Below are positions 1-64,000 of a stretch of 64,000 nucleotides of DNA, one piece after another. A program made the translations under genes and the position numbers. Every line of letters starts with the position of its first letter. Within the stretch, counting starts at the first letter, position 1. The notes under the pieces are model-generated. The model was not told the DNA's origin. It searched no databases and saw only the letters and a list, made by a program, of their open reading frames with translations. Source of the DNA: Mycobacterium sp. MS1601 (lineage in GTDB: Bacteria; Actinomycetota; Actinomycetes; Mycobacteriales; Mycobacteriaceae); contig NZ_CP019420.1 of the NCBI RefSeq assembly GCF_001984215.1, forward strand, positions 1,116,001 to 1,180,000, given 5' to 3'.

Positions 1-273
1 ACGCTGCTGCACGTGCTGGCACCCGATGTGGTGCGGCGGGTGGACGCCCTGCTGGTGCCCCCGGGTGTGCCCACCGAGGTGCGGGGGGCGCGCGCGGTGG
101 CCGAGGAGACGCGGGCGTTCGCGGTGCGGGCACGAGCCGGAGTGGTGGTCGAATTCGGCGGCGCGCCGGTGATCGCACTGATGTCCGGCGGACGGGCGCG
201 CATCGTGATCCGGCTGACGTTCGGGGCCGGCCGGATCACCGTCGTCGACATCCGACCGACGTCGGCGGAATAA
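1..273 (+). CDS. C-terminal fragment of an ECF-type sigma factor (SnoaL-like tail), cut by window start
   Basis: The frame is open from base 1 and ends at TAA 271-273, so only the last ~90 residues are visible. They read TLLHVLAPDVVRRVDALL, then a PTEVRGARAVAEE segment and a final GRARIVIRLTFGAGRITVVD strand. This resembles the NTF2/SnoaL-like C-terminal domain that follows sigma regions 2 and 4 in SigJ/ECF41-like factors, where the tail modulates polymerase binding. The sigma regions themselves lie outside the window. The assignment is therefore by tail pattern only; an isolated SnoaL-like protein is the main alternative. Confidence 0.5.
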   Translation, partial: TLLHVLAPDVVRRVDALLVPPGVPTEVRGARAVAEETRAFAVRARAGVVVEFGGAPVIALMSGGRARIVIRLTFGAGRITVVDIRPTSAE

Positions 274-332
274 CTCGCCGGTGTTCGAACTTGCCTACTC
301 AGGAGAACCCGCCAGCCCCGAGGAGATGCACC

Positions 333-1151
333 ATGTCCCGACCCGTCCGGATCGGCGTCCAGATAACCCCGGGCGGAATGCCCGACTACCGCACGTGGCG
401 GCAGGCGATTCTGCATGCCGAGGAGTTGGGGGCCGACGTCATCCTCGGGTACGACCACTTCCAGGTGCCGAAAATCGAGGGCATCGTCGACGGTAAGCCC
501 GTCATGGCCGAGATACAGCCGGATGCACCGAACTTCGAGGGCTGGACGGCGTTGGCGTCCTGGGGTGAGATCACCACTCGTGCGGAGATCGGTCTGCTGG
601 TCACCGGCATCGGCTACCGCAACCCTGACCTGCTCGCCGACATGGCCCGCACCGTCGATCACATCAGCGGCGGCCGCCTCATCCTCGGGGTCGGCGCGGG
701 ATGGTACGAAAACGACTACACCTCATACGGTTACGACTTCGGCACCGTCAAATCGCGGATGGATCTCTTCGACGAGGGCCTGTTGCGCATCGAAAGCCGC
801 CTGGCGCAACTCAACCCGCCGCCGGTGCGCAAGATCCCGGTGCTGATCGGCGGGGCGGGCTTCAAACGCACCCTGCCCGCGGTGGCCAGGCACGCCGACA
901 TCTGGCATGCGTTCCTGCCGATCGAGCTGTACCGCGAGGCCACCGCCCGTGTCGCCGAGCTGGCCGTCGGCTTCGGCCGTGCCGACTCCGACATCGAACG
1001 GTCGGTGACGTGGAAGGACGAGGACAGCGCCGAGCAGTTCGCCGACGCCGGGGCCAGCCTGTTTCTGACCGACATCCACCCCACCGACGCCGGCTACGAC
1101 TTCTCCACCTTGGAGACGGTGCTCAAGTGGCGGGCCAACCGGGCTAGGTGA
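333..1151 (+). CDS. LLM-class F420-dependent oxidoreductase
   Basis: A 272-residue luciferase-like monooxygenase fold protein. The start is ATG 333 (MSRPVRIGVQITPGG), preceded by a GAGGAG-like site at about 319-324; an earlier in-frame codon at 291 has no such site. The segment TGIGYRNPDLLADMARTVDHI followed by GGRLILGVGAGW is the classic luciferase-like core, and VPVLIGGAGF-type sequence (here IPVLIGGAGF) comes later. Mycobacteria use many such enzymes with cofactor F420, so F420 use is inferred from family and host. The substrate is unknown. The stop overlaps the convergent azlD end by 8 bases. Confidence 0.75.
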   Translation: MSRPVRIGVQITPGGMPDYRTWRQAILHAEELGADVILGYDHFQVPKIEGIVDGKPVMAEIQPDAPNFEGWTALASWGEITTRAEIGLLVTGIGYRNPDLLADMARTVDHISGGRLILGVGAGWYENDYTSYGYDFGTVKSRMDLFDEGLLRIESRLAQLNPPPVRKIPVLIGGAGFKRTLPAVARHADIWHAFLPIELYREATARVAELAVGFGRADSDIERSVTWKDEDSAEQFADAGASLFLTDIHPTDAGYDFSTLETVLKWRANRAR

Positions 1152-1470
1152 ACGCCGTCATCAGCGCCACATAGGTGGCGGTGCCCACCAGGATCGACAG
1201 CAGCGCCTGCCGGCGCCACAGGTGCAGGCCGGCCGTCACGGCCACCCCGACCGTCAGGAACCACAGTTCGGTTCCGGTCGCGCCGGGTGCCCCGCGCAGG
1301 GTGTAGACAGCCAGCATCACCATGATGCCCACCGGCATGTGCACGCTGAGGTGGCGCACCACGGCGCTGTGCCGCATGGGTGCCAGCACCACGAACGGCA
1401 GGGCCCGCAGCGCCCACGTCACCGCCGCGCTGACACCGACCAGCAGCGCAATGTAGGAGTTGTCAGGCAT
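1144..1470 (-). CDS. azlD: AzlD-family branched-chain amino acid exporter small subunit
   Basis: A 108-residue hydrophobic protein with about four predicted membrane segments (for example IALLVGVSAAVTWALRALPFVVL). The MxxLAVYTLRG-like region is typical of AzlD. It starts at ATG 1470, inside the 3' end of azlC (8-base overlap), so the two are translationally coupled. AzlD is the small partner of AzlC in a plasma-membrane exporter of branched-chain amino acids and analogues. A longer frame to 1563 exists but only reads back through azlC in another frame. The 3' end overlaps the convergent oxidoreductase gene by 8 bases. Confidence 0.8.
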   Translation of the reverse strand: MPDNSYIALLVGVSAAVTWALRALPFVVLAPMRHSAVVRHLSVHMPVGIMVMLAVYTLRGAPGATGTELWFLTVGVAVTAGLHLWRRQALLSILVGTATYVALMTAFT

Positions 1471-2137
1471 CTCGCCACTTCCGGAGCAGCAGCACCACGG
1501 TGAACGCGGCGAACGCGCACACCAGCAGCTGGCCGGGCACCAACACCCAGGCCAGGACCGCACACCCGGCGGCGCTGAGCGCGGTCAGCGGGTCGGGCCG
1601 CTGCCGGTAGGCGTCGATGGCCAAGACGATGAACAACGCCGTCAAGGCGAAGTCGAGGCCTTTGAGCCGTTCGATGGGCAACGCCTCCCCCACCAGGCCG
1701 CCCAGCGTCGCACCGGTCACCCACAGCAGCTGAAAGCACACCTGCATGAACAGGATCTGCCTGCTGCCCCAGTGCCGCGCCTCCGGGCTCACCCCCACGG
1801 CGTACGCCTCGTCGGAGAGCGTGTAGGTGCTGTAGAGCTTGCCGCCGAGTCCGCGCACCCGCTGCAGCGGGAAGGACAGCGCGTAGAAGACGTGGCGGGC
1901 GTTGACGACGAACGTGGTGAGCGCAACGGTGGCGACGGGAGCGGCGGCCGCAGCGAGCCCAACCATCAAGAACTCCAGTGAGCCGGCGTAGATGACCGCG
2001 GCGAACGTCGGCGCCCACCACCAGTCCAGCCCCGCGTGCACCACCACGAATCCCAGCGCCATACCCAGCGGGATGAAGGCCAGTCCGATCGGCGCCGACA
2101 GCGCCAGCACCTGCCGCATCCCGACAGTCTGCGACAC
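1463..2137 (-). CDS. azlC: AzlC-family branched-chain amino acid permease
   Basis: A 224-residue integral membrane protein, the usual AzlC length. The N-terminal part (APIGLAFIPLGMALGFVV) and YAGSLEFLMVGLAAA plus NARHVFYALSFP are hallmark AzlC segments, with about five to six membrane helices. Together with the overlapping azlD it should form an exporter of branched-chain amino acids. The start at ATG 2137 is the first in the frame and gives a normal N terminus. Its promoter must lie between 2138 and the divergent membrane gene starting near 2193, a region of only ~55 bases. Confidence 0.85.
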   Translation of the reverse strand: MSQTVGMRQVLALSAPIGLAFIPLGMALGFVVVHAGLDWWWAPTFAAVIYAGSLEFLMVGLAAAAAPVATVALTTFVVNARHVFYALSFPLQRVRGLGGKLYSTYTLSDEAYAVGVSPEARHWGSRQILFMQVCFQLLWVTGATLGGLVGEALPIERLKGLDFALTALFIVLAIDAYRQRPDPLTALSAAGCAVLAWVLVPGQLLVCAFAAFTVVLLLRKWRDA

Positions 2138-2192
2138 GAGGTCATCAAACCGTCAGACCGGGTACCTCGCCCGCCGCCTAGGGTGGGTGGAT

Positions 2193-3536
2193 GTGAGAAC
2201 CCATCGCCGCGAGTTCGTCGCCGTGGGTCTGGCCGTCCTCCTGGTGGTCGCCGCGTTCGTCGTACCGAAACTCGACCTGGGTATCGTCACCCCGCTGATC
2301 AACGCCGACGCCGAGCGCTTCGAGGCATTTGCCGGGGCCGCCCCCATCTTCGGATGGTGGAACGCCCACGTCGGGTGGGGCACCGTGCCGGCGGTGTTCA
2401 TAGGTGGCGCGGCGGTGTTGTGGGGGTCCGCCGTGGCCGCACGGCTGAGTTTCCGGATGCTGCTGTGGGTGACGTGGGCGGTGTCGGCGTGCTGGGCATT
2501 CTCGTTGGCCATGATCGACGGCTGGCAGCGCGGTTTCGCCGGCCGGCTGACGGCACACCACGAATACCTGCGTCAGGTCCCCACTGTCGACGACATACCG
2601 TATGCGGTAAGAACTTTCGCCAGCAGAATCATCGACTACCAACCCGACTCGTGGATGACGCACGTCTCCGGTCACCCGCCGGGTGCGCTGCTGACGTTCG
2701 TGTGGCTGGACCGGATCGGGTTGGGCGGCGGTGCGTGGGCCGGCTTGTTCTGCCTGTTGATCGGCGCCTCGGCGGCGGCGGCGATTCTGATTGCGGTGCG
2801 GGCACTCTCAGGTGAAGAGCTGGCGCGGGCCGCCGCACCGTTTGTGGCGGTGGCGCCGACGGCCATCTGGATCGCGGTGTCGGCCGACGGGTACTTCGCC
2901 GGTGTGGCGGCGTGGGGTATCGCTTGTCTGGCATTGGCAGTGCGTTCTTCAGCGTGGTTCGCGGTGCCCGCCGGCCTGCTGCTGGGCTGGGCGATCTTCC
3001 TGAACTACGGCCTGGGATTGATCGGATTGCCTGCGGTGGCCGTGCTGATCTGCGCTTCGTCGTGGCGCTCGGCAGGCAAGGTGCTCGGTGTCGCGGCGGC
3101 TTGCGCGCTGGTGGTGGTCGGGGTGTTCCATGCCGCCGGCTTCTGGTGGTTCGATGGTTATCACGCCGTGCAGGAACGGTATTGGCAAGGCATCGCGCTG
3201 GATCGGCCGTTCCAGTACTGGGGCTGGGCCAACCTGGCGTCGACGGTGTGCGCCATCGGGTTGGGCAGCGTGGCAGGAGTGTCGCGGGCGTTTTCACTAC
3301 CCGCTGTGCGGCAGCGGTCCGGCATCCACCTGCTGGTGCTGGCGGCGCTGCTGGCCATCCTGTGTGCCGACCTGAGCATGCTGAGCAAGGCCGAGACCGA
3401 GCGGATCTGGCTGGGCTTCATGGTGTGGCTGACGGCGGCGCCGGCATTGTTGCCCGTCGCGTCACGACGATGGTGGTTGGCGGCCAACGTCGTCGGAGCC
3501 CTTCTGCTCAACCACCTCATCCTCACCAACTGGTAG
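2193..3536 (+). CDS. polytopic membrane protein, GT-C glycosyltransferase-like (Rv0541c-like by context)
   Basis: About 447 residues with roughly ten membrane helices. The start is taken as GTG 2193 (VRTHRREFVAVGLAV), which leads straight into the first helix; no strong ribosome site is visible, so the exact start is uncertain. A long periplasmic loop after helix 2-3 carries HEYL and a GHPPGALLTFVWLDRIGLG segment. HPPG next to a helix is a feature seen in GT-C polyprenyl-phosphate-dependent glycosyltransferases. The neighbouring minus-strand cassette encodes a GT2 and a DUF2064 transferase, so a role in building or transferring an envelope sugar is plausible. The reaction is not known. Confidence 0.6.
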   Translation: MRTHRREFVAVGLAVLLVVAAFVVPKLDLGIVTPLINADAERFEAFAGAAPIFGWWNAHVGWGTVPAVFIGGAAVLWGSAVAARLSFRMLLWVTWAVSACWAFSLAMIDGWQRGFAGRLTAHHEYLRQVPTVDDIPYAVRTFASRIIDYQPDSWMTHVSGHPPGALLTFVWLDRIGLGGGAWAGLFCLLIGASAAAAILIAVRALSGEELARAAAPFVAVAPTAIWIAVSADGYFAGVAAWGIACLALAVRSSAWFAVPAGLLLGWAIFLNYGLGLIGLPAVAVLICASSWRSAGKVLGVAAACALVVVGVFHAAGFWWFDGYHAVQERYWQGIALDRPFQYWGWANLASTVCAIGLGSVAGVSRAFSLPAVRQRSGIHLLVLAALLAILCADLSMLSKAETERIWLGFMVWLTAAPALLPVASRRWWLAANVVGALLLNHLILTNW

Positions 3537-3956
3537 GGATTTCGGCGTGATTTCGGTCGCTGAGCGGTTGGAAACACGCCGAAATCCCAGGAAAAGCAGG
3601 GTGACGAGCCAGGTGGCGGCCAAGGCGAGCCACAGCCCCAGCGGGTAATCACGATCCAGCACCGTGGGATTCGACGGCCTCGCGCCGGGGCGGTCGAACA
3701 CCGGCACCGCCAGCAGCACCAACACCACGCTGACCAACCCGGCCACCCCCACCGGCGCCCACCATGTGCGCGGCAACACCCGCCTACCCGCACCACCCAG
3801 CATGGCCACCAGCGGCGCAAACACGAAGTCGTGCAACAACACCCCGGCCGCGGCCCACACCACGATGCGCAGCAGCGTCGGCCACGGGTTGTCGAACAGC
3901 AACAGCGCACCGTAGCCGATGAGGCCCAGCCCGACGGCACCCAGGACCAACCTCAC
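3462..3956 (-). CDS. small membrane protein at the end of the GT2/molybdoenzyme cassette
   Basis: A 164-residue protein with about four membrane helices: LVLGAVGLGLIGYGALLLF, an LRIVVWAAAGVLLHDFVF segment, VSVVLVLLAVPVF and WLALAATWLVTLLFLGF. A conserved-looking NPTVLDRDYPLGLW motif sits between helices 3 and 4. The start is GTG 3956, which overlaps the upstream TGA in GTGA (4 bases), so it is coupled to the molybdenum oxidoreductase gene. The hydrophilic tail of ~40 residues reads through the inverted repeat at 3536-3588 and 75 bases into the convergent gene. The tail may be non-conserved. Function unknown. Confidence 0.6.
   Translation of the reverse strand: MRLVLGAVGLGLIGYGALLLFDNPWPTLLRIVVWAAAGVLLHDFVFAPLVAMLGGAGRRVLPRTWWAPVGVAGLVSVVLVLLAVPVFDRPGARPSNPTVLDRDYPLGLWLALAATWLVTLLFLGFRRVSNRSATEITPKSLPVGEDEVVEQKGSDDVGRQPPSS
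3536..3588. repeat. 14-bp perfect inverted repeat between convergent genes
   Basis: Arm GGGATTTCGGCGTG at 3536-3549 pairs perfectly with CACGCCGAAATCCC at 3575-3588. The 25-base loop can pair further (TTTC with GAAA and CGC with GCG), giving a long hairpin. It starts at the last base of the plus-strand membrane gene's stop codon and lies inside the tail of the minus-strand small membrane gene. It may act as a bidirectional terminator or be a copy of a dispersed mycobacterial palindrome. There is no T-run. Confidence 0.7.
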
Positions 3957-5047
3957 GACACCACCTCGATGCGGGTCAGCCACTTCGTCTGCAGCACACC
4001 GGGCCTGGATGGGGCGATCAAGCGGCAGGGATAACCGTGATCGATGTCGAGGGTCTGCCCGTTGAGTTTCAGAGCAATCAACGTCGACTCGTCGCGGGCA
4101 TGGCGGGCGGGCAGCACGGTCCGCGAATACGGGCCGGGACGTTCCAGCGAGATCATCCGGACATCGGCATCGGAGGCAGCTCCCACCACGGCGAGCAGCT
4201 CAGCCAGCACCACTCCGGTCCACTCGGCGTCGCGGCTCCAGCCCTCGACGCAGGCTATCGGCAGCCGGCGAGTGGTCTGTGGCAGCGCCCCCAACTCGTC
4301 GACAGTGAACGTCCTGCTCGCCGACGTGGTGGCGACGGTAAGCCGGTACTCGGCTGCCCGGGCCGTCTCGACCACCCCCGCCTGCACCGCAGACCTGTTG
4401 ATCGCCAAACCCTGTGGTCCGTCACCGGTGCGCGGCGCCAACACCGAGACCCGACTCAACCACGGCACCGTCTGCCCGACGGTCGCCACCGTGGCCACCC
4501 CGGCGGCGACCCAGGTGCCGCGCAGCACCGTGCGCCGGGACGGACCCGTGGCGGGCAGACCGAAGTCCACGGGTTTGTCGAAAGCCTCGCGGATGACGGG
4601 TATCTTGACCGCGACGTGCAGCAGAACCGAGCCGAACACCACGTAGGACATCGCGTAATGCACTGTGGTGAAGAAAAATCCGAACGCATACCACTGCGCG
4701 ATGTTCATCAGCCCGGTGACAACCTGGAAGATCATCGACGCGACGAGTACCAGGATCGAGCCCCGCTCCAACAGATGCAGCGGTGACCGGATCACCGGGC
4801 GTTCAAACAGCTTGGGCCACACCGACCACAGCTTGACGATCAGCAGCGGCACCGCCGCGATGCCGGTGGCCACGTGCAGTCCCTGGGTGAACCGGTACAG
4901 CCACACCGGGCTGGCGGGCCAGAAGAACCACGGTTGCGGGTGCTGGATCAGATGGCTGATCAATCCGGTGAGGAAGCAGATCCCCACGGCCGTGCCGAGC
5001 CACACCCCCACTCGGGCGGTGACGGCGGGACCTCGCACAGTGCTCAT
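3953..5047 (-). CDS. membrane-anchored molybdopterin (sulfite-oxidase-like) oxidoreductase
   Basis: 364 residues. The N-terminal ~170 form a four-helix cytochrome b561-like membrane module with histidines in or near helices (GLHVATGIAAVPLL, TTVHYAMSYVVFGSVLLHVAV). A short linker with SRRTVLRGTWVAAG follows, then a C-terminal SUOX-type molybdopterin domain. IACVEGWSRDAEWTGV carries the cysteine expected to coordinate molybdenum, and HGYPCRLIAP the usual cofactor-binding strand. It probably transfers electrons between a substrate and the membrane; the substrate is not known. The gene sits between a methyltransferase and a small membrane protein in the same transcription direction. Family call firm, physiological role open. 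Confidence 0.8.
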   Translation of the reverse strand: MSTVRGPAVTARVGVWLGTAVGICFLTGLISHLIQHPQPWFFWPASPVWLYRFTQGLHVATGIAAVPLLIVKLWSVWPKLFERPVIRSPLHLLERGSILVLVASMIFQVVTGLMNIAQWYAFGFFFTTVHYAMSYVVFGSVLLHVAVKIPVIREAFDKPVDFGLPATGPSRRTVLRGTWVAAGVATVATVGQTVPWLSRVSVLAPRTGDGPQGLAINRSAVQAGVVETARAAEYRLTVATTSASRTFTVDELGALPQTTRRLPIACVEGWSRDAEWTGVVLAELLAVVGAASDADVRMISLERPGPYSRTVLPARHARDESTLIALKLNGQTLDIDHGYPCRLIAPSRPGVLQTKWLTRIEVVS

Positions 5048-5152
5048 ACCGTTCAGTGCGCCGACAACGCCCGACCGTTACGCGCCGAGCATGCGCTCTG
5101 ATACGAACGAGCCCGGCCCAGTGCGGACAGCCGCGTGCGCCCGGCCACCGCG

Positions 5153-5809
5153 TCAGGCCGCCAGCGCGGCGACCACCCGGTCGCCGATGGTGTGGATGCC
5201 GTCGAGCACCAACCCGACATCGGAGGCCAACTCGGCGGCGACGTCAGCCCCCACCCATGCCCAACGGAACCACGGCCCCACGGTGGTGCGGGTCTCCAAC
5301 CGGATCCAGTCCACCTTCACCCCCTGGGTCCCGGGATCGAACTCGGCCAGGCACTGGCCACCCTGGCGCAGTAACTCCGCCGAGCGGCGCAGCACCCGCC
5401 ACGGATCACCACCGAGCCCGACATTGCCGTCGGCGAGCAAGACGTTGTGCCAACGCCCCATCCCCGGCAGCGGACCGAACAGATCACGCTTGAGGGCCGG
5501 CGCACCATTGTCGCGGGCCAGTCCGATGGCCGTCGGCGAGACGTCCACCCCGAGGGCCGGAACCCCGCGCTGCACCAGATTGGACACCAATCGTCCTGGG
5601 CCACAACCCAGGTCGATGGTGGGTCCGTGACACAGGTCGAGCACGGCGTCGTCGAAGTGCGATTCGGCCCTGGATGCCTGCCTACCGCCGAGCCAGGTGT
5701 GCACCGGCAGCCGGTCGGTGCTGCCGTCATCATGTCGGATCCAGCACCGCTCACCGGACAGTGCCTGCTCGTAGAGCTTGCCGAACACCTCAGATCCCCA
5801 CTGCCGCAA
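5153..5809 (-). CDS. class I SAM-dependent methyltransferase
   Basis: 218 residues with a clear SAM-binding motif I, TIDLGCGPGRLVSNL, at about residues 64-78, followed by ALGVDVSPTAIGLAR (motif II acidic end). NVLLADGNVGLGGDP is probably motif III/IV. Its start at ATG 5809 lies 20 bases inside the upstream DUF2064 gene, indicating coupling. Substrate unknown: membership in a cassette with two sugar transferases and a molybdoenzyme suggests a small molecule or lipid-linked sugar, but that is inference. A 105-base gap separates it from the next cassette gene and could hold a second promoter. Confidence 0.75.
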   Translation of the reverse strand: MRQWGSEVFGKLYEQALSGERCWIRHDDGSTDRLPVHTWLGGRQASRAESHFDDAVLDLCHGPTIDLGCGPGRLVSNLVQRGVPALGVDVSPTAIGLARDNGAPALKRDLFGPLPGMGRWHNVLLADGNVGLGGDPWRVLRRSAELLRQGGQCLAEFDPGTQGVKVDWIRLETRTTVGPWFRWAWVGADVAAELASDVGLVLDGIHTIGDRVVAALAA

Positions 5810-6437
5810 AATGACTGGACGCCGGACAGGCAGAGCGCACGGCGTCCAGATCAGCGAGGACGTCGACGTCGAGGAGCTCGGGCAGCAGTGTGACCTCCGT
5901 ACCGCCGGCGAGCAGACCCGCCAATGTCAATGCACCCGTATCGGATTGCGACATCGGCACATCGGCCAGGAACGCGGCCGCAGCCGCCTCCTGCACCCCA
6001 AGCGCCCACCAGCCGCCGTCGCCGGCCAGCCCCAGCACCGCCCCACCCTCGAGCAGCCGTTGTGCGCACGACGTCAGCAGCTCGGCGCTGACCTGCGGGG
6101 TGTCCATTCCGATCTGCAACACCGGCAACCCGGTGAACGCGTCCTGGTGGGCAGACGCCAACCGCTGCGCAAACTCTTCACCGCGTTGCGGCACCACGGT
6201 GAATTCCGCCAGCCGGGAACCGATCTCGTCGGCGCGGGCGGCAAGGCTCAAATCACCGGTGAACGCCACCACCCGCGTGGTGACCGGTGCGGCCAGCACC
6301 GCGTCGAGGGTGTCCAGCAGGGCCGCGGCCGCGACGTCGGCGGCGGCCTCCGCACCGATCGAGGCCGCCAGACGGGTTTTTGCCAGACCGGGCACCGGGG
6401 CCTTGGCCACCACGAGCAACGTGACGGGCAGAGTCAT
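5790..6437 (-). CDS. DUF2064 / TIGR04282-type glycosyltransferase-fold protein (Rv0540-like)
   Basis: 215 residues of the nucleotide-diphospho-sugar transferase fold. The start LPVTLLVVAKAPVPGLAKTR matches the AKxPxPGxxKTRL signature of the DUF2064 family, and LQIGMDTPQVS is the family's second motif (nucleotide-binding acidic residues). Such proteins were named transferase 1 in TIGRFAMs and typically pair with a GT2, as here. The ATG at 6437 overlaps the GT2 stop in ATGA, so the two are co-translated. The sugar donor and acceptor are unknown. Confidence 0.8.
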   Translation of the reverse strand: MTLPVTLLVVAKAPVPGLAKTRLAASIGAEAAADVAAAALLDTLDAVLAAPVTTRVVAFTGDLSLAARADEIGSRLAEFTVVPQRGEEFAQRLASAHQDAFTGLPVLQIGMDTPQVSAELLTSCAQRLLEGGAVLGLAGDGGWWALGVQEAAAAAFLADVPMSQSDTGALTLAGLLAGGTEVTLLPELLDVDVLADLDAVRSACPASSHFAAVGI

Positions 6438-7087
6438 GAAAGCACCTTCCAGAAGTCAACCGCGGCATGGACACTGCCCCTGACCGAACCGCTGACCTTC
6501 GACGTCCCACCGGTACGTGGCCCGTAGTCGACCTCCAGTTCGACCACCTGCCAGTTTGCCGCAGCGGCGCGAACCAGCAGTTCCAGCGGATACCCCGATC
6601 GCCGGTCTTGTACCCCGAGCCCCAGCAATGCCTCCCGGCGCACCGCCCGCATGGGCGCGATGTCGTGGACGGCGAGCCCGTGCCTGCGCCGCAGCCGGTG
6701 ACACACCGCCGCCGTTCCCAGCCGGGCGTGCCACGGCCAGCGCAGCCCCGGCAGCGCCCGTCGTCGCCCCGTCGCCATGTCGGCACCGTCCAGTGCGGCC
6801 ACCAGCCGCGGCAACTCCGCCGGATCCAGCGAGCCGTCGGCGTCGATCACCGTAACGATCTCGGTGTCGGCAGCTACTACACCGGCATGGACGGCAGATC
6901 CGTAACCCGGCACCCGCTCGGTGACCACCCTCGCACCGTGCGCACGCGCCACCTCCGCGGTGCCGTCGGTGCTGTTGTTGTCCACCACCAGTGCCCGATA
7001 ACCCACCGGAATCGCAGCAAGCACGCCAGGCAGGGCCTCCGCCTCGTTGAGGCAGGGCAGCACCACTGTGACCGGACAGTCGGGCAT
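6434..7087 (-). CDS. family 2 glycosyltransferase (Rv0539-like)
   Basis: 217 residues starting at ATG 7087 (MPDCPVTVVLPCLNEAEALP); an upstream ATG at 7120 would add 11 unlikely residues. VVLPCLNEAEALPGVL, VVDNNSTDGTAEVA and VIDADGSLDP (the DxD metal/UDP-binding motif) are standard GT2-A features. There are no obvious C-terminal membrane helices, so it is likely cytoplasmic or peripheral. It is the promoter-proximal gene of the five-gene minus-strand cassette and is divergent from the two-component system starting at 7196. Acceptor unknown. Confidence 0.85.
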   Translation of the reverse strand: MPDCPVTVVLPCLNEAEALPGVLAAIPVGYRALVVDNNSTDGTAEVARAHGARVVTERVPGYGSAVHAGVVAADTEIVTVIDADGSLDPAELPRLVAALDGADMATGRRRALPGLRWPWHARLGTAAVCHRLRRRHGLAVHDIAPMRAVRREALLGLGVQDRRSGYPLELLVRAAAANWQVVELEVDYGPRTGGTSKVSGSVRGSVHAAVDFWKVLS

Positions 7088-7195
7088 GCCAACTGACGGT
7101 AGCAGCGCAACCGGAACCAATCCGGAGACCGGTCGGTGACGAATGAATTACATCAGCGCAGGTAGAAGAGTTTCGGATGTGAAGGAGTTGGCTAC

Positions 7196-7909
7196 TTGGG
7201 AGCCATGGCAGCTCGCGTTCTGATCGCCGACGACGACGTTGTCGTCCGCGACGTCGTGCGCCGCTACCTGGAACGGGACGGCTTGATGGTGACGGTGGCC
7301 GACAACGGCACCGACGCCCTGCGCCTGCTGGGCATCGAACGGTTCGATGTCGCGGTGCTGGACGTGATGATGCCCGGGGTCGACGGCCTCACCCTGTGCC
7401 GCAGCCTGCGCAGAGCGGGCGACTTCAGCGTCCCGGTGATCCTGCTGACCGCGCTGGGTGAGGAGGAGGACCGCATCGCCGGTCTGGAAGCCGGCGCCGA
7501 CGACTACGTGGTGAAACCGTTCAGTCCACGGGAGCTGGCGCTGCGGGTGCGCTCGGTCCTGCGTCGCGCGCCGTCGCCGCTGGGGGCGCTGCCGATGGAC
7601 ATCACGGTCGGTGATCTCACGGTGTCCTCGGCAGCACGCACCGTCAACGTCGACGGCACACCGGTGGGGCTGACCAACCGCGAGTTCGACCTGCTGATGT
7701 TCTTCCTCACGCATTCGGACACCGTCTTCACCCGCGAGCAGCTGCTCGAACGGGTGTGGCACTGGGATTACGGCGACCTGTCCACGGTGACGGTGCACGT
7801 CAAGAGACTGCGCTCCAAGCTCGGCAAGGAGCACCGGGTGCAGACGGTCTGGGGCCGCGGCTATCTGTGGCGCGGCTCCGACGAACAGGTGCCACATGCC
7901 GCCGGCTGA
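7196..7909 (+). CDS. OmpR/PhoB-family response regulator
   Basis: About 237 residues. The receiver domain (1-120) has the acidic pair in [11 protein letters not shown], phospho-acceptor Asp in [13 protein letters not shown], Thr in VILLTALG and Lys in [11 protein letters not shown] winged-helix trans_reg_C domain follows ([33 protein letters not shown]). AAGGAG at 7182-7187 is ideally spaced (8 bases) from TTG 7196 and too far from ATG 7205, so TTG is preferred. It overlaps the kinase gene by 14 bases. Being divergent from the GT2 cassette across only 108 bases, it may control that cassette. Confidence 0.88.
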
Positions 7910-8924
7910 CCTGATCGAGATCACCCTGCTCACCCTGGCTTGCTCGGCGCCGGTGGTGGCGATCGGCGGATTGATCATCCGCGTGGCACGCCACGTCTCG
8001 CTGGCCGTCAGCATGGTGGTGCTGGTGCTGATCCCCGTGGTGGCCACGTTCACCGGTGTGCTGGGCGCCAGCCGGTTCATGCTCAACGAGACGTTCGGCC
8101 AGACCGCGGTGGTGCTCGTGGTGGTGTCGGTGGTGACAGTGCCCGCCGCGGTGATGCTGGGCCGCTATCAAGCCCGGCGCACTGTGTGGGAACAGGAAGT
8201 CCGCGACACAGAACGCGCCGCCGAACAGTCGCGGCGCAAGTTGGTCGCCTTCGTCAGCCACGACCTGCGCACCCCGCTGGCCGGCATCCGCGCGGTGTCC
8301 GAAGCCATCGCCGACGGCGTGGTGAACGACCACGAGGTCCGCGAGCACGCCAAACACATCGAACAGGAGTCGATCCGACTGTCGGAGATGGTGGACGACC
8401 TGTTCGAGATGTCGAAGATCAATGCCGGCGCCGTCACCACGTCCGACGCGCTGGTGGCGCTCGACGAAGTGGTCGACGACGTGGTGGCCGCCCACCGGAT
8501 CACCGCGGAGCGGGCCGGGGTGGCGTTGCACACCGATCTGCCGGGCACCCCGGTGACGGTGCTGGGCAGTGATCGCGCACTGGTGCGCGTGCTGTCCAAT
8601 CTGGTGGCCAATGCGATCGCACACACGCCCTCCGGCGGCACCGTGACGCTGCAGTTGGGACGTGATGCCCAGGGCGCGTGGGCGCGGGTCGACGACACCG
8701 GTGTGGGTATCGACGACGCCGACCTCGCCAAGGTGTTCGACGTGGCCTACCGCGGGTCCAACGGCCGGGTACCGCGGGCTGATTCGCCACTGCCCAGTGG
8801 TTCGGGGCTGGGACTGGCCATCGCCGCCGGTCTGGTGGCCGCACATCACGGCACACTCTCGGCACACAATCTGGGTGGCGGAGCCCGTTTCGAGGTACGG
8901 CTACCCCTGGCCACACGGGACTAG
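7896..8924 (+). CDS. sensor histidine kinase partner of the upstream regulator
   Basis: 342 residues. Two to three N-terminal membrane helices ([55 protein letters not shown]) leave almost no extracytoplasmic sensor domain. A HisKA H-box [13 protein letters not shown] and HATPase motifs [11 protein letters not shown] (N), DDTGVGIDD (G1) and GSGLGLAIA (G2) follow. Short-loop kinases of this kind tend to sense membrane or partner-protein signals. Its start lies inside the regulator gene (14-base overlap), so the pair is coupled. The signal is unknown. It is convergent with the aminotransferase gene, 32 bases away. Confidence 0.88.
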
Positions 8925-8956
8925 CCGGTCTGCTCTGCCCGCCTGATACGCCACCG

Positions 8957-10273
8957 CTACCGAGCGACGGCGGCCTCGAACTCCGTACAGAACCAGTCCA
9001 CATCCGCTGGCGAGAACACCAGCGGCGGACGGATTTTCAACACACTGCCGTCATGCCCGCAGACCGACAGCAGCACCCGTCGTTCCCGAAGCAGGTTGAC
9101 CAGCCGACGCGCCCCGGCCCGGTCGGGCGCCTTGGTGTCCGGGTCGGTGACCAACTCCACCCCGATGTAGAGGCCGGCGCCCCGGACATCGCCGATACCC
9201 GGATGGTCGGCGGCGATGCGGGTGAGCTCGTTGCGCAGCAGGGCACCGGTGTTCTTCGCGTTGAGCATCAACTGTTCGTTCTCGATGACGTCGAGCACCG
9301 CAGCCGCAGCAGCCATGGACACCGGGTTACCGCCGAAGGTGTTGAAGTACGGCACTCCCACCGCGAACGACTTGAGGACATCCGAGCGTGCCGCCATGGC
9401 CGCCACCGGCATACCGTTGCCCATCGGCTTGCCGGTGGTCAGCAGGTCCGGGGTGACGCCGTGGCGCTGGAATCCCCACATCGCCTCGCCGGTGCGGGCG
9501 AACCCGGGCTGCACCTCGTCGGCGATGAACACGCCACCTCGTGCGCGCACCAGATCCACGGCCGGCTTGAGCACACCCGGGTCGGTGTAGATGCCGTCGG
9601 AGCTGAAGATGGTGTCGACGATCAGGCAGGACAGCCCGTAGCCGGCCTCGGCCAGCTCGTCGGCAGCAGCGGCGACGTCGGCGGCGAACGTCTGCGCGAG
9701 TTGCTCTTTCGGCACGCGGTAGCTGTCCGGCGGAGCCACCGTACGCACATGGGGGCCCAGCGTGGTGGCGCCGCCCAGCGACGGCGAGATGGCGGTGACG
9801 GCCGCGGTGTTTCCGTGGTAGGCGTCGGAGGTGATGATCACACCTGTTGCGCCGGTGTGCATTTCAGCCACGCGTAACGCCAGGTCGTTGACCTCGGAAC
9901 CGGTGCAGGCATACATCACCTGGTCGATCTCGAAGCCACACGTGGCAAGCAGCCGCTCGGAGTACTCGACGATGTTCTGGTGCAGGTACCGGGTGTGGGT
10001 GTTCAGCATCGAAAGCTGGCGGGTGACGGCCTCCACCACGTGCGGGTGGCAGTGCCCCACGCTGGCGACGTTGTTGTAGGCGTCGAGGTAACGCTCTCCG
10101 TCGGCATCGAACAGATAGGCGCCCTGACCGCGCACCAGATGGACCGGCCGCTCGTAGAACAACCGGTACGCAGGCCCCAGCATCTTCTCGCGCGCGCTGA
10201 TCAGCGGCTGCGGCTCACCATGGCCCGCCGAGTAGCTGTTGGAATCCATGATGTTGGAAAACGCGGTACTCAT
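8957..10273 (-). CDS. class III PLP enzyme (aminotransferase or phospholyase, AGXT2L-like)
   Basis: 438 residues from ATG 10273 (MSTAFSNIMDSN); the frame continues further upstream but without family-like sequence. DADGERYLDAYNNVASVGHCHP is the N-terminal class III signature region, FIADEVQPGFARTG the PLP-pyridine Asp strand, and LLTTGKPMGNGMP holds the Schiff-base lysine. The DAYNNVASVGHCHP wording and overall layout resemble AGXT2-like enzymes, a group that includes phospholyases for phosphoethanolamine and phosphohydroxylysine. It is divergent from an APH-type kinase, so a kinase plus phospholyase pathway is a real possibility. Ordinary transamination is the conservative alternative. Confidence 0.75.
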   Translation of the reverse strand: MSTAFSNIMDSNSYSAGHGEPQPLISAREKMLGPAYRLFYERPVHLVRGQGAYLFDADGERYLDAYNNVASVGHCHPHVVEAVTRQLSMLNTHTRYLHQNIVEYSERLLATCGFEIDQVMYACTGSEVNDLALRVAEMHTGATGVIITSDAYHGNTAAVTAISPSLGGATTLGPHVRTVAPPDSYRVPKEQLAQTFAADVAAAADELAEAGYGLSCLIVDTIFSSDGIYTDPGVLKPAVDLVRARGGVFIADEVQPGFARTGEAMWGFQRHGVTPDLLTTGKPMGNGMPVAAMAARSDVLKSFAVGVPYFNTFGGNPVSMAAAAAVLDVIENEQLMLNAKNTGALLRNELTRIAADHPGIGDVRGAGLYIGVELVTDPDTKAPDRAGARRLVNLLRERRVLLSVCGHDGSVLKIRPPLVFSPADVDWFCTEFEAAVAR

Positions 10274-10380
10274 ATCACCGTCAACGATGCCATCCCGTCC
10301 CGTACCCAGCGCGGGTAAGTACGTAATTCTGCCGGTGGCGCGCACATGCGGATGGACAGACCTTGGTGGACACTGTTGCG

Positions 10381-11397
10381 ATGCCTGGACTTCCCCCGAA
10401 CCACGAGGAGTTCGCCCGCGCAGCGCTGCCCGCCTACGGTCACCCGACCGACACCCCGCTGCGGCTGCTGAGCTTGTCGGAGAACGCCACCTATCTGGTG
10501 TGCGCCGACCAGCCCTGGGTGCTGCGCGTGCACCGGCCGGGCTACCACTCGCTGGAGGCCATTCGCTCGGAGCTGAGCTGGATGGCGGCCCTGCGCGCAC
10601 AGACCTCGGTTGTGACGCCGACCCTGATTCCCGCCGCTGACGGCGCCGACGTCGTGGAGATCAGCGTCGACGGCGTCCCCCTGCACGTCGACGCGGTGTC
10701 CTACATTCCGGGCTGCACAGCCGAGGACAAGCCCGACGCCGTGGGCTTCGACCAGCTGGGCCGGCTGACCGCCGCGATGCACAACCACGTCGAGAGCTGG
10801 GAGGCGCCGGAGTTCTTCACCCGGTTTCGCTGGGACCTGGAGACCACCGTCAGTCCGATCGCCCGCTGGGGCAACTGGCGCGACGCACCCAATCTCACCG
10901 ACGCCGACGCAGGAATCATCGGGTTGGCCGTCGAGCAGATCATCGAGAAGCTCACCGAATTCGGCACCGGTGCGGACCGTTTCGGCCTGGTACACGCAGA
11001 TCTGCGGATGGCGAACCTGATGGTGGACCCCGATGACCCGGCGGCTCCCATCACCGTGATCGACTTCGACGACTGCGGCTGGTCCTGGCATCTGGCCGAT
11101 CTGGGCGCGGTGGTCAGCTTCATCGAGGACACCCCCGACGCCGAGCGCATCATCGCCGACTGGCTGCGCGGCTACCGCTCGGTGCGCGAGCTGCCCGACG
11201 AACACCTGGCGTTGGTCCCGACGTTCGTGATGCTGCGACGCGTGATGCTCTCGGCGTGGATCGGTACCCACGCCGATGCCGACACCGCGATCACTCTGGC
11301 CCCGACCTTCGCCGCGGGCACCGCAGCGCTGGCCCGGCGGTATCTCGACGACGAGTCCTGGCTGGCCGAGTCGATGTGGAGTAGTCCACTACGCTAG
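10381..11397 (+). CDS. aminoglycoside-phosphotransferase/choline-kinase-fold small-molecule kinase
   Basis: 338 residues from ATG 10381 (MPGLPPNHEEFARAALP). TTG 10363 and GTG 10366 in frame are alternatives; GGTGGA at 10365-10370 is a weak ribosome site for the ATG. FGLVHADLRMANLMVD is the catalytic HxD loop (Brenner-type), and ITVIDFDDCGWSWHLADLG the metal-binding DFD equivalent of DFG. The N lobe has LSENATYLV and WVLRVHRPGYHS. The fold is shared with hydroxylysine kinase, homoserine kinase II and choline/ethanolamine kinases. Divergence from a class III PLP enzyme suggests an amino-alcohol or hydroxylated amino acid substrate. Confidence 0.78.
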   Translation: MPGLPPNHEEFARAALPAYGHPTDTPLRLLSLSENATYLVCADQPWVLRVHRPGYHSLEAIRSELSWMAALRAQTSVVTPTLIPAADGADVVEISVDGVPLHVDAVSYIPGCTAEDKPDAVGFDQLGRLTAAMHNHVESWEAPEFFTRFRWDLETTVSPIARWGNWRDAPNLTDADAGIIGLAVEQIIEKLTEFGTGADRFGLVHADLRMANLMVDPDDPAAPITVIDFDDCGWSWHLADLGAVVSFIEDTPDAERIIADWLRGYRSVRELPDEHLALVPTFVMLRRVMLSAWIGTHADADTAITLAPTFAAGTAALARRYLDDESWLAESMWSSPLR

Positions 11398-11430
11398 GCC
11401 GCTTCCTGGGCTCGGCCGAGACTGGCCGGC

Positions 11431-12783
11431 ATGGGGGAACATGCCGTCGTCCTGGGTGCCAGTGTTTCCGGCCTGCTGGCCGCTCGTGTGCTGTCGGAGT
11501 TCTACGACCGGGTGACGGTGGTGGAACGCGACGTGCTGCCCGACGGCGACGAGCATCGCCGCGGCGTGCCTCAGAGTCGTCATGTCCACGCCCTGCTGGC
11601 CAGTGGTTCGACGGCCATCGAGGAACTGTTCCCCGGCATCCTCGACGAGCTGGCTGCCGACGGCGCCGCGGTACTCAACGAACTCTGTGACTTCTGGCAG
11701 GTGCTCAACGGCCAGAGCCTGCGCCGGCAGTCCGGGGAGTTCACCCACCGGCTGCTGGTCTACCAGTCGAACCGACCGTTCCTGGAAGACCACATTCGGC
11801 GGCGGGTCCGGCCCATGGTGACAATGCTCGACGGCCATGACGTGGTGAAGCTGGTCGCCGACGGGCAGCGGATCACCGGCGTGCAGGTGGCGCCCCACGG
11901 CGGCGGAACGGGTGTCGACCTGGCCGCCGACCTGGTGATCGACGCCACCGGCCGCGGGTCGCGCACACCGGCGTTCCTGGCGGACCTCGGGTACGGGCGG
12001 CCCCGCGAGATCGGCACGAGGGTGCGGCTGGCGTACGCCAGTCAGTTGGTGCGGATCCCCGCCCCCGCGCCGCCGAGCAAGATGTTCCTGGTGGGCACCG
12101 CACCGGGGCGACCCACCGGCGGAGCAATGGCATTGTGCGAGAACGACACCTGGTTGCTCACGGCCGCCGGAATAGCCGGCCACGAGCCGCCCACCGACTG
12201 GGATGGGCTGCTGGCATTCACCGCAACGTGGGCCCCGCCGCCGATGATGCAGGCACTCGGACGCGCTGAGCCCGTCGGCGAACCCGCCCGCTACCGGTAC
12301 GCGATGACACAACGGCGACGTTACGACAAGATGCGCCGCTTTCCCGAGGGTCTGGTGGTGATCGGCGACGCCGTCTGCAGCTTCAATCCGGCCTACGGGC
12401 AGGGTATGTCGGTGTCGGCGCTCGAAGCGCTGGCGTTGCGGCGATGCCTTCTCGAGGGCCCTGCCCGGCTGGGCCCGCGCTTCTTCGCCGCGACGGTCAA
12501 GATCGTCGACAACGTCTGGCAGATCTCCACCGGAGCCGATCTGGCCGTGCCCGAGGTACCGGGCCGACGGACGCCGGCGACCAGGCTGGCCGGCTGGTAC
12601 ACCAACCGGGTCATCGCCCGGTGTCCGTCCGATCTTGTGGTGCACGAGCAGTTCGTTCGCGTGACACAACTCGTCGACCCGGCGACGGCGCTGTTTGCAC
12701 CCGCGATTCTGCGCCGGGTTCTGCGACCCGGGCGCGTTCAGTCCGCCAGCGAAGCGCCCAGCCGTTCTGCTGCGGCCACGTAA
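11431..12783 (+). CDS. FAD-dependent oxidoreductase/monooxygenase
   Basis: 450 residues. The N-terminal dinucleotide fold AVVLGASVSGLLAARVL (GxSxSGLLAA in place of GxGxxG) is followed by an acidic strand end VTVVERD. VIDATGRGSRTP is a second FAD motif and LVVIGDAVCSFNPAYGQGM is the GD motif contacting FAD ribose, with the NPAYGQGM loop of geranylgeranyl-reductase/halogenase-like group A enzymes. No membrane segment is evident. Its 3' end overlaps the convergent nitronate monooxygenase by 46 bases. Substrate unknown. The kinase upstream ends 33 bases away, so it may share that transcript. Confidence 0.75.
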   Translation: MGEHAVVLGASVSGLLAARVLSEFYDRVTVVERDVLPDGDEHRRGVPQSRHVHALLASGSTAIEELFPGILDELAADGAAVLNELCDFWQVLNGQSLRRQSGEFTHRLLVYQSNRPFLEDHIRRRVRPMVTMLDGHDVVKLVADGQRITGVQVAPHGGGTGVDLAADLVIDATGRGSRTPAFLADLGYGRPREIGTRVRLAYASQLVRIPAPAPPSKMFLVGTAPGRPTGGAMALCENDTWLLTAAGIAGHEPPTDWDGLLAFTATWAPPPMMQALGRAEPVGEPARYRYAMTQRRRYDKMRRFPEGLVVIGDAVCSFNPAYGQGMSVSALEALALRRCLLEGPARLGPRFFAATVKIVDNVWQISTGADLAVPEVPGRRTPATRLAGWYTNRVIARCPSDLVVHEQFVRVTQLVDPATALFAPAILRRVLRPGRVQSASEAPSRSAAAT

Positions 12784-13853
12784 TCCTCGATGAACTCGAG
12801 CACCACTTCACGGGCCGGCTTGACCTTGTTCATCAGGCCCACACCCTGGCCGACGAAGTAGGTGGCCAGGGCCTGGGCACCGGGATGTCCTTGGGCGGCA
12901 AGCTTGTCCACGCGGCGCAGAACCGGCTCGACGAGCATGTTCTGCAGCGGTAGCGGCAGCGTCTGCTGCTTGTCGGGCCCCCAGGCCGCGGTCCAGTCCG
13001 ACACCAGTTGACGGGCGGGCTTGCCGGTGCGACCCGTCGAACGCACGGTGTCACGCGACGACGCGGCCAGCATCTTCTGGACGGTGTACGGCGCGGTCTC
13101 GGCCTCCTCGGTGGTCAACCACACCGATCCCGTCCACGCGCCCGCGGCACCCATCGCCACGCAGGCGGCCATCTGACGTCCCGTCACGATGCCGCCGGCA
13201 GCGAGAACGGGGATGCCGCTGCCCTCGATCGCCTCCAGCACCTCGGGGACCAGGACCAGGGTGGATACCTCACCACAGTGCCCGCCGGCCTCGGTGCCCT
13301 GGGCGATGATCACGTCCACCCCGGCTTTGACCTGCTTGATGGCGTGTTCCTTGGCGCCCACCAGTGCGGCGACAGGAACGCCGCTGCCGGCGCCGGCCTC
13401 GATCATGTAGGCGGGCGGGACGCCGAGCGCGTTGGCCATCATCTTGATCGGGTGTTTGAGGGCCACGTCCAGCAGTTGCTCGCCGGTGTCACCAGACAGG
13501 TTCGAGCCACCGTGGCGCGGCCGCTCGTCGACCGGAATATCGTGGGCGGCAAGCAGTTCGGTGACAAACGTGCGGTACTCGGCGGGAATCCGGTCGACCA
13601 GCTGCCCGGTGGACAACGACTCGCCCTTGCCTTCGAACTTGGCGGGCACGATGATGTCGACACCATAGGGCTTGCCCTTGACCTCGGCGTCGATCCAGGC
13701 GAGTTCTCGTTCGAGCTGCTCTGGCGTGAACGCGGTGCCGCCGAGCACTCCGAAGCCCCCGGCGTTGGTCACCGCCGCCACCACGTCGCGGCAGTGGCTG
13801 AACGCGAACAGCGGGAAGTCGATGCCGAAGCGATCGCAGATCGGAGTCTTCAC
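12738..13853 (-). CDS. nitronate monooxygenase / NAD(P)H-flavin oxidoreductase family
   Basis: 371 residues, TIM-barrel FMN family. N-terminal PICDRFGIDFPLFAFSHCR, then VTNAGGFGVLGG. AGVDVIIAQGTEAGGHCG holds the QGxEAGGH loop with the histidine used as base in nitronate monooxygenases, and VPVLAAGGI-like IPVLAAGGIVTGRQMAACVAMGA forms the phosphate-binding strand. It oxidises nitroalkane nitronates or acts as an enoyl/quinone reductase in related members; the substrate here is not set by sequence. The start ATG 13853 has a perfect 14-bp palindrome 24 bases upstream (13877-13890) that could be an operator. Confidence 0.8.
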   Translation of the reverse strand: MKTPICDRFGIDFPLFAFSHCRDVVAAVTNAGGFGVLGGTAFTPEQLERELAWIDAEVKGKPYGVDIIVPAKFEGKGESLSTGQLVDRIPAEYRTFVTELLAAHDIPVDERPRHGGSNLSGDTGEQLLDVALKHPIKMMANALGVPPAYMIEAGAGSGVPVAALVGAKEHAIKQVKAGVDVIIAQGTEAGGHCGEVSTLVLVPEVLEAIEGSGIPVLAAGGIVTGRQMAACVAMGAAGAWTGSVWLTTEEAETAPYTVQKMLAASSRDTVRSTGRTGKPARQLVSDWTAAWGPDKQQTLPLPLQNMLVEPVLRRVDKLAAQGHPGAQALATYFVGQGVGLMNKVKPAREVVLEFIEDYVAAAERLGASLAD

Positions 13854-13876
13854 CCGATCAGTATTGCCATCCTGAG

Positions 13877-13890
13877 TTGACAGCTGTCAA
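13877..13890. promoter_or_regulatory. perfect 14-bp palindrome upstream of nitronate monooxygenase
   Basis: TTGACAGCTGTCAA is a perfect palindrome located 24-37 bases upstream of the minus-strand ATG 13853. The position fits a dimeric repressor site over a promoter, and TTGACA at either end could also serve as a -35 hexamer. No cognate regulator gene is adjacent. Which protein binds is unknown. Confidence 0.5.
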
Positions 13891-13913
13891 GTGGGGTGAG
13901 TCACAGCGAGACA

Positions 13914-13955
13914 GAGCTCAGTCGAGAAGATCCCGCGAATTTCTCGACTGAGCTC
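13914..13955. repeat. 15-bp perfect inverted repeat in a divergent intergenic region
   Basis: GAGCTCAGTCGAGAA (13914-13928) and TTCTCGACTGAGCTC (13941-13955) form a perfect 15-bp stem with a 12-base loop. It lies between two divergent starts (13853 minus, 14018 plus), so it is not positioned as a 3' terminator for either. It could be an attenuator or regulatory hairpin in the 5' leader of the plus-strand gene, an operator, or a dispersed palindromic element. Confidence 0.65.
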
Positions 13956-14017
13956 CGTTTCGCGCACCTGTGGATGAGGGTCGATGGCCCGGACCCCTCA
14001 CGTGGGAACCTCGCGCC

Positions 14018-14887
14018 ATGTCCACGGTGTTCATCGGGAGCCAGGCCGTAGCGGCGGGTGTGGTGACCAAGTATCAGCTGAGCAAAAACTATCAACGCCT
14101 GCTACCTGACCTCTATGCCCCCAAAGGCGATCTGTCGCTGGATGACTGGATCTACGCGACGTGGAAATGGTCGAAAGGCCGCGGCGTCATCACCGGCCTG
14201 GCCGCAGCAGCCTGGCACGGCGCCAAGTGGGTCGATATCGGCACTCCCATCGAGATAAACGTGGACAACACGAAGCCTCCGCGGACAGTGATCACCAGGA
14301 ACGAGACGCTTCTCGACGACGAGGTGGTGACCCGCCGCGGCATTCCGGTCACCACTGTGCCGAGGACTGTTTTCGATCTCGCGCGCCGCGACGCCGAGGA
14401 CAAAGCGATCGCCCGACTCGACGCACTGGCACAGGCCACCCGCTTCGACCATGCCGACGTACTCGAAGTCGCGCGGCGGCACCCCGGACTGAGGGGCTCA
14501 GCCCGGGTACCGAAGCTGTTGAACCGCGTCGACGCCGGTGCCGAATCCCCGCAAGAGACCAAGCTGCGCCTGGTGCTCGTCGCCGCCGGGTTTCCCAGGC
14601 CGCAGACCCAGATTCCGGTGCCTCGGCCCAACGGTCGCAGATACTTCCTCGACATGGGCTGGCCCGAGTTGATGGTGGCGGTGGAATACGACGGCCAACA
14701 TCACCGCACCGACCGGCTCAGCTTCACCGCCGACGTCGCGCGTGCGGAGTACCTGGCGTCCCTTGGATGGATCGTCATCAGGGTGCTCGCCGACCACCGA
14801 CAAAGAGACATCATCGAGCGGGTGCGGCGGGCACGCCTATCACGAGACGGACTTCAGTCGACACAATTGCCAGAATCTGTCGCCTAG
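14018..14887 (+). CDS. AbiEi-like winged-helix plus DUF559 (Vsr-like nuclease fold) protein
   Basis: 289 residues from ATG 14018 (MSTVFIGSQAVAAGV); a frame extension to 13970 is poorly supported. Residues ~1-75 look like the AbiEi-type antitoxin winged helix region (VTKYQLSKNYQRLLPDLYAPKG, then ITGLAAAAWHGAKW). Residues ~180-285 form a DUF559-like domain: the ETKLRLVLVAAGFPRP start, FLDMGWPELMVAVEYDGQHH with acidic residues and histidines of the Vsr/PD-(D/E)XK-like fold, and LGWIVIRVLADH. Such proteins are abundant in actinobacteria and are often annotated as type IV toxin-antitoxin-like. No AbiEii toxin gene adjoins, so function is open. Confidence 0.72.
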   Translation: MSTVFIGSQAVAAGVVTKYQLSKNYQRLLPDLYAPKGDLSLDDWIYATWKWSKGRGVITGLAAAAWHGAKWVDIGTPIEINVDNTKPPRTVITRNETLLDDEVVTRRGIPVTTVPRTVFDLARRDAEDKAIARLDALAQATRFDHADVLEVARRHPGLRGSARVPKLLNRVDAGAESPQETKLRLVLVAAGFPRPQTQIPVPRPNGRRYFLDMGWPELMVAVEYDGQHHRTDRLSFTADVARAEYLASLGWIVIRVLADHRQRDIIERVRRARLSRDGLQSTQLPESVA

Positions 14888-14895
14888 GTTCAGTC

Positions 14896-15924
14896 TCATG
14901 CCCGCAACGGCGCGAACGCGAACTCCCGCAAACCGACCTGTGGCGACACCGCGGCCCGGAACCCCAGCGACTGCGCGGCCCCTTCCGGCGAGGCCACGAT
15001 GTGGCGCACGTCGCCACTGCGGAACTGCCCGGTGACCTCGGGAGCCGGCCCGCCGCGGGCCTGGCACACGATGTTCGCCACGTCGAGGATCGAAATCGGC
15101 TGCCCTGAGCACACATTGGCGGCCAGGAACCCCTCGGTGGCCGCCTCGACAGCGACGACATTGGCAGCGGCGACATCGCGGACGTGCACGAAATCACGCA
15201 TCTGCCCGCCATCTTCGAAAACCTTTGGCGGACTTCCCTTTTCAAGAGCCGAACGAAAGATGGCCGCGACGCCCGAGTACGGGGTGTCGCGCGGCATGCC
15301 GGGACCGTAAACGTTGTGATAGCGCAGGGCGGTGACGGCGCCACCCGTCGCTTCGGCCCAGGCCAGCGCGTAGTGCTCCTGCGCGGTCTTGCTGGCGGCG
15401 TAGAGACTGCGAGGCCGCAGCGGGGCGTCCTCGCCCACCAACGTCCAGCGCACCGGTTCGTCGCCGACCGGGCAACGGTGCTCGAACATCCCGGCGTCGA
15501 GGTCCTCACGGCGGCGTGGCAGCGGATCAACCATCCCGTGCTGCGGGCATTCGAACCCGCCCTGGCCGTAGACCACCATCGACGAGGCCAGCACCAGCCG
15601 CGACACCCCGGCGGCGTGCATCTGCGCCAACAGCACCGTGGTGGCGTAGTCGTTGTGCCTGCCGTACGCGGGCGCATCACCGGCATCAACACCCGCGCCC
15701 ACCATGGCCGCCTGGTGACACACCACGTCCACCCCGTCGAGCAGGTGCGCCACGATGTCGGGGGCAGCCACATCTCCACGCACCACCCCCTCGGGCAACA
15801 CGGCGTCGTGATGGGCCGCGGGCAACAGCATGTCGAGACCGACCACCTCGTGCCCGCGGACCTTCAACGCGGCGGAGATCTGGGTGCCGATGAACCCCGC
15901 CGCGCCCGTCAGCAGGACCTTCAC
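14896..15924 (-). CDS. NAD-dependent sugar epimerase/dehydratase (GalE3/Rv0536-like)
   Basis: 342 residues, extended short-chain dehydrogenase. The NAD motif GAAGFIGTQISAAL is at residues ~7-20, and the SYK triad is represented by LASSMVVYG and SLYAASKTAQEHY (YxxxK). HNVYGPGMPRDTPYSGVAAIF and MRDFVHVRDVAAANV are standard epimerase features. An unusual ~25-residue insertion with CPQHGMVDPLPRRREDLDAG follows the SSMVVYG strand. It overlaps the MTA phosphorylase stop in ATGA. The context matches H37Rv galE3, but sugar specificity is not established. Confidence 0.8.
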   Translation of the reverse strand: MKVLLTGAAGFIGTQISAALKVRGHEVVGLDMLLPAAHHDAVLPEGVVRGDVAAPDIVAHLLDGVDVVCHQAAMVGAGVDAGDAPAYGRHNDYATTVLLAQMHAAGVSRLVLASSMVVYGQGGFECPQHGMVDPLPRRREDLDAGMFEHRCPVGDEPVRWTLVGEDAPLRPRSLYAASKTAQEHYALAWAEATGGAVTALRYHNVYGPGMPRDTPYSGVAAIFRSALEKGSPPKVFEDGGQMRDFVHVRDVAAANVVAVEAATEGFLAANVCSGQPISILDVANIVCQARGGPAPEVTGQFRSGDVRHIVASPEGAAQSLGFRAAVSPQVGLREFAFAPLRA

Positions 15925-16724
15925 GGCAGCTCGATCGGGAGCGTCACACCCTCGTGCGGTGAGCAGTGTGTGCAGGTGCGTTCCTGCGGCACAGCCTCGA
16001 TGGCCTCGCGCACCAGCTTCTTGAACGGCACCAAGTTGCGCTCGAACTCGGCGAACACGTCGACGGCCTTGACCCCGCTGCCGGCCTCGACGCCGGCGTC
16101 CAGATCTGTCACCAGAGCGATTGCCGCATAACAGATCTCGAGTTCACGCGCCAACACCGTCTCGGGGTAACCGGTCATGTTGATCAGCGAGAACCCGACG
16201 CTCGCGTACCACTGGCTCTCGGCACGGGTGGAAAAGCGGGGACCCTCGATCACCACCATGGTGCCACCGTCGACCACGCCGGGCAGCCCGGACGCCGACT
16301 CCCGCAGGTCCGGGCAGTACGGGTCGGCGAAGTCGACGTGGATGCCGCCGGAGTCGAAGTAGGTGGCCTTGCGGCCACTGGTGCGGTCGACGAGCTGATC
16401 GGGCACCACCATGGCGCCGGGGCCGAGTTCGGGCGTCAGGCTGCCCACCGCACACGGACCGAACACCCGCCGCACCCCGAGTGCCCGCAGTGCCCACATG
16501 TTGGCGCGGTAGGGCACAGTGTGCGGCGAGTACTCGTGTCTGACGCCGTGGCGAGGCAGGAACGCCACCTCGTGGTCGCCGACCTGCCCGACGGTGACCG
16601 GCGCGCTGGGGCTGCCGTAGGGGGTGTCCAGACTGATGGTGCGGGCGTCGGCTCCGAAGAACGAGTAAAAACCGCTGCCGCCGATGACTCCGAGCATCCG
16701 TCCATTCTGCTTGACTGCCGCCAT
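15921..16724 (-). CDS. S-methyl-5'-thioadenosine phosphorylase (Rv0535-like)
   Basis: 267 residues if ATG 16724 is used; a second ATG at 16697 ([15 protein letters not shown]) would give 258. [10 protein letters not shown] is the phosphate-binding entry motif of the MTAP/PNP family. [52 protein letters not shown] and [20 protein letters not shown] are characteristic of the MTAP branch. It cleaves methylthioadenosine to adenine and methylthioribose-1-phosphate for purine and methionine salvage. It is transcribed with the downstream epimerase (4-base overlap). Its 5' start shares the CCATGG with the divergent DUF1345 gene. Confidence 0.85.
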
Positions 16725-17370
16725 GGCACATTTTGTGGCACTGCGCGCCGACGGTCCCGCGGCGGTCCGACTGGCCGGAGCCGTGGCCGGCGGGGCGGCC
16801 GCGGCGGCCGTGGTGGCGGTGACGGCGGGCGCGCCGTATGCGCCCGCGACGGGCTGGGTGGTCGCCGCGACGATCTATCTCGCGTGGACGTGGCTGCTGG
16901 TCGGACGGATGGACGCCGCCGCCACCGAGCAGCACGCCCGGCACGCCCACGAGGAGGACTCCACCCGCCGTTTCACCCAGGTGACGGTGGTTCTGGCGAG
17001 CCTGGGCAGCCTCGGCGGCGTCGGCTATCTACTGACCGCAGGCGGCGACCTCGGCGCGGCTGTGGTGGGGATACTGTCGGTGGCGGCGTCGTGGTTTGCC
17101 GTGCACACCGTGTTCATGCTGCGCTACGCCCGGCAGTACTACACCGGCCCGCCCGGTGCGATCGACTTCAATCAGGACGATCCGCCGGCCTACGCGGACT
17201 TCGCCTACCTGGCGTTCACCCTCGGCATGACCTATCAGGTGTCGGATACCAATCTGCGCAACGGGGCCATCCGGTCCACCGCGCTGCAGCACGCCATGCT
17301 GTCGTTCCTGTTGGGCGCGGTGATCCTGGCGATGACCCTCAACCTGGTGGTGGGGTTGGCCAACCTCTGA
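16723..17370 (+). CDS. DUF1345 membrane protein
   Basis: 215 residues with about five membrane helices. The core [13 protein letters not shown] helix, [19 protein letters not shown] and the acidic [28 protein letters not shown] segment are typical of DUF1345. ATG 16723 ([11 protein letters not shown]) overlaps the ATG of the minus-strand MTAP gene inside CCATGG; GTG 16735 is a downstream alternative. Function unknown. It is followed 35 bases later by menA on the same strand and may be cotranscribed. Confidence 0.7.
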
Positions 17371-17405
17371 TTCGGTTGGATCGGTGCCGTGGGACGATCG
17401 TCGCC

Positions 17406-18275
17406 ATGGCCACCGTCTCCCAATGGATCGAAGGCGCCCGCCCGCGGACTCTTCCCAACGCGGTGGCGCCCGTCATCGCCGGCACCGGAGCAGCGGCCTG
17501 GCTGGGTGCGGCCGTGTGGTGGAAGGCGGCGCTGGCGCTACTGGTGTCGCTGGCCCTGATCGTCGGGGTGAACTACGCCAACGACTACTCCGACGGCATC
17601 CGCGGCACCGACGACGTGCGCGCGGGCCCGCTGCGGCTGGTGGGCTCCAAGGTGGCCTCACCGAGAGCTGTGCTGAGCGCAGCGGTGATCAGCCTGCTTC
17701 TGGCGTCGCTGGCCGGACTGGCGCTGGCCGTCGTGACCAATCCGTGGCTGATCGCCGTCGGCGTGGTCTGCATCACCGGCGCGTGGTTCTACACCGGAGG
17801 CTCAAAGCCTTACGGCTACTTGGGTTTCGGCGAGATCGCGGTATTCGTGTTCTTCGGTCTGGTGGCGGTGCTGGGAACGCAGTACACGCAGGCGCTGGCC
17901 GTCGACTGGGTGGGCGCCGTGGCTGCGGTGGCCATGGGCTGCCTGTCCTCGGCGGTGTTGGTGGCCAACAATCTGCGCGACATCCCCACCGACACGGAGT
18001 CCGGCAAGATCACCCTGGCAGTGCGTCTCGGTGACGCCCGCACCCGCAGGCTGTACGTCGGGCTGCTGGTGACTGCGGGGTTGGCCACCGTCGCGCTGGC
18101 ATTCGCGACCCCATGGACTCTGGCCGGGTTCGTCGCCGCGCCCCTGGCGGTGCGGGCGTCGCGTCCGGTGACGACGGGCAAGGGCGGCCCCGCATTGATC
18201 CCGGTACTGCGAGATACCGGGCTGACCATGTTGGTGTGGTCGATCGCCGTAGGCATCGCACTCTTCCTGGGTTAG
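17406..18275 (+). CDS. menA: 1,4-dihydroxy-2-naphthoate octaprenyltransferase
   Basis: 289 residues, UbiA-family membrane prenyltransferase. [24 protein letters not shown] carries the first aspartate-rich NDxxD motif, and [26 protein letters not shown] the second (D-x3-D), which together bind prenyl diphosphate via Mg2+. About eight to nine helices. It attaches a polyprenyl tail to DHNA in menaquinone synthesis, the sole respiratory quinone of mycobacteria. The start ATG 17406 gives [20 protein letters not shown], the standard N terminus. Position near MTAP and galE3 matches the M. tuberculosis neighbourhood (Rv0534c). Confidence 0.92.
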
Positions 18276-18329
18276 CTCCGCTGCAGGGCGGTCAGCTCAT
18301 GCGGTGCCCGGCTGAGGTGTCCGGTGCGA

Positions 18330-18884
18330 TCAAGCGGCTTCGTCGAGCAAGGCCGCCACAGCGACACGCAAGTGCGCGGCGTCGACGAAGTCGGTGACCA
18401 GCTCGACGGTCGCCGTGTCGTCGCCGCGCAGGATCGCCAGCAGCACATGCTCGACCCGGATCTCTCTGCTCTTGTGCGCCAAGGCTTCCCGCAAGGCGAG
18501 CTCGAGCACCTTCTTCGCCGGTCTGGTGAACGGGAGGTGACCGCGGCGGCGCTGGCGCCGGCCCGAACTGCGCACCGCATCGTCGAAGGCATCCGGACCG
18601 AAACCCCGCTCCACCGCGTCCCGCACGGCATCCAAGTCGATGCCGATGGCGCGCAGCGCGGCAGCGTCCTCGTCGACGTCGTCGCCTGCGGAACTCAGGC
18701 GCACCCGCAGCGCGTCGGCGGTGAGGCCGGCTTCCGAGAGCACCGCCGCCAGATCACGACCCGCACTCTGCACCACCCCGACAAGCAGGTGCTCAGGTCT
18801 GATCTCACCGATGTCGGCGTCACGGGCCTCTTGTTGCGCCAGGACCACGGCCGCCCTGGCCTCCTTCGTGAACTTCTCGAACAT
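18330..18884 (-). CDS. Clp N-terminal (repeat) domain protein lacking an ATPase module
   Basis: 184 residues made only of a Clp_N double repeat: MFEKFTKEARAAVVLAQQEA with HLLVGVVQS forms repeat 1, and FTRPAKKVLELALREALAH with EIRVEHVLLAILRG repeat 2. A basic linker (SSGRRQRRRGH) lies between them. ClpC/ClpA use this domain to bind adaptors and substrates, so a stand-alone copy could be an adaptor, decoy or substrate-recognition factor for ClpC1P1P2; this is inference. Its ATG shares one base with the upstream TGA (TGATG), making translation dependent on the HTH gene. Confidence 0.8.
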   Translation of the reverse strand: MFEKFTKEARAAVVLAQQEARDADIGEIRPEHLLVGVVQSAGRDLAAVLSEAGLTADALRVRLSSAGDDVDEDAAALRAIGIDLDAVRDAVERGFGPDAFDDAVRSSGRRQRRRGHLPFTRPAKKVLELALREALAHKSREIRVEHVLLAILRGDDTATVELVTDFVDAAHLRVAVAALLDEAA

Positions 18885-19102
18885 CAGCGCCTCCGGTTGT
18901 ACTTCTGATGGACGGCCTGCCTGCTGACACCCAGGGCGTCGGCGATGGCCTGCCAACTCCAGCCCTGTTCGCGGGCGTTGGCGACATGCAGTGCTTCCAG
19001 CCGCACCTGGAGCCGTTGCAACGCTCCGACCGCGCGCAGCCCGACGGCCGGATCGACACTGCCGAGTTCCTCGGACTGATCGAGCGAAAGCGACTGATTC
19101 AT
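18884..19102 (-). CDS. small helix-turn-helix protein, probable autoregulator of the Clp-N operon
   Basis: 72 residues from ATG 19102 (MNQSLSLDQSEELGSVD). The C-terminal half has a helix-turn-helix: EQGWSWQAIADALGVSRQAV followed by HQKYNRRR. The N-terminal half (LRAVGALQRLQVRLEALHVANA) is likely a dimerising helix. ATG 19138 in the same frame is upstream of the apparent transcription start, so 19102 is preferred. A consensus-like promoter places transcription start at or next to this ATG, so the mRNA is probably leaderless. Two identical operator-like repeats cover the promoter. Confidence 0.78.
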   Translation of the reverse strand: MNQSLSLDQSEELGSVDPAVGLRAVGALQRLQVRLEALHVANAREQGWSWQAIADALGVSRQAVHQKYNRRR

Positions 19103-19105
19103 GCT

Positions 19106-19150
19106 CGTCAATATAACTTGACACTCTCCAGCCGTCAACCAAACTTGACA
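19106..19150 (-). promoter_or_regulatory. two 18-bp operator repeats overlapping the HTH/Clp-N promoter
   Basis: On the plus strand CGTCAATATAACTTGACA (19106-19123) and CGTCAACCAAACTTGACA (19133-19150) are identical except for three central bases. Each is an inverted repeat (GTCAA/TTGAC). They are offset by 27 bases and bracket the promoter. The arrangement fits two dimers of the HTH protein binding cooperatively and repressing its own operon. Confidence 0.65.
19110..19138 (-). promoter_or_regulatory. sigma-70-type promoter for the HTH/Clp-N operon, leaderless
   Basis: Read on the minus strand: -35 TTGACG (19138-19133), exactly 17 bases, then -10 TATATT (19115-19110). Transcription would begin about 19102-19104, at the A of the ATG start codon (19102). 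Both hexamers lie within the two operator repeats, so binding there should exclude polymerase. Confidence 0.65.
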
Positions 19151-19399
19151 TCAGTGATGTGGCGCACGTTGCTGTGGGTAACGCTTCGCGCATCACCTGA
19201 TACGGCCCCACGGAGTCCGCGAACACGGCCGCACCGCACAGTTCCTGCCAGCTGACGACAAATCACTGCCATGGAATTAATCCCCTGACCTGCTGGTTAC
19301 AACCACCAGACCGGAACGAAACCCGATCCGAACCGCGACCCACAGGTCTTACTGCGAGGCACGATTCGCACCAGCACGAAACCAGAGAGAAACACGAAC

Positions 19400-19723
19400 A
19401 TGAAGAAGCTAGGAGTAGCCACACTCATCGGAACCGCCGCCACCGCCGCTCTGCTTGGCTTGGCCGCACCGGCGATCGCCGCCCCCACCGGAGCAGGCAA
19501 CGCCCAAGACACCATCAGCTCGCTGCAGAGCCAGGGCTACAAGGTGATCGTCAACCGCCTGTCCAACGCCCCGCTCAGCGAAGCCAGCGTCGTCTCCGTC
19601 GGCCAAGGTCCCACTTTCAGCCACACGAATCCGAACGCCGGCAATGAAGGTGGCTACGGCCCGAACTCGGACAACCAGTTCGCGCCGCAGAACACCAAGA
19701 CGGTGTACGTAAACGTCCGCTGA
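19400..19723 (+). CDS. small secreted mycobacterial protein
   Basis: 107 residues. A clear Sec signal peptide (MKKLGVATLIGTAATAALLG, then LAAPAIA-AP cleavage) leaves a mature protein of ~80 residues. The mature part has a short folded segment DTISSLQSQGYKVIVNRLSN, typical of a family of small mycobacterial exported proteins, and a Gly/Asn-rich tail (HTNPNAGNEGGYGPNSDNQ). There are no cysteines. It is monocistronic, with its own intrinsic terminator 15 bases after the stop. Function unknown. Confidence 0.75.
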   Translation: MKKLGVATLIGTAATAALLGLAAPAIAAPTGAGNAQDTISSLQSQGYKVIVNRLSNAPLSEASVVSVGQGPTFSHTNPNAGNEGGYGPNSDNQFAPQNTKTVYVNVR

Positions 19724-19737
19724 CACGACCCACTCCG

Positions 19738-19761
19738 AAAAGCGCCCTCCGGGGCGCTTTT
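19738..19761 (+). terminator. intrinsic terminator after the secreted-protein gene
   Basis: AAAAGCGCCC (19738-19747) pairs with GGGCGCTTTT (19752-19761) around a four-base loop, ending in a T-run. It is symmetric (A-run and T-run), so it can also serve the convergent aminotransferase gene ending at 19769. This is the clearest classical terminator in the window. Confidence 0.85.
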
Positions 19762-19768
19762 TGGCGTG

Positions 19769-20794
19769 TCAGCGCAGTGCGTCCAACAGTCGCTCGACAT
19801 CTTCGCCGGTGTTGTAGAGATGAAAACCGACTCGCACCGCGCCCGCTCGCACGGCGGCCCGGATGCCGGCCGCACGCAACCGATCCTCAGCTCCCGCAAC
19901 AGGTATGGAGACAATCGCCGACTCGATGGGAGCAAGGCCCAGATGGTGGCGCACCACAGCAGCCAGCCCCACAGTGTGACGGTGCACCGCCGCCCGATCC
20001 AGTCCGGCCAGCCATGGCAGTGCGGCTCCCGCGCCGATGGCGCTGATCCACGACGGTGAGGTGTCCAACCGCTTCGCACCGGGCGCCAGGCGCAGCGGCA
20101 GGCCATACACCGTCGACCACGGATCCTGGCCGGCATACCAATTGGCGCCGTGGGCAGTGATGCTCTCCAGCAGCGAATCACGCACCGACATCCACGCCAT
20201 CCCGCGCGGGGCCAACAACCATTTGTAGGCGCCTCCGACGGTCACGTCCGCCCAGGACACGTCCACCTGGCACCACCCCAGCGCCTGCGTGACGTCGATG
20301 ACGGTGAGTGCGTCACCCACGTTGGCTCGCAGCGTGTCGACATCGAGGGTGCGCCCGCCGGCCGACTGAACCAAGCTGACCGCGACGACGTCGAACTCCC
20401 CTGCCCGGCGCTCCACCTCCGCGGGCTCGAGTTCGGTCACGGTCACACCCCGCGCCGACTGCGCAGCGAACGGAAACGAGACGCTGGTGAACTCCTTGGA
20501 GACGGTGAGCACCCGGGCACCGTCGGGCACCGCGGCGGCAATCAGACCGAGCAGCGCCGAGACACTGCCACCGATCGCCACCGACTGCGCGGGGACACCC
20601 ACCAACGACGCGTAACCGGCCCGGGCCGCCTCGACGTCACGGTCGATATCCGGCGCGTACAGCTCGCCACGCCCCCAGCTGTGCACATGCGCCGACACAG
20701 CGTCGACGACGAACCTGGGCGGCAGACCCACCGTCGGCGAATCGAGGTAGCCTTCGGCTCCGCAGAACTCGGCGCCGAACGCAACCCTGGTCAC
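19769..20794 (-). CDS. class V-fold PLP-dependent aminotransferase
   Basis: 341 residues of the class V/cysteine-desulfurase-like fold. VAIGGSVSALLGLIAAAVPDG supplies the phosphate-binding turn, TVIDVTQALGWCQVDV the PLP aspartate region (DxTQxxG), and DVTVGGAYKWLLAPRGMAW the Schiff-base lysine. The layout resembles EgtE-type C-S lyases and other small-molecule class V enzymes, but no ergothioneine genes adjoin, so no specific substrate is claimed. The start ATG 20794 overlaps the stop of the DUF4229 gene by four bases (ATGA). Confidence 0.72.
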   Translation of the reverse strand: MTRVAFGAEFCGAEGYLDSPTVGLPPRFVVDAVSAHVHSWGRGELYAPDIDRDVEAARAGYASLVGVPAQSVAIGGSVSALLGLIAAAVPDGARVLTVSKEFTSVSFPFAAQSARGVTVTELEPAEVERRAGEFDVVAVSLVQSAGGRTLDVDTLRANVGDALTVIDVTQALGWCQVDVSWADVTVGGAYKWLLAPRGMAWMSVRDSLLESITAHGANWYAGQDPWSTVYGLPLRLAPGAKRLDTSPSWISAIGAGAALPWLAGLDRAAVHRHTVGLAAVVRHHLGLAPIESAIVSIPVAGAEDRLRAAGIRAAVRAGAVRVGFHLYNTGEDVERLLDALR

Positions 20795-21072
20795 TTGTCC
20801 GACGGGTCCTCACCGCGCAGCCGGGCCTGCAGTTCGGCACGGTCACGCTTACGCCGCTCGTCGACGGCAGCAATGCTGGCGGTCGCGCGCCTGCGCAACG
20901 GCGCGAACACCCAGATCCCCAACGGCAACGCGATCACGATCGCGAACAGCACCGCGATCACCACAGGGAACTCTTCGATACCGAGCAGCCGCGCCCCGAA
21001 GACGATGGCCACGGCAAGCACCGCAACCAACAGCAGTCGTGCGACCAGGTAGGCCGCGACATCTGCCACCAT
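20791..21072 (-). CDS. DUF4229-type small membrane protein (Rv0531-like by context)
   Basis: 93 residues from ATG 21072 (MVADVAAYLVARLLLVAV); GTG 21099 is an in-frame alternative adding nine residues (VVEQPRTAQ). Two membrane helices (YLVARLLLVAVLAVAIVFGARLL and VVIAVLFAIVIALPLGIWVFA) are followed by a basic, charged helix RRRATASIAAVDERRKRDRA. The orientation suggests an inner-membrane anchor with a cytoplasmic tail. Function unknown. Divergent from the 54-residue gene at 21149 and coupled to the downstream aminotransferase. Confidence 0.72.
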   Translation of the reverse strand: MVADVAAYLVARLLLVAVLAVAIVFGARLLGIEEFPVVIAVLFAIVIALPLGIWVFAPLRRRATASIAAVDERRKRDRAELQARLRGEDPSDK

Positions 21073-21148
21073 CTGAGCGGTACGGGGCTGTTCAACCACG
21101 AACCCGAGCCTACCGACACGCGTATATTCGGTAGAAGGAGGTTGTTTC

Positions 21149-21313
21149 GTGTCGTTCCTGGTCCTCGTGGTTCTACTGGCCGCAGCGGTGTACATCGGCT
21201 GGCGCGTCGTCAAAGCGCGTGCCAACCGCCCGCGGCCCCGCACCATCGGCCCCGACGATGATCCCGAGTTCCTGTGGCGGCTCAACCACCCGGACAACAA
21301 GCCGCGGACTTAA
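21149..21313 (+). CDS. 54-residue single-pass membrane protein (Rv0530A-like)
   Basis: GTG 21149 to TAA 21311-21313 encodes VSFLVLVVLLAAAVYIGWRV followed by VKARANRPRPRT and a conserved-looking acidic/aromatic tail GPDDDPEFLWRLNHPDNKPRT. A near-perfect ribosome site AAGGAGG at 21135-21141 is spaced 7 bases from the GTG, strong support that this short frame is translated. There is one N-terminal membrane helix and a ~35-residue cytoplasmic tail. Its stop lies 10 bases from the convergent end of the MinD-like gene. Function unknown; it is short enough to be missed by length-filtered gene callers. Confidence 0.78.
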   Translation: MSFLVLVVLLAAAVYIGWRVVKARANRPRPRTIGPDDDPEFLWRLNHPDNKPRT

Positions 21314-21323
21314 GACCCGGCAG

Positions 21324-22736
21324 CTACCAACTCGCGGAATCCCGGTTCGGGCCGGGGAACCCGTCGGCCACCACCGCAGCCAACTCCACCAGCGCTTCTC
21401 TGGTGTCCCTGCGCAGCCGCGTCAGGTCGATCTCGGCGCCCTCTTCCAGATGCGGGTCGAACGGCACCAGCCGCACCGCACGGCAGCGACGCGAAAAGTG
21501 ATCCACCACCTTCTGGATGTCGATCTTGGCCGAACGGGGCCGCACGGCATTGATCACCGCGATCGAATTGCGCACCAACTCCTGATGGCCGTGCGCGTCC
21601 AGCCAGTCCAGCGTCGCCGAGGCGCTGCGCGCCCCGTCCACCGAACCTGAACTGACCACCACCAGAGTGTCGGCCTTGGCCAGCACCGCGGCCATCGCCG
21701 AGTGCATCAGACCGGTGCCGCAGTCGGTGAGGACCAGGCTGTAGAACCGCTCGAGCACCTCCAATGTGCGGGCGTAATCGTCGGCACTGAACGCCTCCGA
21801 GACGGCCGGGTCGGTCTCCGAGGCCAGCACCTCCAGCCGGCTGGGACCCTGCGATGTGTAACCCCGGATATCGCTGTAACTCTGGATCCGCCCGGCGTCA
21901 CGCAACAGGTGCCGCACGGTGGCCTGCGTCTCCAGCGGCACCTTCTGACTCAAGGTGCCGCGGTCGGGATTGGCGTCGACGGCCACCACCCGGTCTCCGC
22001 GCAGCGACGCGAACGTGGACCCCAGCGTGGCGGTGATGGTGGTCTTGCCCACACCGCCTTTGAGTGAGACCACCGCGATCCGGTAGCAGCCCGCCAGCGG
22101 TTGGTTGACCTGGGCGACGAGGTTCTTCTGGTGGATGTCCTTGGGGCTCTCGCCGACATTGATCAGCTTGCCCGACGCCAGGTACAGCAGTCGGCGCCAT
22201 CCGCTGGCCGGCACCGGTTTGACCTCGCGCAGCAACGAGCTGGTGGACAGATCCGGATACGGGGTCTGCGGAATCTCCTGGCGGTACGGCACGGGCAGCG
22301 CGGACTCGGCCACCGCAGGCTCGCGTGGCGCCGGTTCCAGGCGCTCTGGGCTGAGGTAGTGGAACTGCTCGGTCCGCGGTTCCGACGCCGGCGCATTCCA
22401 CTGCGGCGGCGGCGGATTCCAGCGCGGCGGCCTCGGCAGTCCGGTGGGCTCACTGAACCGATGCTCGGACCGGAACCCGGTCACCGGCCTTGGCGGGCCG
22501 TCGCTGATCACCGGAGTGCCGTACCCCGGGGTGTGGAACTCGGTGTACTCCGTCTTGGGCTCGGCCCGTTGCGGCTCGTCTTGAGATTGTTCGGCGAACC
22601 ATGTTGTCGGCTCGTCGTTTTCGCGAGGGGCATTCTCCCGACCGTGGCGGCCGTCGGCATTCGGCGGTGCTTCATGGTCGCGGCCCTGCGTCCCCCTCGT
22701 CTCTCGGGCTCCTGGACCACTCGGAAGGTCAGACAC
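21324..22736 (-). CDS. MinD/ParA-type ATPase with proline-rich N terminus (Rv0530-like)
   Basis: About 470 residues. GTG 22736 is chosen because AAAGGAG lies 7-8 bases upstream; TTG 22742 would sit on top of that site. The first ~190 residues are disordered and rich in Pro, Glu and Arg. Then comes a ParA/MinD domain with deviant Walker A VVSLKGGVGKTTITATLG, Walker A' VVAVDANPDRGTLS, and YSLVLTDCGTGLMHSAM (Walker B). Related mycobacterial proteins are linked to ESX secretion (EspI) or polar positioning. It follows the cytochrome c maturation genes by 19 bases, so it may be in the same transcript, but a role there is not known. Confidence 0.78.
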   Translation of the reverse strand: MSDLPSGPGARETRGTQGRDHEAPPNADGRHGRENAPRENDEPTTWFAEQSQDEPQRAEPKTEYTEFHTPGYGTPVISDGPPRPVTGFRSEHRFSEPTGLPRPPRWNPPPPQWNAPASEPRTEQFHYLSPERLEPAPREPAVAESALPVPYRQEIPQTPYPDLSTSSLLREVKPVPASGWRRLLYLASGKLINVGESPKDIHQKNLVAQVNQPLAGCYRIAVVSLKGGVGKTTITATLGSTFASLRGDRVVAVDANPDRGTLSQKVPLETQATVRHLLRDAGRIQSYSDIRGYTSQGPSRLEVLASETDPAVSEAFSADDYARTLEVLERFYSLVLTDCGTGLMHSAMAAVLAKADTLVVVSSGSVDGARSASATLDWLDAHGHQELVRNSIAVINAVRPRSAKIDIQKVVDHFSRRCRAVRLVPFDPHLEEGAEIDLTRLRRDTREALVELAAVVADGFPGPNRDSASW

Positions 22737-22755
22737 GAACAAACTCCTTTGAAAC

Positions 22756-23724
22756 TCAGCTCACCCCGGCATACGAGTGCAGACCCACGGTCACCAGGTT
22801 GATGAAGAACAGGTTGAACACCATGGCCACGAAGCCGACGACGTTGATCCACGCGGCCTTCTTGTCCCGCCAGCCCGCGGTCGAACGGGCGTGAAGGTAG
22901 GCGGCATACACCACCCACGCGATGAAGGACACCGTTTCCTTGGGATCCCAGCCCCAGTACCGGCCCCATGCCTCCTCGGCCCAGATGGCGCCGAAGATGA
23001 CGCCGAACCCGAACACCGGGAACGCGAAGATGGTGGTGCGGTAGGCGATCCGGTCGAGCGTCTGCGCGTCGGGAAGGCGCTGCACCACCCGGGCCACCGC
23101 ACCGTCACCCTTGCCGAACCGGGACAGCTTGAGCAGGAACAGGATGCTGGCCACTCCGGCGACCAGGAACACCCCGGACCCGAGACTGACCACCGAGACG
23201 TGGATGGGCAGCCAGTAACTCTGCAACGCCGGCATCACCGGAGCCGCGTGGGTGTAGAGCCACTGACCCGAGACGGTCAGCAGGATCAGGGTGGGCAGCA
23301 GCACAAACACCCACAACGACCGGAACTGCGGCTTGCGCAGCACCCACGCCGCGGCCACCAGACCACAGAAGCAGGTCAGGTTGATGAACTCGTACATGTT
23401 GCCCCAGGGCACCCGGCTGGTCGACAGCCCGCGCAGCACGATGCACGCAAACAGCGCGGCGATGCCGACGTAGACCAACGCGATGCCGGTGCGGCCGATG
23501 CGCTCATCCGCCGAGCGCTTGGGGACCTCGGCGATCCGCCCGGGCCGGTCGCCGTCGGAGCTGACCCCGGCCGCCACCAGTTCGCGTTCGGCGACCTTGC
23601 GGCTGCGACTGTAGGACAGCTCGACGGCCAGCAGCAGCATGGCCACCATCAGCACCAGGGTCGACGTCGTGAACGCCCAGTCCGAGTACTGGGCCAGACC
23701 GAGATCGACGTGATCGGAGTTCAT
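22756..23724 (-). CDS. ccsB: system II cytochrome c biogenesis protein CcsB/CcsA (haem handling)
   Basis: 322 residues with about eight membrane helices. The tryptophan-rich WWD loop reads WAEEAWGRYWGWDPKETVSF and is the haem-binding signature of the CcsA/CcmC superfamily. Conserved histidines flank it (LPIHVSVV, LHARSTAGW). With ResB it moves haem across the membrane and ligates it to apocytochrome c CXXCH motifs on the outer face. Its start overlaps the resB end by four bases. Naming differs between databases (ccsA or ccsB); Rv0529 by position. Confidence 0.9.
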   Translation of the reverse strand: MNSDHVDLGLAQYSDWAFTTSTLVLMVAMLLLAVELSYSRSRKVAERELVAAGVSSDGDRPGRIAEVPKRSADERIGRTGIALVYVGIAALFACIVLRGLSTSRVPWGNMYEFINLTCFCGLVAAAWVLRKPQFRSLWVFVLLPTLILLTVSGQWLYTHAAPVMPALQSYWLPIHVSVVSLGSGVFLVAGVASILFLLKLSRFGKGDGAVARVVQRLPDAQTLDRIAYRTTIFAFPVFGFGVIFGAIWAEEAWGRYWGWDPKETVSFIAWVVYAAYLHARSTAGWRDKKAAWINVVGFVAMVFNLFFINLVTVGLHSYAGVS

Positions 23725-25280
23725 CGGACCTTCTCTCTGGACGGGGTGTCGCTGCTGCTCAGCAGACGCTCCGTCAACTTCTCGAACTCGTCACCCCAGC
23801 CGGAGTTGTCGGACCGCGCCAAGCCGCCGAGCTCGACGTTCACGGTACCGCTGCCGCCGGCCGGAGCAATCCGGACCCAGATCCGGCGGCGACGGATGAT
23901 CAACGACACCAACAGCCCACCCATCATGGCCAGCGAGAAGACCAGCACCCAGACCTGGCCCGGGTCGTGCGACACCTGCAGGTTCACGAACGGAGTGGCA
24001 CCGTCGAAGCGGATCTGGGTGCCGTCGTTCAACGTCACCGACTCACCGGCCCGCAGATTCACCCGTTCTTCCCGGGTGAGCCGGCCCTGGTCGATGAGCC
24101 GCGGATCGAGGTCCCAGATGGACTGCGGTCGCCCGCTGTCCAGGCCGGCGTCGCCGCGGTAGATGTCGACGGCCACCGCCGGGTCGTTGAGCTCCGGCCA
24201 ACTCGACGACAGCAGCGTCCCGTCAAAGGAGGCTGTCGGCGCGAACAGGCCCTGGATCGCGATCTGGTGGTCACGGCGCTCGTCGTCGTCGGGGTACATC
24301 CCCGCGGGCGGATCGATGCGCACCACGCCGGAGGACAGGAAGGTGGTCTGGTCTTCGGGGCGCCACTGGATGGTCTGGCTGCGGGTCTGCCCGTCCGGGA
24401 ACGTCACCGTGAACGACGGGGCAAATCCGCGGCCCTGCAGGTACACCCGGTCACCGCCCACCCGCAGCGGATGGTTGACCTCCAGCCGGTAGGGCTGCCA
24501 GGTGTTGGTGGTCAGGTCCTCGCCGTACTGATAGTCGATGTCGGCGGCGAACCCGATGGCCTGCCCGTTGTCCAGATACCGGGCTTCGAAGTCGTTGACC
24601 CGCACACACATCGGGTTCAGCGAGGTGCCGTCGACGGTGTTGCCGGCCCGGAACGAATCGAACGCCGCGGGTGAGGCCGAGCAGAACCCGGGCCCGCCTG
24701 CGACGACGATGACGTTGCCTTCGTAGCCGAAGAGCTTTCCGGCCGCGACGGCCACCAGGATGCCGAGCAGCGAGAAGTGGAACACCAGATTGCCGAACTC
24801 GCGCAGATAGCCCTTCTCCGCCGAGATCTCGGTGACATCGCCGTCCTTGCGGACGATCTTTCGCCACCCACGCAGCTCCTTGACCATGGTCTCGGCTACG
24901 TCGTCCGGGGTTCCCACGGCGTCGGCGGTGTGGTGTTTCGGCAGCCTCGCCAGGTTGCGTGGCGCCGCAACCGGCGTGGCCCGCAGGCTCTTGGCGTGCT
25001 CGATCATCCGCGGGGTCAGGCAGCCCACCAGCGAGATGAACAACAGGACGTAGATGGCCGTGAACCAGAAGCTGGAGAAGACGTCGAAGAACTGGAAGCG
25101 GTCCAGCCACGGCCCGATGGTGGTGTGCTCGGCCAGATACTCGTCGACCTTGCCCGCGTTGAGACTGCGCTGCGGCACCAGCGCGCCCGGCACCGCGGCC
25201 ACCGCCAGCAGGAACAGCAGAGCCAGCGCGGTGCCCATGGACGTCAGCGCACGCCAGGTGTTGCGGATCAGAGCGATCAA
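23721..25280 (-). CDS. resB: system II cytochrome c biogenesis protein ResB
   Basis: 519 residues, ResB family. Three N-terminal helices (GTALALLFLLAVAAVPGALVPQ with the typical PQRSLN end, WFTAIYVLLFISLVGCLTPR, FHFSLLGILVAVAAGKLFG) and one C-terminal helix flank a large extracytoplasmic domain. The start is TTG 25280, overlapping the ccdA stop in TTGA. No ATG or GTG precedes it in frame before a non-coding context, and the next ATG would cut into the first helix. Partner of CcsB in covalent haem attachment. Confidence 0.88.
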   Translation of the reverse strand: MIALIRNTWRALTSMGTALALLFLLAVAAVPGALVPQRSLNAGKVDEYLAEHTTIGPWLDRFQFFDVFSSFWFTAIYVLLFISLVGCLTPRMIEHAKSLRATPVAAPRNLARLPKHHTADAVGTPDDVAETMVKELRGWRKIVRKDGDVTEISAEKGYLREFGNLVFHFSLLGILVAVAAGKLFGYEGNVIVVAGGPGFCSASPAAFDSFRAGNTVDGTSLNPMCVRVNDFEARYLDNGQAIGFAADIDYQYGEDLTTNTWQPYRLEVNHPLRVGGDRVYLQGRGFAPSFTVTFPDGQTRSQTIQWRPEDQTTFLSSGVVRIDPPAGMYPDDDERRDHQIAIQGLFAPTASFDGTLLSSSWPELNDPAVAVDIYRGDAGLDSGRPQSIWDLDPRLIDQGRLTREERVNLRAGESVTLNDGTQIRFDGATPFVNLQVSHDPGQVWVLVFSLAMMGGLLVSLIIRRRRIWVRIAPAGGSGTVNVELGGLARSDNSGWGDEFEKLTERLLSSSDTPSREKVR

Positions 25281-26053
25281 ATCGGCAGCCTCACATCGCT
25301 GACAAAGGCGTCACGGACGAAGGAGACGAAGTCACTCCACAATCCCGTCGCCAGCGCCACGCCCACACAGATCATCAGCACGCCGCCGATGATCTGGATG
25401 GTGCGGGTGTTGCGTCGCAGCCAGCCCAGCCCGCCGACTGCCCAGGACGAGCCGAACGCCAGCAGAACGAACGGCAGCCCCAGCCCCAGGCAGTAGGCGA
25501 TCACCAGCGTCACTCCGCGGGCCACGCTGGCACCGTCGGTGGCCGAGGCCACCGTGATGACACCCGCCAGCGTCGGCCCCAGGCACGGTGTCCAGCCCAG
25601 CCCGAACACCGCGCCCAGCAGCGGCGCGCCCGCCACGGAGGACACCTGCCGCGGCGTGAACTTCACCTGCCGCTGCATGGCCGGGATGAACCCGATGAAC
25701 GCCAACCCCATGATGATGGTCAGCACACCGCCGACACGTTGCAGCACAACCTGATTGGTGATCAGTGACGTCGTCATACCCAGCACCGCCACGGTCCCGA
25801 GGATGAACACCACCGTGAAGCCCGCCACGAACAACAGCGCCGACCCGGCCACGCGCATTTTCGACCCGGTCTTCACCTGGGTTTCGCCGCCGCGCACGGG
25901 TTCTTCTCCGACCACCGCGGCGAGATAGGACAGGTAGCCCGGGACCAGCGGCACCACGCACGGCGAGGCGAACGACACCAGCCCAGCCAGCACACACGCC
26001 CCCAGAGCCAGCAGCAGCGGCCCGGTGGCGGCGAGTTCGGTGAAGCCTGTCAT
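25277..26053 (-). CDS. ccdA: thiol-disulfide transporter CcdA
   Basis: 258 residues with six membrane helices of the DsbD/CcdA family. The redox-active cysteine motifs are visible: SFASPCVVPLVPGYLSYL in the first helix and GLGWTPCLGPTLAGVI in the fourth, each Cys followed by the characteristic proline-containing kink. It carries electrons from cytoplasmic thioredoxin to the extracytoplasmic TlpA/ResA-like lipoprotein encoded just upstream, keeping apocytochrome c thiols reduced. ATGA overlap with the TlpA gene (26050-26053). Confidence 0.92.
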   Translation of the reverse strand: MTGFTELAATGPLLLALGACVLAGLVSFASPCVVPLVPGYLSYLAAVVGEEPVRGGETQVKTGSKMRVAGSALLFVAGFTVVFILGTVAVLGMTTSLITNQVVLQRVGGVLTIIMGLAFIGFIPAMQRQVKFTPRQVSSVAGAPLLGAVFGLGWTPCLGPTLAGVITVASATDGASVARGVTLVIAYCLGLGLPFVLLAFGSSWAVGGLGWLRRNTRTIQIIGGVLMICVGVALATGLWSDFVSFVRDAFVSDVRLPI

Positions 26054-26646
26054 TGCGCTGGTGAGCTTTCGGAGACCAGCCGCTGGACAACAGGCTGGAG
26101 GTCTTCGGCCAGGAGTTCGCGCAGGAAGACCGCGGCCACGCGGTGCTGACGGTCCAGCACGATGGTGGACGGGATGACGGTGGTGGGGTACCTGCCGCCG
26201 AACGCGATCATGGTGCGCATCGCCGGGTCATAGATCGACGGGAAGGTGATGTTGCGGTCGGTGACGAAGTCGACGGGGGCGTCACGGTTGTTGTCCCGCA
26301 CGTCGATACCGAGAAACGCCACCCCCTGGTCACGGGTGGCCTCGTACACCTTTTGCAGCTGCGGCATCTCCGTGCGGCACGGTGCACACCACTGCCCCCA
26401 CACGTTGATCACCACGACATCGCCGGCGAAATCATCGAGGCTGAGCGTCGTGTCGGGGTCCAGCAGGTCCGGGCCCGAGATGGGTCCCGGGTTGCCGCGG
26501 TCGGCGGGCGGGTCGTAGAAGATGTCGGTCTGCCCGCCCGGTGCGACGAACTCGAACGTCCCGCCCTGGGCCACGGCGTCGTCACCGGTGGCGCAGCCGG
26601 TCAGCGCCAGCATGAGCGCGCACCCCAGGACTGCCAACCACCGCAT
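26050..26646 (-). CDS. TlpA/ResA-like thioredoxin-fold lipoprotein
   Basis: 198 residues from ATG 26646 (MRWLAVLGC...); GTG 26649 immediately before it is an equal alternative. A lipobox LALTGC at ~residues 14-19 predicts a membrane-anchored lipoprotein. The thioredoxin domain has the active site NVWGQWCAPCRTEMPQL (WCAPC) and a cis-proline region YPTTVIPSTIVLD. It reduces apocytochrome c cysteines on the outside, receiving electrons from CcdA. It overlaps the preceding phosphatase gene by one to four bases. Confidence 0.88.
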   Translation of the reverse strand: MRWLAVLGCALMLALTGCATGDDAVAQGGTFEFVAPGGQTDIFYDPPADRGNPGPISGPDLLDPDTTLSLDDFAGDVVVINVWGQWCAPCRTEMPQLQKVYEATRDQGVAFLGIDVRDNNRDAPVDFVTDRNITFPSIYDPAMRTMIAFGGRYPTTVIPSTIVLDRQHRVAAVFLRELLAEDLQPVVQRLVSESSPAQ

Positions 26647-27257
26647 CACAGGTGCCCAGCCGGCTCCGCGTAACCCCAGCCGACCAACCGGTCGCCGTCG
26701 AACTCAAACGATGTCAGCGAGGCCAGGTTGCACATCCGCGCACCCTTGGTGGGCAGGTGGGCCAACCTCTTGCCGGTCATCGCGCGGCGCAGCGTCTCCA
26801 CCGGGAGTTGATGCGAAACACACACGGCCTCATGCCCTTCGGCGGCGACGCGGGCCCGGTGCAGCGCGGCGATCATCCGCGGCGCCACCTCCTTGTACGG
26901 CTCCCCCCACGACGGTTTGAGCGGGTTGCGCAGCAGCGGCCAGTTGCGCGGGTTGCGCAGCGCACCGTCCCCCGGGGCCACCCGCTGGCCTTCGAAGACG
27001 TTCCACGACTCGATGAGATCCGCATCGGTGTCGATGGGCAGACCGTGGCGCGAGGCCGTGGCCGCGGCGGTTTCCTGGGCGCGTTCCAGCGGGGAGGCGA
27101 CGATGTAGGTGATGTCCCGGTCGGCCAGCCAGTCGGCAACAGCCTTGGCCTGAGCGCGCCCGCGGTCGGACAGGTGATAGTCCGGAAGCCTGCCGTAGAG
27201 CACCTTCTCCGGGTTGTGCACCTCACCGTGGCGCATCACGTAGACGCGGGTGTTCAC
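26646..27257 (-). CDS. histidine phosphatase superfamily protein (Rv0525-like)
   Basis: 203 residues. The catalytic RHG motif is in [13 protein letters not shown] near the N terminus, with [16 protein letters not shown] holding the second Arg and [17 protein letters not shown] the second catalytic His. Length and sequence place it with the small acid-phosphatase-like members rather than glycolytic mutase (a true Gpm is at 60362). The substrate is unknown. It sits between hemL and the TlpA gene with four-base overlaps on both sides, so it is an invariant part of this haem/cytochrome operon. Confidence 0.85.
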
Positions 27258-28552
27258 GCGGTGGCCTCGGCGGCTGCCTTGGCCGCGCCAGGCAGCGCAG
27301 CGGCGATGTGTTCAAAAGCAGTGTCGTCGAGAGCGGCTGAGACGAACCAGGTCTCGTAGGCACTGCACGGCGGGTAGACACCCGCATCCAGCAGTGCGTG
27401 GAAAAACGGCGGGAAGCGCCAGGTCTCGGTGTTCTTGGCTTCGGCGAAGTTCGTGACGGGTGTGTCGGTGAAGAACACGCTGAGCATGTTGCCAGCCCGC
27501 TGGATGACGTGCGCCACCGACTCTTTGGTGAGCGCTTCGGTGATCAGCGCATCGAGCCGGTCGGCATTGGCGTCCAGTTTCGCGTACGCCGCGTCGTCGG
27601 CGTTGCGCAAGGTGGCCAATCCGGCGGCCATGGCCACCGGGTTTCCCGACAGTGTGCCGGCCTGGTAGACCGGCCCCAGCGGAGCCAGCCGCTCCATCAC
27701 CTCGGCGCGGCCGCCGAAGGCCGCCGCGGGCAGCCCGCCGCTCATCACCTTGCCGAAGGTGAACAGGTCGGCGTCCACCGGGTCCACGCCGTACCAGCCC
27801 CCGCGGCTGACGCGGAAGCCCGTCATCACCTCGTCGGAGATCAGCAGCGCGCCGTGCTCGGCGGTGATACGGCGCAGCGCCGCGTTGAAGCCCGGCGCGG
27901 GCGGGACGGTGCCCATGTTGCCGGGGCTGGCCTCGGTGATGACGGCGGCGATCTGGTCACCCGCGGTCGTGAAGGCGTCTTCGACGGCGGCGACGTCGTT
28001 GTAGGGCAGCACGATGGTGTCAGCGGCCGCGGCGCCGGTGACTCCGGGGCTCGACGGCAGGCCGAGGGTGGCCACACCTGAGCCGGCGTCGGCCAGCAGG
28101 GCGTCGCTGTGGCCGTGGTAGCAGCCGGAGAACTTGATGATCTTGGGGCGTCCGGTGAAGCCGCGGGCCAGCCGGATGGCGCTCATGGTGGCCTCGGTGC
28201 CGGAGTTGACCAACCGGATCTTGTCGACCGGCGCCACCCGGCTGATGATCTCGTGCGCCAGCTCCGACTCGCAGGCGGTGGGCGCTCCGAAGCTCAGCCC
28301 GTGTTGCGCGGCCTCGGTGACGGCCTCGACCACGGCCGGGTGCGCGTGACCGAGGATCATCGGACCCCAGGAGCACACCAGGTCGACATAGGTGTTGTCG
28401 TCGGCGTCGGTGAGCCGGTAGCCCTGGCCCTTGACCAGGAAGCGCGGTGTGCCGCCGACGGAGTTGAACGCCCGGACCGGCGAGTTGACGCCGCCGGGGA
28501 TGACGGCGGAGGCGTCGGCGAAGAGCTTGGCGGAGCGCTCGGTACTGCCCAT
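27254..28552 (-). CDS. hemL: glutamate-1-semialdehyde 2,1-aminomutase
   Basis: 432 residues from ATG 28552 ([20 protein letters not shown]), the usual GSAM length. [11 protein letters not shown] is the family signature. [19 protein letters not shown] holds the PLP aspartate and [18 protein letters not shown] the Schiff-base lysine. [16 protein letters not shown] binds the PLP phosphate. It converts glutamate-1-semialdehyde to 5-aminolevulinate, the step after HemA (45360). It heads the cytochrome c maturation operon, so haem precursor supply and haem ligation are transcribed together. A palindrome at 28587-28601 sits 35 bases upstream. Confidence 0.94.
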
Positions 28553-28586
28553 GCCCAACAGTGTCCCAGTTCCGACCAAATCGTCC

Positions 28587-28601
28587 ACTACAGGGTGTAG
28601 T
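28587..28601. promoter_or_regulatory. ACTACA-N3-TGTAGT palindrome between hemL and the P-type ATPase
   Basis: ACTACAGGGTGTAGT is a perfect 6-3-6 inverted repeat in the 102-base divergent region. It is 35 bases from the hemL ATG and 53 bases from the ATPase GTG, so one dimer could control both. The half-site resembles BlaI/CopY-type TACA/TGTA operators, but no such regulator gene is nearby. It does not match a DosR box. Confidence 0.45.
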
Positions 28602-28654
28602 TGATGGCGCCCAATAATTTGCGCACGTGCTAATTTCGGCACAGGCTGGAAGGC

Positions 28655-31396
28655 GTGACCGATCCGCATCGACAGACCCAGATCGAGGACACCGACTTCG
28701 CCGAGCTGGCACATGCCCGCAGTCGCGCGGAGATCGTCGAGGCATTGCACACCAGTACCGACGGCCTGAGCGCGGCCGAGGCCGCCGCCCGACTGGCCGC
28801 AGAAGGACCCAACCGGCTGCCGCAGCAGAAGCGCCGCCCCGCCATCATGCGGTTCTTCCTGCAGTTCAACAACGTGCTGATCTACATCCTGGTGGCCGCC
28901 GCCGTCCTCAAGGCGATCCTCGGCGAGTGGGTGGACTTCGCCGTCATCTTCAGCGTCGCGGTGGTCAACGCCGTCGTCGGCTACCTGCAGGAAGGCAAAG
29001 CCGAGCGGGCACTGGAGAGCATCCGCAACATGCTGTCGGTGTCCGCGCAGGTGCGTCGCGACGGCGAATGGGTCAACGTCGACTCCGAATCCATCGTGCC
29101 GGGCGACGTGGTGCGCATCAGCTCCGGCGACCGCATTCCCGCCGACATGCGACTGCTGCGGGTGACCAACCTCCAGGTGGAGGAGTCCGCGCTGACCGGA
29201 GAGTCGGTGCCTGCGATCAAGAACACCACCCACGTCGAATTCGACGCCGGCCTCGGTGACCGCACCTCGATGGTCTACTCGGGCACCATCGTCGCCGCCG
29301 GGCACGGGGTGGGGGTGGTCACCGCCACCGGCTCGGCCACCGAGATCGGCCGCATCCAGGCACTGATCAGCGAGATCGACAGCATCCAGACGCCGTTGAC
29401 GCGTGAACTCGCGCAGTTCGGCAAGCGGATGTCACTGGCGGTGCTGGGCATGGCCGCGGCGATGCTGGTGATCGGCCGGATCTTCCACGACTTCACCGTC
29501 GACGACTTGATCTCGGCCGCAATCGGTTTCGCCGTGGCGGGCATTCCGGAGGCCCTGCCAGCCGTGGTGACCGTGACCCTGGCGCTGGGGGTCCAGCAGA
29601 TGGCGCGACGCAATGCCATCACCCGCAAGCTGCCCGCGGTGGAAGCCCTGGGAGCGGTCAACGTGATCTGCTCCGACAAGACCGGCACGCTCACCCAGAA
29701 CGAGATGACCGTGCGATCGGTGATCACCGCCGCACACCAGTTCGCCGTCACCGGGACCGGGTACCGCCCCGAAGGCGACATCGAACTCGACGGTGCCCGC
29801 ATCGAGCTCGACGACCACCCCGACCTCGCCGCCACCGTCACCACCATGGGCGTCTGCAACAACGCCCGGCTGACCGACGCCGATGGCCAGTGGCGCATCG
29901 TCGGCGAACCCACCGAAGGTGCGTTGCGCGCCCTGTCGGTCAAGGCCGGCATCGACGACAGTGCCTATCCCCGGCTGGCCGAGATCCCGTTCGAGTCCGC
30001 CCACAAGTTCATGGTGACCAGCAACACCAGCCCCGACGGCAGCCAGTATCTGCATGTCAAAGGCGCTCCGGACCGGTTGCTGGATCGCGCGGCAGTTCAG
30101 TTGCGCGGCGGTGTGCTCGAGCCGATGGACCGCGACTTCTGGGAACGTCGCATCGACGAGCTCGGCGATCAGGGTCTGCGGGTGCTGGCGGCGGCCCGCA
30201 AACCCGTTGCACCGCAGAGCCTGGACACCGACGACATCCGGATCGAGGACGTCGACGACGGACTGGAGCTCCTGGGCGTGGTGGGCATCGTCGACCCACC
30301 GCGACCCGAGGCCATCACGGCGATCAGCAGCTGCCACAACGCCGGCATCCGGGTCAAGATGATCACCGGCGACCATGCCGGCACCGCGCGGGCCATCGCC
30401 CGCGAGATGGGGATTTCCGACCGGCCCGATCCCCCGGTGCTGACCGGCGCCGATCTGCAGGCGATGAGCCAGCCGCGGCTGCGCCAGGTCGCGGGCGAGG
30501 TGGACATCTACGCCCGCACCAGCCCGGAACACAAGCTGCGGATCGTCAGCGCACTGCAGGCCGAAGGCAAGGTGGTCGCGATGACCGGCGACGGCGTCAA
30601 CGACGCACCGGCGCTGACCCGCGCCGACATCGGCGTCGCCATGGGCATCAAGGGCACCGAGGCCACCAAGGAAGCCGCGGGCATCGTGCTGGCCGACGAC
30701 AACTTCGCCACCATCGAGCGTGCGGTGGAGGAGGGCCGCCGCATCTACGACAACATCCGCAAATCGGTGCTGTTCCTGTTGCCCACCAACGGTTCTCAGT
30801 CACTGGTGATTCTGGTGGCGATCCTGTTCGGTTTCGCGCTGCCGCTGCAGCCGGTGCAGATCCTGTGGGTGAACATGGTGACGGCGGTGACACTGTCGTT
30901 GGCGCTGGTGTTCGAGAAGGCCGAGGACGGACTGATGGCCCGCCCACCGCGGCCGCAGGGACGCTCCATCGTGGCGCCGATCGACCTGACGATGATTGCG
31001 CTGGTCTCGGTGCTGGTGGCGGGTGCGACGTTGGCCGTGTACTTCGTGGCGCGTGCCAGCGGGTACCCGTTGGCACAGGTGCAGACGGCGGCGGTGAACA
31101 TGCTGACGCTGGGTCAGGTGGCCTATCTGTTCAACTGCCGATTCATCACCGCCTCGAGCCTGCGACCGGCGGTGCTGCACGGCAATCCGTGGATCTGGCG
31201 GATGACGGCGGTGCTGATCCTGCTGCAGGCGCTGTTCATCTACACACCGTTCATGAACACCTGGTTCCACTCGGCGCCGCTGAGCCTGCGCGGATGGGGC
31301 GTGACCGTCGGACTGGCGGTCGCGATCTTCCTGGCAGTGGAAGCCGCCAAGGCGCTGGGCCGGCGATTGGGCGCCCCGTTCACAACGTCACGCTGA
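28655..31396 (+). CDS. P2-type cation-transporting ATPase (CtpF/calcium-pump-like)
   Basis: 913 residues from GTG 28655, with GGAAGG just upstream. The order is N-terminal cation-ATPase domain ([19 protein letters not shown]), actuator [24 protein letters not shown] (the PEGLP-type helix 4 site of Na+/Ca2+ pumps), phosphorylation motif [23 protein letters not shown] nucleotide-binding motif, [12 protein letters not shown] hinge, and six C-terminal helices. It lacks heavy-metal domains, so Ca2+, Mn2+, Na+ or K+ is more likely than copper. Size and motifs resemble mycobacterial CtpF, but the specific ion is not shown. The 3' end runs into a large hairpin. Confidence 0.88.
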
Positions 31397-31448
31397 CAGC
31401 GTCGTCATCGATATATATCCGTTGTGACGCTGCCAGCGTGACGTTGTG
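31381..31448. repeat. 23-bp imperfect inverted repeat with nested palindromes
   Basis: Arms 31381-31403 and 31426-31448 are complementary over 23 bases with a single mismatch, around a 22-base AT-rich loop (ATCGATATATAT). Each arm also contains its own palindrome, ACGCTG-N-CAGCGT. The left arm covers the ATPase stop codon and the right arm ends 8 bases before the convergent alarmone synthetase stop. It is probably a bidirectional transcription end or a dispersed dyad element; no long T-run follows. Confidence 0.75.
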
Positions 31449-31455
31449 GGCGGTT

Positions 31456-32208
31456 CTACATTGGCCGCGACGAGAAGCCCACCTGCATCATCCGCAGGAT
31501 CACCTCGTCGGGCAAGGGAATGCTGCCGCGTGCCAGTTCCGCCGGCACGGGCGGCAGATCCCCGTGGACATCGTGGTGCAACCGCTCCATCTCGGTGTCC
31601 AGCCGGGCCGCGGTCTCCGCCGCCTCCGCCAGCGTCTGCGAGATGTCGCCGGGCACCTCACCGTCGTACTTGTAGTAGATCTTGTGCTCCAGGCTGGCCC
31701 AGAAGTCCATCGCGACGGTGCGCAGCTGTACCTCCACCGGTACCGTCACCGCCCCCGTGGAGAGGAACACCGGCACCTCGAGAATCAGGTGAAGGCTGCG
31801 GTAGCCATTTGGTTTAGGTTGGCGCACATAATCTTTGACCTCCAGCACGATGACGTCATCCTGCCTGGTCAACGCTTCGGACACTCGGTAGACGTCCGAG
31901 GTGAAGGAACACGTGATGCGGACGCCCGCGATGTCGGTGATGGTCTTGCGGATGGAGTCGAACCGCGGCGGGCACTTCTTGCGGGCGATCTTGTCCAGCA
32001 CGCTGTCGGGTGTCTTGAGCCGGCTGGTGACGTGCTCGATGGGGTTGTACTGCTGCAGATGCTCGAACTCCTGCTGCAGGATCCCGACCTTGGTGGTGAC
32101 CTCCTCCATACCGAATTTGTAGGAGAACATGAACCGGGAGAACTCCTCGCGCAGCCTTCGGAACTCGTCCAGATCCCACAGCGGTTCGGTGTCGAGCAGG
32201 TCAGTCAT
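31456..32208 (-). CDS. small alarmone synthetase (RelA/SpoT synthetase domain only)
   Basis: 250 residues from ATG 32208. GGAGG ends only one base before the ATG, so the exact start is slightly uncertain. It contains a synthetase domain without HD hydrolase, TGS or ACT domains. Motifs: YNPIEHVTSRLKTPDSVLDKI (GTP side), DIAGVRITCSFTSDVYRV, VKDYVRQPKPNGYRSLHLIL and PVEVQLRTVAMDFWASLEHKI (EVQxRT with catalytic Glu). These are all the elements expected of an active RelP/RelQ-like (p)ppGpp or pGpp synthetase. Mycobacteria also carry a long Rel elsewhere. Monocistronic by appearance; regulation not evident. Confidence 0.82.
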   Translation of the reverse strand: MTDLLDTEPLWDLDEFRRLREEFSRFMFSYKFGMEEVTTKVGILQQEFEHLQQYNPIEHVTSRLKTPDSVLDKIARKKCPPRFDSIRKTITDIAGVRITCSFTSDVYRVSEALTRQDDVIVLEVKDYVRQPKPNGYRSLHLILEVPVFLSTGAVTVPVEVQLRTVAMDFWASLEHKIYYKYDGEVPGDISQTLAEAAETAARLDTEMERLHHDVHGDLPPVPAELARGSIPLPDEVILRMMQVGFSSRPM

Positions 32209-32336
32209 TCCTCCAGCATGCCTGGTGACTGCTCCTGCCCTGCTCAGAGGCGTCAGCCGGTGAGGGATCGATGCTGCTCTGATCAACAAGGTGCTGCGTC
32301 CCTTCAGCCCGTAGGACCGCGAAGGCCAGCGGGCGG

Positions 32337-33545
32337 CTACACCCGTGGGAGGCTGTGATCAGTCGTATCGGCCAGCGCCCGGTACAGCGGGGTCGTCGCC
32401 GCCGTGGTGACGATGGCCAACCCGCACAGCATCGCGAAGCCGAACGGGCTCACCAGGCCGGCCTGGAAACCCACTGACGCAATGGCGATCTCGGTGACAC
32501 CGCGGCAGTTCAGCAGCACACCGAGTCGCATCGACGAGCGCCAGTCCCACCTATGCAGCGCCCCGAAAACACCGCCTGCGGTCAGTTTTGACACGAACGC
32601 GACAACCGCCAGCGCCGCCAAGCACACCATTCCTGCCCAGCTGACCTGATCACGCAGCGCCTGCAGCGGTACCGACATCGCGGCGCTGACGAAGAACGCC
32701 GGCAGCAGTACATCGACCACCGAACCGAACGTTCGCTGGGCGCCGGCGTCCAGGCGCCCCGCGGGGAAGAAGAAGCCCGCAAGCACGGCGCCGATGGCGG
32801 GGTGGAAACCCAGGAACTGCGTGGCGGCAGCACCGGCCAGCGCCGACACCACCATGACGACCACCAGGGGTCCCCCTTGCACCTGCGCCACCACCCGCGG
32901 AATGACCACGGTGACGACCACCAGCAGAACCGCACCGGCGGCCAGCGCTGCGACCGAGACGTCACCCAGGTGCGTGGCGATCACCAAGGCGGTCACCAGG
33001 ATCCAGGCCAGCCCGTCGGTCACCACGGCGATCCGCAGCGCCGCCCCGGCCACCGGCGACGACCCGATGCCCAGATCCGCGATGATCGTGACCAGCACCG
33101 GGACGGCGGTGACACCGAGTGCAATGCCGACGAACAGCCAGCCGTAGCCCGCGTGGTCGCCCGTCACCCCGAGGTGCTCGCCGAACGGCCAGGCGACCAG
33201 CGCACACATCAGGATCGGCAGCACCACACACGGCAGGATCCGCCAGCTGAACGTCGGCCGGTCAGCGGCACCCACCCCACGCAACTCCGCGCCCACCAGG
33301 AACATCAGCAGCAGCAGACCAGCCGTGCCCGCGGCCTCCAGCAGGTACTTGGAGGTATGCGGAATCAGCACGGCCCGAACATCTTCCGAGCACGCCGCGA
33401 TGGCCGTCCCCACTGCGATGCCTAGACTGATGGGGCCGAGCACGCGTGGCTGCCGGATGCTGGCGAACAGCCGTCCGGCAGCCAGCGAGGCCAGCACCAC
33501 CAGCGCCAGAATGGTCAACCCGTGCAGGACATCTCCGAGCGGCAT
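32337..33545 (-). CDS. CPA2-family cation:proton antiporter (Kef-type membrane domain)
   Basis: 402 residues from ATG 33545 (MPLGDVLHGLTILALVVL) with 11-12 membrane helices and no C-terminal TrkA-N domain. QPRVLGPISLGIAVG is the conserved early-helix motif (QPxVxGxIxxGxxLGP-like). GIALGVTAVPVLVTIIADLG and IAVVTDGLAWILVTAL carry the TDG transport-site aspartate, and LLNCRGVTEIAIASVG the RGxxE motif. It lies two bases after the flavin monooxygenase stop, so the genes are cotranscribed. CPA2 members without regulatory domains occur in metabolite and metal-homeostasis operons. The ion is unknown. Confidence 0.8.
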   Translation of the reverse strand: MPLGDVLHGLTILALVVLASLAAGRLFASIRQPRVLGPISLGIAVGTAIAACSEDVRAVLIPHTSKYLLEAAGTAGLLLLMFLVGAELRGVGAADRPTFSWRILPCVVLPILMCALVAWPFGEHLGVTGDHAGYGWLFVGIALGVTAVPVLVTIIADLGIGSSPVAGAALRIAVVTDGLAWILVTALVIATHLGDVSVAALAAGAVLLVVVTVVIPRVVAQVQGGPLVVVMVVSALAGAAATQFLGFHPAIGAVLAGFFFPAGRLDAGAQRTFGSVVDVLLPAFFVSAAMSVPLQALRDQVSWAGMVCLAALAVVAFVSKLTAGGVFGALHRWDWRSSMRLGVLLNCRGVTEIAIASVGFQAGLVSPFGFAMLCGLAIVTTAATTPLYRALADTTDHSLPRV

Positions 33546-33547
33546 CG

Positions 33548-35248
33548 TCAGCCGAACAGGTGCTTGGGATGCACCTTCGAGGGCATCAACCGCAACAGGG
33601 AGAATCTGAACGCCACCCGGAACCGGTCCTCGACGGGCTCGGAGTAGAGGTCTGCCAGGGCCAGCGGGCCCCGATTGTGCGGGCCCACAACGCGATAGCA
33701 GGACGGGTTGAAGCTGCCGAACCACAGCTGCACGAACAGTTTCGGGTTGAGCACCAGCTTGCGCATCGGGATCAGGCAGCCAACCTCACGGGCCAGCGAA
33801 TCCAGGTAGAGGATCTGCGACGGGATGGACTCGGTGTGCCGCGGACTCAGCGACGTCCAGTGCTCCTCCCAATCCTTCTCGCGGCTGATGACCTGCTCGA
33901 GATCGGCCGGGAGCGCTAGCTTGCCGCTGCACACCAGCGCGAAGTAGCGCGCTTGCATCTCCGCGCAGATGGGGATGCCTCCGGAGAACGGCCGGACGAA
34001 GCCGATGAAGGCCGCGGTGCCGTTGTGGTCGGGATGCAGGAAGTGCTTGTAGAGGTTGCGGACGTTGTTGTCCTTGACCTCGAGGTCACCCAGTCGCAGG
34101 TCTTTCTCGTAGCCGGTGCACAGGACCACGGTGTCGAATTCGGCTGCCTTCGCGTCGCAGAAGAAGACCTTTTTGCCGTCGGACCGCTCGATTCCGGAGT
34201 CGTTCACCGTGACTCGCCCGGAGACGATGCTGGGGACGAAGCTGACGTTCTTGCAGAAGATGCCCCGCTGGCTCCAGCTGCCGTCGCGGTGCGACCGTCG
34301 GTTCCAGTCCTTGATCAGCTCCATGTTCTCGGGCGTGTCGACGGTGCCGATGTCGAGCTTGGCGGGCAGCACCGGCTCTCCCATCGGGTTCACCAGCGGC
34401 GGCGCGGTGCGGTGACCCCTCAGTTTGTTGACCACGCCGACGGCCGCGGTGGCGAATCCGTAAACCACCGACAGCGTGACGAACAGCGCCTTGGCGAGTT
34501 TGCTGGTACCCCAGAAGGTCTGCAGGGGCTGCGGGTAGTCGGAGCTACGGTCATACATCTCGTGCAGGTGGGCGCGGACGGTGCCGTGGTCGGTGCTGCG
34601 GGTGCCGTTGTAGATACGCGGCAGCAGGAAGGTGTAGGACCGGATGGCCAGAGTGCAGGCCTCGGCGACGTCGCCGATCTCACGGACGATGTCGGCGCCG
34701 GATTCGGCCAGCCCGACCACCAGGACGCGCTTGCCCGCGAATCGTTTGTTGTTGCGGTACTCCGCCGAGTGCACGATCTCGCCGGTGAAGTCCTCGAGCC
34801 CGGGGATGGTCTTGTGTGGTGTCTTGAAGGGGCCGGAGCAGATGGCGACGGCGCCGAACTCCTGTGTGGTCTCGATGCCGTCGTGCTCCACGGTGACGGT
34901 CCACGAATCGGCGTTGCGCTTGAGGCCGGTCACGGTGTGGCCCGGGCGGATGTGTTCGGCGAGCCGGTAGCGGTCGGAGTAGCCCTTGAGGTAGTTGAGG
35001 TACTGCTCCCGCGAATAGAAACGGCGCTCTCCCTGGAACGGATGGTCGGAGTAGGCCATCAGCTTCATCGAGATGGTGAGCATGAGGTTGTCGAACGCCT
35101 TCGTGGTGTCCTCGTCGCCCTCGTGGCGCAGCCAGATGCCACCCAGGTCCGGGTTCTTGTCGAAGCACACGACGTCGTGCCCTTCGTCGAGTAGCTGTTT
35201 GATGGTCGTCAATCCGCAGGGCCCCGCCCCGACGACGCACACCTTCAC
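33548..35248 (-). CDS. flavin-containing monooxygenase (FMO-like, two Rossmann folds)
   Basis: 566 residues from GTG 35248 (VKVCVVGAGPCGLTTIKQLL), with GGAGG 5 bases upstream; other GTGs lie just upstream in frame. VCVVGAGPCGLTTI binds FAD, FDKNPDLGGIW is the Baeyer-Villiger/FMO linker, and KRVLVVGLAESGADIV is the NADPH fold with GLAESG instead of GxGxSG. The FMO fingerprint region FxGxxxHSxxY is seen as FTGEIVHSAEYRNNKRFAGK. TVVLCTGYEKD is the ATG-type motif. The substrate could be a heteroatom or ketone compound. An IdeR-like iron box lies 44 bases upstream, and an antiporter follows in the operon. Confidence 0.82.
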   Translation of the reverse strand: MKVCVVGAGPCGLTTIKQLLDEGHDVVCFDKNPDLGGIWLRHEGDEDTTKAFDNLMLTISMKLMAYSDHPFQGERRFYSREQYLNYLKGYSDRYRLAEHIRPGHTVTGLKRNADSWTVTVEHDGIETTQEFGAVAICSGPFKTPHKTIPGLEDFTGEIVHSAEYRNNKRFAGKRVLVVGLAESGADIVREIGDVAEACTLAIRSYTFLLPRIYNGTRSTDHGTVRAHLHEMYDRSSDYPQPLQTFWGTSKLAKALFVTLSVVYGFATAAVGVVNKLRGHRTAPPLVNPMGEPVLPAKLDIGTVDTPENMELIKDWNRRSHRDGSWSQRGIFCKNVSFVPSIVSGRVTVNDSGIERSDGKKVFFCDAKAAEFDTVVLCTGYEKDLRLGDLEVKDNNVRNLYKHFLHPDHNGTAAFIGFVRPFSGGIPICAEMQARYFALVCSGKLALPADLEQVISREKDWEEHWTSLSPRHTESIPSQILYLDSLAREVGCLIPMRKLVLNPKLFVQLWFGSFNPSCYRVVGPHNRGPLALADLYSEPVEDRFRVAFRFSLLRLMPSKVHPKHLFG

Positions 35249-35533
35249 CTGGACCTCCACGTTCACACGATTCACTGCAGACGACGTTCGATTAGGGGAG
35301 GCTAACCTATATGTAGGTAACCGATCCAAACCTATGAATGCGCTGTGACGGGGCTGTCAATTTACTGGATACATCGGTACGGGGTCCCGACCGTCGATCG
35401 GGGCGGCGTTGCCGAAAGCGATTGTTCGACAATGCCTTCAGGGCATCGTGATGACGACAACAGCAAGGCTGCCAGGAGACTCACAGCAATCGAGCCGGCG
35501 GGTCCCGGCTCTGCGCCGTCGACACTGCTGCGC
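35249..35533. other. non-coding region between PNPOx-family gene and FMO operon
   Basis: The left end holds the FMO promoter region and iron box (35292-35322). At 35421-35446 there are two small adjoining hairpins, ATTGT-TCG-ACAAT and ATGCC-TTCAG-GGCAT, which could end transcription coming from the minus-strand gene at 35534. No protein-coding frame with family-like sequence was seen in the rest. Confidence 0.45.
35292..35310 (-). promoter_or_regulatory. IdeR-like iron box upstream of the FMO/antiporter operon
   Basis: TTAGGGGAGGCTAACCTAT matches the mycobacterial IdeR consensus TTAGGTTAGGCTAACCTAA at 16 of 19 positions, including the whole right half GGCTAACCTA. A second partial site, TAGGTAACC, follows at 35314-35322. 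It is 44 bases upstream of the GTG start, a normal place for iron-dependent repression. The match was scored by eye. Confidence 0.65.
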
Positions 35534-36016
35534 TCACCGTCGCCAGGTGAGCAGCTCCCCCGTACCCCGGGTCATGATCGTGCCCGGCATCACCCGCAGC
35601 CGCGACGGCGTGAGTTTCCAGCCGGAGAACGCGGGCGAGGTGGGCCCATCCGCCCAGGGTTCGATGATGGCCGGGTCGTAGCCGACCGGTGCCGGACCCT
35701 CCTTGAACCGGTTCCACAGCTCGATTTTCTGAGCGTCGCCGACAACCCACTCGACAGAGGCCTCGGCACTGCACGTGTCGTGCGACGAAGCCCAGTAGTT
35801 GATCGACACGTAGGGGTGTGCGGCGATGTGTGCCCGCTTGATCGGGGTGGGGCCCGTCGCGATCCATCCGGTCAGCGTTGTACCGTCCCACTCCCAGATG
35901 GGGTGCAGCATGCGGGATCGGGGCCTGCCGTCAGCGCCCACCGTGGCCACCGACGCCCAGACGATCTGGTGGGCCATGCCGACGAAGGCGGGTGCGACGT
36001 CCTCGAGTGCGCTCAT
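35534..36016 (-). CDS. pyridoxamine 5'-phosphate oxidase-fold flavin/F420-binding protein
   Basis: 160 residues from ATG 36016 (MSALEDVAPAFVGMAHQIVW). ASVATVGADGRPRSRMLHPIW is the first strand pair of the split-barrel fold with the RxRxxHP-type cofactor contact. HIAAHPYVSINYWASSHD supplies the second sheet, and WVVGDAQKIELWNRFKEGP the C-terminal part. Mycobacteria have many such proteins binding FMN, F420 or haem; which one applies here cannot be told. It lies 8 bases after the TetR gene on the same strand, so it likely belongs to the MpaB-TetR operon. Confidence 0.75.
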   Translation of the reverse strand: MSALEDVAPAFVGMAHQIVWASVATVGADGRPRSRMLHPIWEWDGTTLTGWIATGPTPIKRAHIAAHPYVSINYWASSHDTCSAEASVEWVVGDAQKIELWNRFKEGPAPVGYDPAIIEPWADGPTSPAFSGWKLTPSRLRVMPGTIMTRGTGELLTWRR

Positions 36017-36024
36017 GCTCTGAG

Positions 36025-36612
36025 TTATACGGACACCGTGCGCAGCGCCGCAGGCAGACTCGGCAAGAAGTGCGCTGCCGCGAAACTGCGCAGGTCCTCG
36101 GCGGACTCCAGAGGCTGTGCGCCGGGCAGCAGCAGCGCCATCATCGCGTAGCGCAGGATCGCGTCGGCCAGTTCGTTGACCACCGCCGGCCCCACCCGGT
36201 CGGAAAAGCCGGCAGGAAAGATGCGCTCCAGCGCGTCGGCGATGCGCAGCACCGCAGCACCGTAGTGCTCGCGCGCCAGTTCCAGTGCCAGTGCCGGGTC
36301 GTCGGCGATGAGCTGGTTGAGCACGCGGTGGTTGCGAAATCGCACGATCGCCGAGACAAACGCCTCCACGTAGTAGTTCGACTGCGGTGCTTGGTGTTTC
36401 AGCTCGGCGGCGATATCGGCGCACAGTGCGATGTTCTCACGGTCGATCACGGCGGCCACCAGTTCGTCACGGTTGGCGAACCGGCGGTAGATGGTGGTAC
36501 GGCTGACCTTCGCCCGTCTGGCGACGTCGTCGAGAGCCACCCGCCGGAAACCGTGTCGTTCGAACTCGGCGACGGCGGCGTCGAGGATCTTGGTGGTGGC
36601 AGGGTCGGTCAC
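36025..36612 (-). CDS. TetR-family transcriptional regulator
   Basis: 195 residues from GTG 36612, with GGAGGG upstream. The start overlaps the MpaB-family stop in GTGA. The N-terminal HTH reads [47 protein letters not shown] when joined, with [10 protein letters not shown] as recognition helix. The ~140-residue C-terminal ligand domain is unremarkable. It is cotranscribed with the upstream oxygenase and probably represses that operon through the palindrome at 37479-37493. Confidence 0.88.
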
Positions 36613-37478
36613 GCGCCCTCCCTCGCGAAACCAGCTTGTGCAATTCTGTTGTAGCGCACCGACATCGGCAGCTGATTCCACACCCAGTTCACACCCCGGG
36701 TGCGCCAGAACGCGGCAAAACGTTGGTAACGACGCTCCTGCCGGGCGGTCCACGGCAGGTTGAGCGTCGCCCGGGCCTGCGGCGGCATGCCACCTGTGGT
36801 CAGGAATGCTGCCACCGGGTTGAACACCTTTTGCGCGACCGACCACACCAGCGGTGACACACCTTTGGGGCGCGGAAACCCTTTGGTGACGTAGCCGACG
36901 CTGTAGGTCGCCGACGGGTGATCGAGCACCACGTCGTCGAGCATGTGCTGCCAGTACTTCTGGAACTCGGCGTAGGTGGTCGGCATGGGCCGGTCGCTCA
37001 CGCCGTAGCGGCGATACCACGTCTTGGCCTCCAGGTACATCTGCTCCTTCTCGGCGTCGGTCAGCCGCTTGACGAAGGTGTCGGCGAAGTAGAAGACCTG
37101 GTCCAGGAAGGTGGCGTGCGCCCAGAAGTAGGTGTCGGGATCCAGCGCGTGGTAGCGCTGCCCGGTCTGGGGCATCTCGCCCTTGATGTTGTGGTGGAAG
37201 TCGCGCACTTGGATGCCGGCGTTCTGGTCATCGGAGCCGTAGACGGTGCGGAAGATCGGCGGCAATGAACGCTTGATCCGCGCTGCGGTGTCGGCGAAGA
37301 ACACCGAGTGGTCCTGCACACCCTGGCCGAGCTCGGCCAGCATCAGCTGGAGCACCCCGGGGCGCGGTCCGATGAGGAACATGCGATTGTCGCCGAAATA
37401 CTTCCAGATCAACGAGTCGGCCCCGAGTGGGAGCGCGTCGGGCTGCACCTGGGTGTTCTGATCCGCCAGTTCGGTCAC
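36609..37478 (-). CDS. oxygenase MpaB-family (DUF2236) protein
   Basis: 289 residues from GTG 37478. The DUF2236/MpaB pattern is clear: [26 protein letters not shown] near the N terminus, then [31 protein letters not shown] and [22 protein letters not shown]. The conserved histidines and acidic residues are candidate haem or metal ligands, by analogy with latex-clearing protein Lcp of the same superfamily. Substrate unknown. First gene of a three-gene operon with TetR and a PNPOx-family protein. Confidence 0.78.
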
Positions 37479-37493
37479 TGCAACAGTGTTACA
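37479..37493 (-). promoter_or_regulatory. probable TetR operator abutting the MpaB start codon
   Basis: TGCAACAGTGTTACA is a 7-1-7 inverted repeat with one mismatched pair. It directly abuts the GTG start at 37478, so any promoter must be overlapped by it or lie just upstream, and a leaderless transcript is possible. Autorepression by the TetR protein encoded second in the operon is the likely role. Confidence 0.5.
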
Positions 37494-37516
37494 GATTTTG
37501 ACCTTTGTTCCAACGT

Positions 37517-39667
<2,151 letters not shown>

Positions 39668-39677
39668 GACGCCATGG

Positions 39678-39692
39678 TACCCCTAGGGGGTA
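39678..39692 (-). promoter_or_regulatory. CsoR/RicR-type copper operator
   Basis: TACCC-CTAGG-GGGTA matches the TACCC-N5-GGGTA palindrome of mycobacterial copper-sensing CsoR/RicR repressors. It overlaps the TAG stop codon of the upstream small membrane gene (39683-39685). TACCAT at 39679-39674 on the minus strand could be a -10 element, putting transcription start near the ATPase ATG 39667 (leaderless). Confidence 0.7.
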
Positions 39693-39934
39693 TGGGTTTG
39701 GGACCTCCGCCAGCGAGCGACCCCGAGCACCACCAGAACACCGGCCACCGTCACCAACAACAACGCCAGGACCAGCGGCGGAGCGTGATACACCCACGAT
39801 GTCGTAGGCGGCTCCCCCGCGGTGATGGGGGCGACGTCGACGATCTCACGCACGTTGGCCGCGCTGAACGCCGCGCCGACAACCGCGGCCAGCGCCAGGA
39901 TCAGTTCGACCGCCGCACGCTTGCGCTGCGTCAT
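39683..39934 (-). CDS. small membrane protein, two helices
   Basis: 83 residues. Helix 1 is AAVELILALAAVVGAAFSAA and helix 2 LVLALLLVTVAGVLVVLGVA, joined by a ~25-residue extracytoplasmic loop NVREIVDVAPITAGEPPTTS and ending in a basic WRRSQTHTP. ATG 39934 overlaps the stop of the DUF3093-like gene in ATGA, so it is coupled to it. Its position two to three genes after hemB resembles Rv0514. Its stop codon is part of the copper operator for the next gene. Function unknown. Confidence 0.68.
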   Translation of the reverse strand: MTQRKRAAVELILALAAVVGAAFSAANVREIVDVAPITAGEPPTTSWVYHAPPLVLALLLVTVAGVLVVLGVARWRRSQTHTP

Positions 39935-40539
39935 GACCGGCTGTCCATGAGCTCGGTCAGCGCCGCCCGCAGCTCGGCATGCCGACGCGCCCAGGCCTGT
40001 GCGGTGCGCCCCTTGGTGAGCTTGAGACCGATCCCGGTACGCCCGCGAGGAACACCGGTGAGCTCACCGAGCGCGCGCGCAGACTGCCACTTCGCCACGG
40101 TCGCCGAATCGTCGGCTTCTTTCGGCTTGGGCGCAGGCAGGTCGGCAGGGTCGATCCCGGCCTTCTTCATCGCCCGACTGGCCAACGCATTTCCCTTACC
40201 CGCATTCTTGTTGAGCAGGCGGTCGTCGTAGTAACTGCGAGTCGCGTTCTTGGGCGCGGGGTAGACGGAAACGATCTCGTCGACGCTGATGGTCTGGGTG
40301 CCCTGACGCAGCGAGGTCTCGGTCAACTCGACCGAGGTGTGAATCCGGGCGGCTTTGATCTGCACCGCGATGAACCCCGACACCAGCACGAAGAACGCCG
40401 TCGGCACCACCCATTGCACGCCCGCGCCGCTGCTGAGCTGGATGCCGAGGATGGCCAGGGCCGCAGCGGGACCCGCCAGCACCCAGTACCAGCTGGCGCC
40501 CTTCTCGAAGAACAGCACGCGCTGCGGCCCCTCAGCCAC
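39931..40539 (-). CDS. DUF3093-like membrane protein (Rv0513-like by context)
   Basis: 202 residues. Two N-terminal helices (WYWVLAGPAAALAILGIQL and WVVPTAFFVLVSGFIAVQI) are followed by a soluble domain of short strands: RIHTSVELTETSLRQGTQTI, VDEIVSVYPAP and GVPRGRTGIGLKLTKGRTAQ. This reads like a bacterial PH-type/DUF3093 layout; the family assignment is tentative. It overlaps the upstream membrane gene by 8 bases and the downstream one by 4. No enzymatic motif is visible. Confidence 0.62.
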   Translation of the reverse strand: MAEGPQRVLFFEKGASWYWVLAGPAAALAILGIQLSSGAGVQWVVPTAFFVLVSGFIAVQIKAARIHTSVELTETSLRQGTQTISVDEIVSVYPAPKNATRSYYDDRLLNKNAGKGNALASRAMKKAGIDPADLPAPKPKEADDSATVAKWQSARALGELTGVPRGRTGIGLKLTKGRTAQAWARRHAELRAALTELMDSRS

Positions 40540-40960
40540 CGGCAGTGTCCTGCTCGATGAACCAGGCGACCACCGGCGGGCGGGTCAGCATCAGCGCCCC
40601 GACGATCACGGGCACCACGGCCAGCAGCGCCACCACGAAGACGGCCTTCGCCAGCACGGCCAGGCCCAACACCAACACTGTGATGGTGGCGGCGAAAGCG
40701 ATGGTGGCACGGCGGAATCGAGCGTCACCTTGGCGCATCTTGCCGGTGACGAATCCCAGAGCCGCGCCCACGACAACAAACAGAATGCCCAACCCGCGCT
40801 GGAACACCAGCAAGTTCTGCAACCGGGGATCGCTGACCGAGGTGAAGCTCAGCGTCGTCGCCATCAGGCCGTTGATCACCAGCAGAATCGCACCCGCGAC
40901 CAGCAGCCAGAATGCGGTGTCCACGGCTTTGGGGCGAGGGGTGGCCGGAGTCGAGGTCAT
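40532..40960 (-). CDS. four-helix membrane protein, paralogue of the 41242 gene
   Basis: 142 residues with four membrane helices and a PKAVDTAFWLLVAGAILLVIN start. The same VDT(A/G)FWL(L/W)V opening occurs in the protein at 41242 (PADVDTGFWLWVIALPL), and both then have four helices, so the two look like tandem paralogues now separated by the 58-bp repeats. Function unknown. ATG 40960 is the start; TGTGTCC-like sequence upstream gives no strong ribosome site. Confidence 0.65.
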   Translation of the reverse strand: MTSTPATPRPKAVDTAFWLLVAGAILLVINGLMATTLSFTSVSDPRLQNLLVFQRGLGILFVVVGAALGFVTGKMRQGDARFRRATIAFAATITVLVLGLAVLAKAVFVVALLAVVPVIVGALMLTRPPVVAWFIEQDTAGG

Positions 40961-41241
40961 GGTCGGGTCAGCTTACGCTCGGCGACCGATCGCCCGAGGC
41001 ACGAGGGCGTGAGGAGCCGGGCAAATCAGACACCGCTCGGCGACCGATCGCCCGAGGAACGAGGGCGTGAGGAGCCGGGCAAAAATGACAGCGCTCGGCG
41101 ACCGATCGCCCGAGGAACGAGGGCGTGAGGAGCCGGGCAAAAATGACAGCGCGGGCCGGCTGCCACGACGGTGAGCATCCGGCTACGCCCGGCCTGCGAT
41201 TTGCGCGGTGCACCACACGTGTATGGCGGCACGGCAGCCCG
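40961..41241. other. intergenic region of the 58-bp repeats
   Basis: Beyond the repeats, 41150-41241 holds no recognised element. Short frames reading through the repeats give repetitive peptides (such as PGSSRPRASGDRSP) and are not considered genes. Confidence 0.6.
40976..41149. repeat. three tandem copies of a 58-bp repeat
   Basis: Units 40976-41033, 41034-41091 and 41092-41149 each begin CGCTCGGCGACCGATCGCCC. Units 2 and 3 are identical or nearly so; unit 1 differs at a few bases near its middle and end. Each has a short dyad GGCGA-CCGA-TCGCC. They fill most of the 281-base gap between two paralogous membrane genes. This is a minisatellite-like element in the style of MIRU/VNTR loci; copy number may vary among strains. 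Confidence 0.9.
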
Positions 41242-41697
41242 TCAGCGAGTGAAGAACTCGTGCGACTCTTTGCGGTGCAGCAGGTAGATACCGCCGGCGA
41301 TCAGAACAACGCCGACAATGCCGGTGACCGCCGAGCTCACCGCGGCCCACGGAGGGCGGCCTGCGGCGAACAATCCGAACACGGTCGAGACAATGGACGC
41401 CAGTCCGCCTGCTGTCAGCACCGTGCGGGTCCAGCGGTAGCCGGACCGCATCAGGATCAAGAAGGTCACCACCAACGCGTCGACCACGAACAACACCGTC
41501 AGCGAGATGGCGATGCCCAGGGCAACGCTGTTCTCCCCCGAAATCGCATCAACGGTGTAGCTGATGCTCATCAGCGGCAGCGCGATCACCCACAGCCAGA
41601 AGCCGGTGTCGACGTCGGCGGGCCGTTCGCGCTTGGGTTTCGGGGCCGGCGGAGGCTGGTGTCCAGGCGGTGGGTAGTAACCCTGCGGATGGCTCAC
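41242..41697 (-). CDS. membrane protein downstream of hemB, proline-rich N terminus
   Basis: 151 residues from GTG 41697 (VSHPQGYYPPPGHQPPPAPKP), overlapping the hemB stop in GTGA. A ~28-residue Pro/Tyr-rich cytoplasmic start precedes four membrane helices (VDTGFWLWVIALPLMSISYT, LGIAISLTVLFVVDALVVTF, TVLTAGGLASIVSTVFGLF, IVGVVLIAGGIYLL). It is paralogous to the 40532 product. Pro-rich N termini of this kind are common in actinobacterial membrane proteins of unknown function. Last gene clearly attached to the haem operon before the repeats. Confidence 0.68.
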   Translation of the reverse strand: MSHPQGYYPPPGHQPPPAPKPKRERPADVDTGFWLWVIALPLMSISYTVDAISGENSVALGIAISLTVLFVVDALVVTFLILMRSGYRWTRTVLTAGGLASIVSTVFGLFAAGRPPWAAVSSAVTGIVGVVLIAGGIYLLHRKESHEFFTR

Positions 41698-42665
41698 GCC
41701 AACCAGCCTGCCACGTCGGCCGCCCAGTAGGTCAGCACGATGTCCGCGCCTGCCCGGCGAATCCCGACCAACGCCTCCAACGCGGAGGCCTGCAGATCGA
41801 TCCACCCGTTGGCGGCCGCGGCGCTGATCATCGCGTACTCGCCGGAGATCTGATAGGCCGCGACGGGCACCGGCGAGATGTCGGCACACTGGCGCACCAC
41901 ATCCAGATAGCTCATCGCGGGCTTGACCATCACCATGTCGGCGCCCTCGGCGATGTCGAGTTCGATCTCACGCAGAGCTTCCCGCGCGTTGCCGCTGTCC
42001 TGCTGATAGGTGCGGCGGTCACCCTGCAGGCTGGAGCCCACCGCTTCGCGGAACGGACCGTAGAACGCGGAGGCGAACTTCGCCGCATACGCCAGGATCG
42101 CGACGTCGGAGTGCCCCGCGGCGTCCAGGCCGTCGCGGATGGCGGCCACCTGCCCGTCCATCATGCCGCTGGGAGCGACTACGTGCGCACCCGATTGCGC
42201 TTGTGCCACAGCCAGTTTCACGTACTGCTCATTGGTGGCGTCGTTGTCGACCCGGCCACGGTCATCCAGCACGCCGCAGTGGCCGTGGTCGGTGAACTCA
42301 TCGAGGCAGGTGTCGGCCATGATCACGGTGTCCTCACCAAGATCCTTGGCCAGATCACGCAACGCCACATTGAGGATGCCGTCGGCCTCGATACCGATCG
42401 AACCGCGCGAGTCCTTGTCCTCGTCGCGCGGCACTCCGAAGAGCATCAGCCCACCCACCCCGGCGGCCACCGCATCGGCTGCCGCACGGCGCAACGACTC
42501 GCGGGTGTGCTGCACCACGCCGGGCATCGACGAAATGGGGCGCGGTTCGCGGATGCCGTCAGCGACGAACATCGGCAGCACCAGATGCCGTGGCTCCAAG
42601 GAGGTCTCGGCCACCAACCGGCGCATGGCCGGCGTCGAACGCAACCGGCGTGGACGCTGACGCAT
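41694..42665 (-). CDS. hemB: porphobilinogen synthase (delta-aminolevulinate dehydratase)
   Basis: 323 residues. Catalytic lysines are in APSGMMDGQVAAI/AILAYAAKFASAFYGPFR (first Lys) and MVMVKPAMSYLDVV (Schiff-base Lys). The metal-site stretch is DTCLDEFTDHGHCGV: two of the three zinc-type cysteines are present and the middle one is Asp, an actinobacterial-type hybrid. It condenses two ALA to porphobilinogen. It lies two bases after hemD and overlaps the following membrane gene by four. Confidence 0.95.
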   Translation of the reverse strand: MRQRPRRLRSTPAMRRLVAETSLEPRHLVLPMFVADGIREPRPISSMPGVVQHTRESLRRAAADAVAAGVGGLMLFGVPRDEDKDSRGSIGIEADGILNVALRDLAKDLGEDTVIMADTCLDEFTDHGHCGVLDDRGRVDNDATNEQYVKLAVAQAQSGAHVVAPSGMMDGQVAAIRDGLDAAGHSDVAILAYAAKFASAFYGPFREAVGSSLQGDRRTYQQDSGNAREALREIELDIAEGADMVMVKPAMSYLDVVRQCADISPVPVAAYQISGEYAMISAAAANGWIDLQASALEALVGIRRAGADIVLTYWAADVAGWLA

Positions 42666-42667
42666 GC

Positions 42668-44383
42668 CTAGCGGCGCCTGCTCTTCTTACGCGGCGGAGG
42701 CAACGCACCCTCGGCGCGCAGCCGGGCGGCGTGCTCGGCCAGCGCCTCGACCAGCGGACCGATGGCCGCGGTCTCCGGCTGCACGTCGACCCGCAGCCCG
42801 AACTCGGCTGCCGTCTCGGCGGTCTTGGGGCCGATGCAGGCAACGATGGTGCGCGCGTGCGGCTTTCCGGCGATACCCACCAGGTTGCGGACCGTGGAGC
42901 TCGAGGTGAAGCACACCGCGTCGAACCCGCCGGTCTTGATCATCTCGCGCGTCTGCGCCGGCGGCGGAGCCGCACGCACGGTGCGGTAGGCCGTGACATC
43001 CTCGATCTCCCACCCGCGGTCGCGAAGCCCCTCGGCCAGCGTCTCGGTGGCGATGTCGGCGCGCGGCAGCAGCACCCGGTTCACCGGGTCGAAAACGTCG
43101 TCGAAGGGCGGGAATTCGTCCAGCAGCCCCAGCGAGGACTGCTCGCCGGACGGCACCAGCTCCGGGCTGATACCGAAGGCCCGCACCCGGTCGGCGGTGG
43201 CCTCACCCACACACGCGATCTTCACCCCCGAGAACGCACGCGCGTCGAGCCCGAACTCGCCGAACTTCTCCCACACCGCACGCACCGCGTTGGTGGAGGT
43301 GAACACGACCCACTGGTAGCGGCCGTCGACCAGGCCCTTGACCGCACGCTCCATCTGCGCGGGGCTGCGCGGCGGCTCGACGGCGATGGTGGGCACCTCG
43401 ATGGGCAGCGCGCCGTGGCTGACCAGACGGTCACTCATCTCGCCGGCCTGGTCCTTGGTGCGGGGCACCAGCACGGTCCAGCCGTACAGGGCGCGGCTCT
43501 CCCACCAGTTCAACTTCGCGCGGTGCGAAACGGTCTTGCCGATGGTGACCACCAGCGGACCGGTCAGCGGGCCGGCGGGCTCTCCTGCACCGATGGCGGC
43601 GCGGTCGGTCAGCTCGTGCAGCGTGGCCTCGACGCTGCGCTGCGCACAGGTGGTGCCCTGGGCGGTCACCACACACGGCGTGCTCTCCACCAGGCCGTGC
43701 TCGATCAGCGTGCGCGCCGAGTCGGCCAGGTGCTGCGGGGTGGCGTGCAGGATCAGCGGGCCCGGAGCGGCGGCCAGAGCCGCCCAGTCGACGTCACCGC
43801 GGACGTCTGCGACCGTGTGCGCCGAACCCAGCGGCAGCCCGGCGTAGGTGGGCACCGCGGTGGCGGCGGGCAGTCCTGGCACGATCTCGAAGACCAGGTT
43901 GGTCTTGGCGACGGCGTTGACCTCCGCCAGCACCGCGTCCACCGACAGCGGGTCACCGGCGACCAGGCGCACGACGTCGACGCCGGTGGTGCGGGCCTCG
44001 TGGGCCAAGGTCTTGGCCACCTCGGCGGGATCGCCGAGGGCGGGGCGGATGTCGGGGCCGAGATCGACCACGGGTGGGGCGATCTCGTCGGCGATCACCC
44101 CGTCGCTGCTCGACTGGACCGAACTATCCTTGGCGCCGTCCTTCTTCTCGGGCGCAGGCGCGGGTCCGGAGGCCGGCGGCAGCTCCGAACCGGCAAGTGC
44201 CAGCACCGGTTCCGGTACGTCGGGGTCGGTGAACACCAACGCGGCGTTCACCAGCACGGCGCGTGCCCGCGTCGTCAGCAGGCCCGGGTCGCCCGGTCCG
44301 GAACCGACGAACAGGATGCGCCCCGGCTTCGGCTTCCGGCCCCGACCAACGGTCTGGGAGGTCGTCGTCGTGTGGGAGGTCAT
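42668..44383 (-). CDS. hemD: bifunctional uroporphyrinogen-III C-methyltransferase-like / uroporphyrinogen-III synthase
   Basis: 571 residues, a fusion. Residues ~20-270 resemble the SUMT/CobA fold, with the GxGxGDP motif VGSGPGDPGLLTTRA and RLVAGDPLSV. An acidic/Pro-rich insert (~70-110: SGPAPAPEKKDGAKDSS) interrupts it. Residues ~310-560 form the HemD synthase (GWTVLVPRTKDQAGEM, VFTSTNAVRAVWE, FTSSSTVRNLVG). The C terminus is basic (PPPRKKSRRR). HemD closes hydroxymethylbilane to uroporphyrinogen III; whether the methyltransferase half is active is uncertain. Matches Rv0511 by position. Confidence 0.9.
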   Translation of the reverse strand: MTSHTTTTSQTVGRGRKPKPGRILFVGSGPGDPGLLTTRARAVLVNAALVFTDPDVPEPVLALAGSELPPASGPAPAPEKKDGAKDSSVQSSSDGVIADEIAPPVVDLGPDIRPALGDPAEVAKTLAHEARTTGVDVVRLVAGDPLSVDAVLAEVNAVAKTNLVFEIVPGLPAATAVPTYAGLPLGSAHTVADVRGDVDWAALAAAPGPLILHATPQHLADSARTLIEHGLVESTPCVVTAQGTTCAQRSVEATLHELTDRAAIGAGEPAGPLTGPLVVTIGKTVSHRAKLNWWESRALYGWTVLVPRTKDQAGEMSDRLVSHGALPIEVPTIAVEPPRSPAQMERAVKGLVDGRYQWVVFTSTNAVRAVWEKFGEFGLDARAFSGVKIACVGEATADRVRAFGISPELVPSGEQSSLGLLDEFPPFDDVFDPVNRVLLPRADIATETLAEGLRDRGWEIEDVTAYRTVRAAPPPAQTREMIKTGGFDAVCFTSSSTVRNLVGIAGKPHARTIVACIGPKTAETAAEFGLRVDVQPETAAIGPLVEALAEHAARLRAEGALPPPRKKSRRR

Positions 44384-44402
44384 TGTCGCTCCGCTCTACT
44401 TC

Positions 44403-45347
44403 TCATCGCGTGTCCGCAATGATCTCGCGCGCCCCGAGCTCGAACAGTTCCGTCGCGACCGAGAGCCCCAGCTCCTCGGCCCGCTCGGGAGTCCCGATGC
44501 CGGACGCGCGAATCACGTCGGATCCGTCCACCGCCGCCACACAACCGCGCAACGACAGTTCGTCGAAGACGTGACCGTCCTCATCGATCGACTCGACCAC
44601 CTCGGCAATCGCGCCCACCGGTGCGGAGCATCCCGCCTCCAGCTTGGCGAGCAAGGTTCGCTCTGCGGTGACCGCGATCCGAGTGTCGGAGTGGTCCAAA
44701 ACGGACAACACCGACACCAGGTCGGAATCACCGGCACGGCACTCCACCGCCAGTGCCCCCTGAGCCGGCGCCGGCAACATCTGCACCGGCTCCAGCGTCT
44801 CGGTGACAACATCGAGGCGTCCGATGCGGGCCAACCCCGCCCGGGCCACCACGATGGCGTCCAGATCACCGCTGCTTACCCTGTTCAACCTGGTGTCTAG
44901 GTTGCCTCGTAGGGGGCGGATTTCCAAACCGAGACCCAGTGCTCTAAGCTGTGCCGCCCTGCGCAGGCTGGAAGTTCCGATCACAGAGCCGGCCGGCAAC
45001 TCCCCCAGCACCAGGCCGTCACGGGCCACCAGCGCGTCACGGGCGTCCGCCCGGGCCGGCACCGCGGCGATCACGAATCGGGGGTCTTGCGCGGTGGGCA
45101 AATCCTTGTAGGAGTGCACGGCCATGTCGACCTCGCCGTCGGCGATGGCTTCGCGCAGTGCGGCAGTGAAGACACCGACACCGATCTCGGCTATCGGCGC
45201 CGACGAGCGGTCACCGGCGGTGGAGATGATCACCAGTTCCGCGTTGTGCCCGTGCTCGATGAGAGCGTCCCGGATGACCCCGGCCTGCGTCGTCGCCAGC
45301 AGGCTGCCACGGGTGCCGATGCGGATCAATGGCTTGTCCCTAGTCAT
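44403..45347 (-). CDS. hemC: hydroxymethylbilane synthase (porphobilinogen deaminase)
   Basis: 314 residues from ATG 45347 ([18 protein letters not shown]); TTG 45359 is a possible upstream start. [27 protein letters not shown] and [29 protein letters not shown] are signature segments. [13 protein letters not shown] holds the cysteine that binds the dipyrromethane cofactor. It polymerises four porphobilinogens. It lies 12 bases after hemA and 19 bases before hemD. Confidence 0.95.
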
Positions 45348-45359
45348 AGAGCCGGACAA

Positions 45360-46718
45360 CTATGACTCGGCCGCCTCAGGTCGAGGACCTTCGTAATCCG
45401 TTGGCACCAAAGGCAATTCACCCGCGGTGGCCACTGCGTCGACAGCGGTGGGATCCAGCTCGAACAGCTCGCGCAGCGCCTCGGCGTAGCTGTCGCCGCC
45501 CGGCGCGCTGGCCAGTTGCTTCACCCGCACGGTGGGCGCGTGCAACAGCTTGTCGACCACCCGACGCACCGTGTTGGCCACCTCGTCCCGATGCGCGATG
45601 TCCAGCCCCGGCAGCCGGTTGTCCAGCCGCAGCAACTCGGCCTCCACCACGTCGGCGGCGCGTTGGCGCAACGCGGTGACGGTGGGGGTGACCTCCGACA
45701 TCCGTTGGCTGGCCAGGTAAGTGGCAACCTCTGCAGCCACCATCCGGCGGGCCGCGTCGGCGTCGGACGCGGCAGCGCGCGCCGCCGGTTCCCGCTGGAT
45801 GCGATCCATGTCGACCACCCAGACCCCGGGCAGCCCGGCGACGGAGGCGTCCACGTCCCGCGGCATGCCCAGGTCACAGATGACGAGCTGGCGGTTGCCG
45901 CCGGCCAGCGCATTGTGGACGTCAGCCAGCGACACCACCGGGCGCACGGCGCCGGTGCTGCTGATGACCACATCCACGTCGGCCATCGCGACGGCCACGT
46001 CGTCGAGACTGTGCGCGTGGGCGTCGACGCCCTGCTCACGCAGGTTCTCGGCCAGCCGCTGCGCCCGCGGCATGGAGCGGTTGACCACATGCACCGTGGC
46101 AATGCCCGCGCGCACCAGGTGCGCTGCCGACAGCGCGCCCATGGAGCCCGCACCGATCACCGCGGCCGACCGGCCGGCCAGCCCGTCGAGCCGGCCTTCG
46201 GCCATGCCCAGTGCCACCGACACCACAGACGCGCCGGCGGCGTCGATCCCCGTCTCGGCGTGCACCCGCTTGCCGATCGACAGTGCGCGCTGCGACAGCT
46301 CGTGCAGGGTGCGGCCGACCGTGCGGTTGGTCTCGGCGGCGGCATAGGCGCGGCGCACCTGGCCCAGCACCTGCTGCTCGCCGATGACGGCGGAGTCCAG
46401 GCCCGAGGCCACCGAGAACAAATGCTCGACCGCGGCTTCGGCGTAACGGACGTAGGCGTACTTGGTGAGATCGCCCATCGTCATCCCGGAATGCTCCGAG
46501 AGCACCTGCCCGATGACCGAGAGGCCGCCGTGGAACGCTTCGACCACTGCGTAGACCTCGACACGGTTGCAGGTCGAGAGCACCATCGCCTCGGTCACCA
46601 GAGGCGACTGCAACACCTGGTCGATGATCTTGGCCTGGTCGGACTCGTCGGTGGAGAGCTGCTCCAACACCGAGACCGGCGCGCTACGGTGGGAAACTCC
46701 AAACAGCAAGACGCTCAC
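45360..46718 (-). CDS. hemA: glutamyl-tRNA reductase
   Basis: 452 residues from GTG 46718 ([20 protein letters not shown]). GTG 46724 and a frame to 46751 exist, but this start gives the standard N terminus. [13 protein letters not shown] has the catalytic Cys, [12 protein letters not shown] the glutamate-binding region and [17 protein letters not shown] the NADPH fold. It commits glutamyl-tRNA to tetrapyrrole synthesis and heads hemA-hemC-hemD-hemB. A weak promoter-like pair (TTGGTG, 17 bases, TACCGT at 46836-46808 on the minus strand) lies in the 139-base upstream gap. Confidence 0.95.
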
Positions 46719-46857
46719 AGACACGCCACCAATCGAGCGATCACCTAGCACGCTCCCTTGCCGCCAACGGTGAAAAAGCTTGCCAACTTCGGCAGAAACT
46801 GTCGTCCACGGTAGCCCCTGAGCTGCAGGCCACCAAATTGATCGGCGGTTTTGTGAC

Positions 46858-47124
46858 TCACCTCTGCCTGGCTGCCAGGTCAGCCCGCAGCTGCGGCTCG
46901 TCGACGTCCCAGTAGCTGTGCTCGACCCCGTCCAGCATCACCACCGGCAGCCGGTCGCCGAACTCCGCCCGCAGGCCGGCATCACCCTCGGCGGCCCGCG
47001 CGTCGACGTCCACTGTCGTCAGGTCGAAGTCCAGTTCAGCGGCCAACTGCACCAGTCGGTCCCGGACCCGGACGCAGATACTGCAGCCATCCCGGGTCAG
47101 CAATAACACCTGTGCGCGACTCAC
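46858..47124 (-). CDS. glutaredoxin-like thioredoxin-fold protein (Rv0508-like)
   Basis: 88 residues from GTG 47124, with GGGAG 10 bases upstream. [20 protein letters not shown] carries a CxxC active site (CSIC) at the head of helix 1, and [19 protein letters not shown] has the cis-proline and the conserved substrate groove of the DUF836/glutaredoxin type. It may reduce a disulfide or, given hemA downstream, act on HemA or other thiols; mycobacteria use mycothiol rather than glutathione. It is divergent from the SerB-like gene, and 139 bases separate it from hemA. Confidence 0.8.
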
Positions 47125-47204
47125 CTGAGTCAGTCTCCCAAGCCCGCAGGCAACCTGTCTTAGTAGGGTGATCTGCAGTCGATAGGCCAGGAAGGGGGTC
47201 CGCG

Positions 47205-48098
47205 ATGCTCGGGCGCCATGTCGACGGTGCGCAGGGGGTCGCGGGCGAGGCCAGCGCCGAACGCGCCTCGCAGGGCCTTTCCGAGGTCGAGGCCACCGCG
47301 CTGGAGAGCACCGAACCGCCCCCGCCGCCGCCGGCCGACCTGACCGCCGCCGCGTTCTTCGACGTCGACAACACCCTGGTGCACGGGTCGTCACTGGTGC
47401 ATTTCGCGCGCGGACTGGCCGCCAGGAAGTACTTCACCTACGGCGATGTCCTCGGCTTCGTCTACGCCCAGGCCAAGTTCCAGCTGACCGGGCGGGAGAA
47501 CAGCGCAGATGTGGCGGAGGGCAGACGCAAGGCGCTCGCGTTCATCGAGGGCAGACCGACCGCCGAACTGGTGGCACTCGGCGAGGACATCTTCGACGAG
47601 ATCATCGCCGACAAGATCTGGCCGGGCACCCGGGCGCTGGCCCAGATGCACCTCGATGCCGGTCAGCAGGTCTGGCTGGTGACCGCCACGCCCTACGAGC
47701 TCGCGGCCACCATCGCGAAGAAACTCGGCCTCACAGGCGCGCTGGGCACCGTCGCCGAATCGGTGGACGGGGTGTTCACCGGCAGGCTGGTCGGTGAGAT
47801 CCTGCACGGCACCGGCAAGGCCCACGCCGTGCGCGCGCTGGCCATCCGCGAGGGACTCAACCTGCGTCGCTGCACCGCCTATTCCGACAGCTACAACGAC
47901 GTGCCCATGCTCACGCTGTGCGGCACCGCGGTTGCGATCAACCCCGACGCCGATCTGCGTGACCTCGCCCGGGAACGAGGCTGGGAGATCCGCGATTTCC
48001 GTACCGCCCGCAAGGCAGCCAGGATCGGGGTGCCGTCGGCGCTGGCGCTGGGAGCCGCAGGTGGAGCGCTGGCGGCCGTGGCGTCACGCCGACGCTGA
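47205..48098 (+). CDS. HAD-IB family phosphatase (SerB1-like)
   Basis: 297 residues from ATG 47205, with AGGAAGGGGG upstream. After a ~45-residue disordered start ending in a proline run, the HAD motifs are [20 protein letters not shown] (motif I, DxDxT), [13 protein letters not shown] (motif II, Thr), GKAHAVRAL (Lys, motif III) and [11 protein letters not shown] (motif IV). A C-terminal hydrophobic stretch [15 protein letters not shown] may touch the membrane. It matches Rv0505c (serB1) by position, but related HAD-IB members dephosphorylate other substrates, so phosphoserine is not certain. The 3' end merges with direct repeats. Confidence 0.82.
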
Positions 48099-48100
48099 TC

Positions 48101-48197
48101 GACGGAGGAGCCGGGGAGGAGAGCCGACGCTGATAAGCCGCGTCGGACGACGAGGCGGCGACGGAGGAGCCGGGGAGGAGAGCCGACGCTGATAAGC
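48101..48197. repeat. 38-bp direct repeat, 59-bp period, seeded from the phosphatase 3' end
   Basis: A 38-base sequence starting GACGGAGGAGCCGGGGAGGA and ending GCTGATAAGC occurs at 48101-48138 and 48160-48197. The tail CCGACGCTGAT also forms the last codons and stop of the phosphatase gene just before, so a third partial copy is present. Period (59) and the GAGGAGCCGGG core resemble the 58-bp repeats at 41 kb, though sequences differ. Confidence 0.88.
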
Positions 48198-48237
48198 TCC
48201 GCCGCTGAACACCAGTGCAAAGGACGCGTCACCAGCC

Positions 48238-48738
48238 ATGGCCATTGCTGAAGAGATCATCGGCACGCATTACCGCTATCACGACAGCTTTGTCGTGGGC
48301 CGGGAGAAGATCCGCGAGTTCGCCAGCTCGGTCAAGGACGAACACCCCGCGCACTATGACGAGCAGGCCGCCCGGGAACTCGGCTACGACGCCGTGGTGG
48401 CATCTCTGACGTTCATCGCCGTCGCCGGCAGGCGGGTGCAGATGGAGATGTTCAAGAAGTTCGACGTCGGCATCAATCTGGCGCGTGTACTGCACCGGAA
48501 CCAGAAACTGGAGTTTCACCGGCCGATCGTTGCTGGCGATGTCCTGTATTTCGACTCTTACCTGGATGACGTCACCGAGTCGCACGGCGCTGTGATTGCT
48601 GAACTGCGCAGTGAAGTCACCGACGCAAACGGAGAACCGGTACTGACCACCGTCGTCACCATGCTCGGCGAGGCGGTCAGCGATGCGGACACCGATGCAC
48701 AGGTTGCGGCAATTGCATCGAGGATCACCGGAGCATAG
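48238..48738 (+). CDS. HadA-like (R)-hydratase/dehydratase subunit, UPF0336 (Rv0504c-like)
   Basis: 166 residues, single hotdog domain. [25 protein letters not shown] with [14 protein letters not shown] sequence is the N-terminal MaoC-like part of FAS-II HadA/HadC, and [15 protein letters not shown] the C-terminal strand. The catalytic Asp/His of dehydratases belong to HadB-type partners, so this protein probably needs a partner subunit encoded elsewhere. The [19 protein letters not shown] segment matches the UPF0336 group. It overlaps the cyclopropane synthase start by one base, consistent with a mycolic-acid role. Confidence 0.82.
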
Positions 48739-49649
48739 TGTCGGCGGCTATGCCCTCGGCCAGCGAACCACACAACGGTGCTCTCACACCTCACTTCGAG
48801 GACGTGCAGACCCACTACGACCTGTCGGACGACTTCTTCCGACTCTTCCTGGATCGCACCCAGACCTACAGCTGCGCCTACTTCGAGCAGGACGACTACA
48901 CGCTGGAGCAGGCCCAGATCGCCAAGATCGACCTGTCACTGGGCAAATGCGACCTCAAACCCGGACAAACCCTGCTCGACATCGGCTGCGGCTGGGGCGC
49001 CACGATTCACCGCGCCGTCGAGAAGCACGATGTGAATGTCATCGGGTTGACGCTCAGCGAGAATCAGCACGGCTACGTCCGGAAACTGCTCGCCAACTCG
49101 GCGGCGGTGCGAGAATCCGGCCGCAGCGCCGAGGTCCGTCTGCAGGGCTGGGAAGAGTTCGACCAGCCTGTCGACCGGATCGTGTCGATCGGCGCCTTCG
49201 AACACTTCGGCCGGGACCGTTACGAGGCCTTCTTCGACAAGGCCTATGCGTTGCTGCCCGACGACGGCACGATGATGCTGCACACGATCGTCAAGCCCGA
49301 GGACTCCGATTTCGCCGATCGCGGTCTGCCGCTGACGATGAACAAGCTGAAGTTCTTCAAGTTCATCATGGACGAGATCTTCCCCGGCGGTGACCTCCCG
49401 CAGGTCAGCGCCGTCGAGGCGCATGCCGAGCGGGTGGGGTTCACCGTCGCGCGGGTGCATCCGCTGCGGCTGCACTATGCCAAGACGCTGGATCTGTGGG
49501 CCGAGGCGCTCGAGTCCCGCAAGGACGAGGCCGTGGCCATCCAGAGCCAAGAGGTCTACGACCGGTACATGCGCTATCTCACCGGCTGCGCCGAACTGTT
49601 CCGTGAGGGCTACACCGACATCTGCCAGTTCACGCTGACCAAGGGCTGA
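48738..49649 (+). CDS. mycolic acid cyclopropane synthase / methyltransferase (PcaA/MmaA-like)
   Basis: 303 residues from GTG 48738 (GGAG four bases upstream; ATG 48750 is an alternative). TPHFEDVQTHYDLSDDFFRL, QTYSCAYFE, LDIGCGWGATIHRAVEK (SAM motif I), GLTLSENQ, VDRIVSIGAFEHFG (bicarbonate/active-site region) and YMRYLTGCAELFREGYTDICQFTL are the class signatures. It modifies mycolic-acid double bonds on the acyl carrier protein. The position corresponds to H37Rv cmaA2, but as recalled the sequence reads closer to PcaA/MmaA, so the symbol is left open. Confidence 0.9.
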   Translation: MSAAMPSASEPHNGALTPHFEDVQTHYDLSDDFFRLFLDRTQTYSCAYFEQDDYTLEQAQIAKIDLSLGKCDLKPGQTLLDIGCGWGATIHRAVEKHDVNVIGLTLSENQHGYVRKLLANSAAVRESGRSAEVRLQGWEEFDQPVDRIVSIGAFEHFGRDRYEAFFDKAYALLPDDGTMMLHTIVKPEDSDFADRGLPLTMNKLKFFKFIMDEIFPGGDLPQVSAVEAHAERVGFTVARVHPLRLHYAKTLDLWAEALESRKDEAVAIQSQEVYDRYMRYLTGCAELFREGYTDICQFTLTKG

Positions 49650-49661
49650 CCCGAGCCTTCC

Positions 49662-49713
49662 AGACGGAAGCCAGACAACATATTTCTCTGATTCTGTCGT
49701 CTGGTTTCCGTCT
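49662..49713. terminator. 19-bp hairpin between convergent genes, probable bidirectional terminator
   Basis: Arms 49662-49680 and 49695-49713 pair over 19 bases with two non-Watson-Crick positions (one wobble and one mismatch on either transcript) around a 14-base T-rich loop. It begins 12 bases after the cyclopropane synthase stop and ends 20 bases before the acyltransferase stop. No terminal T-run is present. Confidence 0.65.
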
Positions 49714-49733
49714 CGAGCGCGTTGTGGCGCTTT

Positions 49734-50810
49734 CTAGCCGAAGAACATGTTCCTGCGGCCCGCCAGCAACTGATACAGCGTCTGCTGGATGGTCTCGCGG
49801 ACCTGATCGGTGAGCTCGAAGGTGACCATCGGGTCGTCGGCCGCGGCGTCGTCGTAGTCCGCGGTGCTGATGGGCGTGCCGAAGGCGATGTGCCATTTCG
49901 ACGGCAGTGGCACCAGCCCCACCGGCCCGGCCAACGGAAACAGCGGCGTCACAGGGAAATACGGCAATCCGAGCAACCGCGCCAGCAGCTTGACATCGGC
50001 GAGCATGGGGTAGATCTCTTCGGAGCCCACGATGGAGCACGGCACGATGGGCGCCTTGGTCCGCAACGCCGCCGAGACGAATCCGCCCCGGCCGAACCGC
50101 TGCAGCTTGTACCGGTCCTTGAACTGTTTGCCGAGCCCTTTGTAGCCCTCGGGGAACACGGCCGTCAGCTCGCCACCCGCGAGCAGTCGGTGGGCGTCGG
50201 CGGTGCAGGCCATGGTGTGCCCCGCCTTGCGCGCGGCATGGCCCAGCACCGGCATGTCGAACACCATGTCAGCGGCCAACAGTCGCAGATCCCGGTGGGT
50301 GGGGTGATGGTCCTTGACGGCCACCGACGTCATCAGCCCGTCGAACGGCAGCACCCCGGCGTGGTTTGCCACCACCAGGGCCGCGCCCTCTTCGGGCAAG
50401 TTCTCGATACCACTGACCTCGACCCGGAACCAGGACTGGAAAAAGAATCTCAGCAAAGGCAAAAAGACAGCTTCGTTGAGGTGGGAATCGAAGCCGAAGT
50501 CGTCGACTATGTAGTCGCCGGTGAGACGCTTACGCGCGAACTCGGCAAGCGCTGCGATTCGTTGAGCCAGTTCGTTGGGGCTGTCGTCTTGGACACCACC
50601 TGGACCGGCACCACTGCGGTGGGCGTCGATCTCACGGACCACCGCGGCCATCTGCTCGGCAGTGGCATGAGTATCCGGTTGGGACAGCAGAGACGGATGG
50701 CGCCGCGCCGCGTCGGCACGCAGCGACGCGCGCCGCGCTGCCGCTGCACGGCTCGAATTACCGTGCAGCGGAATGACTTTCGCTTTTGGCTCACCCGACA
50801 CGATGGCCAC
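49734..50810 (-). CDS. PlsC-type acyltransferase (Rv0502-like)
   Basis: 358 residues from GTG 50810. About 120 residues of charged N-terminal sequence precede an AGPAT domain with VVANHAGVLPFDGLM (HxxxxD-type, here H-A-G-V-L-P-F-D with one extra residue), LTAVFPEGYKGLGK (EGxR-like block with Lys replacing Arg) and APIVPCSIVGSEEIYP. It should transfer an acyl group to a glycerolipid or related acceptor at the membrane. The slightly deviant HX5D and EGYK motifs match the mycobacterial Rv0502 subgroup. It follows the epimerase by 27 bases. Confidence 0.8.
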   Translation of the reverse strand: MAIVSGEPKAKVIPLHGNSSRAAAARRASLRADAARRHPSLLSQPDTHATAEQMAAVVREIDAHRSGAGPGGVQDDSPNELAQRIAALAEFARKRLTGDYIVDDFGFDSHLNEAVFLPLLRFFFQSWFRVEVSGIENLPEEGAALVVANHAGVLPFDGLMTSVAVKDHHPTHRDLRLLAADMVFDMPVLGHAARKAGHTMACTADAHRLLAGGELTAVFPEGYKGLGKQFKDRYKLQRFGRGGFVSAALRTKAPIVPCSIVGSEEIYPMLADVKLLARLLGLPYFPVTPLFPLAGPVGLVPLPSKWHIAFGTPISTADYDDAAADDPMVTFELTDQVRETIQQTLYQLLAGRRNMFFG

Positions 50811-50837
50811 CCTCTCCCCGCCCGATTGAATGCATTT

Positions 50838-51925
50838 CTAGCTGCCCCAACGCTGTGCTGCTGCCACGGCGCGCCCCTCCACTGAGCGTACCCACCGCGG
50901 GTCGATTATCGGAGTCAAACCCCGGCCGCGCACGTAGTCGTCGAACGCCTCCACCGTCGTCCACTTGGGTTCATACCCCAACTCCGTACGCATGCGTGTG
51001 GTGTCCATGACCCGGCCGTAACTCATGTACGCCAGCTGGTCGCGGTTGAACTCCGTTCCGCTGGTGGCACGCAGCAGCGAATACATCACCCGCACCCCCG
51101 CCGACGGCAGCGGCATCGCCAGCCGACCCGAACGCCGGATCGCCTGCGACATCATGATGATTCCGCCGGCACCGACGTTGAACGTTCCCGCCTTGCCCGA
51201 CATGGTGGCCAGCTCCAGCGCCCCGAGAGCGTCCTGCTCGTGCAACAACTGCAGGCGCGCGTCGCGCCCCACCACCGTGGGGACCACAGGGCCGGCGAGG
51301 TAGCGGGACAGAGCGGTGTCCATCGCGGGACCGATCATGTTGGCCAACCGCAACAACGTCACCGCGATATCGGGACGCCGCCGCGACAGCCCGCGTGCAT
51401 ACCCCTCGATGTCGATGCTGTCGCGGGCGAACCCGTCCCGAGGCGGACGGCGGCTGCTGCTGTCCTCGGTGAACATCACCGGGTCGTGCGGGCTGGAGCC
51501 GTAGACCTCCGACGTGGACTTGAGCACCACCCGCCGTACCGAGGGAGCCTTCTGGCAGGCGGCCAGCAGTTGCATCGCACCCATGACGTTGAGCTCTTTA
51601 AGAGTTGCCCGGCCACCCGAGCGCGGAGCGTAGGAGGCTGCAGCGGCGTGCACCACCGTGTCCACATCGCCATTGCGAATCACCTTGGCGATGAACGGGT
51701 TTCGGATATCGGCACGGACGAATTCAGCGCGGCCCATGCGCCGCAGCATGTCTTTGCTGGGTGTCACGGCATCCACCGCGATCACCCTGTCGATAGCGGG
51801 GTTGGCGGCCAAACGCGCAGTCAGGTAGCCGCCCAGGAACCGGCACGTACCCGTGACCAGAACGACTTTGGGGGGCGCTGAAGGCTTCTGGGATCTGCGG
51901 TGTCGCGGTCGCCGCCGGATTCCAT
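50838..51925 (-). CDS. GalE2-like NAD-dependent epimerase with apparent 5' frameshift
   Basis: The continuous frame 50838 to ~51900 encodes KVVLVTGTCRFLGGYLTARL, then LKSTSEVYGSSP, EGYARGLSRRRPDIAV and the rest of an extended SDR (~330 residues). That frame has no ATG, GTG or TTG upstream of the Rossmann motif before a TGA at about 51960. The ATG at 51925 gives MESGGDRDTADPRSLQRPPK and is one base out of phase. The switch point is a run of six C (minus strand) at 51875-51870 followed by AAAG. One extra C, or a -1 slip at C CCA AAG, restores a normal protein. It may be an assembly error, a real mutation or programmed frameshifting. YxxxK is replaced (EGYARGL), so catalysis may be atypical. Confidence 0.78.
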
Positions 51926-52047
51926 CCAGCCAGGTTACCGGCCGGTCAGCACGACGGCATCACTACCTGCGACACCGACAGAAAACACACGGGCACTACA
52001 CACCGATGATGCGGGCCCGCACACGGCGGACCCGCACCCATGGCGAG

Positions 52048-52149
52048 TTACTTACCGAGTTTTCTGCGCTGCACCCGGGTACGACGCAGCAGCTTGCGGT
52101 GCTTCTTCTTCGACATCCGCTTGCGCCGCTTCTTGATGACTGAACCCAT
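52048..52149 (-). CDS. mycobacterial ribosomal protein bS22 (AURKAIP1/COX24-like, 33 residues)
   Basis: ATG 52149 to TAA 52048 encodes [20 protein letters not shown] followed by [13 protein letters not shown]. The extremely basic 33-residue peptide is the AURKAIP1/COX24 domain and corresponds to Rv0500B, identified as bS22 in mycobacterial 30S structures (from memory). It binds 16S rRNA on the small subunit. It sits between the epimerase and the BldC-like gene, as in M. tuberculosis. Too short for most length filters. Confidence 0.92.
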
Positions 52150-52269
52150 GAACTCCGCTGCCTACTACCAGCGCGCAAAGCGCGCTTCACCGACACGACT
52201 GAACCCGGCCACCTTACCGAAAGAGTGGCCCCTACCAAAAAGCGGGCAACCAGTTCGCCCGACTCCCGG

Positions 52270-52515
52270 TCAGCCTGCGTCGAAGTACGAAGTCTCCAGC
52301 AGGTCGTGGACCGCTTTGGCGTGCACGCGGAACGAACGCCCCACCCGCACCGCCGGCAGCTCGCCGTTGTGCACGAGTCGGTACACCGTCATCTTGCTGA
52401 CGCGCATCAGCGCAGCGACTTCAGCGACAGTCAGGAACTGCGTCCTGGCGGCCGGCTGGCCGTCACCGCCTCCACTGTCCCGCTTGCCACCCGATGGCCC
52501 GTTCATAGACGTCAT
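52270..52515 (-). CDS. BldC/excisionase-like MerR-type DNA-binding protein (Rv0500A-like)
   Basis: 81 residues. A ~25-residue Gly/Ser-rich start is followed by QFLTVAEVAALMRVSKMTVYRLVHNGELPAVRVGRSFRVH in two pieces: HTH (VAEVAALMRVSKMTVYRLV) and wing (GELPAVRVGRSFRVHAKAV). This is the single-domain BldC/excisionase type, DNA binding without an effector domain. ATG 52515 is used; ATG 52506 is also in frame. It lies between proC and bS22, an arrangement conserved in mycobacteria. Confidence 0.88.
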   Translation of the reverse strand: MTSMNGPSGGKRDSGGGDGQPAARTQFLTVAEVAALMRVSKMTVYRLVHNGELPAVRVGRSFRVHAKAVHDLLETSYFDAG

Positions 52516-52654
52516 CGCAACCCAATCAATCAGGCACGGCCAGTTCCAGCGGCTTCCCCTCCGCTGGCACGAACACGCGCTTACAACGAGGAGAATAGCG
52601 GGGCTGATGGGGTTACTGCGACGGGTGTGGGGTTATCCGTTCAAAATTCCTGAA

Positions 52655-53542
52655 CTACTCTGATGTAATTCCGAGCTGCTCAGAGCGCTTTTTGGCGGAT
52701 TCCACGGCGGCGGCGACCGCAGCCCGCAAACCTCCGCGCTCCAGCTCCCGCAGACCGGCTGCCGTGGTGCCGCCCGGTGACGTCACCGTCGCGCGGAGCT
52801 GGGCCGCAGTGGTGTCAGGGCCAACCGACTGGCCGCCGGCGCCACCTGCCTCAGACACCGCTCGCCGACCCTCGTCGATCTGCTCCAGCAACATCGCCGC
52901 GGACCCCGCCATGGTTTGCACCGCCAGGTCGGTGGCCACCGATCGGTGCAGCCCCGCGTCCACCCCGGCATCGACAAGCGCCTCCACCATGAGGAAAAAG
53001 TACGCCGGGCCGGAACCGGAGACCGCCGTCACCGCGTCGAGCTGACTCTCGGCGACCGTGAGCACGGCACCGACACTGTCGAACATCTCCGCGACGCCCT
53101 TGAGTTGCTCGACGGACGCGAACCGCCCACGCGCCAACGCGGTGACGCCGCCGCCGACCAGTGCGGGTGCGTTGGGCATGGCCCGCACCACCGGCGAGCC
53201 GGCAGGCAGCTTCGATTCGTAGAACGCCGTGGACACCCCGGCGGCGATGCTGACGAACACCTGCTCGGCACTGTCGGCGTCGGCTTTGGACGCAGCCTCG
53301 GCCACCTCGGCCACCACGGAGTCGACATCAGAGGGTTTGACGGCGAGCACGACGTACTGGGCGTGCTCCGCGGCATCGCTGACGGAGGCGACCTGCACCG
53401 AGTACTTCTCCGAGAGGTACTTCGCCCGCTCGGGCATCCGCTCGGACACCACCAGATCCTTCACCTGCCGACCGGCACGCAACAATCCGGCGAGCAACGC
53501 CTCGCCCATGTTGCCGCCACCGAGAATCGCGATTCTTGACAT
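52655..53542 (-). CDS. proC: pyrroline-5-carboxylate reductase
   Basis: 295 residues. IAILGGGNMGEALLAGLL is the NADPH fold at the N terminus, VLAVKPSDVDSVVAEV follows, and AVSGSGPAYFFLMVEALVDAGVDAGLHR is the P5CR signature. TSPGGTTAAGLRELERGGLRAAV closes the catalytic domain. It makes L-proline from pyrroline-5-carboxylate with NAD(P)H. The start ATG 53542 follows a 136-base gap after the thioesterase gene; GGGGCCCCCC-like short dyads occur there but no clear promoter was identified. Confidence 0.94.
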   Translation of the reverse strand: MSRIAILGGGNMGEALLAGLLRAGRQVKDLVVSERMPERAKYLSEKYSVQVASVSDAAEHAQYVVLAVKPSDVDSVVAEVAEAASKADADSAEQVFVSIAAGVSTAFYESKLPAGSPVVRAMPNAPALVGGGVTALARGRFASVEQLKGVAEMFDSVGAVLTVAESQLDAVTAVSGSGPAYFFLMVEALVDAGVDAGLHRSVATDLAVQTMAGSAAMLLEQIDEGRRAVSEAGGAGGQSVGPDTTAAQLRATVTSPGGTTAAGLRELERGGLRAAVAAAVESAKKRSEQLGITSE

Positions 53543-53678
53543 GGGGGGACCCTAACGAATGGTGACGGCCGCACCCTGGCAGCCACCGGCGGGAGTGGCC
53601 CATCTAACGCGCCAGGAGGCCGAGGCCAGGTGGGGGCTCCCCCGGCGAACCGACAGGGCGACGCAGAACCGGCCCCGA

Positions 53679-54521
53679 CTAGCGTCGGGCCTTCAACTCG
53701 GCCGGATCCCGCGCCGGCACCAGGGCCAGCTGGCGCGTCTGGGCCACCACCTGGCCCGCGCTGTCGACCACCACGTAGTCCTGGTCGAACCACGTCGTGC
53801 CGATCTCGGTGGTGGTGGACAACACCCGCAACCAGCCGTCGGCCGGGCGGCGGCGCAGGAAAGCCGTCAACTGCACCGTCGGCGCCCACCCCCGGCGTTG
53901 CACCGCAAACGTCACCGGCGCAGAGATGTCCCCGCACAACAACGCGAACAACACGTCGGGAGCCTCGTCACGGGGCCGCACCCAGATCCGGGTACGCGGG
54001 ACCTCCGTACCCGGGCGCAGCTCCGACAGATCAGGACGGATATCGCACCCGGCCACCAGATGGTTGACCCCGGCCAGCGGATGTCCCGGACCGATGGGCG
54101 CGACGTCGACGGGCGGCTCCGGGCTCATCAGCGCGGCCACCGGGCTGGTGTCCAGCAGCGCCGCTGAGTCTCGTTCGGACACGCCGAGAGTCACAGCCGC
54201 CCGCACCGCCACCCGGCCGCCCTGAACGAGGTCGACGTCGACCAGGCTGACCTGCCGACCACGTTTGCGGACGCTGGCCTCCAGGTCGACCGGCCCGGGA
54301 TCGGGAGCGTGCAGGTAGTTCGCCGACACCACCACCGGTTCCAGACCGTCGACGACCGCGGACCGGGCCGCCTTGGCGCACAGCGCCAACATCACGCCGC
54401 CGTGGATCTTCGGCCCGATGGTCCAGTGCTCGTTGAGGTGCCCGGTGAACTGCACCCGGTCACCGTCGACGGGGCCCGGCTGCAAGGCCATGGCATGCGA
54501 GAACCGGGTTTCTGCGGACAT
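53679..54521 (-). CDS. double-hotdog acyl-CoA thioesterase family protein (Rv0499-like)
   Basis: 280 residues, TesB-like double hotdog. HWTIGPKIHGGVMLALCAKAA carries the first hotdog helix (HGG), LEPVVVSANYLHAPDPG the following strand, and SLVDVDLVQGGRVAVRAAVTLG completes repeat 1. The second half, beginning near LRPGTEVPRTRIWVRP, includes VQLTAFLRRRP and TTWFDQDYVVVDSAGQVVAQTRQLALV. The DQDY..S/GQ end of the second repeat matches the thioesterase catalytic block. The substrate is probably an acyl-CoA but unknown. 13 bases after the isomerase gene. Confidence 0.78.
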   Translation of the reverse strand: MSAETRFSHAMALQPGPVDGDRVQFTGHLNEHWTIGPKIHGGVMLALCAKAARSAVVDGLEPVVVSANYLHAPDPGPVDLEASVRKRGRQVSLVDVDLVQGGRVAVRAAVTLGVSERDSAALLDTSPVAALMSPEPPVDVAPIGPGHPLAGVNHLVAGCDIRPDLSELRPGTEVPRTRIWVRPRDEAPDVLFALLCGDISAPVTFAVQRRGWAPTVQLTAFLRRRPADGWLRVLSTTTEIGTTWFDQDYVVVDSAGQVVAQTRQLALVPARDPAELKARR

Positions 54522-54534
54522 GCGGATCCTCCAC

Positions 54535-55380
54535 TCAGCGCAACAGGTGCGTCCGGGCGAAGTTCAGCGACTCGGCCAGCAGTGTTTCCCGCTCCGAGAC
54601 CGACTTCGCCCCCGACGTCGTGACCTCCAGAATCACATGCCCGGCGAAATCACCCGCCGCCAGCATCTGGCAGATCTCCACAGTGGGCTGCGTCCCACGG
54701 CCCGGCACCAGGTGCTCGTCGGTGGAGGCGCCGTTGCCGTCGCACAGGTGCAGGTGCACCAGCCCCTCCCCCATCCGATGCGCCATCTCGAGGGCGTCGG
54801 TGCCCGCCGTGGCGGTGTGCGACAGGTCCAGCGTGTAATGCGCGTGGTTGCCGTCCAGCGGGTCATAGGACGGCGCGAACGCCGAGATGCCGACCCCTGG
54901 CCCGCCGCCGCGTTTGCGCATCCGCTGGATGGACGACTGCCCGGTGCCGAAGAACCGGTCGGTGCGGAACGGGAACATGTTCTCCACCGCCACCAACACC
55001 TCGCTGCCGGACTCCAGTTCGGCGACCTGCTCGCTGAAGCCTTCTGCGTAGCGACGCTGCCAGCGGAACGGCGGGTGCACCACCACCGTCTGGGCACCCA
55101 GCTGTTCAGCGGCGCGCACGCTGCGTTCGAGTTTGGTGATCGGGTTGGCGCCCCAGACGCGCTGCGAGATCAGCAGGCACGGCGCATGCACCGACAGCAC
55201 CGGCATCGAGTACCGCGCCGACAAGGTCTCGATGGCGGCGATGTCCTGGCTGACCGTCTCGGCCCAGACCATCAACTCCACGCCGTCATAACCCAGGCGT
55301 GCGGCGTACTCGAAGGCGGCCTCGGTGCGCAATGGATACACAGAGGCCGTGGACAGGCCGACCTTGATGGCTGGGCGCAC
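54535..55380 (-). CDS. sugar phosphate isomerase/epimerase-type TIM barrel (Rv0498-like)
   Basis: 281 residues. VGLSTASVYPLRTEAAFEYA starts the barrel, YDGVELMVWAET is strand 2 with a metal-ligand Glu, LSVHAPCLLISQRVWG follows, and VEICQMLAAGDFAGHVILEVTTSG is the final strand with Glu. HTATAGTDAL and MGEGLVHLHLCDG hold other AP-endonuclease-2-type ligands. It probably binds a divalent metal and a sugar-like substrate of unknown identity. Cotranscribed with Rv0497- and Ppx-like genes upstream. Confidence 0.8.
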   Translation of the reverse strand: MRPAIKVGLSTASVYPLRTEAAFEYAARLGYDGVELMVWAETVSQDIAAIETLSARYSMPVLSVHAPCLLISQRVWGANPITKLERSVRAAEQLGAQTVVVHPPFRWQRRYAEGFSEQVAELESGSEVLVAVENMFPFRTDRFFGTGQSSIQRMRKRGGGPGVGISAFAPSYDPLDGNHAHYTLDLSHTATAGTDALEMAHRMGEGLVHLHLCDGNGASTDEHLVPGRGTQPTVEICQMLAAGDFAGHVILEVTTSGAKSVSERETLLAESLNFARTHLLR

Positions 55381-55401
55381 CGGAATGAGGCCTGGGCGAA
55401 C

Positions 55402-56397
55402 TCAGCTCGCCTGCAGCAGAGCCAGTGGCCCGAATGTCACCAGGGCACCCACCGCCACCGCAGTGAGCGTGCTGCCGATGTCCTCGGTCTTGCGGACCAC
55501 CCGGACGCCCACCACCAGACCGAGGATCACCAGGACACCAAGGATCAGCGCGACAATGCTGTTCCACTTCCACAGTTGGTCGAAGGCAATGAACAGTCCC
55601 GCGCCGAAGGCCACCGCCACGATGGACTGCGCCGCGATCAGCAGACCGCGCACCACCAGCTGACCACGCGAGAGCTGGTCGGTGGACGCAGCGGCGCTGC
55701 GTTTCTTCGCCGCGCCTTTCTCGGCGGGCTCCTCGAGCGCTTCCTCCACCTCGAGGTCGTCACCAACCACATCGAGGTCGGCGCCACTGCTGGATTGGCG
55801 GGCCATGTCGTCGGCGACGGTCTGCCCGCCGAACAGCGGCCCGCTGGTCGCCTTGAGATAGGTCTGCAGGGAGGAAGCCTCGGACGGGGTGGACCCGATA
55901 CCGAGCTGGTCGGGCTGCTCCTCGACCTCGGTGTCCAGGTCGAGGTCGGCTTGCGCGGCCTCCTCGACGATCGGGTCGGGGCTCATGGTCTCGGCGGCAC
56001 CGCGGCGAGCGGCCATCGGGAAGCGGCTGCGCTCGGGTTTGGCGGCGGGGCCGCGTCGGGCCACGGGGATGTCGGCGAGCTCGGGACGCGACCGCGGCTC
56101 CTCGGTCTCGGCGGAGGAGCCGTTGGTGGCCGGAGTGGGCTGCTCGGGTTCGACGGCCTCGGGTTCTGCTTCGGCTTCCTGGGTCGGTTCGGGTTCGTCT
56201 CGGACGACGGGGAGCTCTCCGGTGCGGATGATCGGGATCTCGCCGGTGAGCTCGGCGACCGTGACGGCGTCGCTGTTGCCACGACGACGCCTGCGCCGAC
56301 CTCCCGGTGGCGCGGCGCCGATGGTTCCGTTCTTGGCCAGCAGCTCGGCCACCGAGATGGGCCGAGTGCTGGTTTCGCTGTCCTGTGGTCCTGTCAT
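55402..56397 (-). CDS. Pro/Glu-rich membrane protein (Rv0497-like)
   Basis: 331 residues. About 230 residues of low-complexity cytoplasmic sequence begin with RPISVAELLAKNGTIGAAPPGGRRRRRRG, broken into SVAELLAKNG and a hexa-arginine patch. They continue with Glu/Pro-rich repeats and Thr/Ser sites suited to serine/threonine kinases. Then come three to four membrane helices (VVRGLLIAAQSIVAVAFGAGLF, IVALILGVLVILGLVVGVRV, TLTAVAVGALVTFGPLALL). The SVAELLA(K/R)NG opening recurs in several mycobacterial envelope proteins. Overlaps the Ppx stop by four bases. Function unknown. Confidence 0.72.
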   Translation of the reverse strand: MTGPQDSETSTRPISVAELLAKNGTIGAAPPGGRRRRRRGNSDAVTVAELTGEIPIIRTGELPVVRDEPEPTQEAEAEPEAVEPEQPTPATNGSSAETEEPRSRPELADIPVARRGPAAKPERSRFPMAARRGAAETMSPDPIVEEAAQADLDLDTEVEEQPDQLGIGSTPSEASSLQTYLKATSGPLFGGQTVADDMARQSSSGADLDVVGDDLEVEEALEEPAEKGAAKKRSAAASTDQLSRGQLVVRGLLIAAQSIVAVAFGAGLFIAFDQLWKWNSIVALILGVLVILGLVVGVRVVRKTEDIGSTLTAVAVGALVTFGPLALLQAS

Positions 56398-57410
56398 CGT
56401 TTGTTGCCTCTCGACCGGCCGTCACGCCGGTCCACTGTGGGGCTTCCCGTTTCCCGCACCGGAGTTTCCACCAGAGCCGTTCCGTCTGCTTCGCTGTCCA
56501 GTTTGCGCAGAATGAGTCCCTCGCGCAGCGCCCACGGACAGATGTCCACAGATTCGATCGACAGCGCTCGCATGGTCGCCTCGGCCACCAAGGCACCTGC
56601 CACGATCTGCGGGGCGCGCTCGGTGCTCACTCCTTCCAATTCCGCACGGTCAGCCGCCGTCATCCTAGAGATGAACGCTATGAGCTGTCTGAGACTGTTG
56701 GCTGTCAACGTCCGCTTCACCCTGGGTCCCGCCCCCGAGGGAGCCGCACCGGTGAGCCGCGCCAACGACCGGAAGGTCTTGGACGTCGCGACCGCCAGGT
56801 CCTGGCTGCCCGCTTTCAGCAGGGTGGCACTGGCGTCGGACAGCTCGTTGTCGAGCCAGTCGCGCAGCGCCCCGATGGTGCGACGGCTCGGCGGATCGTC
56901 GGGCAGCCACTCCCGGGTCAGCCGCCCCGCGCCCATCGGCAGTGACAGCGCCGCGTCAGGTTCCTCGTCGACACCGTTGGACAGCTCCAGCGAGCCGCCG
57001 CCGATGTCGATGTTGATGATGCGTCCGGCGCTCCAGCCGTACCAGCGCCGCACCGCCAGGAATGTCAGGCGCGACTCGTCCACCCCGGACAGCACCTGCA
57101 GCGCCACCCCGGTCTCGGCCCGCACGCGGGCGATCAGGTCCTCGGAATTGGTGGCATCGCGCACCGCCGACGTCGCGAACGCCATCAGCTCCACACAGCC
57201 CGAGCTGGCCGCAATTCGGGAGAACTCGTCGATGGTGGTGACCAGTTTGTCGGCACCCTTACGGGTGATCTTGCCCGAGTTGTCGATGGCCTCGGCCAGG
57301 CGCAGCGCAGCCTTGGTCGAGCTCATCGGCGTCGGGTGACCACCACGCCTGGCATCGACCACCAACAGATGAACGGTATTGCTACCCACGTCGAGCACGC
57401 CCAATCGCAC
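56394..57410 (-). CDS. Ppx/GppA-family exopolyphosphatase (Rv0496-like)
   Basis: 338 residues from GTG 57410 ([20 protein letters not shown]); the frame to 57443 adds only an unlikely leader. [14 protein letters not shown] is the phosphate 1 motif of the ASKHA fold, [18 protein letters not shown] the catalytic strand with Glu nearby, and [14 protein letters not shown] the phosphate 2 motif. [13 protein letters not shown] is the conserved end. It hydrolyses polyphosphate or (p)ppGpp-type pentaphosphates. The short form without an HD domain is the mycobacterial Ppx1 type. Two transcription units from senX3-regX3, relevant to phosphate control. Confidence 0.88.
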
Positions 57411-57478
57411 GTACCCAAACCTATACCCAGGGATGTCATGCACGGACGCACCGCTGCAATTCGTCTACCGTTGGTTTC

Positions 57479-58273
57479 GTGACAGCATGGCACCCCGACC
57501 ATCCCGGTGAAGTGGATCTGGACTTCCCCCGGGAGTGGGTGGAATTCTCAGACCCCGACAACGCCGAACACGTGATCGTCGCGGACATGACGTGGTTGTT
57601 GTCACGCTGGACCTGTGTTTTCGGAACCCCCGCCTGCCAGGGCACGGTGGCGGGCCGCCCCGACGACGGCTGCTGCTCGCACGGTGCGTTCCTGTCCGAC
57701 GACGACGACCGGGCGATGCTCGACGACGCGGTCAAGACGCTCACCGCCGACGACTGGCAGTTCCGCGACAAAGGCCTGGGCCGCAAGGGCTACCTCGAGA
57801 TGGACTCCTACGACGACAAGCCCAACCTGCGGACCCGGAAGTACAAGGGCGCCTGCATCTTCCTCAATCGCCCCGGTTTCAAGGCCGGCATCGGATGCGC
57901 GTTGCACAGCAAGGCGCTCAAGCTCGGCGTCGAACCGCTGACCATGAAGCCGGAGGTGTGCTGGCAGCTGCCGATCCGGCGCACCCAGGACTGGGTGACC
58001 CGGCCCGACGGAGTGGACATCCTCAAGACCACGATCACCGAATACGACCGTCGCGGTTGGGGTTCCGGCGGTGAGGACCTGCATTGGTACTGCACCGGCG
58101 ATCCCGCCGCGCACGTCGGCAAGAAGCAGGTGTACCTGTCCTACGCCGCTGAGCTCACCGAGCTGCTGGGCGAGAAGGCTTACGCCGAGCTGGCCGCGAT
58201 GTGCAAGCGCCGCAGCGGCTTGGGGCTGATCGCGGTGCATCCCGCGACCAGAGCCGCCGAGTCACACACCTGA
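57479..58273 (+). CDS. conserved mycobacterial Cys-rich protein (Rv0495c-like)
   Basis: 264 residues from GTG 57479. Cysteines and acidic residues are clustered: [61 protein letters not shown] and [13 protein letters not shown], with [12 protein letters not shown] near the end. The CxxxxxxC...CC...C...C...C spacing suggests an Fe-S or zinc site, like YkgJ-type cysteine-cluster proteins, but the family call is tentative. It is divergent from the Ppx gene over 68 bases, as in M. tuberculosis. Function unknown. Confidence 0.75.
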
Positions 58274-58349
58274 TTTTCTGCGCCAGGGCGGTGAATCCTC
58301 GTGACTCACAGCCCTTCTGCAGAAAGCTGAGCCTTCCAAGCCCGGCCCG

Positions 58350-59036
58350 CTAGCCTTCCAGCTTGTAACCCAATCCCCGTACCGTCACCAGGTGCACCGG
58401 GTTGGCCGGGTCGGCCTCGATCTTGCTGCGCAGCCGTTTGACATGCACATCGAGGGTCTTGGTGTCGCCGACGTAGTCCGCACCCCACACCCGGTCGATC
58501 AACTGCCCACGGGTGAGCACCCGCCCGCTGTTGCGCATCAGGTACTCCAAGAGGTCGAACTCCTTGAGCGGCAAGGTGATCTGGGTTCCGTTGACGCTGA
58601 CGACGTGCCGTTCGACGTCCATGCGCACCGGCCCCGCCTCGAGCACGCCGTCAGCGAGACCGAGGTCGTCGGTGTCGCCGCCGCGACGCAACACCGCGCG
58701 AATCCGGGCTATCAACTCACGGGCCGAGTACGGCTTGGTGACGTAATCGTCGGCGCCGAGCTCGAGGCCCACCACCTTGTCGATCTCACTGTCCCGCGCG
58801 GTCACCATGATCACCGGCACACTGGAGCGAGCCCGCAGCTGCTTGCAGACATCGGTGCCCGACATCCCCGGCAGCATCAGATCCAGCAGCACGATATCGG
58901 CTCCGGTGCGGTCGAATTCAGCCAGCGCCGACGGGCCGTCGCCCACCACCGTCGCCTCGAACCCCTCCTTGCGCAACAGGAAGGCCAGCGGGTCGGCCAG
59001 CGACTCTTCATCCTCCACGATCAGGACATTGGTCAT
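58350..59036 (-). CDS. regX3: response regulator RegX3
   Basis: 228 residues from ATG 59036 (MTNVLIVEDEESLADPLAFL). The receiver has VEDEES acidic pocket, DIVLLDLMLPGMSG phospho-Asp, MVTARDSE and YVTKPYSARELIARI. The winged helix has LPLKEFDLLEYLMRNSGRV and [12 protein letters not shown] plus VRGLGYKLEG. It is the mycobacterial PhoB equivalent, activated by SenX3 in phosphate limitation and controlling pst, phoA-type genes and ESX functions. It lies 8 bases after senX3; the long MIRU-containing spacer of M. tuberculosis is absent. Confidence 0.95.
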   Translation of the reverse strand: MTNVLIVEDEESLADPLAFLLRKEGFEATVVGDGPSALAEFDRTGADIVLLDLMLPGMSGTDVCKQLRARSSVPVIMVTARDSEIDKVVGLELGADDYVTKPYSARELIARIRAVLRRGGDTDDLGLADGVLEAGPVRMDVERHVVSVNGTQITLPLKEFDLLEYLMRNSGRVLTRGQLIDRVWGADYVGDTKTLDVHVKRLRSKIEADPANPVHLVTVRGLGYKLEG

Positions 59037-59044
59037 CGACGTCC

Positions 59045-60223
59045 TCATTCCTCTCCGTCGGTGTCGAGATCTATCTGTCCGGTGAACACCGGGATCGACA
59101 GCGTGAACGTCGATCCGGTGCCCGGTTGGCTCCACAGGCGGATGGACCCGTTGTGGTTGGCAGCGACGTGCTTGACGATCGCCAACCCCAATCCGGTGCC
59201 ACCGGTCTCCCGCGACCGCGCCTTGTCGACGCGGAAGAATCTTTCGAACACCCGCTCCTGATCGGCGCGTGCGATGCCGAAACCGCGGTCTGTCACCGCG
59301 ATCTCGATGTTGTCTCCACGCCGGCGACGGCTCACCGACACCGTGGAACCGTGCGGCGAGTAGGCGATGGCATTGGAGATCAGGTTGGCCAAGGCCGTCA
59401 CCAGCAGCGGCTGGTTACCCAGCACCCGCAGACCGGTCGGAGCGTCGGTGGTGATGTCGATGTCGGCATTGTCGGCTGCCACTTTGTACCGCGAAAGCGC
59501 CTCGGAGACAACAATGTCCACATCGACCGGCTCCAGATCAGGTAGCCGCTCGCCACCTTGGAGCCGGGACAGCTCGATCAGCTCACCCACCATGTTGGCC
59601 AGCCGATTGGACTCCGCAAGCACCTTGCCACCGAACCGGCGGACCAGCTCGGGGTCTTCCGGCGAGGACAGCAGCGCTTCGGCGAGTACCCCCATGGCAC
59701 CCACCGGGGTCTTGAGTTCGTGGCTGACGTTGGCGACAAAATCACGTCGCGTCGCCTCCATCCGGGCGTGCTCGGATTGGTCGTCGACGTAGAGCACCGC
59801 AAACCGGGTGTCCTCCTCGGCCAGCAGCCGCACCTGGCCTCGCACCGACAACCCGGAGCGTCCCGACGGGCCCGGTTTGCGCGGCGACAGGTCGATGACG
59901 CTGGGTTCACCGGTGGCCAGGGTGCGCTGGGCGGCCACCCAGGCGCGGTCGTCGAGCAGCCGGTCACGGACCACGCCCAGAGCGGCGGCCTGTTCGTTCA
60001 TGAACACGACGTCGCGGTGGATGTCCACCACCACGATCCCGACCGGCGCGAGCGTGACGAGCCGCTGCAGCATCTCCGAGACGGTGATGCCGCTGGCCAG
60101 TGCGGCAGCCCGTTTGCGACGCTCAGTGAAACGGGGCACCACAACGGCTCCGATGGCGATACCTGCCGACAGCGCTACCAGGGCGCAGACCCCGGCGACG
60201 ATGAACGCCGACAGCACACTCAC
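59045..60223 (-). CDS. senX3: phosphate-responsive sensor histidine kinase SenX3
   Basis: 392 residues from GTG 60223 ([18 protein letters not shown]). Two close N-terminal helices ([19 protein letters not shown]) are followed by a PAS domain ([20 protein letters not shown]), H-box [19 protein letters not shown], and ATPase motifs [23 protein letters not shown] and [14 protein letters not shown]. With almost no external domain it senses phosphate through the Pst/PhoU system. A longer frame to 60283 is rejected because it would cover the likely promoter. PHO-box-like repeats lie 81-134 bases upstream. Confidence 0.94.
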
Positions 60224-60303
60224 GCGAAAATCGTACGCATCGAGTGAACGCCATCCCAGCAGCGTGAGGCCAATTCGGGACAAGTCACACAGTCACGACC
60301 AGG

Positions 60304-60357
60304 TGTTTCACTCGTGTTCACCTGCGTTCAACCGGTGTTTGCCCGGTGCTTGCCCGC
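60304..60357 (-). promoter_or_regulatory. PHO-box-like tandem direct repeats upstream of senX3-regX3
   Basis: On the plus strand GTTTCA, GTTCA, GTTCA, GTTTG and GCTTG recur at 60305, 60316, 60326, 60337 and ~60347, a 10-11 base period. The best pair is GTTCACCTGCGTTCAACC (60316-60333). PhoB-type regulators bind such head-to-tail GTTCA repeats, so autoregulation by RegX3 is likely. They lie in the 138-base gap between the mutase stop and senX3. Confidence 0.6.
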
Positions 60358-60361
60358 AGCG

Positions 60362-61108
60362 CTACTTGGCGCCCTGGCTGGCTACCGCGGCTGCGCCCGC
60401 AGCGGCGGCTTCGGGGTCCAGATAGGTGCCGCCGGCGATGATCGGCTTGAGATTCTCGTCGAGGTCGTAGCGCAGCGGGATGCCGGTGGGGATGTTGAGC
60501 CCCACGATGTCCTCGTCGGAGATACCGTCGAGGTACTTGACCAACGCACGCAGCGAGTTGCCGTGCGCGGCGATCAGCACCGTCTTGCCTGACTTCAGGT
60601 CGGGGACGATGGTTTCCTCGAAGTACGGCACGAAGCGCGCCACCACGTCGGCAAGACATTCGGTCAGCGGGCCGCCGCCGATGTCCACGTAGCGCGGATC
60701 GGCGTCCTGGCTGAACTCGCTGCCCTTCTCGATGGGCGGCGGCGGGGTGTCATAGCTGCGGCGCCACGACATGAACTGCTCTTCGCCGTACTTCTCTTTG
60801 GTCTCGGCTTTGTTCAGACCCTGCAGCGCACCGTAATGCCGCTCGTTGAGCCGCCAGTCGCGGTGCACCGGGATCCAATGCCGGTCGGCGGCATCGAGCG
60901 CCAGGTTGGCGGTGGTGATGGCGCGGCGCAGCAGGGAGGTGTACAGCACGTCGGGCAGCACGCCTTCGGCGAGCAGCAGTTCGCCGCAACGGACCGCTTC
61001 TCGACGACCCTTGTCGGTCAGATCGACGTCCACCCAGCCGGTGAACAAGTTGAGCGCATTCCACTCGCTCTCGCCGTGACGGAGCAGCACCAGTGTCGAT
61101 TCAGCCAT
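60362..61108 (-). CDS. gpmA: 2,3-bisphosphoglycerate-dependent phosphoglycerate mutase
   Basis: 248 residues. [20 protein letters not shown] is the catalytic His motif, followed by [39 protein letters not shown] (in ERHYGALQG), [11 protein letters not shown] and [19 protein letters not shown] (second His). This is the full dPGM signature and length, the glycolytic enzyme interconverting 3- and 2-phosphoglycerate. It stands upstream of senX3, as in M. tuberculosis (Rv0489). The start ATG 61108 is the first in frame. Confidence 0.95.
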
Positions 61109-61150
61109 GTGGTCAGTCTCTCACGCGACTGCCCGCGGCTCCTCTCACGA

Positions 61151-61663
61151 TCAGGGGTTCTTCTCGTCTTCGATGAGGTGTTCGAATGCCGCCAGGTTCT
61201 TCAGCGACTCTCCGCGCGACACCCGCCACGCCCACTCCTTCTGGATGGACGAACGAAAACCCAATTCCAGCAAGGTGTTGAAATCCTGGTCGACGGCTTC
61301 GAGCACCTGACCCAGCACCCTGTCGATCTCGTCGGCGGTGACCGATTCCAGCGCCATCCGGCCCACGAGGTAGATGTCGCCCACGTTGTCCAGCGTGTAG
61401 GCGACACCGTAGAACCGGCGGTTGCGTTTGAGCAGGTACCGGTACACGCCTTCGAAGTTCTCGTCGGGTTTGCGGCACACGAAGGCCTCCACCCGCACCG
61501 AGTGCTCGCCGATGCTCAGGATCGTGTTGGTCTTGAGCTTGCGGTCGCCGGGCAGTTCCACGACGAGGCCGGGCAGGCCGCCGTGCGCGCCCTCGTGCCG
61601 GGTGTAGACCAGCTCGCGTTCCTGCAGCGCCGCCTCGATGAGTGCCGTCACCGACTGGTTCAT
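61151..61663 (-). CDS. YbjN-domain (type III secretion chaperone-like) protein (Rv0487-like)
   Basis: 170 residues. The alpha/beta YbjN fold is suggested by [61 protein letters not shown] and [20 protein letters not shown], followed by [28 protein letters not shown] C-terminal helix sequence. YbjN proteins resemble secretion chaperones and are linked in other bacteria to motility and stress phenotypes; no role is known here. It overlaps the mshA stop by four bases (ATGA), an arrangement conserved in mycobacteria. Confidence 0.85.
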
Positions 61664-62961
61664 GCGCGGACGCCCCGCCTGCGCGACCAGCGCCGCGCAC
61701 CTCGCCTAGTGGCGAGGTCACGGGCCGACGGGCGACGATGCGTACGGCTGTAGTCGGTGATGGCCCGGTGGTAGGCGGCCAACAGGTCGTCGACGGTGTG
61801 GTCCCAGCTGAACTCCTGGGCGTGCGTGACGGCGGCACGGCCCAACGCGTCGAGGTCACCGGCCAGCAGCGTGCCGATGGTGTCGGCCCAGCGCTGCGGG
61901 TCGTGTCCGTCCACCAGGGCGCCGGTGGCACCGTCGCGGACGGCCACGGGTAGTCCGCCGACAGCGGCGGCCACCACCGGGGTGCCGCAGGCCTGCGCCT
62001 CGATGGCCACCAACCCGAAGGATTCCGAGTAACTGGGCACCGCCACCAGGTCCGCGGCGCGATACACCTGGACCAGTTGGTCGCGGGACTGCGGCGGCAG
62101 GAACGTCACGCGGTCGGAGATACCCAGTTCAGCGGCCAGTGCAACCAGCCCGTTCGGGGCGGCCAGCCCGCTGCCGGAGGGTCCACCGGCCACCACTGCG
62201 CGCACCCCGGGTTGCAGGGCGATGGCGCGCAGCAGCACGTCCGGCGCTTTCAACGGTTGGATCCGGCCGACGAACGCGACCGTGGGGGCCACCGGATCGA
62301 GGCCGAGCTCAGCCCGCGCCGTCGCCTTGGATCCCGGGCGAAACGTCGTCAGGTCGACACCGGGGTGCACGATGTCGATCCTGGCCGGATCGGCCTGGTG
62401 CAGCGAAACCAGTTGACGCGCTTCGTCTTCGGTGTTGGCGATCAGCCGGTCGGCCTCATCGACCACCTGTTGCTCCCCCACCGAACGCAGCGGCGGTTCC
62501 GGGCGGTCGCCCTGCGCCAGGGCCGCGTTCTTCACCGCCGCCAAGGTGTGGGCGGTGTGTACCAGGGGCACCGCCCAGCGGTCGCGGGCCAGCCAGCCGA
62601 CCTGACCGGAGAGCCAGTAGTGACTGTGCACGATGTCGTAGTAACCGGCCTCGTGGGTGGCCTCGGCGCGCAACACCCCGGCGGTGAAGGCGCACAACTG
62701 GGTCGGCAGGTCGTTCTTGTCCAGACCTTCGAACGGACCCGCCACCACGTGGCGAACCAGCACCCCGGGGGCCACCTGCACCACCGGTTCGTCCGACGAC
62801 GAGGTGGCCCTGGTGAAGATCTCGACATCGACGCCACGTCTGGCCAGGTGCAGCGCACTCTGCATGACGTAGACGTTCATCCCCCCGGCGTCGCCGGTAC
62901 CCGGTTGGGCCAGCGGCGAGGTGTGGACCGACAACACGGCGACGCGCACACCGTCAATCAT
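61660..62961 (-). CDS. mshA: D-inositol-3-phosphate glycosyltransferase (mycothiol synthesis)
   Basis: 433 residues, GT4 family. [21 protein letters not shown] is the MshA-specific N-terminal loop binding inositol phosphate. [36 protein letters not shown] and [20 protein letters not shown] follow, and [25 protein letters not shown] is the UDP-GlcNAc E-x7-E motif region. It makes GlcNAc-inositol-phosphate, the first step to mycothiol. ATG 62961 is the first start; M. tuberculosis has a longer N terminus that is absent here. Confidence 0.95.
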
Positions 62962-62985
62962 GACACCCCGGGGCCGGCACCCGGA

Positions 62986-64000
62986 TCACGCGGGGTGCGG
63001 TATCGCGGCCTCCGGTGTGGCCAGCACCCGGGCACTGGTCGCAGCCCGCCGCATCGCCGCCAGCGGGTCGGTGTAGAGGCCACCGAGGGAGACGATGCCG
63101 GCACCGGCCTCTTGCACACGGTTGCCGAACGCACTGACCCGGATGTCGCGCGAGGGCAGCACACTGCGCGCGGCGAAGGCCGCTTCCACATCGGCCATGG
63201 CTTCGGGGTACTCGGTGAACGCCTGACCTCCGACCACCAGGTCGTCGGGGTTCAGCAGATCACGCAGCAGGGCGACCGCTTCGCCGAGCACCCGGGCCCG
63301 CTCGCGAAGCAGCTGCTGGCCGGGCGCACTGCCGTCGCGGGCGGCGCGTATCACCGAGGAGATCGACGCGTTGTCGCCGACCACCCCGAGTCCGCGCGCG
63401 GCGGTCAGCACTGCTTCGTCGCTGACCGTGGACTCGAGTTGGCCTGAGCCACCGAGCAATTCGGAGTGTGCGGGCAGGTTCGCGATGGTGCCGGGACCGG
63501 TGGTGGGGCTGTGTACCCGCCCGCCGATCACCAGCGCGTAGCCCACGGTCTCGCGGGCGTAGACGTAGAGGCTGGTGGCCTGTGGGTTGGGGAAACGGCG
63601 CATGCCCAGCAGCAGCTCGGCACCGGCCATGGCGTCCACGTGCGCGGCCACCGAGACCGGCAGTCCCAGCGCCTCGGCCAGCACCGGCCCCACCGGGGCC
63701 TGCGCCCAACCGAGCCGCTGGTGGTCGACGTGGCCGGTGTTGCCGTCGACGGTGCCGCCAATGGCCACCCCGACCCACAGCGGACGACGACGGTGCCAGC
63801 GGGACAGGTAACGCCGCGCACTGCCTGCCAGCGCCGCGAGAGCCTGGGCCTGCGGCCCGCGCGGGGTGGGGGTTTCCACCACGTCGAGCGTGCGGCCGAA
63901 CAGGTCGGCGGCCACGATGCTGGTGGTCTTGGCGCCGATGTGCACACCGAGGGTCAGATAGGGCTCGTGGTTGACCTCGACAGGAACCCGCGGCCTGCCG
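62986..64000 (-). CDS. ROK-family regulator/kinase (Rv0485-like), 5' end beyond window
   Basis: The frame stays open to base 64000, so the N terminus is missing; about 338 residues are visible. EVNHEPYLTLGVHIGAKTTSIVAADLFG is the ATP-binding start of the ROK/ASKHA fold (split: LTLGVHIGAKTT, SIVAADLFGR). VGVAIGGTVDGNTGHVDH, VSVAAHVDAMAGAELLLG and NPDDLVVGGQAF follow. The ROK zinc motif (CxCGxxGC) is not seen where expected, as in regulator-type members; an N-terminal HTH would lie outside the window. Such a protein in this position regulates PE/PPE genes in M. tuberculosis (recalled). Divergence from mshA is not seen; both are on the minus strand, 24 bases apart. Confidence 0.82.
   Translation of the reverse strand, partial: GRPRVPVEVNHEPYLTLGVHIGAKTTSIVAADLFGRTLDVVETPTPRGPQAQALAALAGSARRYLSRWHRRRPLWVGVAIGGTVDGNTGHVDHQRLGWAQAPVGPVLAEALGLPVSVAAHVDAMAGAELLLGMRRFPNPQATSLYVYARETVGYALVIGGRVHSPTTGPGTIANLPAHSELLGGSGQLESTVSDEAVLTAARGLGVVGDNASISSVIRAARDGSAPGQQLLRERARVLGEAVALLRDLLNPDDLVVGGQAFTEYPEAMADVEAAFAARSVLPSRDIRVSAFGNRVQEAGAGIVSLGGLYTDPLAAMRRAATSARVLATPEAAIPHPA

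Follow-up and report, generated by a model that had tools for sequence, protein, structure and literature searches.

A Small HTH Gene and a Stand-Alone Clp_N Gene under Twin Operators in Mycobacterium sp. MS1601, a Likely Two-Protein Counterpart of ClpC2

The window analysed here, a 64,000-nucleotide stretch of Mycobacterium sp. MS1601 (NZ_CP019420.1, positions 1,116,001 to 1,180,000), contains two small, adjoining genes on its reverse strand (Table 1). The product of the upstream gene matched Pfam HTH_23 (4.4e-7) and that of the downstream gene matched Clp_N (4.1e-15) in two stretches. Direct reading (18886..18882) confirmed that the TGA of the HTH ORF and the ATG of the Clp_N ORF have one base in common, as had been described in the original prediction. 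An AlphaFold2 model placed helices at residues 18-45, 50-57, and 61-69 of the 72-aa protein, and on this model the last of these (RQAVHQKYN) is the recognition helix. The gene pair converges on a UbiA-family gene (Pfam), which we take to be menA. It is also adjoined by a 107-aa ORF (19400-19723, forward strand) whose start looks signal-peptide-like by eye and for which no match at E<=1e-8 was found in the flanks of 53 other loci.

Table 1. Genes and control elements of the HTH/Clp_N locus (positions in the window).
Feature	Position	Strand	Basis
72-aa HTH protein, predicted autorepressor, leaderless start	18884..19102	-	ORF reading, Pfam, AlphaFold2
184-aa stand-alone Clp_N protein, predicted decoy/sensor	18330..18884	-	ORF reading, Pfam, predicted fold
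TGATG, overlap of HTH stop and Clp_N start	18882..18886	-	read directly
GGAGG, Shine-Dalgarno-like, 5 nt 5' of Clp_N ATG	18890..18894	-	read directly
Operator O1, TGTCAAGTTTGGTTGACG; right half = -35	19133..19150	-	sequence and genome-wide pattern search
Operator O2, TGTCAAGTTATATTGACG; overlies -10	19106..19123	-	sequence and genome-wide pattern search
-35 hexamer TTGACG	19133..19138	-	promoter scan
-10 hexamer TATATT, ATG 7 nt downstream	19110..19115	-	promoter scan

The promoter proposed originally, TTGACG-17-TATATT, was the sole promoter-like site between positions 18200 and 19400 (1 found; shuffles gave a mean of 0.1). Since only 7 nt separate its -10 from the ATG, transcription is predicted to start on or next to the ATG and to yield a leaderless mRNA. 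O1 and O2 had been described as near-identical inverted repeats sitting over the -35 and -10. Their likeness (15 of 18 bases, 27 bp apart) and their placement held, the -35 being the right half of the upstream repeat and the -10 falling within the downstream one, but the inverted repeat within each is perfect in the five-base arms only (GTCAA-n6-TTGAC), leaving the outermost T/G unpaired. When the whole 6.83-Mb genome was searched, TGTCAAGTTNNNTTGAC occurred twice, both times at the HTH/Clp_N promoter, and its reversed-pattern control did not occur. GTCAA-n6-TTGAC likewise had only two sites, both at this promoter. Since the reversed control of this pattern occurs at 3 places, a single such site means little, and the signal lies in two sites standing together at the start codon. 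The near-identity of O1 and O2 in the window is partly luck, because the two copies in relatives diverge more between the arms. Overall, the observation is real and exceeds chance.

Conservation of the locus was examined in 148 genomes of the genus, 28 of which encode the Clp_N protein (E<=1e-20) at a total of 29 loci. At 27 of these loci an HTH gene lies directly upstream, with a gap of -1 to +6 nt and always as a separate ORF (27/27); the two loci without an adjoining HTH gene belong to a single genome, G106, which has the Clp_N gene in duplicate. The HTH protein itself gave strong matches (E<=2e-20) in 27 genomes, all within the 28 with the Clp_N protein (Fisher p about 1e-28 for co-occurrence in the 148 genomes, relatedness ignored). 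Perfect operators numbered two at 19 of the 27 loci with an HTH gene, one at 7, and none at 1. Where two were present they were spaced by 27 bp (16 loci) or 28 bp (3 loci), and the arms were 6 apart in 45/45 operator sites. A blind search for twin sites with a first spacing of 6 returned 19 of the 148 genomes (control 0), and all 19 hits lay at the HTH/Clp_N promoter, where ~0.001 would be expected from base composition; measured from where the -35 begins, the HTH start codon came after 35-36 nt in 18 of these 19 genomes, and in the 19th the automatic start call was wrong.

Irregular loci were also seen in the genus sample. The copies in G106 (L102, on C34) are inverted and identical in their Clp_N parts, and there the place expected for the HTH gene is taken by an Mrr_cat restriction-endonuclease domain (Pfam 5.8e-25), encoded in one open frame of 535 aa together with the pair-type Clp_N. 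Another genome, without a Clp_N match, contains an HTH remnant (G118:C6:42113-42256; 56% over residues 11-59) with one internal TGA, which likely reflects decay after loss.

A class sample of 394 genomes from 137 genera gave a similar picture. The Clp_N protein (E<=1e-14) was matched in 79 genomes and 37 genera, and an HTH gene stood directly upstream, as a separate ORF, in all 79. These loci comprise 6 already counted in the genus sample and two further sets of 24 and 49; the two genes were separate ORFs at 73/73 loci beyond the genus sample, with a widest gap of 18 nt among the 24 and 10 nt among the 49. The presence of the motif at orthologous pairs had been set as a test in the original prediction, and at least one perfect operator was found at 77 of the 79 loci (5/6, 24/24, and 48/49), with two or more at 13/24 and 35/49. 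Arm spacing was 6 in 84/84 perfect sites at the 49 loci. A lone perfect site, among the genus loci and the 24 class loci, stands either beside the start codon or on the -35, some 30 nt upstream of it. Conservation of the operator at orthologues thus supports the earlier view of a compact, probably self-repressed, leaderless two-gene module. Of two named records, that of Antribacter gilvus (L019) has the HTH/Clp_N pair, TGATG, and two operators, and the locus of the other (L020, an Armatimonadetes MAG with a distant match at 34% identity) has neither HTH nor operator. The putative two-gene switch is widely conserved in actinobacteria.

ClpC2 of Mycobacterium tuberculosis (Rv2667) and M. smegmatis is a fused autorepressor (Taylor et al., 2023; PMC10030653). 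According to the portions of that article available to us, its operators (CGTCAAC-n5-GTTGACG) are repeated over the -35 and -10, its mRNA is predicted to be leaderless, and binding of cyclomarin derepresses ClpC2, which then soaks up cyclomarin; the "decoy" of the original prediction is a demonstrated role of this related fused protein, whereas nothing in the analysis supported its ClpC-adaptor alternative. The genome that contains the window also encodes a fused clpC2 of the same promoter plan, whose two operators stand 28 bp from each other immediately 5' of its ATG. ClpC2 and the pair have in common Clp_N and an HTH-containing part, a leaderless start (predicted for the pair) behind twin GTCAA/TTGAC pseudopalindromes that cover the -35 and -10, and conserved cyclomarin-contact residues. 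However, ClpC2 is one polypeptide whereas the pair consists of two proteins from separate ORFs, the operator arms are 7 apart in ClpC2 and 6 apart in the pair, and the second of two arginines (ClpC2 R189) is present in 31/31 ClpC2 proteins versus 7/55 pair proteins, 40 of which have Ala. In a midpoint-rooted Clp_N tree with a single ClpC1 row, in which one ClpC2 row drew a long-branch warning, the 55 pair rows formed one clade (98/93) and the 31 ClpC2 rows a separate clade (100/97), which argues that the pair is an old parallel lineage and not a fresh break of clpC2. The plan, a ClpC2-like sponge, is already known; the pair is unusual in that its two-protein layout is strictly conserved and its operator spacing differs from that of ClpC2, and no description of a two-gene form was found in the accessible portions of the literature searched.

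The predicted fold of the 184-aa protein is that of the ClpC1 N-domain, which serves an essential protease for docking. The cyclomarin-contact residues F2, F80, and E89 (ClpC1 numbering) are all present in the window protein and are kept in 53, 53, and 50 of the 55 pair proteins, respectively; the first arginine (ClpC2 R185 position) is found in 55/55. Taken with the ClpC2 precedent, these conserved contact residues suggest that the trigger lies among ligands of the ClpC1 N-domain. A second small protein resembling the ClpC1 N-domain, ClpC3 of M. smegmatis, is reported to rise in response to cyclomarin or to ClpC1 degraders, and cyclomarin and ecumicin are its reported ligands (PMC10864484, PMC10892018, PMC10746685); the available portions of these three articles gave no mention of an HTH partner or operators for ClpC3. 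In the Clp_N tree, the G076 pair protein and the M. smegmatis orthologue P0112 are sisters, and apart from the pair protein and ClpC2 no other small Clp_N protein was found in G076. By elimination in this one relative only, the pair Clp_N protein may be the published ClpC3, which was reportedly the subject of a study by Hoi et al. in 2023. If so, cyclomarin induction already has experimental support.

The nearest solved relative of the 72-aa HTH is the antitoxin RelI (E=1e-5), and it also matched the N-part of ClpC2 (E=0.008; hhalign probability 97 for ClpC2 residues 36-85). RelI, ClpC2, and DUF3887 fusions are grouped by their HTH in the available portion of PMC13284704, from the main text of which the words "operator" and "palindrom-" are absent. 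Twin sites with a first spacing of 7 were found in at least 113 of the 148 genus genomes (control 0) and led to fused clpC2 at 30/30 loci fetched among the matches listed. Five further twin-site loci were considered, four of them odd-looking among the matches listed and one in the window's genome. The latter (L016; 1973-2593, reverse strand; G000:C1 about 586472-587140) and L099 encode HTH-DUF3887 fusions (Pfam) behind twin GTCAA/TTGAC operators, with a start codon 2 nt behind the operators (ATG and GTG, respectively); this fusion is a third member of the operator family and is present in the window's genome. L098 (G022:C1:1490499-1490544) is a relS-relI operon whose toxin partner matches the solved toxin 9sdc (E=4e-17), and L101 (G104:C1:2752067-2752110) is relS-relI-like by likeness only, with a relS frame that looks short or broken; both have twin operators at the relS 5' end. 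Overall, 53 of 54 twin-site loci in the genus sample, among the matches listed, point to genes of a single HTH family (19 pair, 30 clpC2, 2 HTH-DUF3887, and 2 RelS-RelI-like loci). At the remaining one (L100, G054:C1:4218571-4218616), the twin operators are followed, after 2 nt, by a 382-aa ORF that Pfam assigns to the AAT acyltransferase family (5.5e-31), and a weak HTH-family hit lies nearby.

RelS-RelI (PMC13284704) has in common with the pair its HTH family and, at L098 and L101, twin operators of one class, but its partner is a ribonuclease toxin and its first operator spacing is 7, whereas the pair has Clp_N and a spacing of 6; the toxin gene comes first in RelS-RelI and the HTH gene first in the pair. 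HTH-DUF3887 fusions, a type mentioned in the same article, also share HTH family and, at L016 and L099, twin operators with the pair, and differ in having the sensor DUF3887, fused and without Clp_N, where the pair has a separate Clp_N. The HTH of a cluster A mycobacteriophage repressor (PDB 7r6r) also resembles that of the pair (E=0.007), and its recognition helix likewise begins with R-Q. The two may recognise a common DNA half-site.

For ClpC2, Taylor et al. proposed the Clp_N domain (R185/R189) as the DNA contact; in the portions available, the crystal fragments cover residues 4-72 and 94-252, and R185A/R189A in Clp_N weakens DNA binding (PMC10030653). The word "helix-turn-helix" is absent from the main text of that article, and since the solved N-part stops at residue 72, before the recognition helix of the profile, this helix fell in the unseen gap. 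The operator is probably read by the HTH, in ClpC2 also, because it recurs beside genes that share the HTH but not Clp_N (L016, L099, L098, and L101). The HTH is also favoured because R189, kept in 31/31 ClpC2 proteins, is Arg in only 7/55 pair proteins, and because spacing-7 twin sites, in at least 113/148 genomes, led to fused clpC2 at 30/30 loci fetched among the matches listed. The weakened binding of R185A/R189A is evidence against the HTH as reader and may be an indirect effect. A wider reading, which we regard as evenly balanced between right and wrong, joins these points: a small HTH domain found across actinobacteria would read twin GTCAA/TTGAC operators at leaderless promoters and be coupled to different sensors or effectors (Clp_N, DUF3887, or RelS), either in one polypeptide or through an adjoining gene. 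The HTH/Clp_N operon would then be an ancient, non-covalent ClpC2 sponge in which one protein reads DNA, the other senses the antibiotic, and the two signal by contact. The published assignment of the ClpC2 DNA contact to Clp_N would be mistaken or not the whole account, given that residues 73-93, which neither crystal structure includes, contain the recognition helix.

Regarding function, we consider it reasonably probable that the pair is a two-gene form of the ClpC2 autorepressor-sponge, in which the HTH protein represses its own operon and Clp_N senses ligands and then decoys them from ClpC1. The HTH protein, probably as a dimer, would repress its leaderless operon by binding both GTCAA-n6-TTGAC operators, which cover the -35 and -10; the DNA would be read by the HTH and not by Clp_N. 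The co-translated Clp_N would bind ligands of the ClpC1 N-domain, either cyclomarin-type cyclic peptides or misfolded/tagged substrates. Ligand on Clp_N would weaken repression, most simply through a Clp_N-HTH contact that replaces the covalent link of ClpC2; the operon would then be induced and Clp_N would accumulate as a decoy, keeping ligands off ClpC1. The relay from Clp_N to the HTH protein is the weakest step of this proposal. Counting against it are the presence of the pair in only 28 of 148 congeners, the 8 of 27 genus loci with an HTH gene that have one perfect operator or none, and the absence of HTH and operator at L020. The available text of PMC10030653 also indicates, through the R185A/R189A effect, that Clp_N matters for ClpC2 DNA binding, and the pair keeps the first arginine but mostly not the second. 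Furthermore, ecumicin and ilamycin bind ClpC2 without inducing it, according to the accessible part of PMC12913811, so ligand binding alone need not induce.

The pair could instead be a proteostasis regulator, with Clp_N binding misfolded/tagged substrates or ClpC1 adaptors in competition with ClpC1 and client load acting as the inducer. We think this unlikely, though it has precedents: in the portions available, ClpC2 is heat-induced about twofold and slows casein degradation (PMC10030653), and clpC3 (MSMEG_3761), if it is the pair protein, is cold-induced up to about 11-fold (PMC10454040). The retained aromatic cyclomarin-contact residues speak for the sponge, but they hardly discriminate, because the same surface may serve natural clients. 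Considerably less probable is a toxin-antitoxin-like system in which unbound Clp_N would be harmful to the cell because it takes up the ClpC1 docking system, and the HTH protein would act both as repressor and, like RelI towards RelS, as neutraliser. The kinship of the HTH with RelI and the twin operators of the RelS-RelI-like operons would fit such a system, but the partner has a predicted ClpC1 N-domain fold and no RelS hit, related HTH and Clp_N are fused in ClpC2, and the gene order is reversed; moreover, neither clpC2 deletion nor impaired repression causes a growth defect in rich medium, as far as the available text of PMC10030653 goes. Least probable of all, we believe, is that the HTH protein is a ClpC1P substrate, such that a block or overload of ClpC1 changes its level and tunes Clp_N, the feedback loop suggested in the original prediction. 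Nothing but circuit logic was found to speak for this idea, and a repressor stabilised on ClpC1 block would give less decoy, the opposite of ClpC2.

Antituberculosis work currently targets ClpC1, and ClpC1 ligands are blunted by small Clp_N decoys. If the pair is a further decoy system, of two genes and under operators of its own, this protection would be older and broader than ClpC2. With DNA reading and ligand sensing on different natural proteins, the pair would also make the question of which ClpC2 domain reads DNA directly testable, and the operator provides a genome-scale handle on loci of this HTH family. Other Clp_N hits in the window's genome, besides the pair, fell on clpC1, clpC2, and an 852-aa frame (ClpB-type by size), and two further Clp_N-domain hits (G000:C1:2405065-2405214 and 2651418-2651819) lie in open frames of 208 aa and 1002 aa, respectively.
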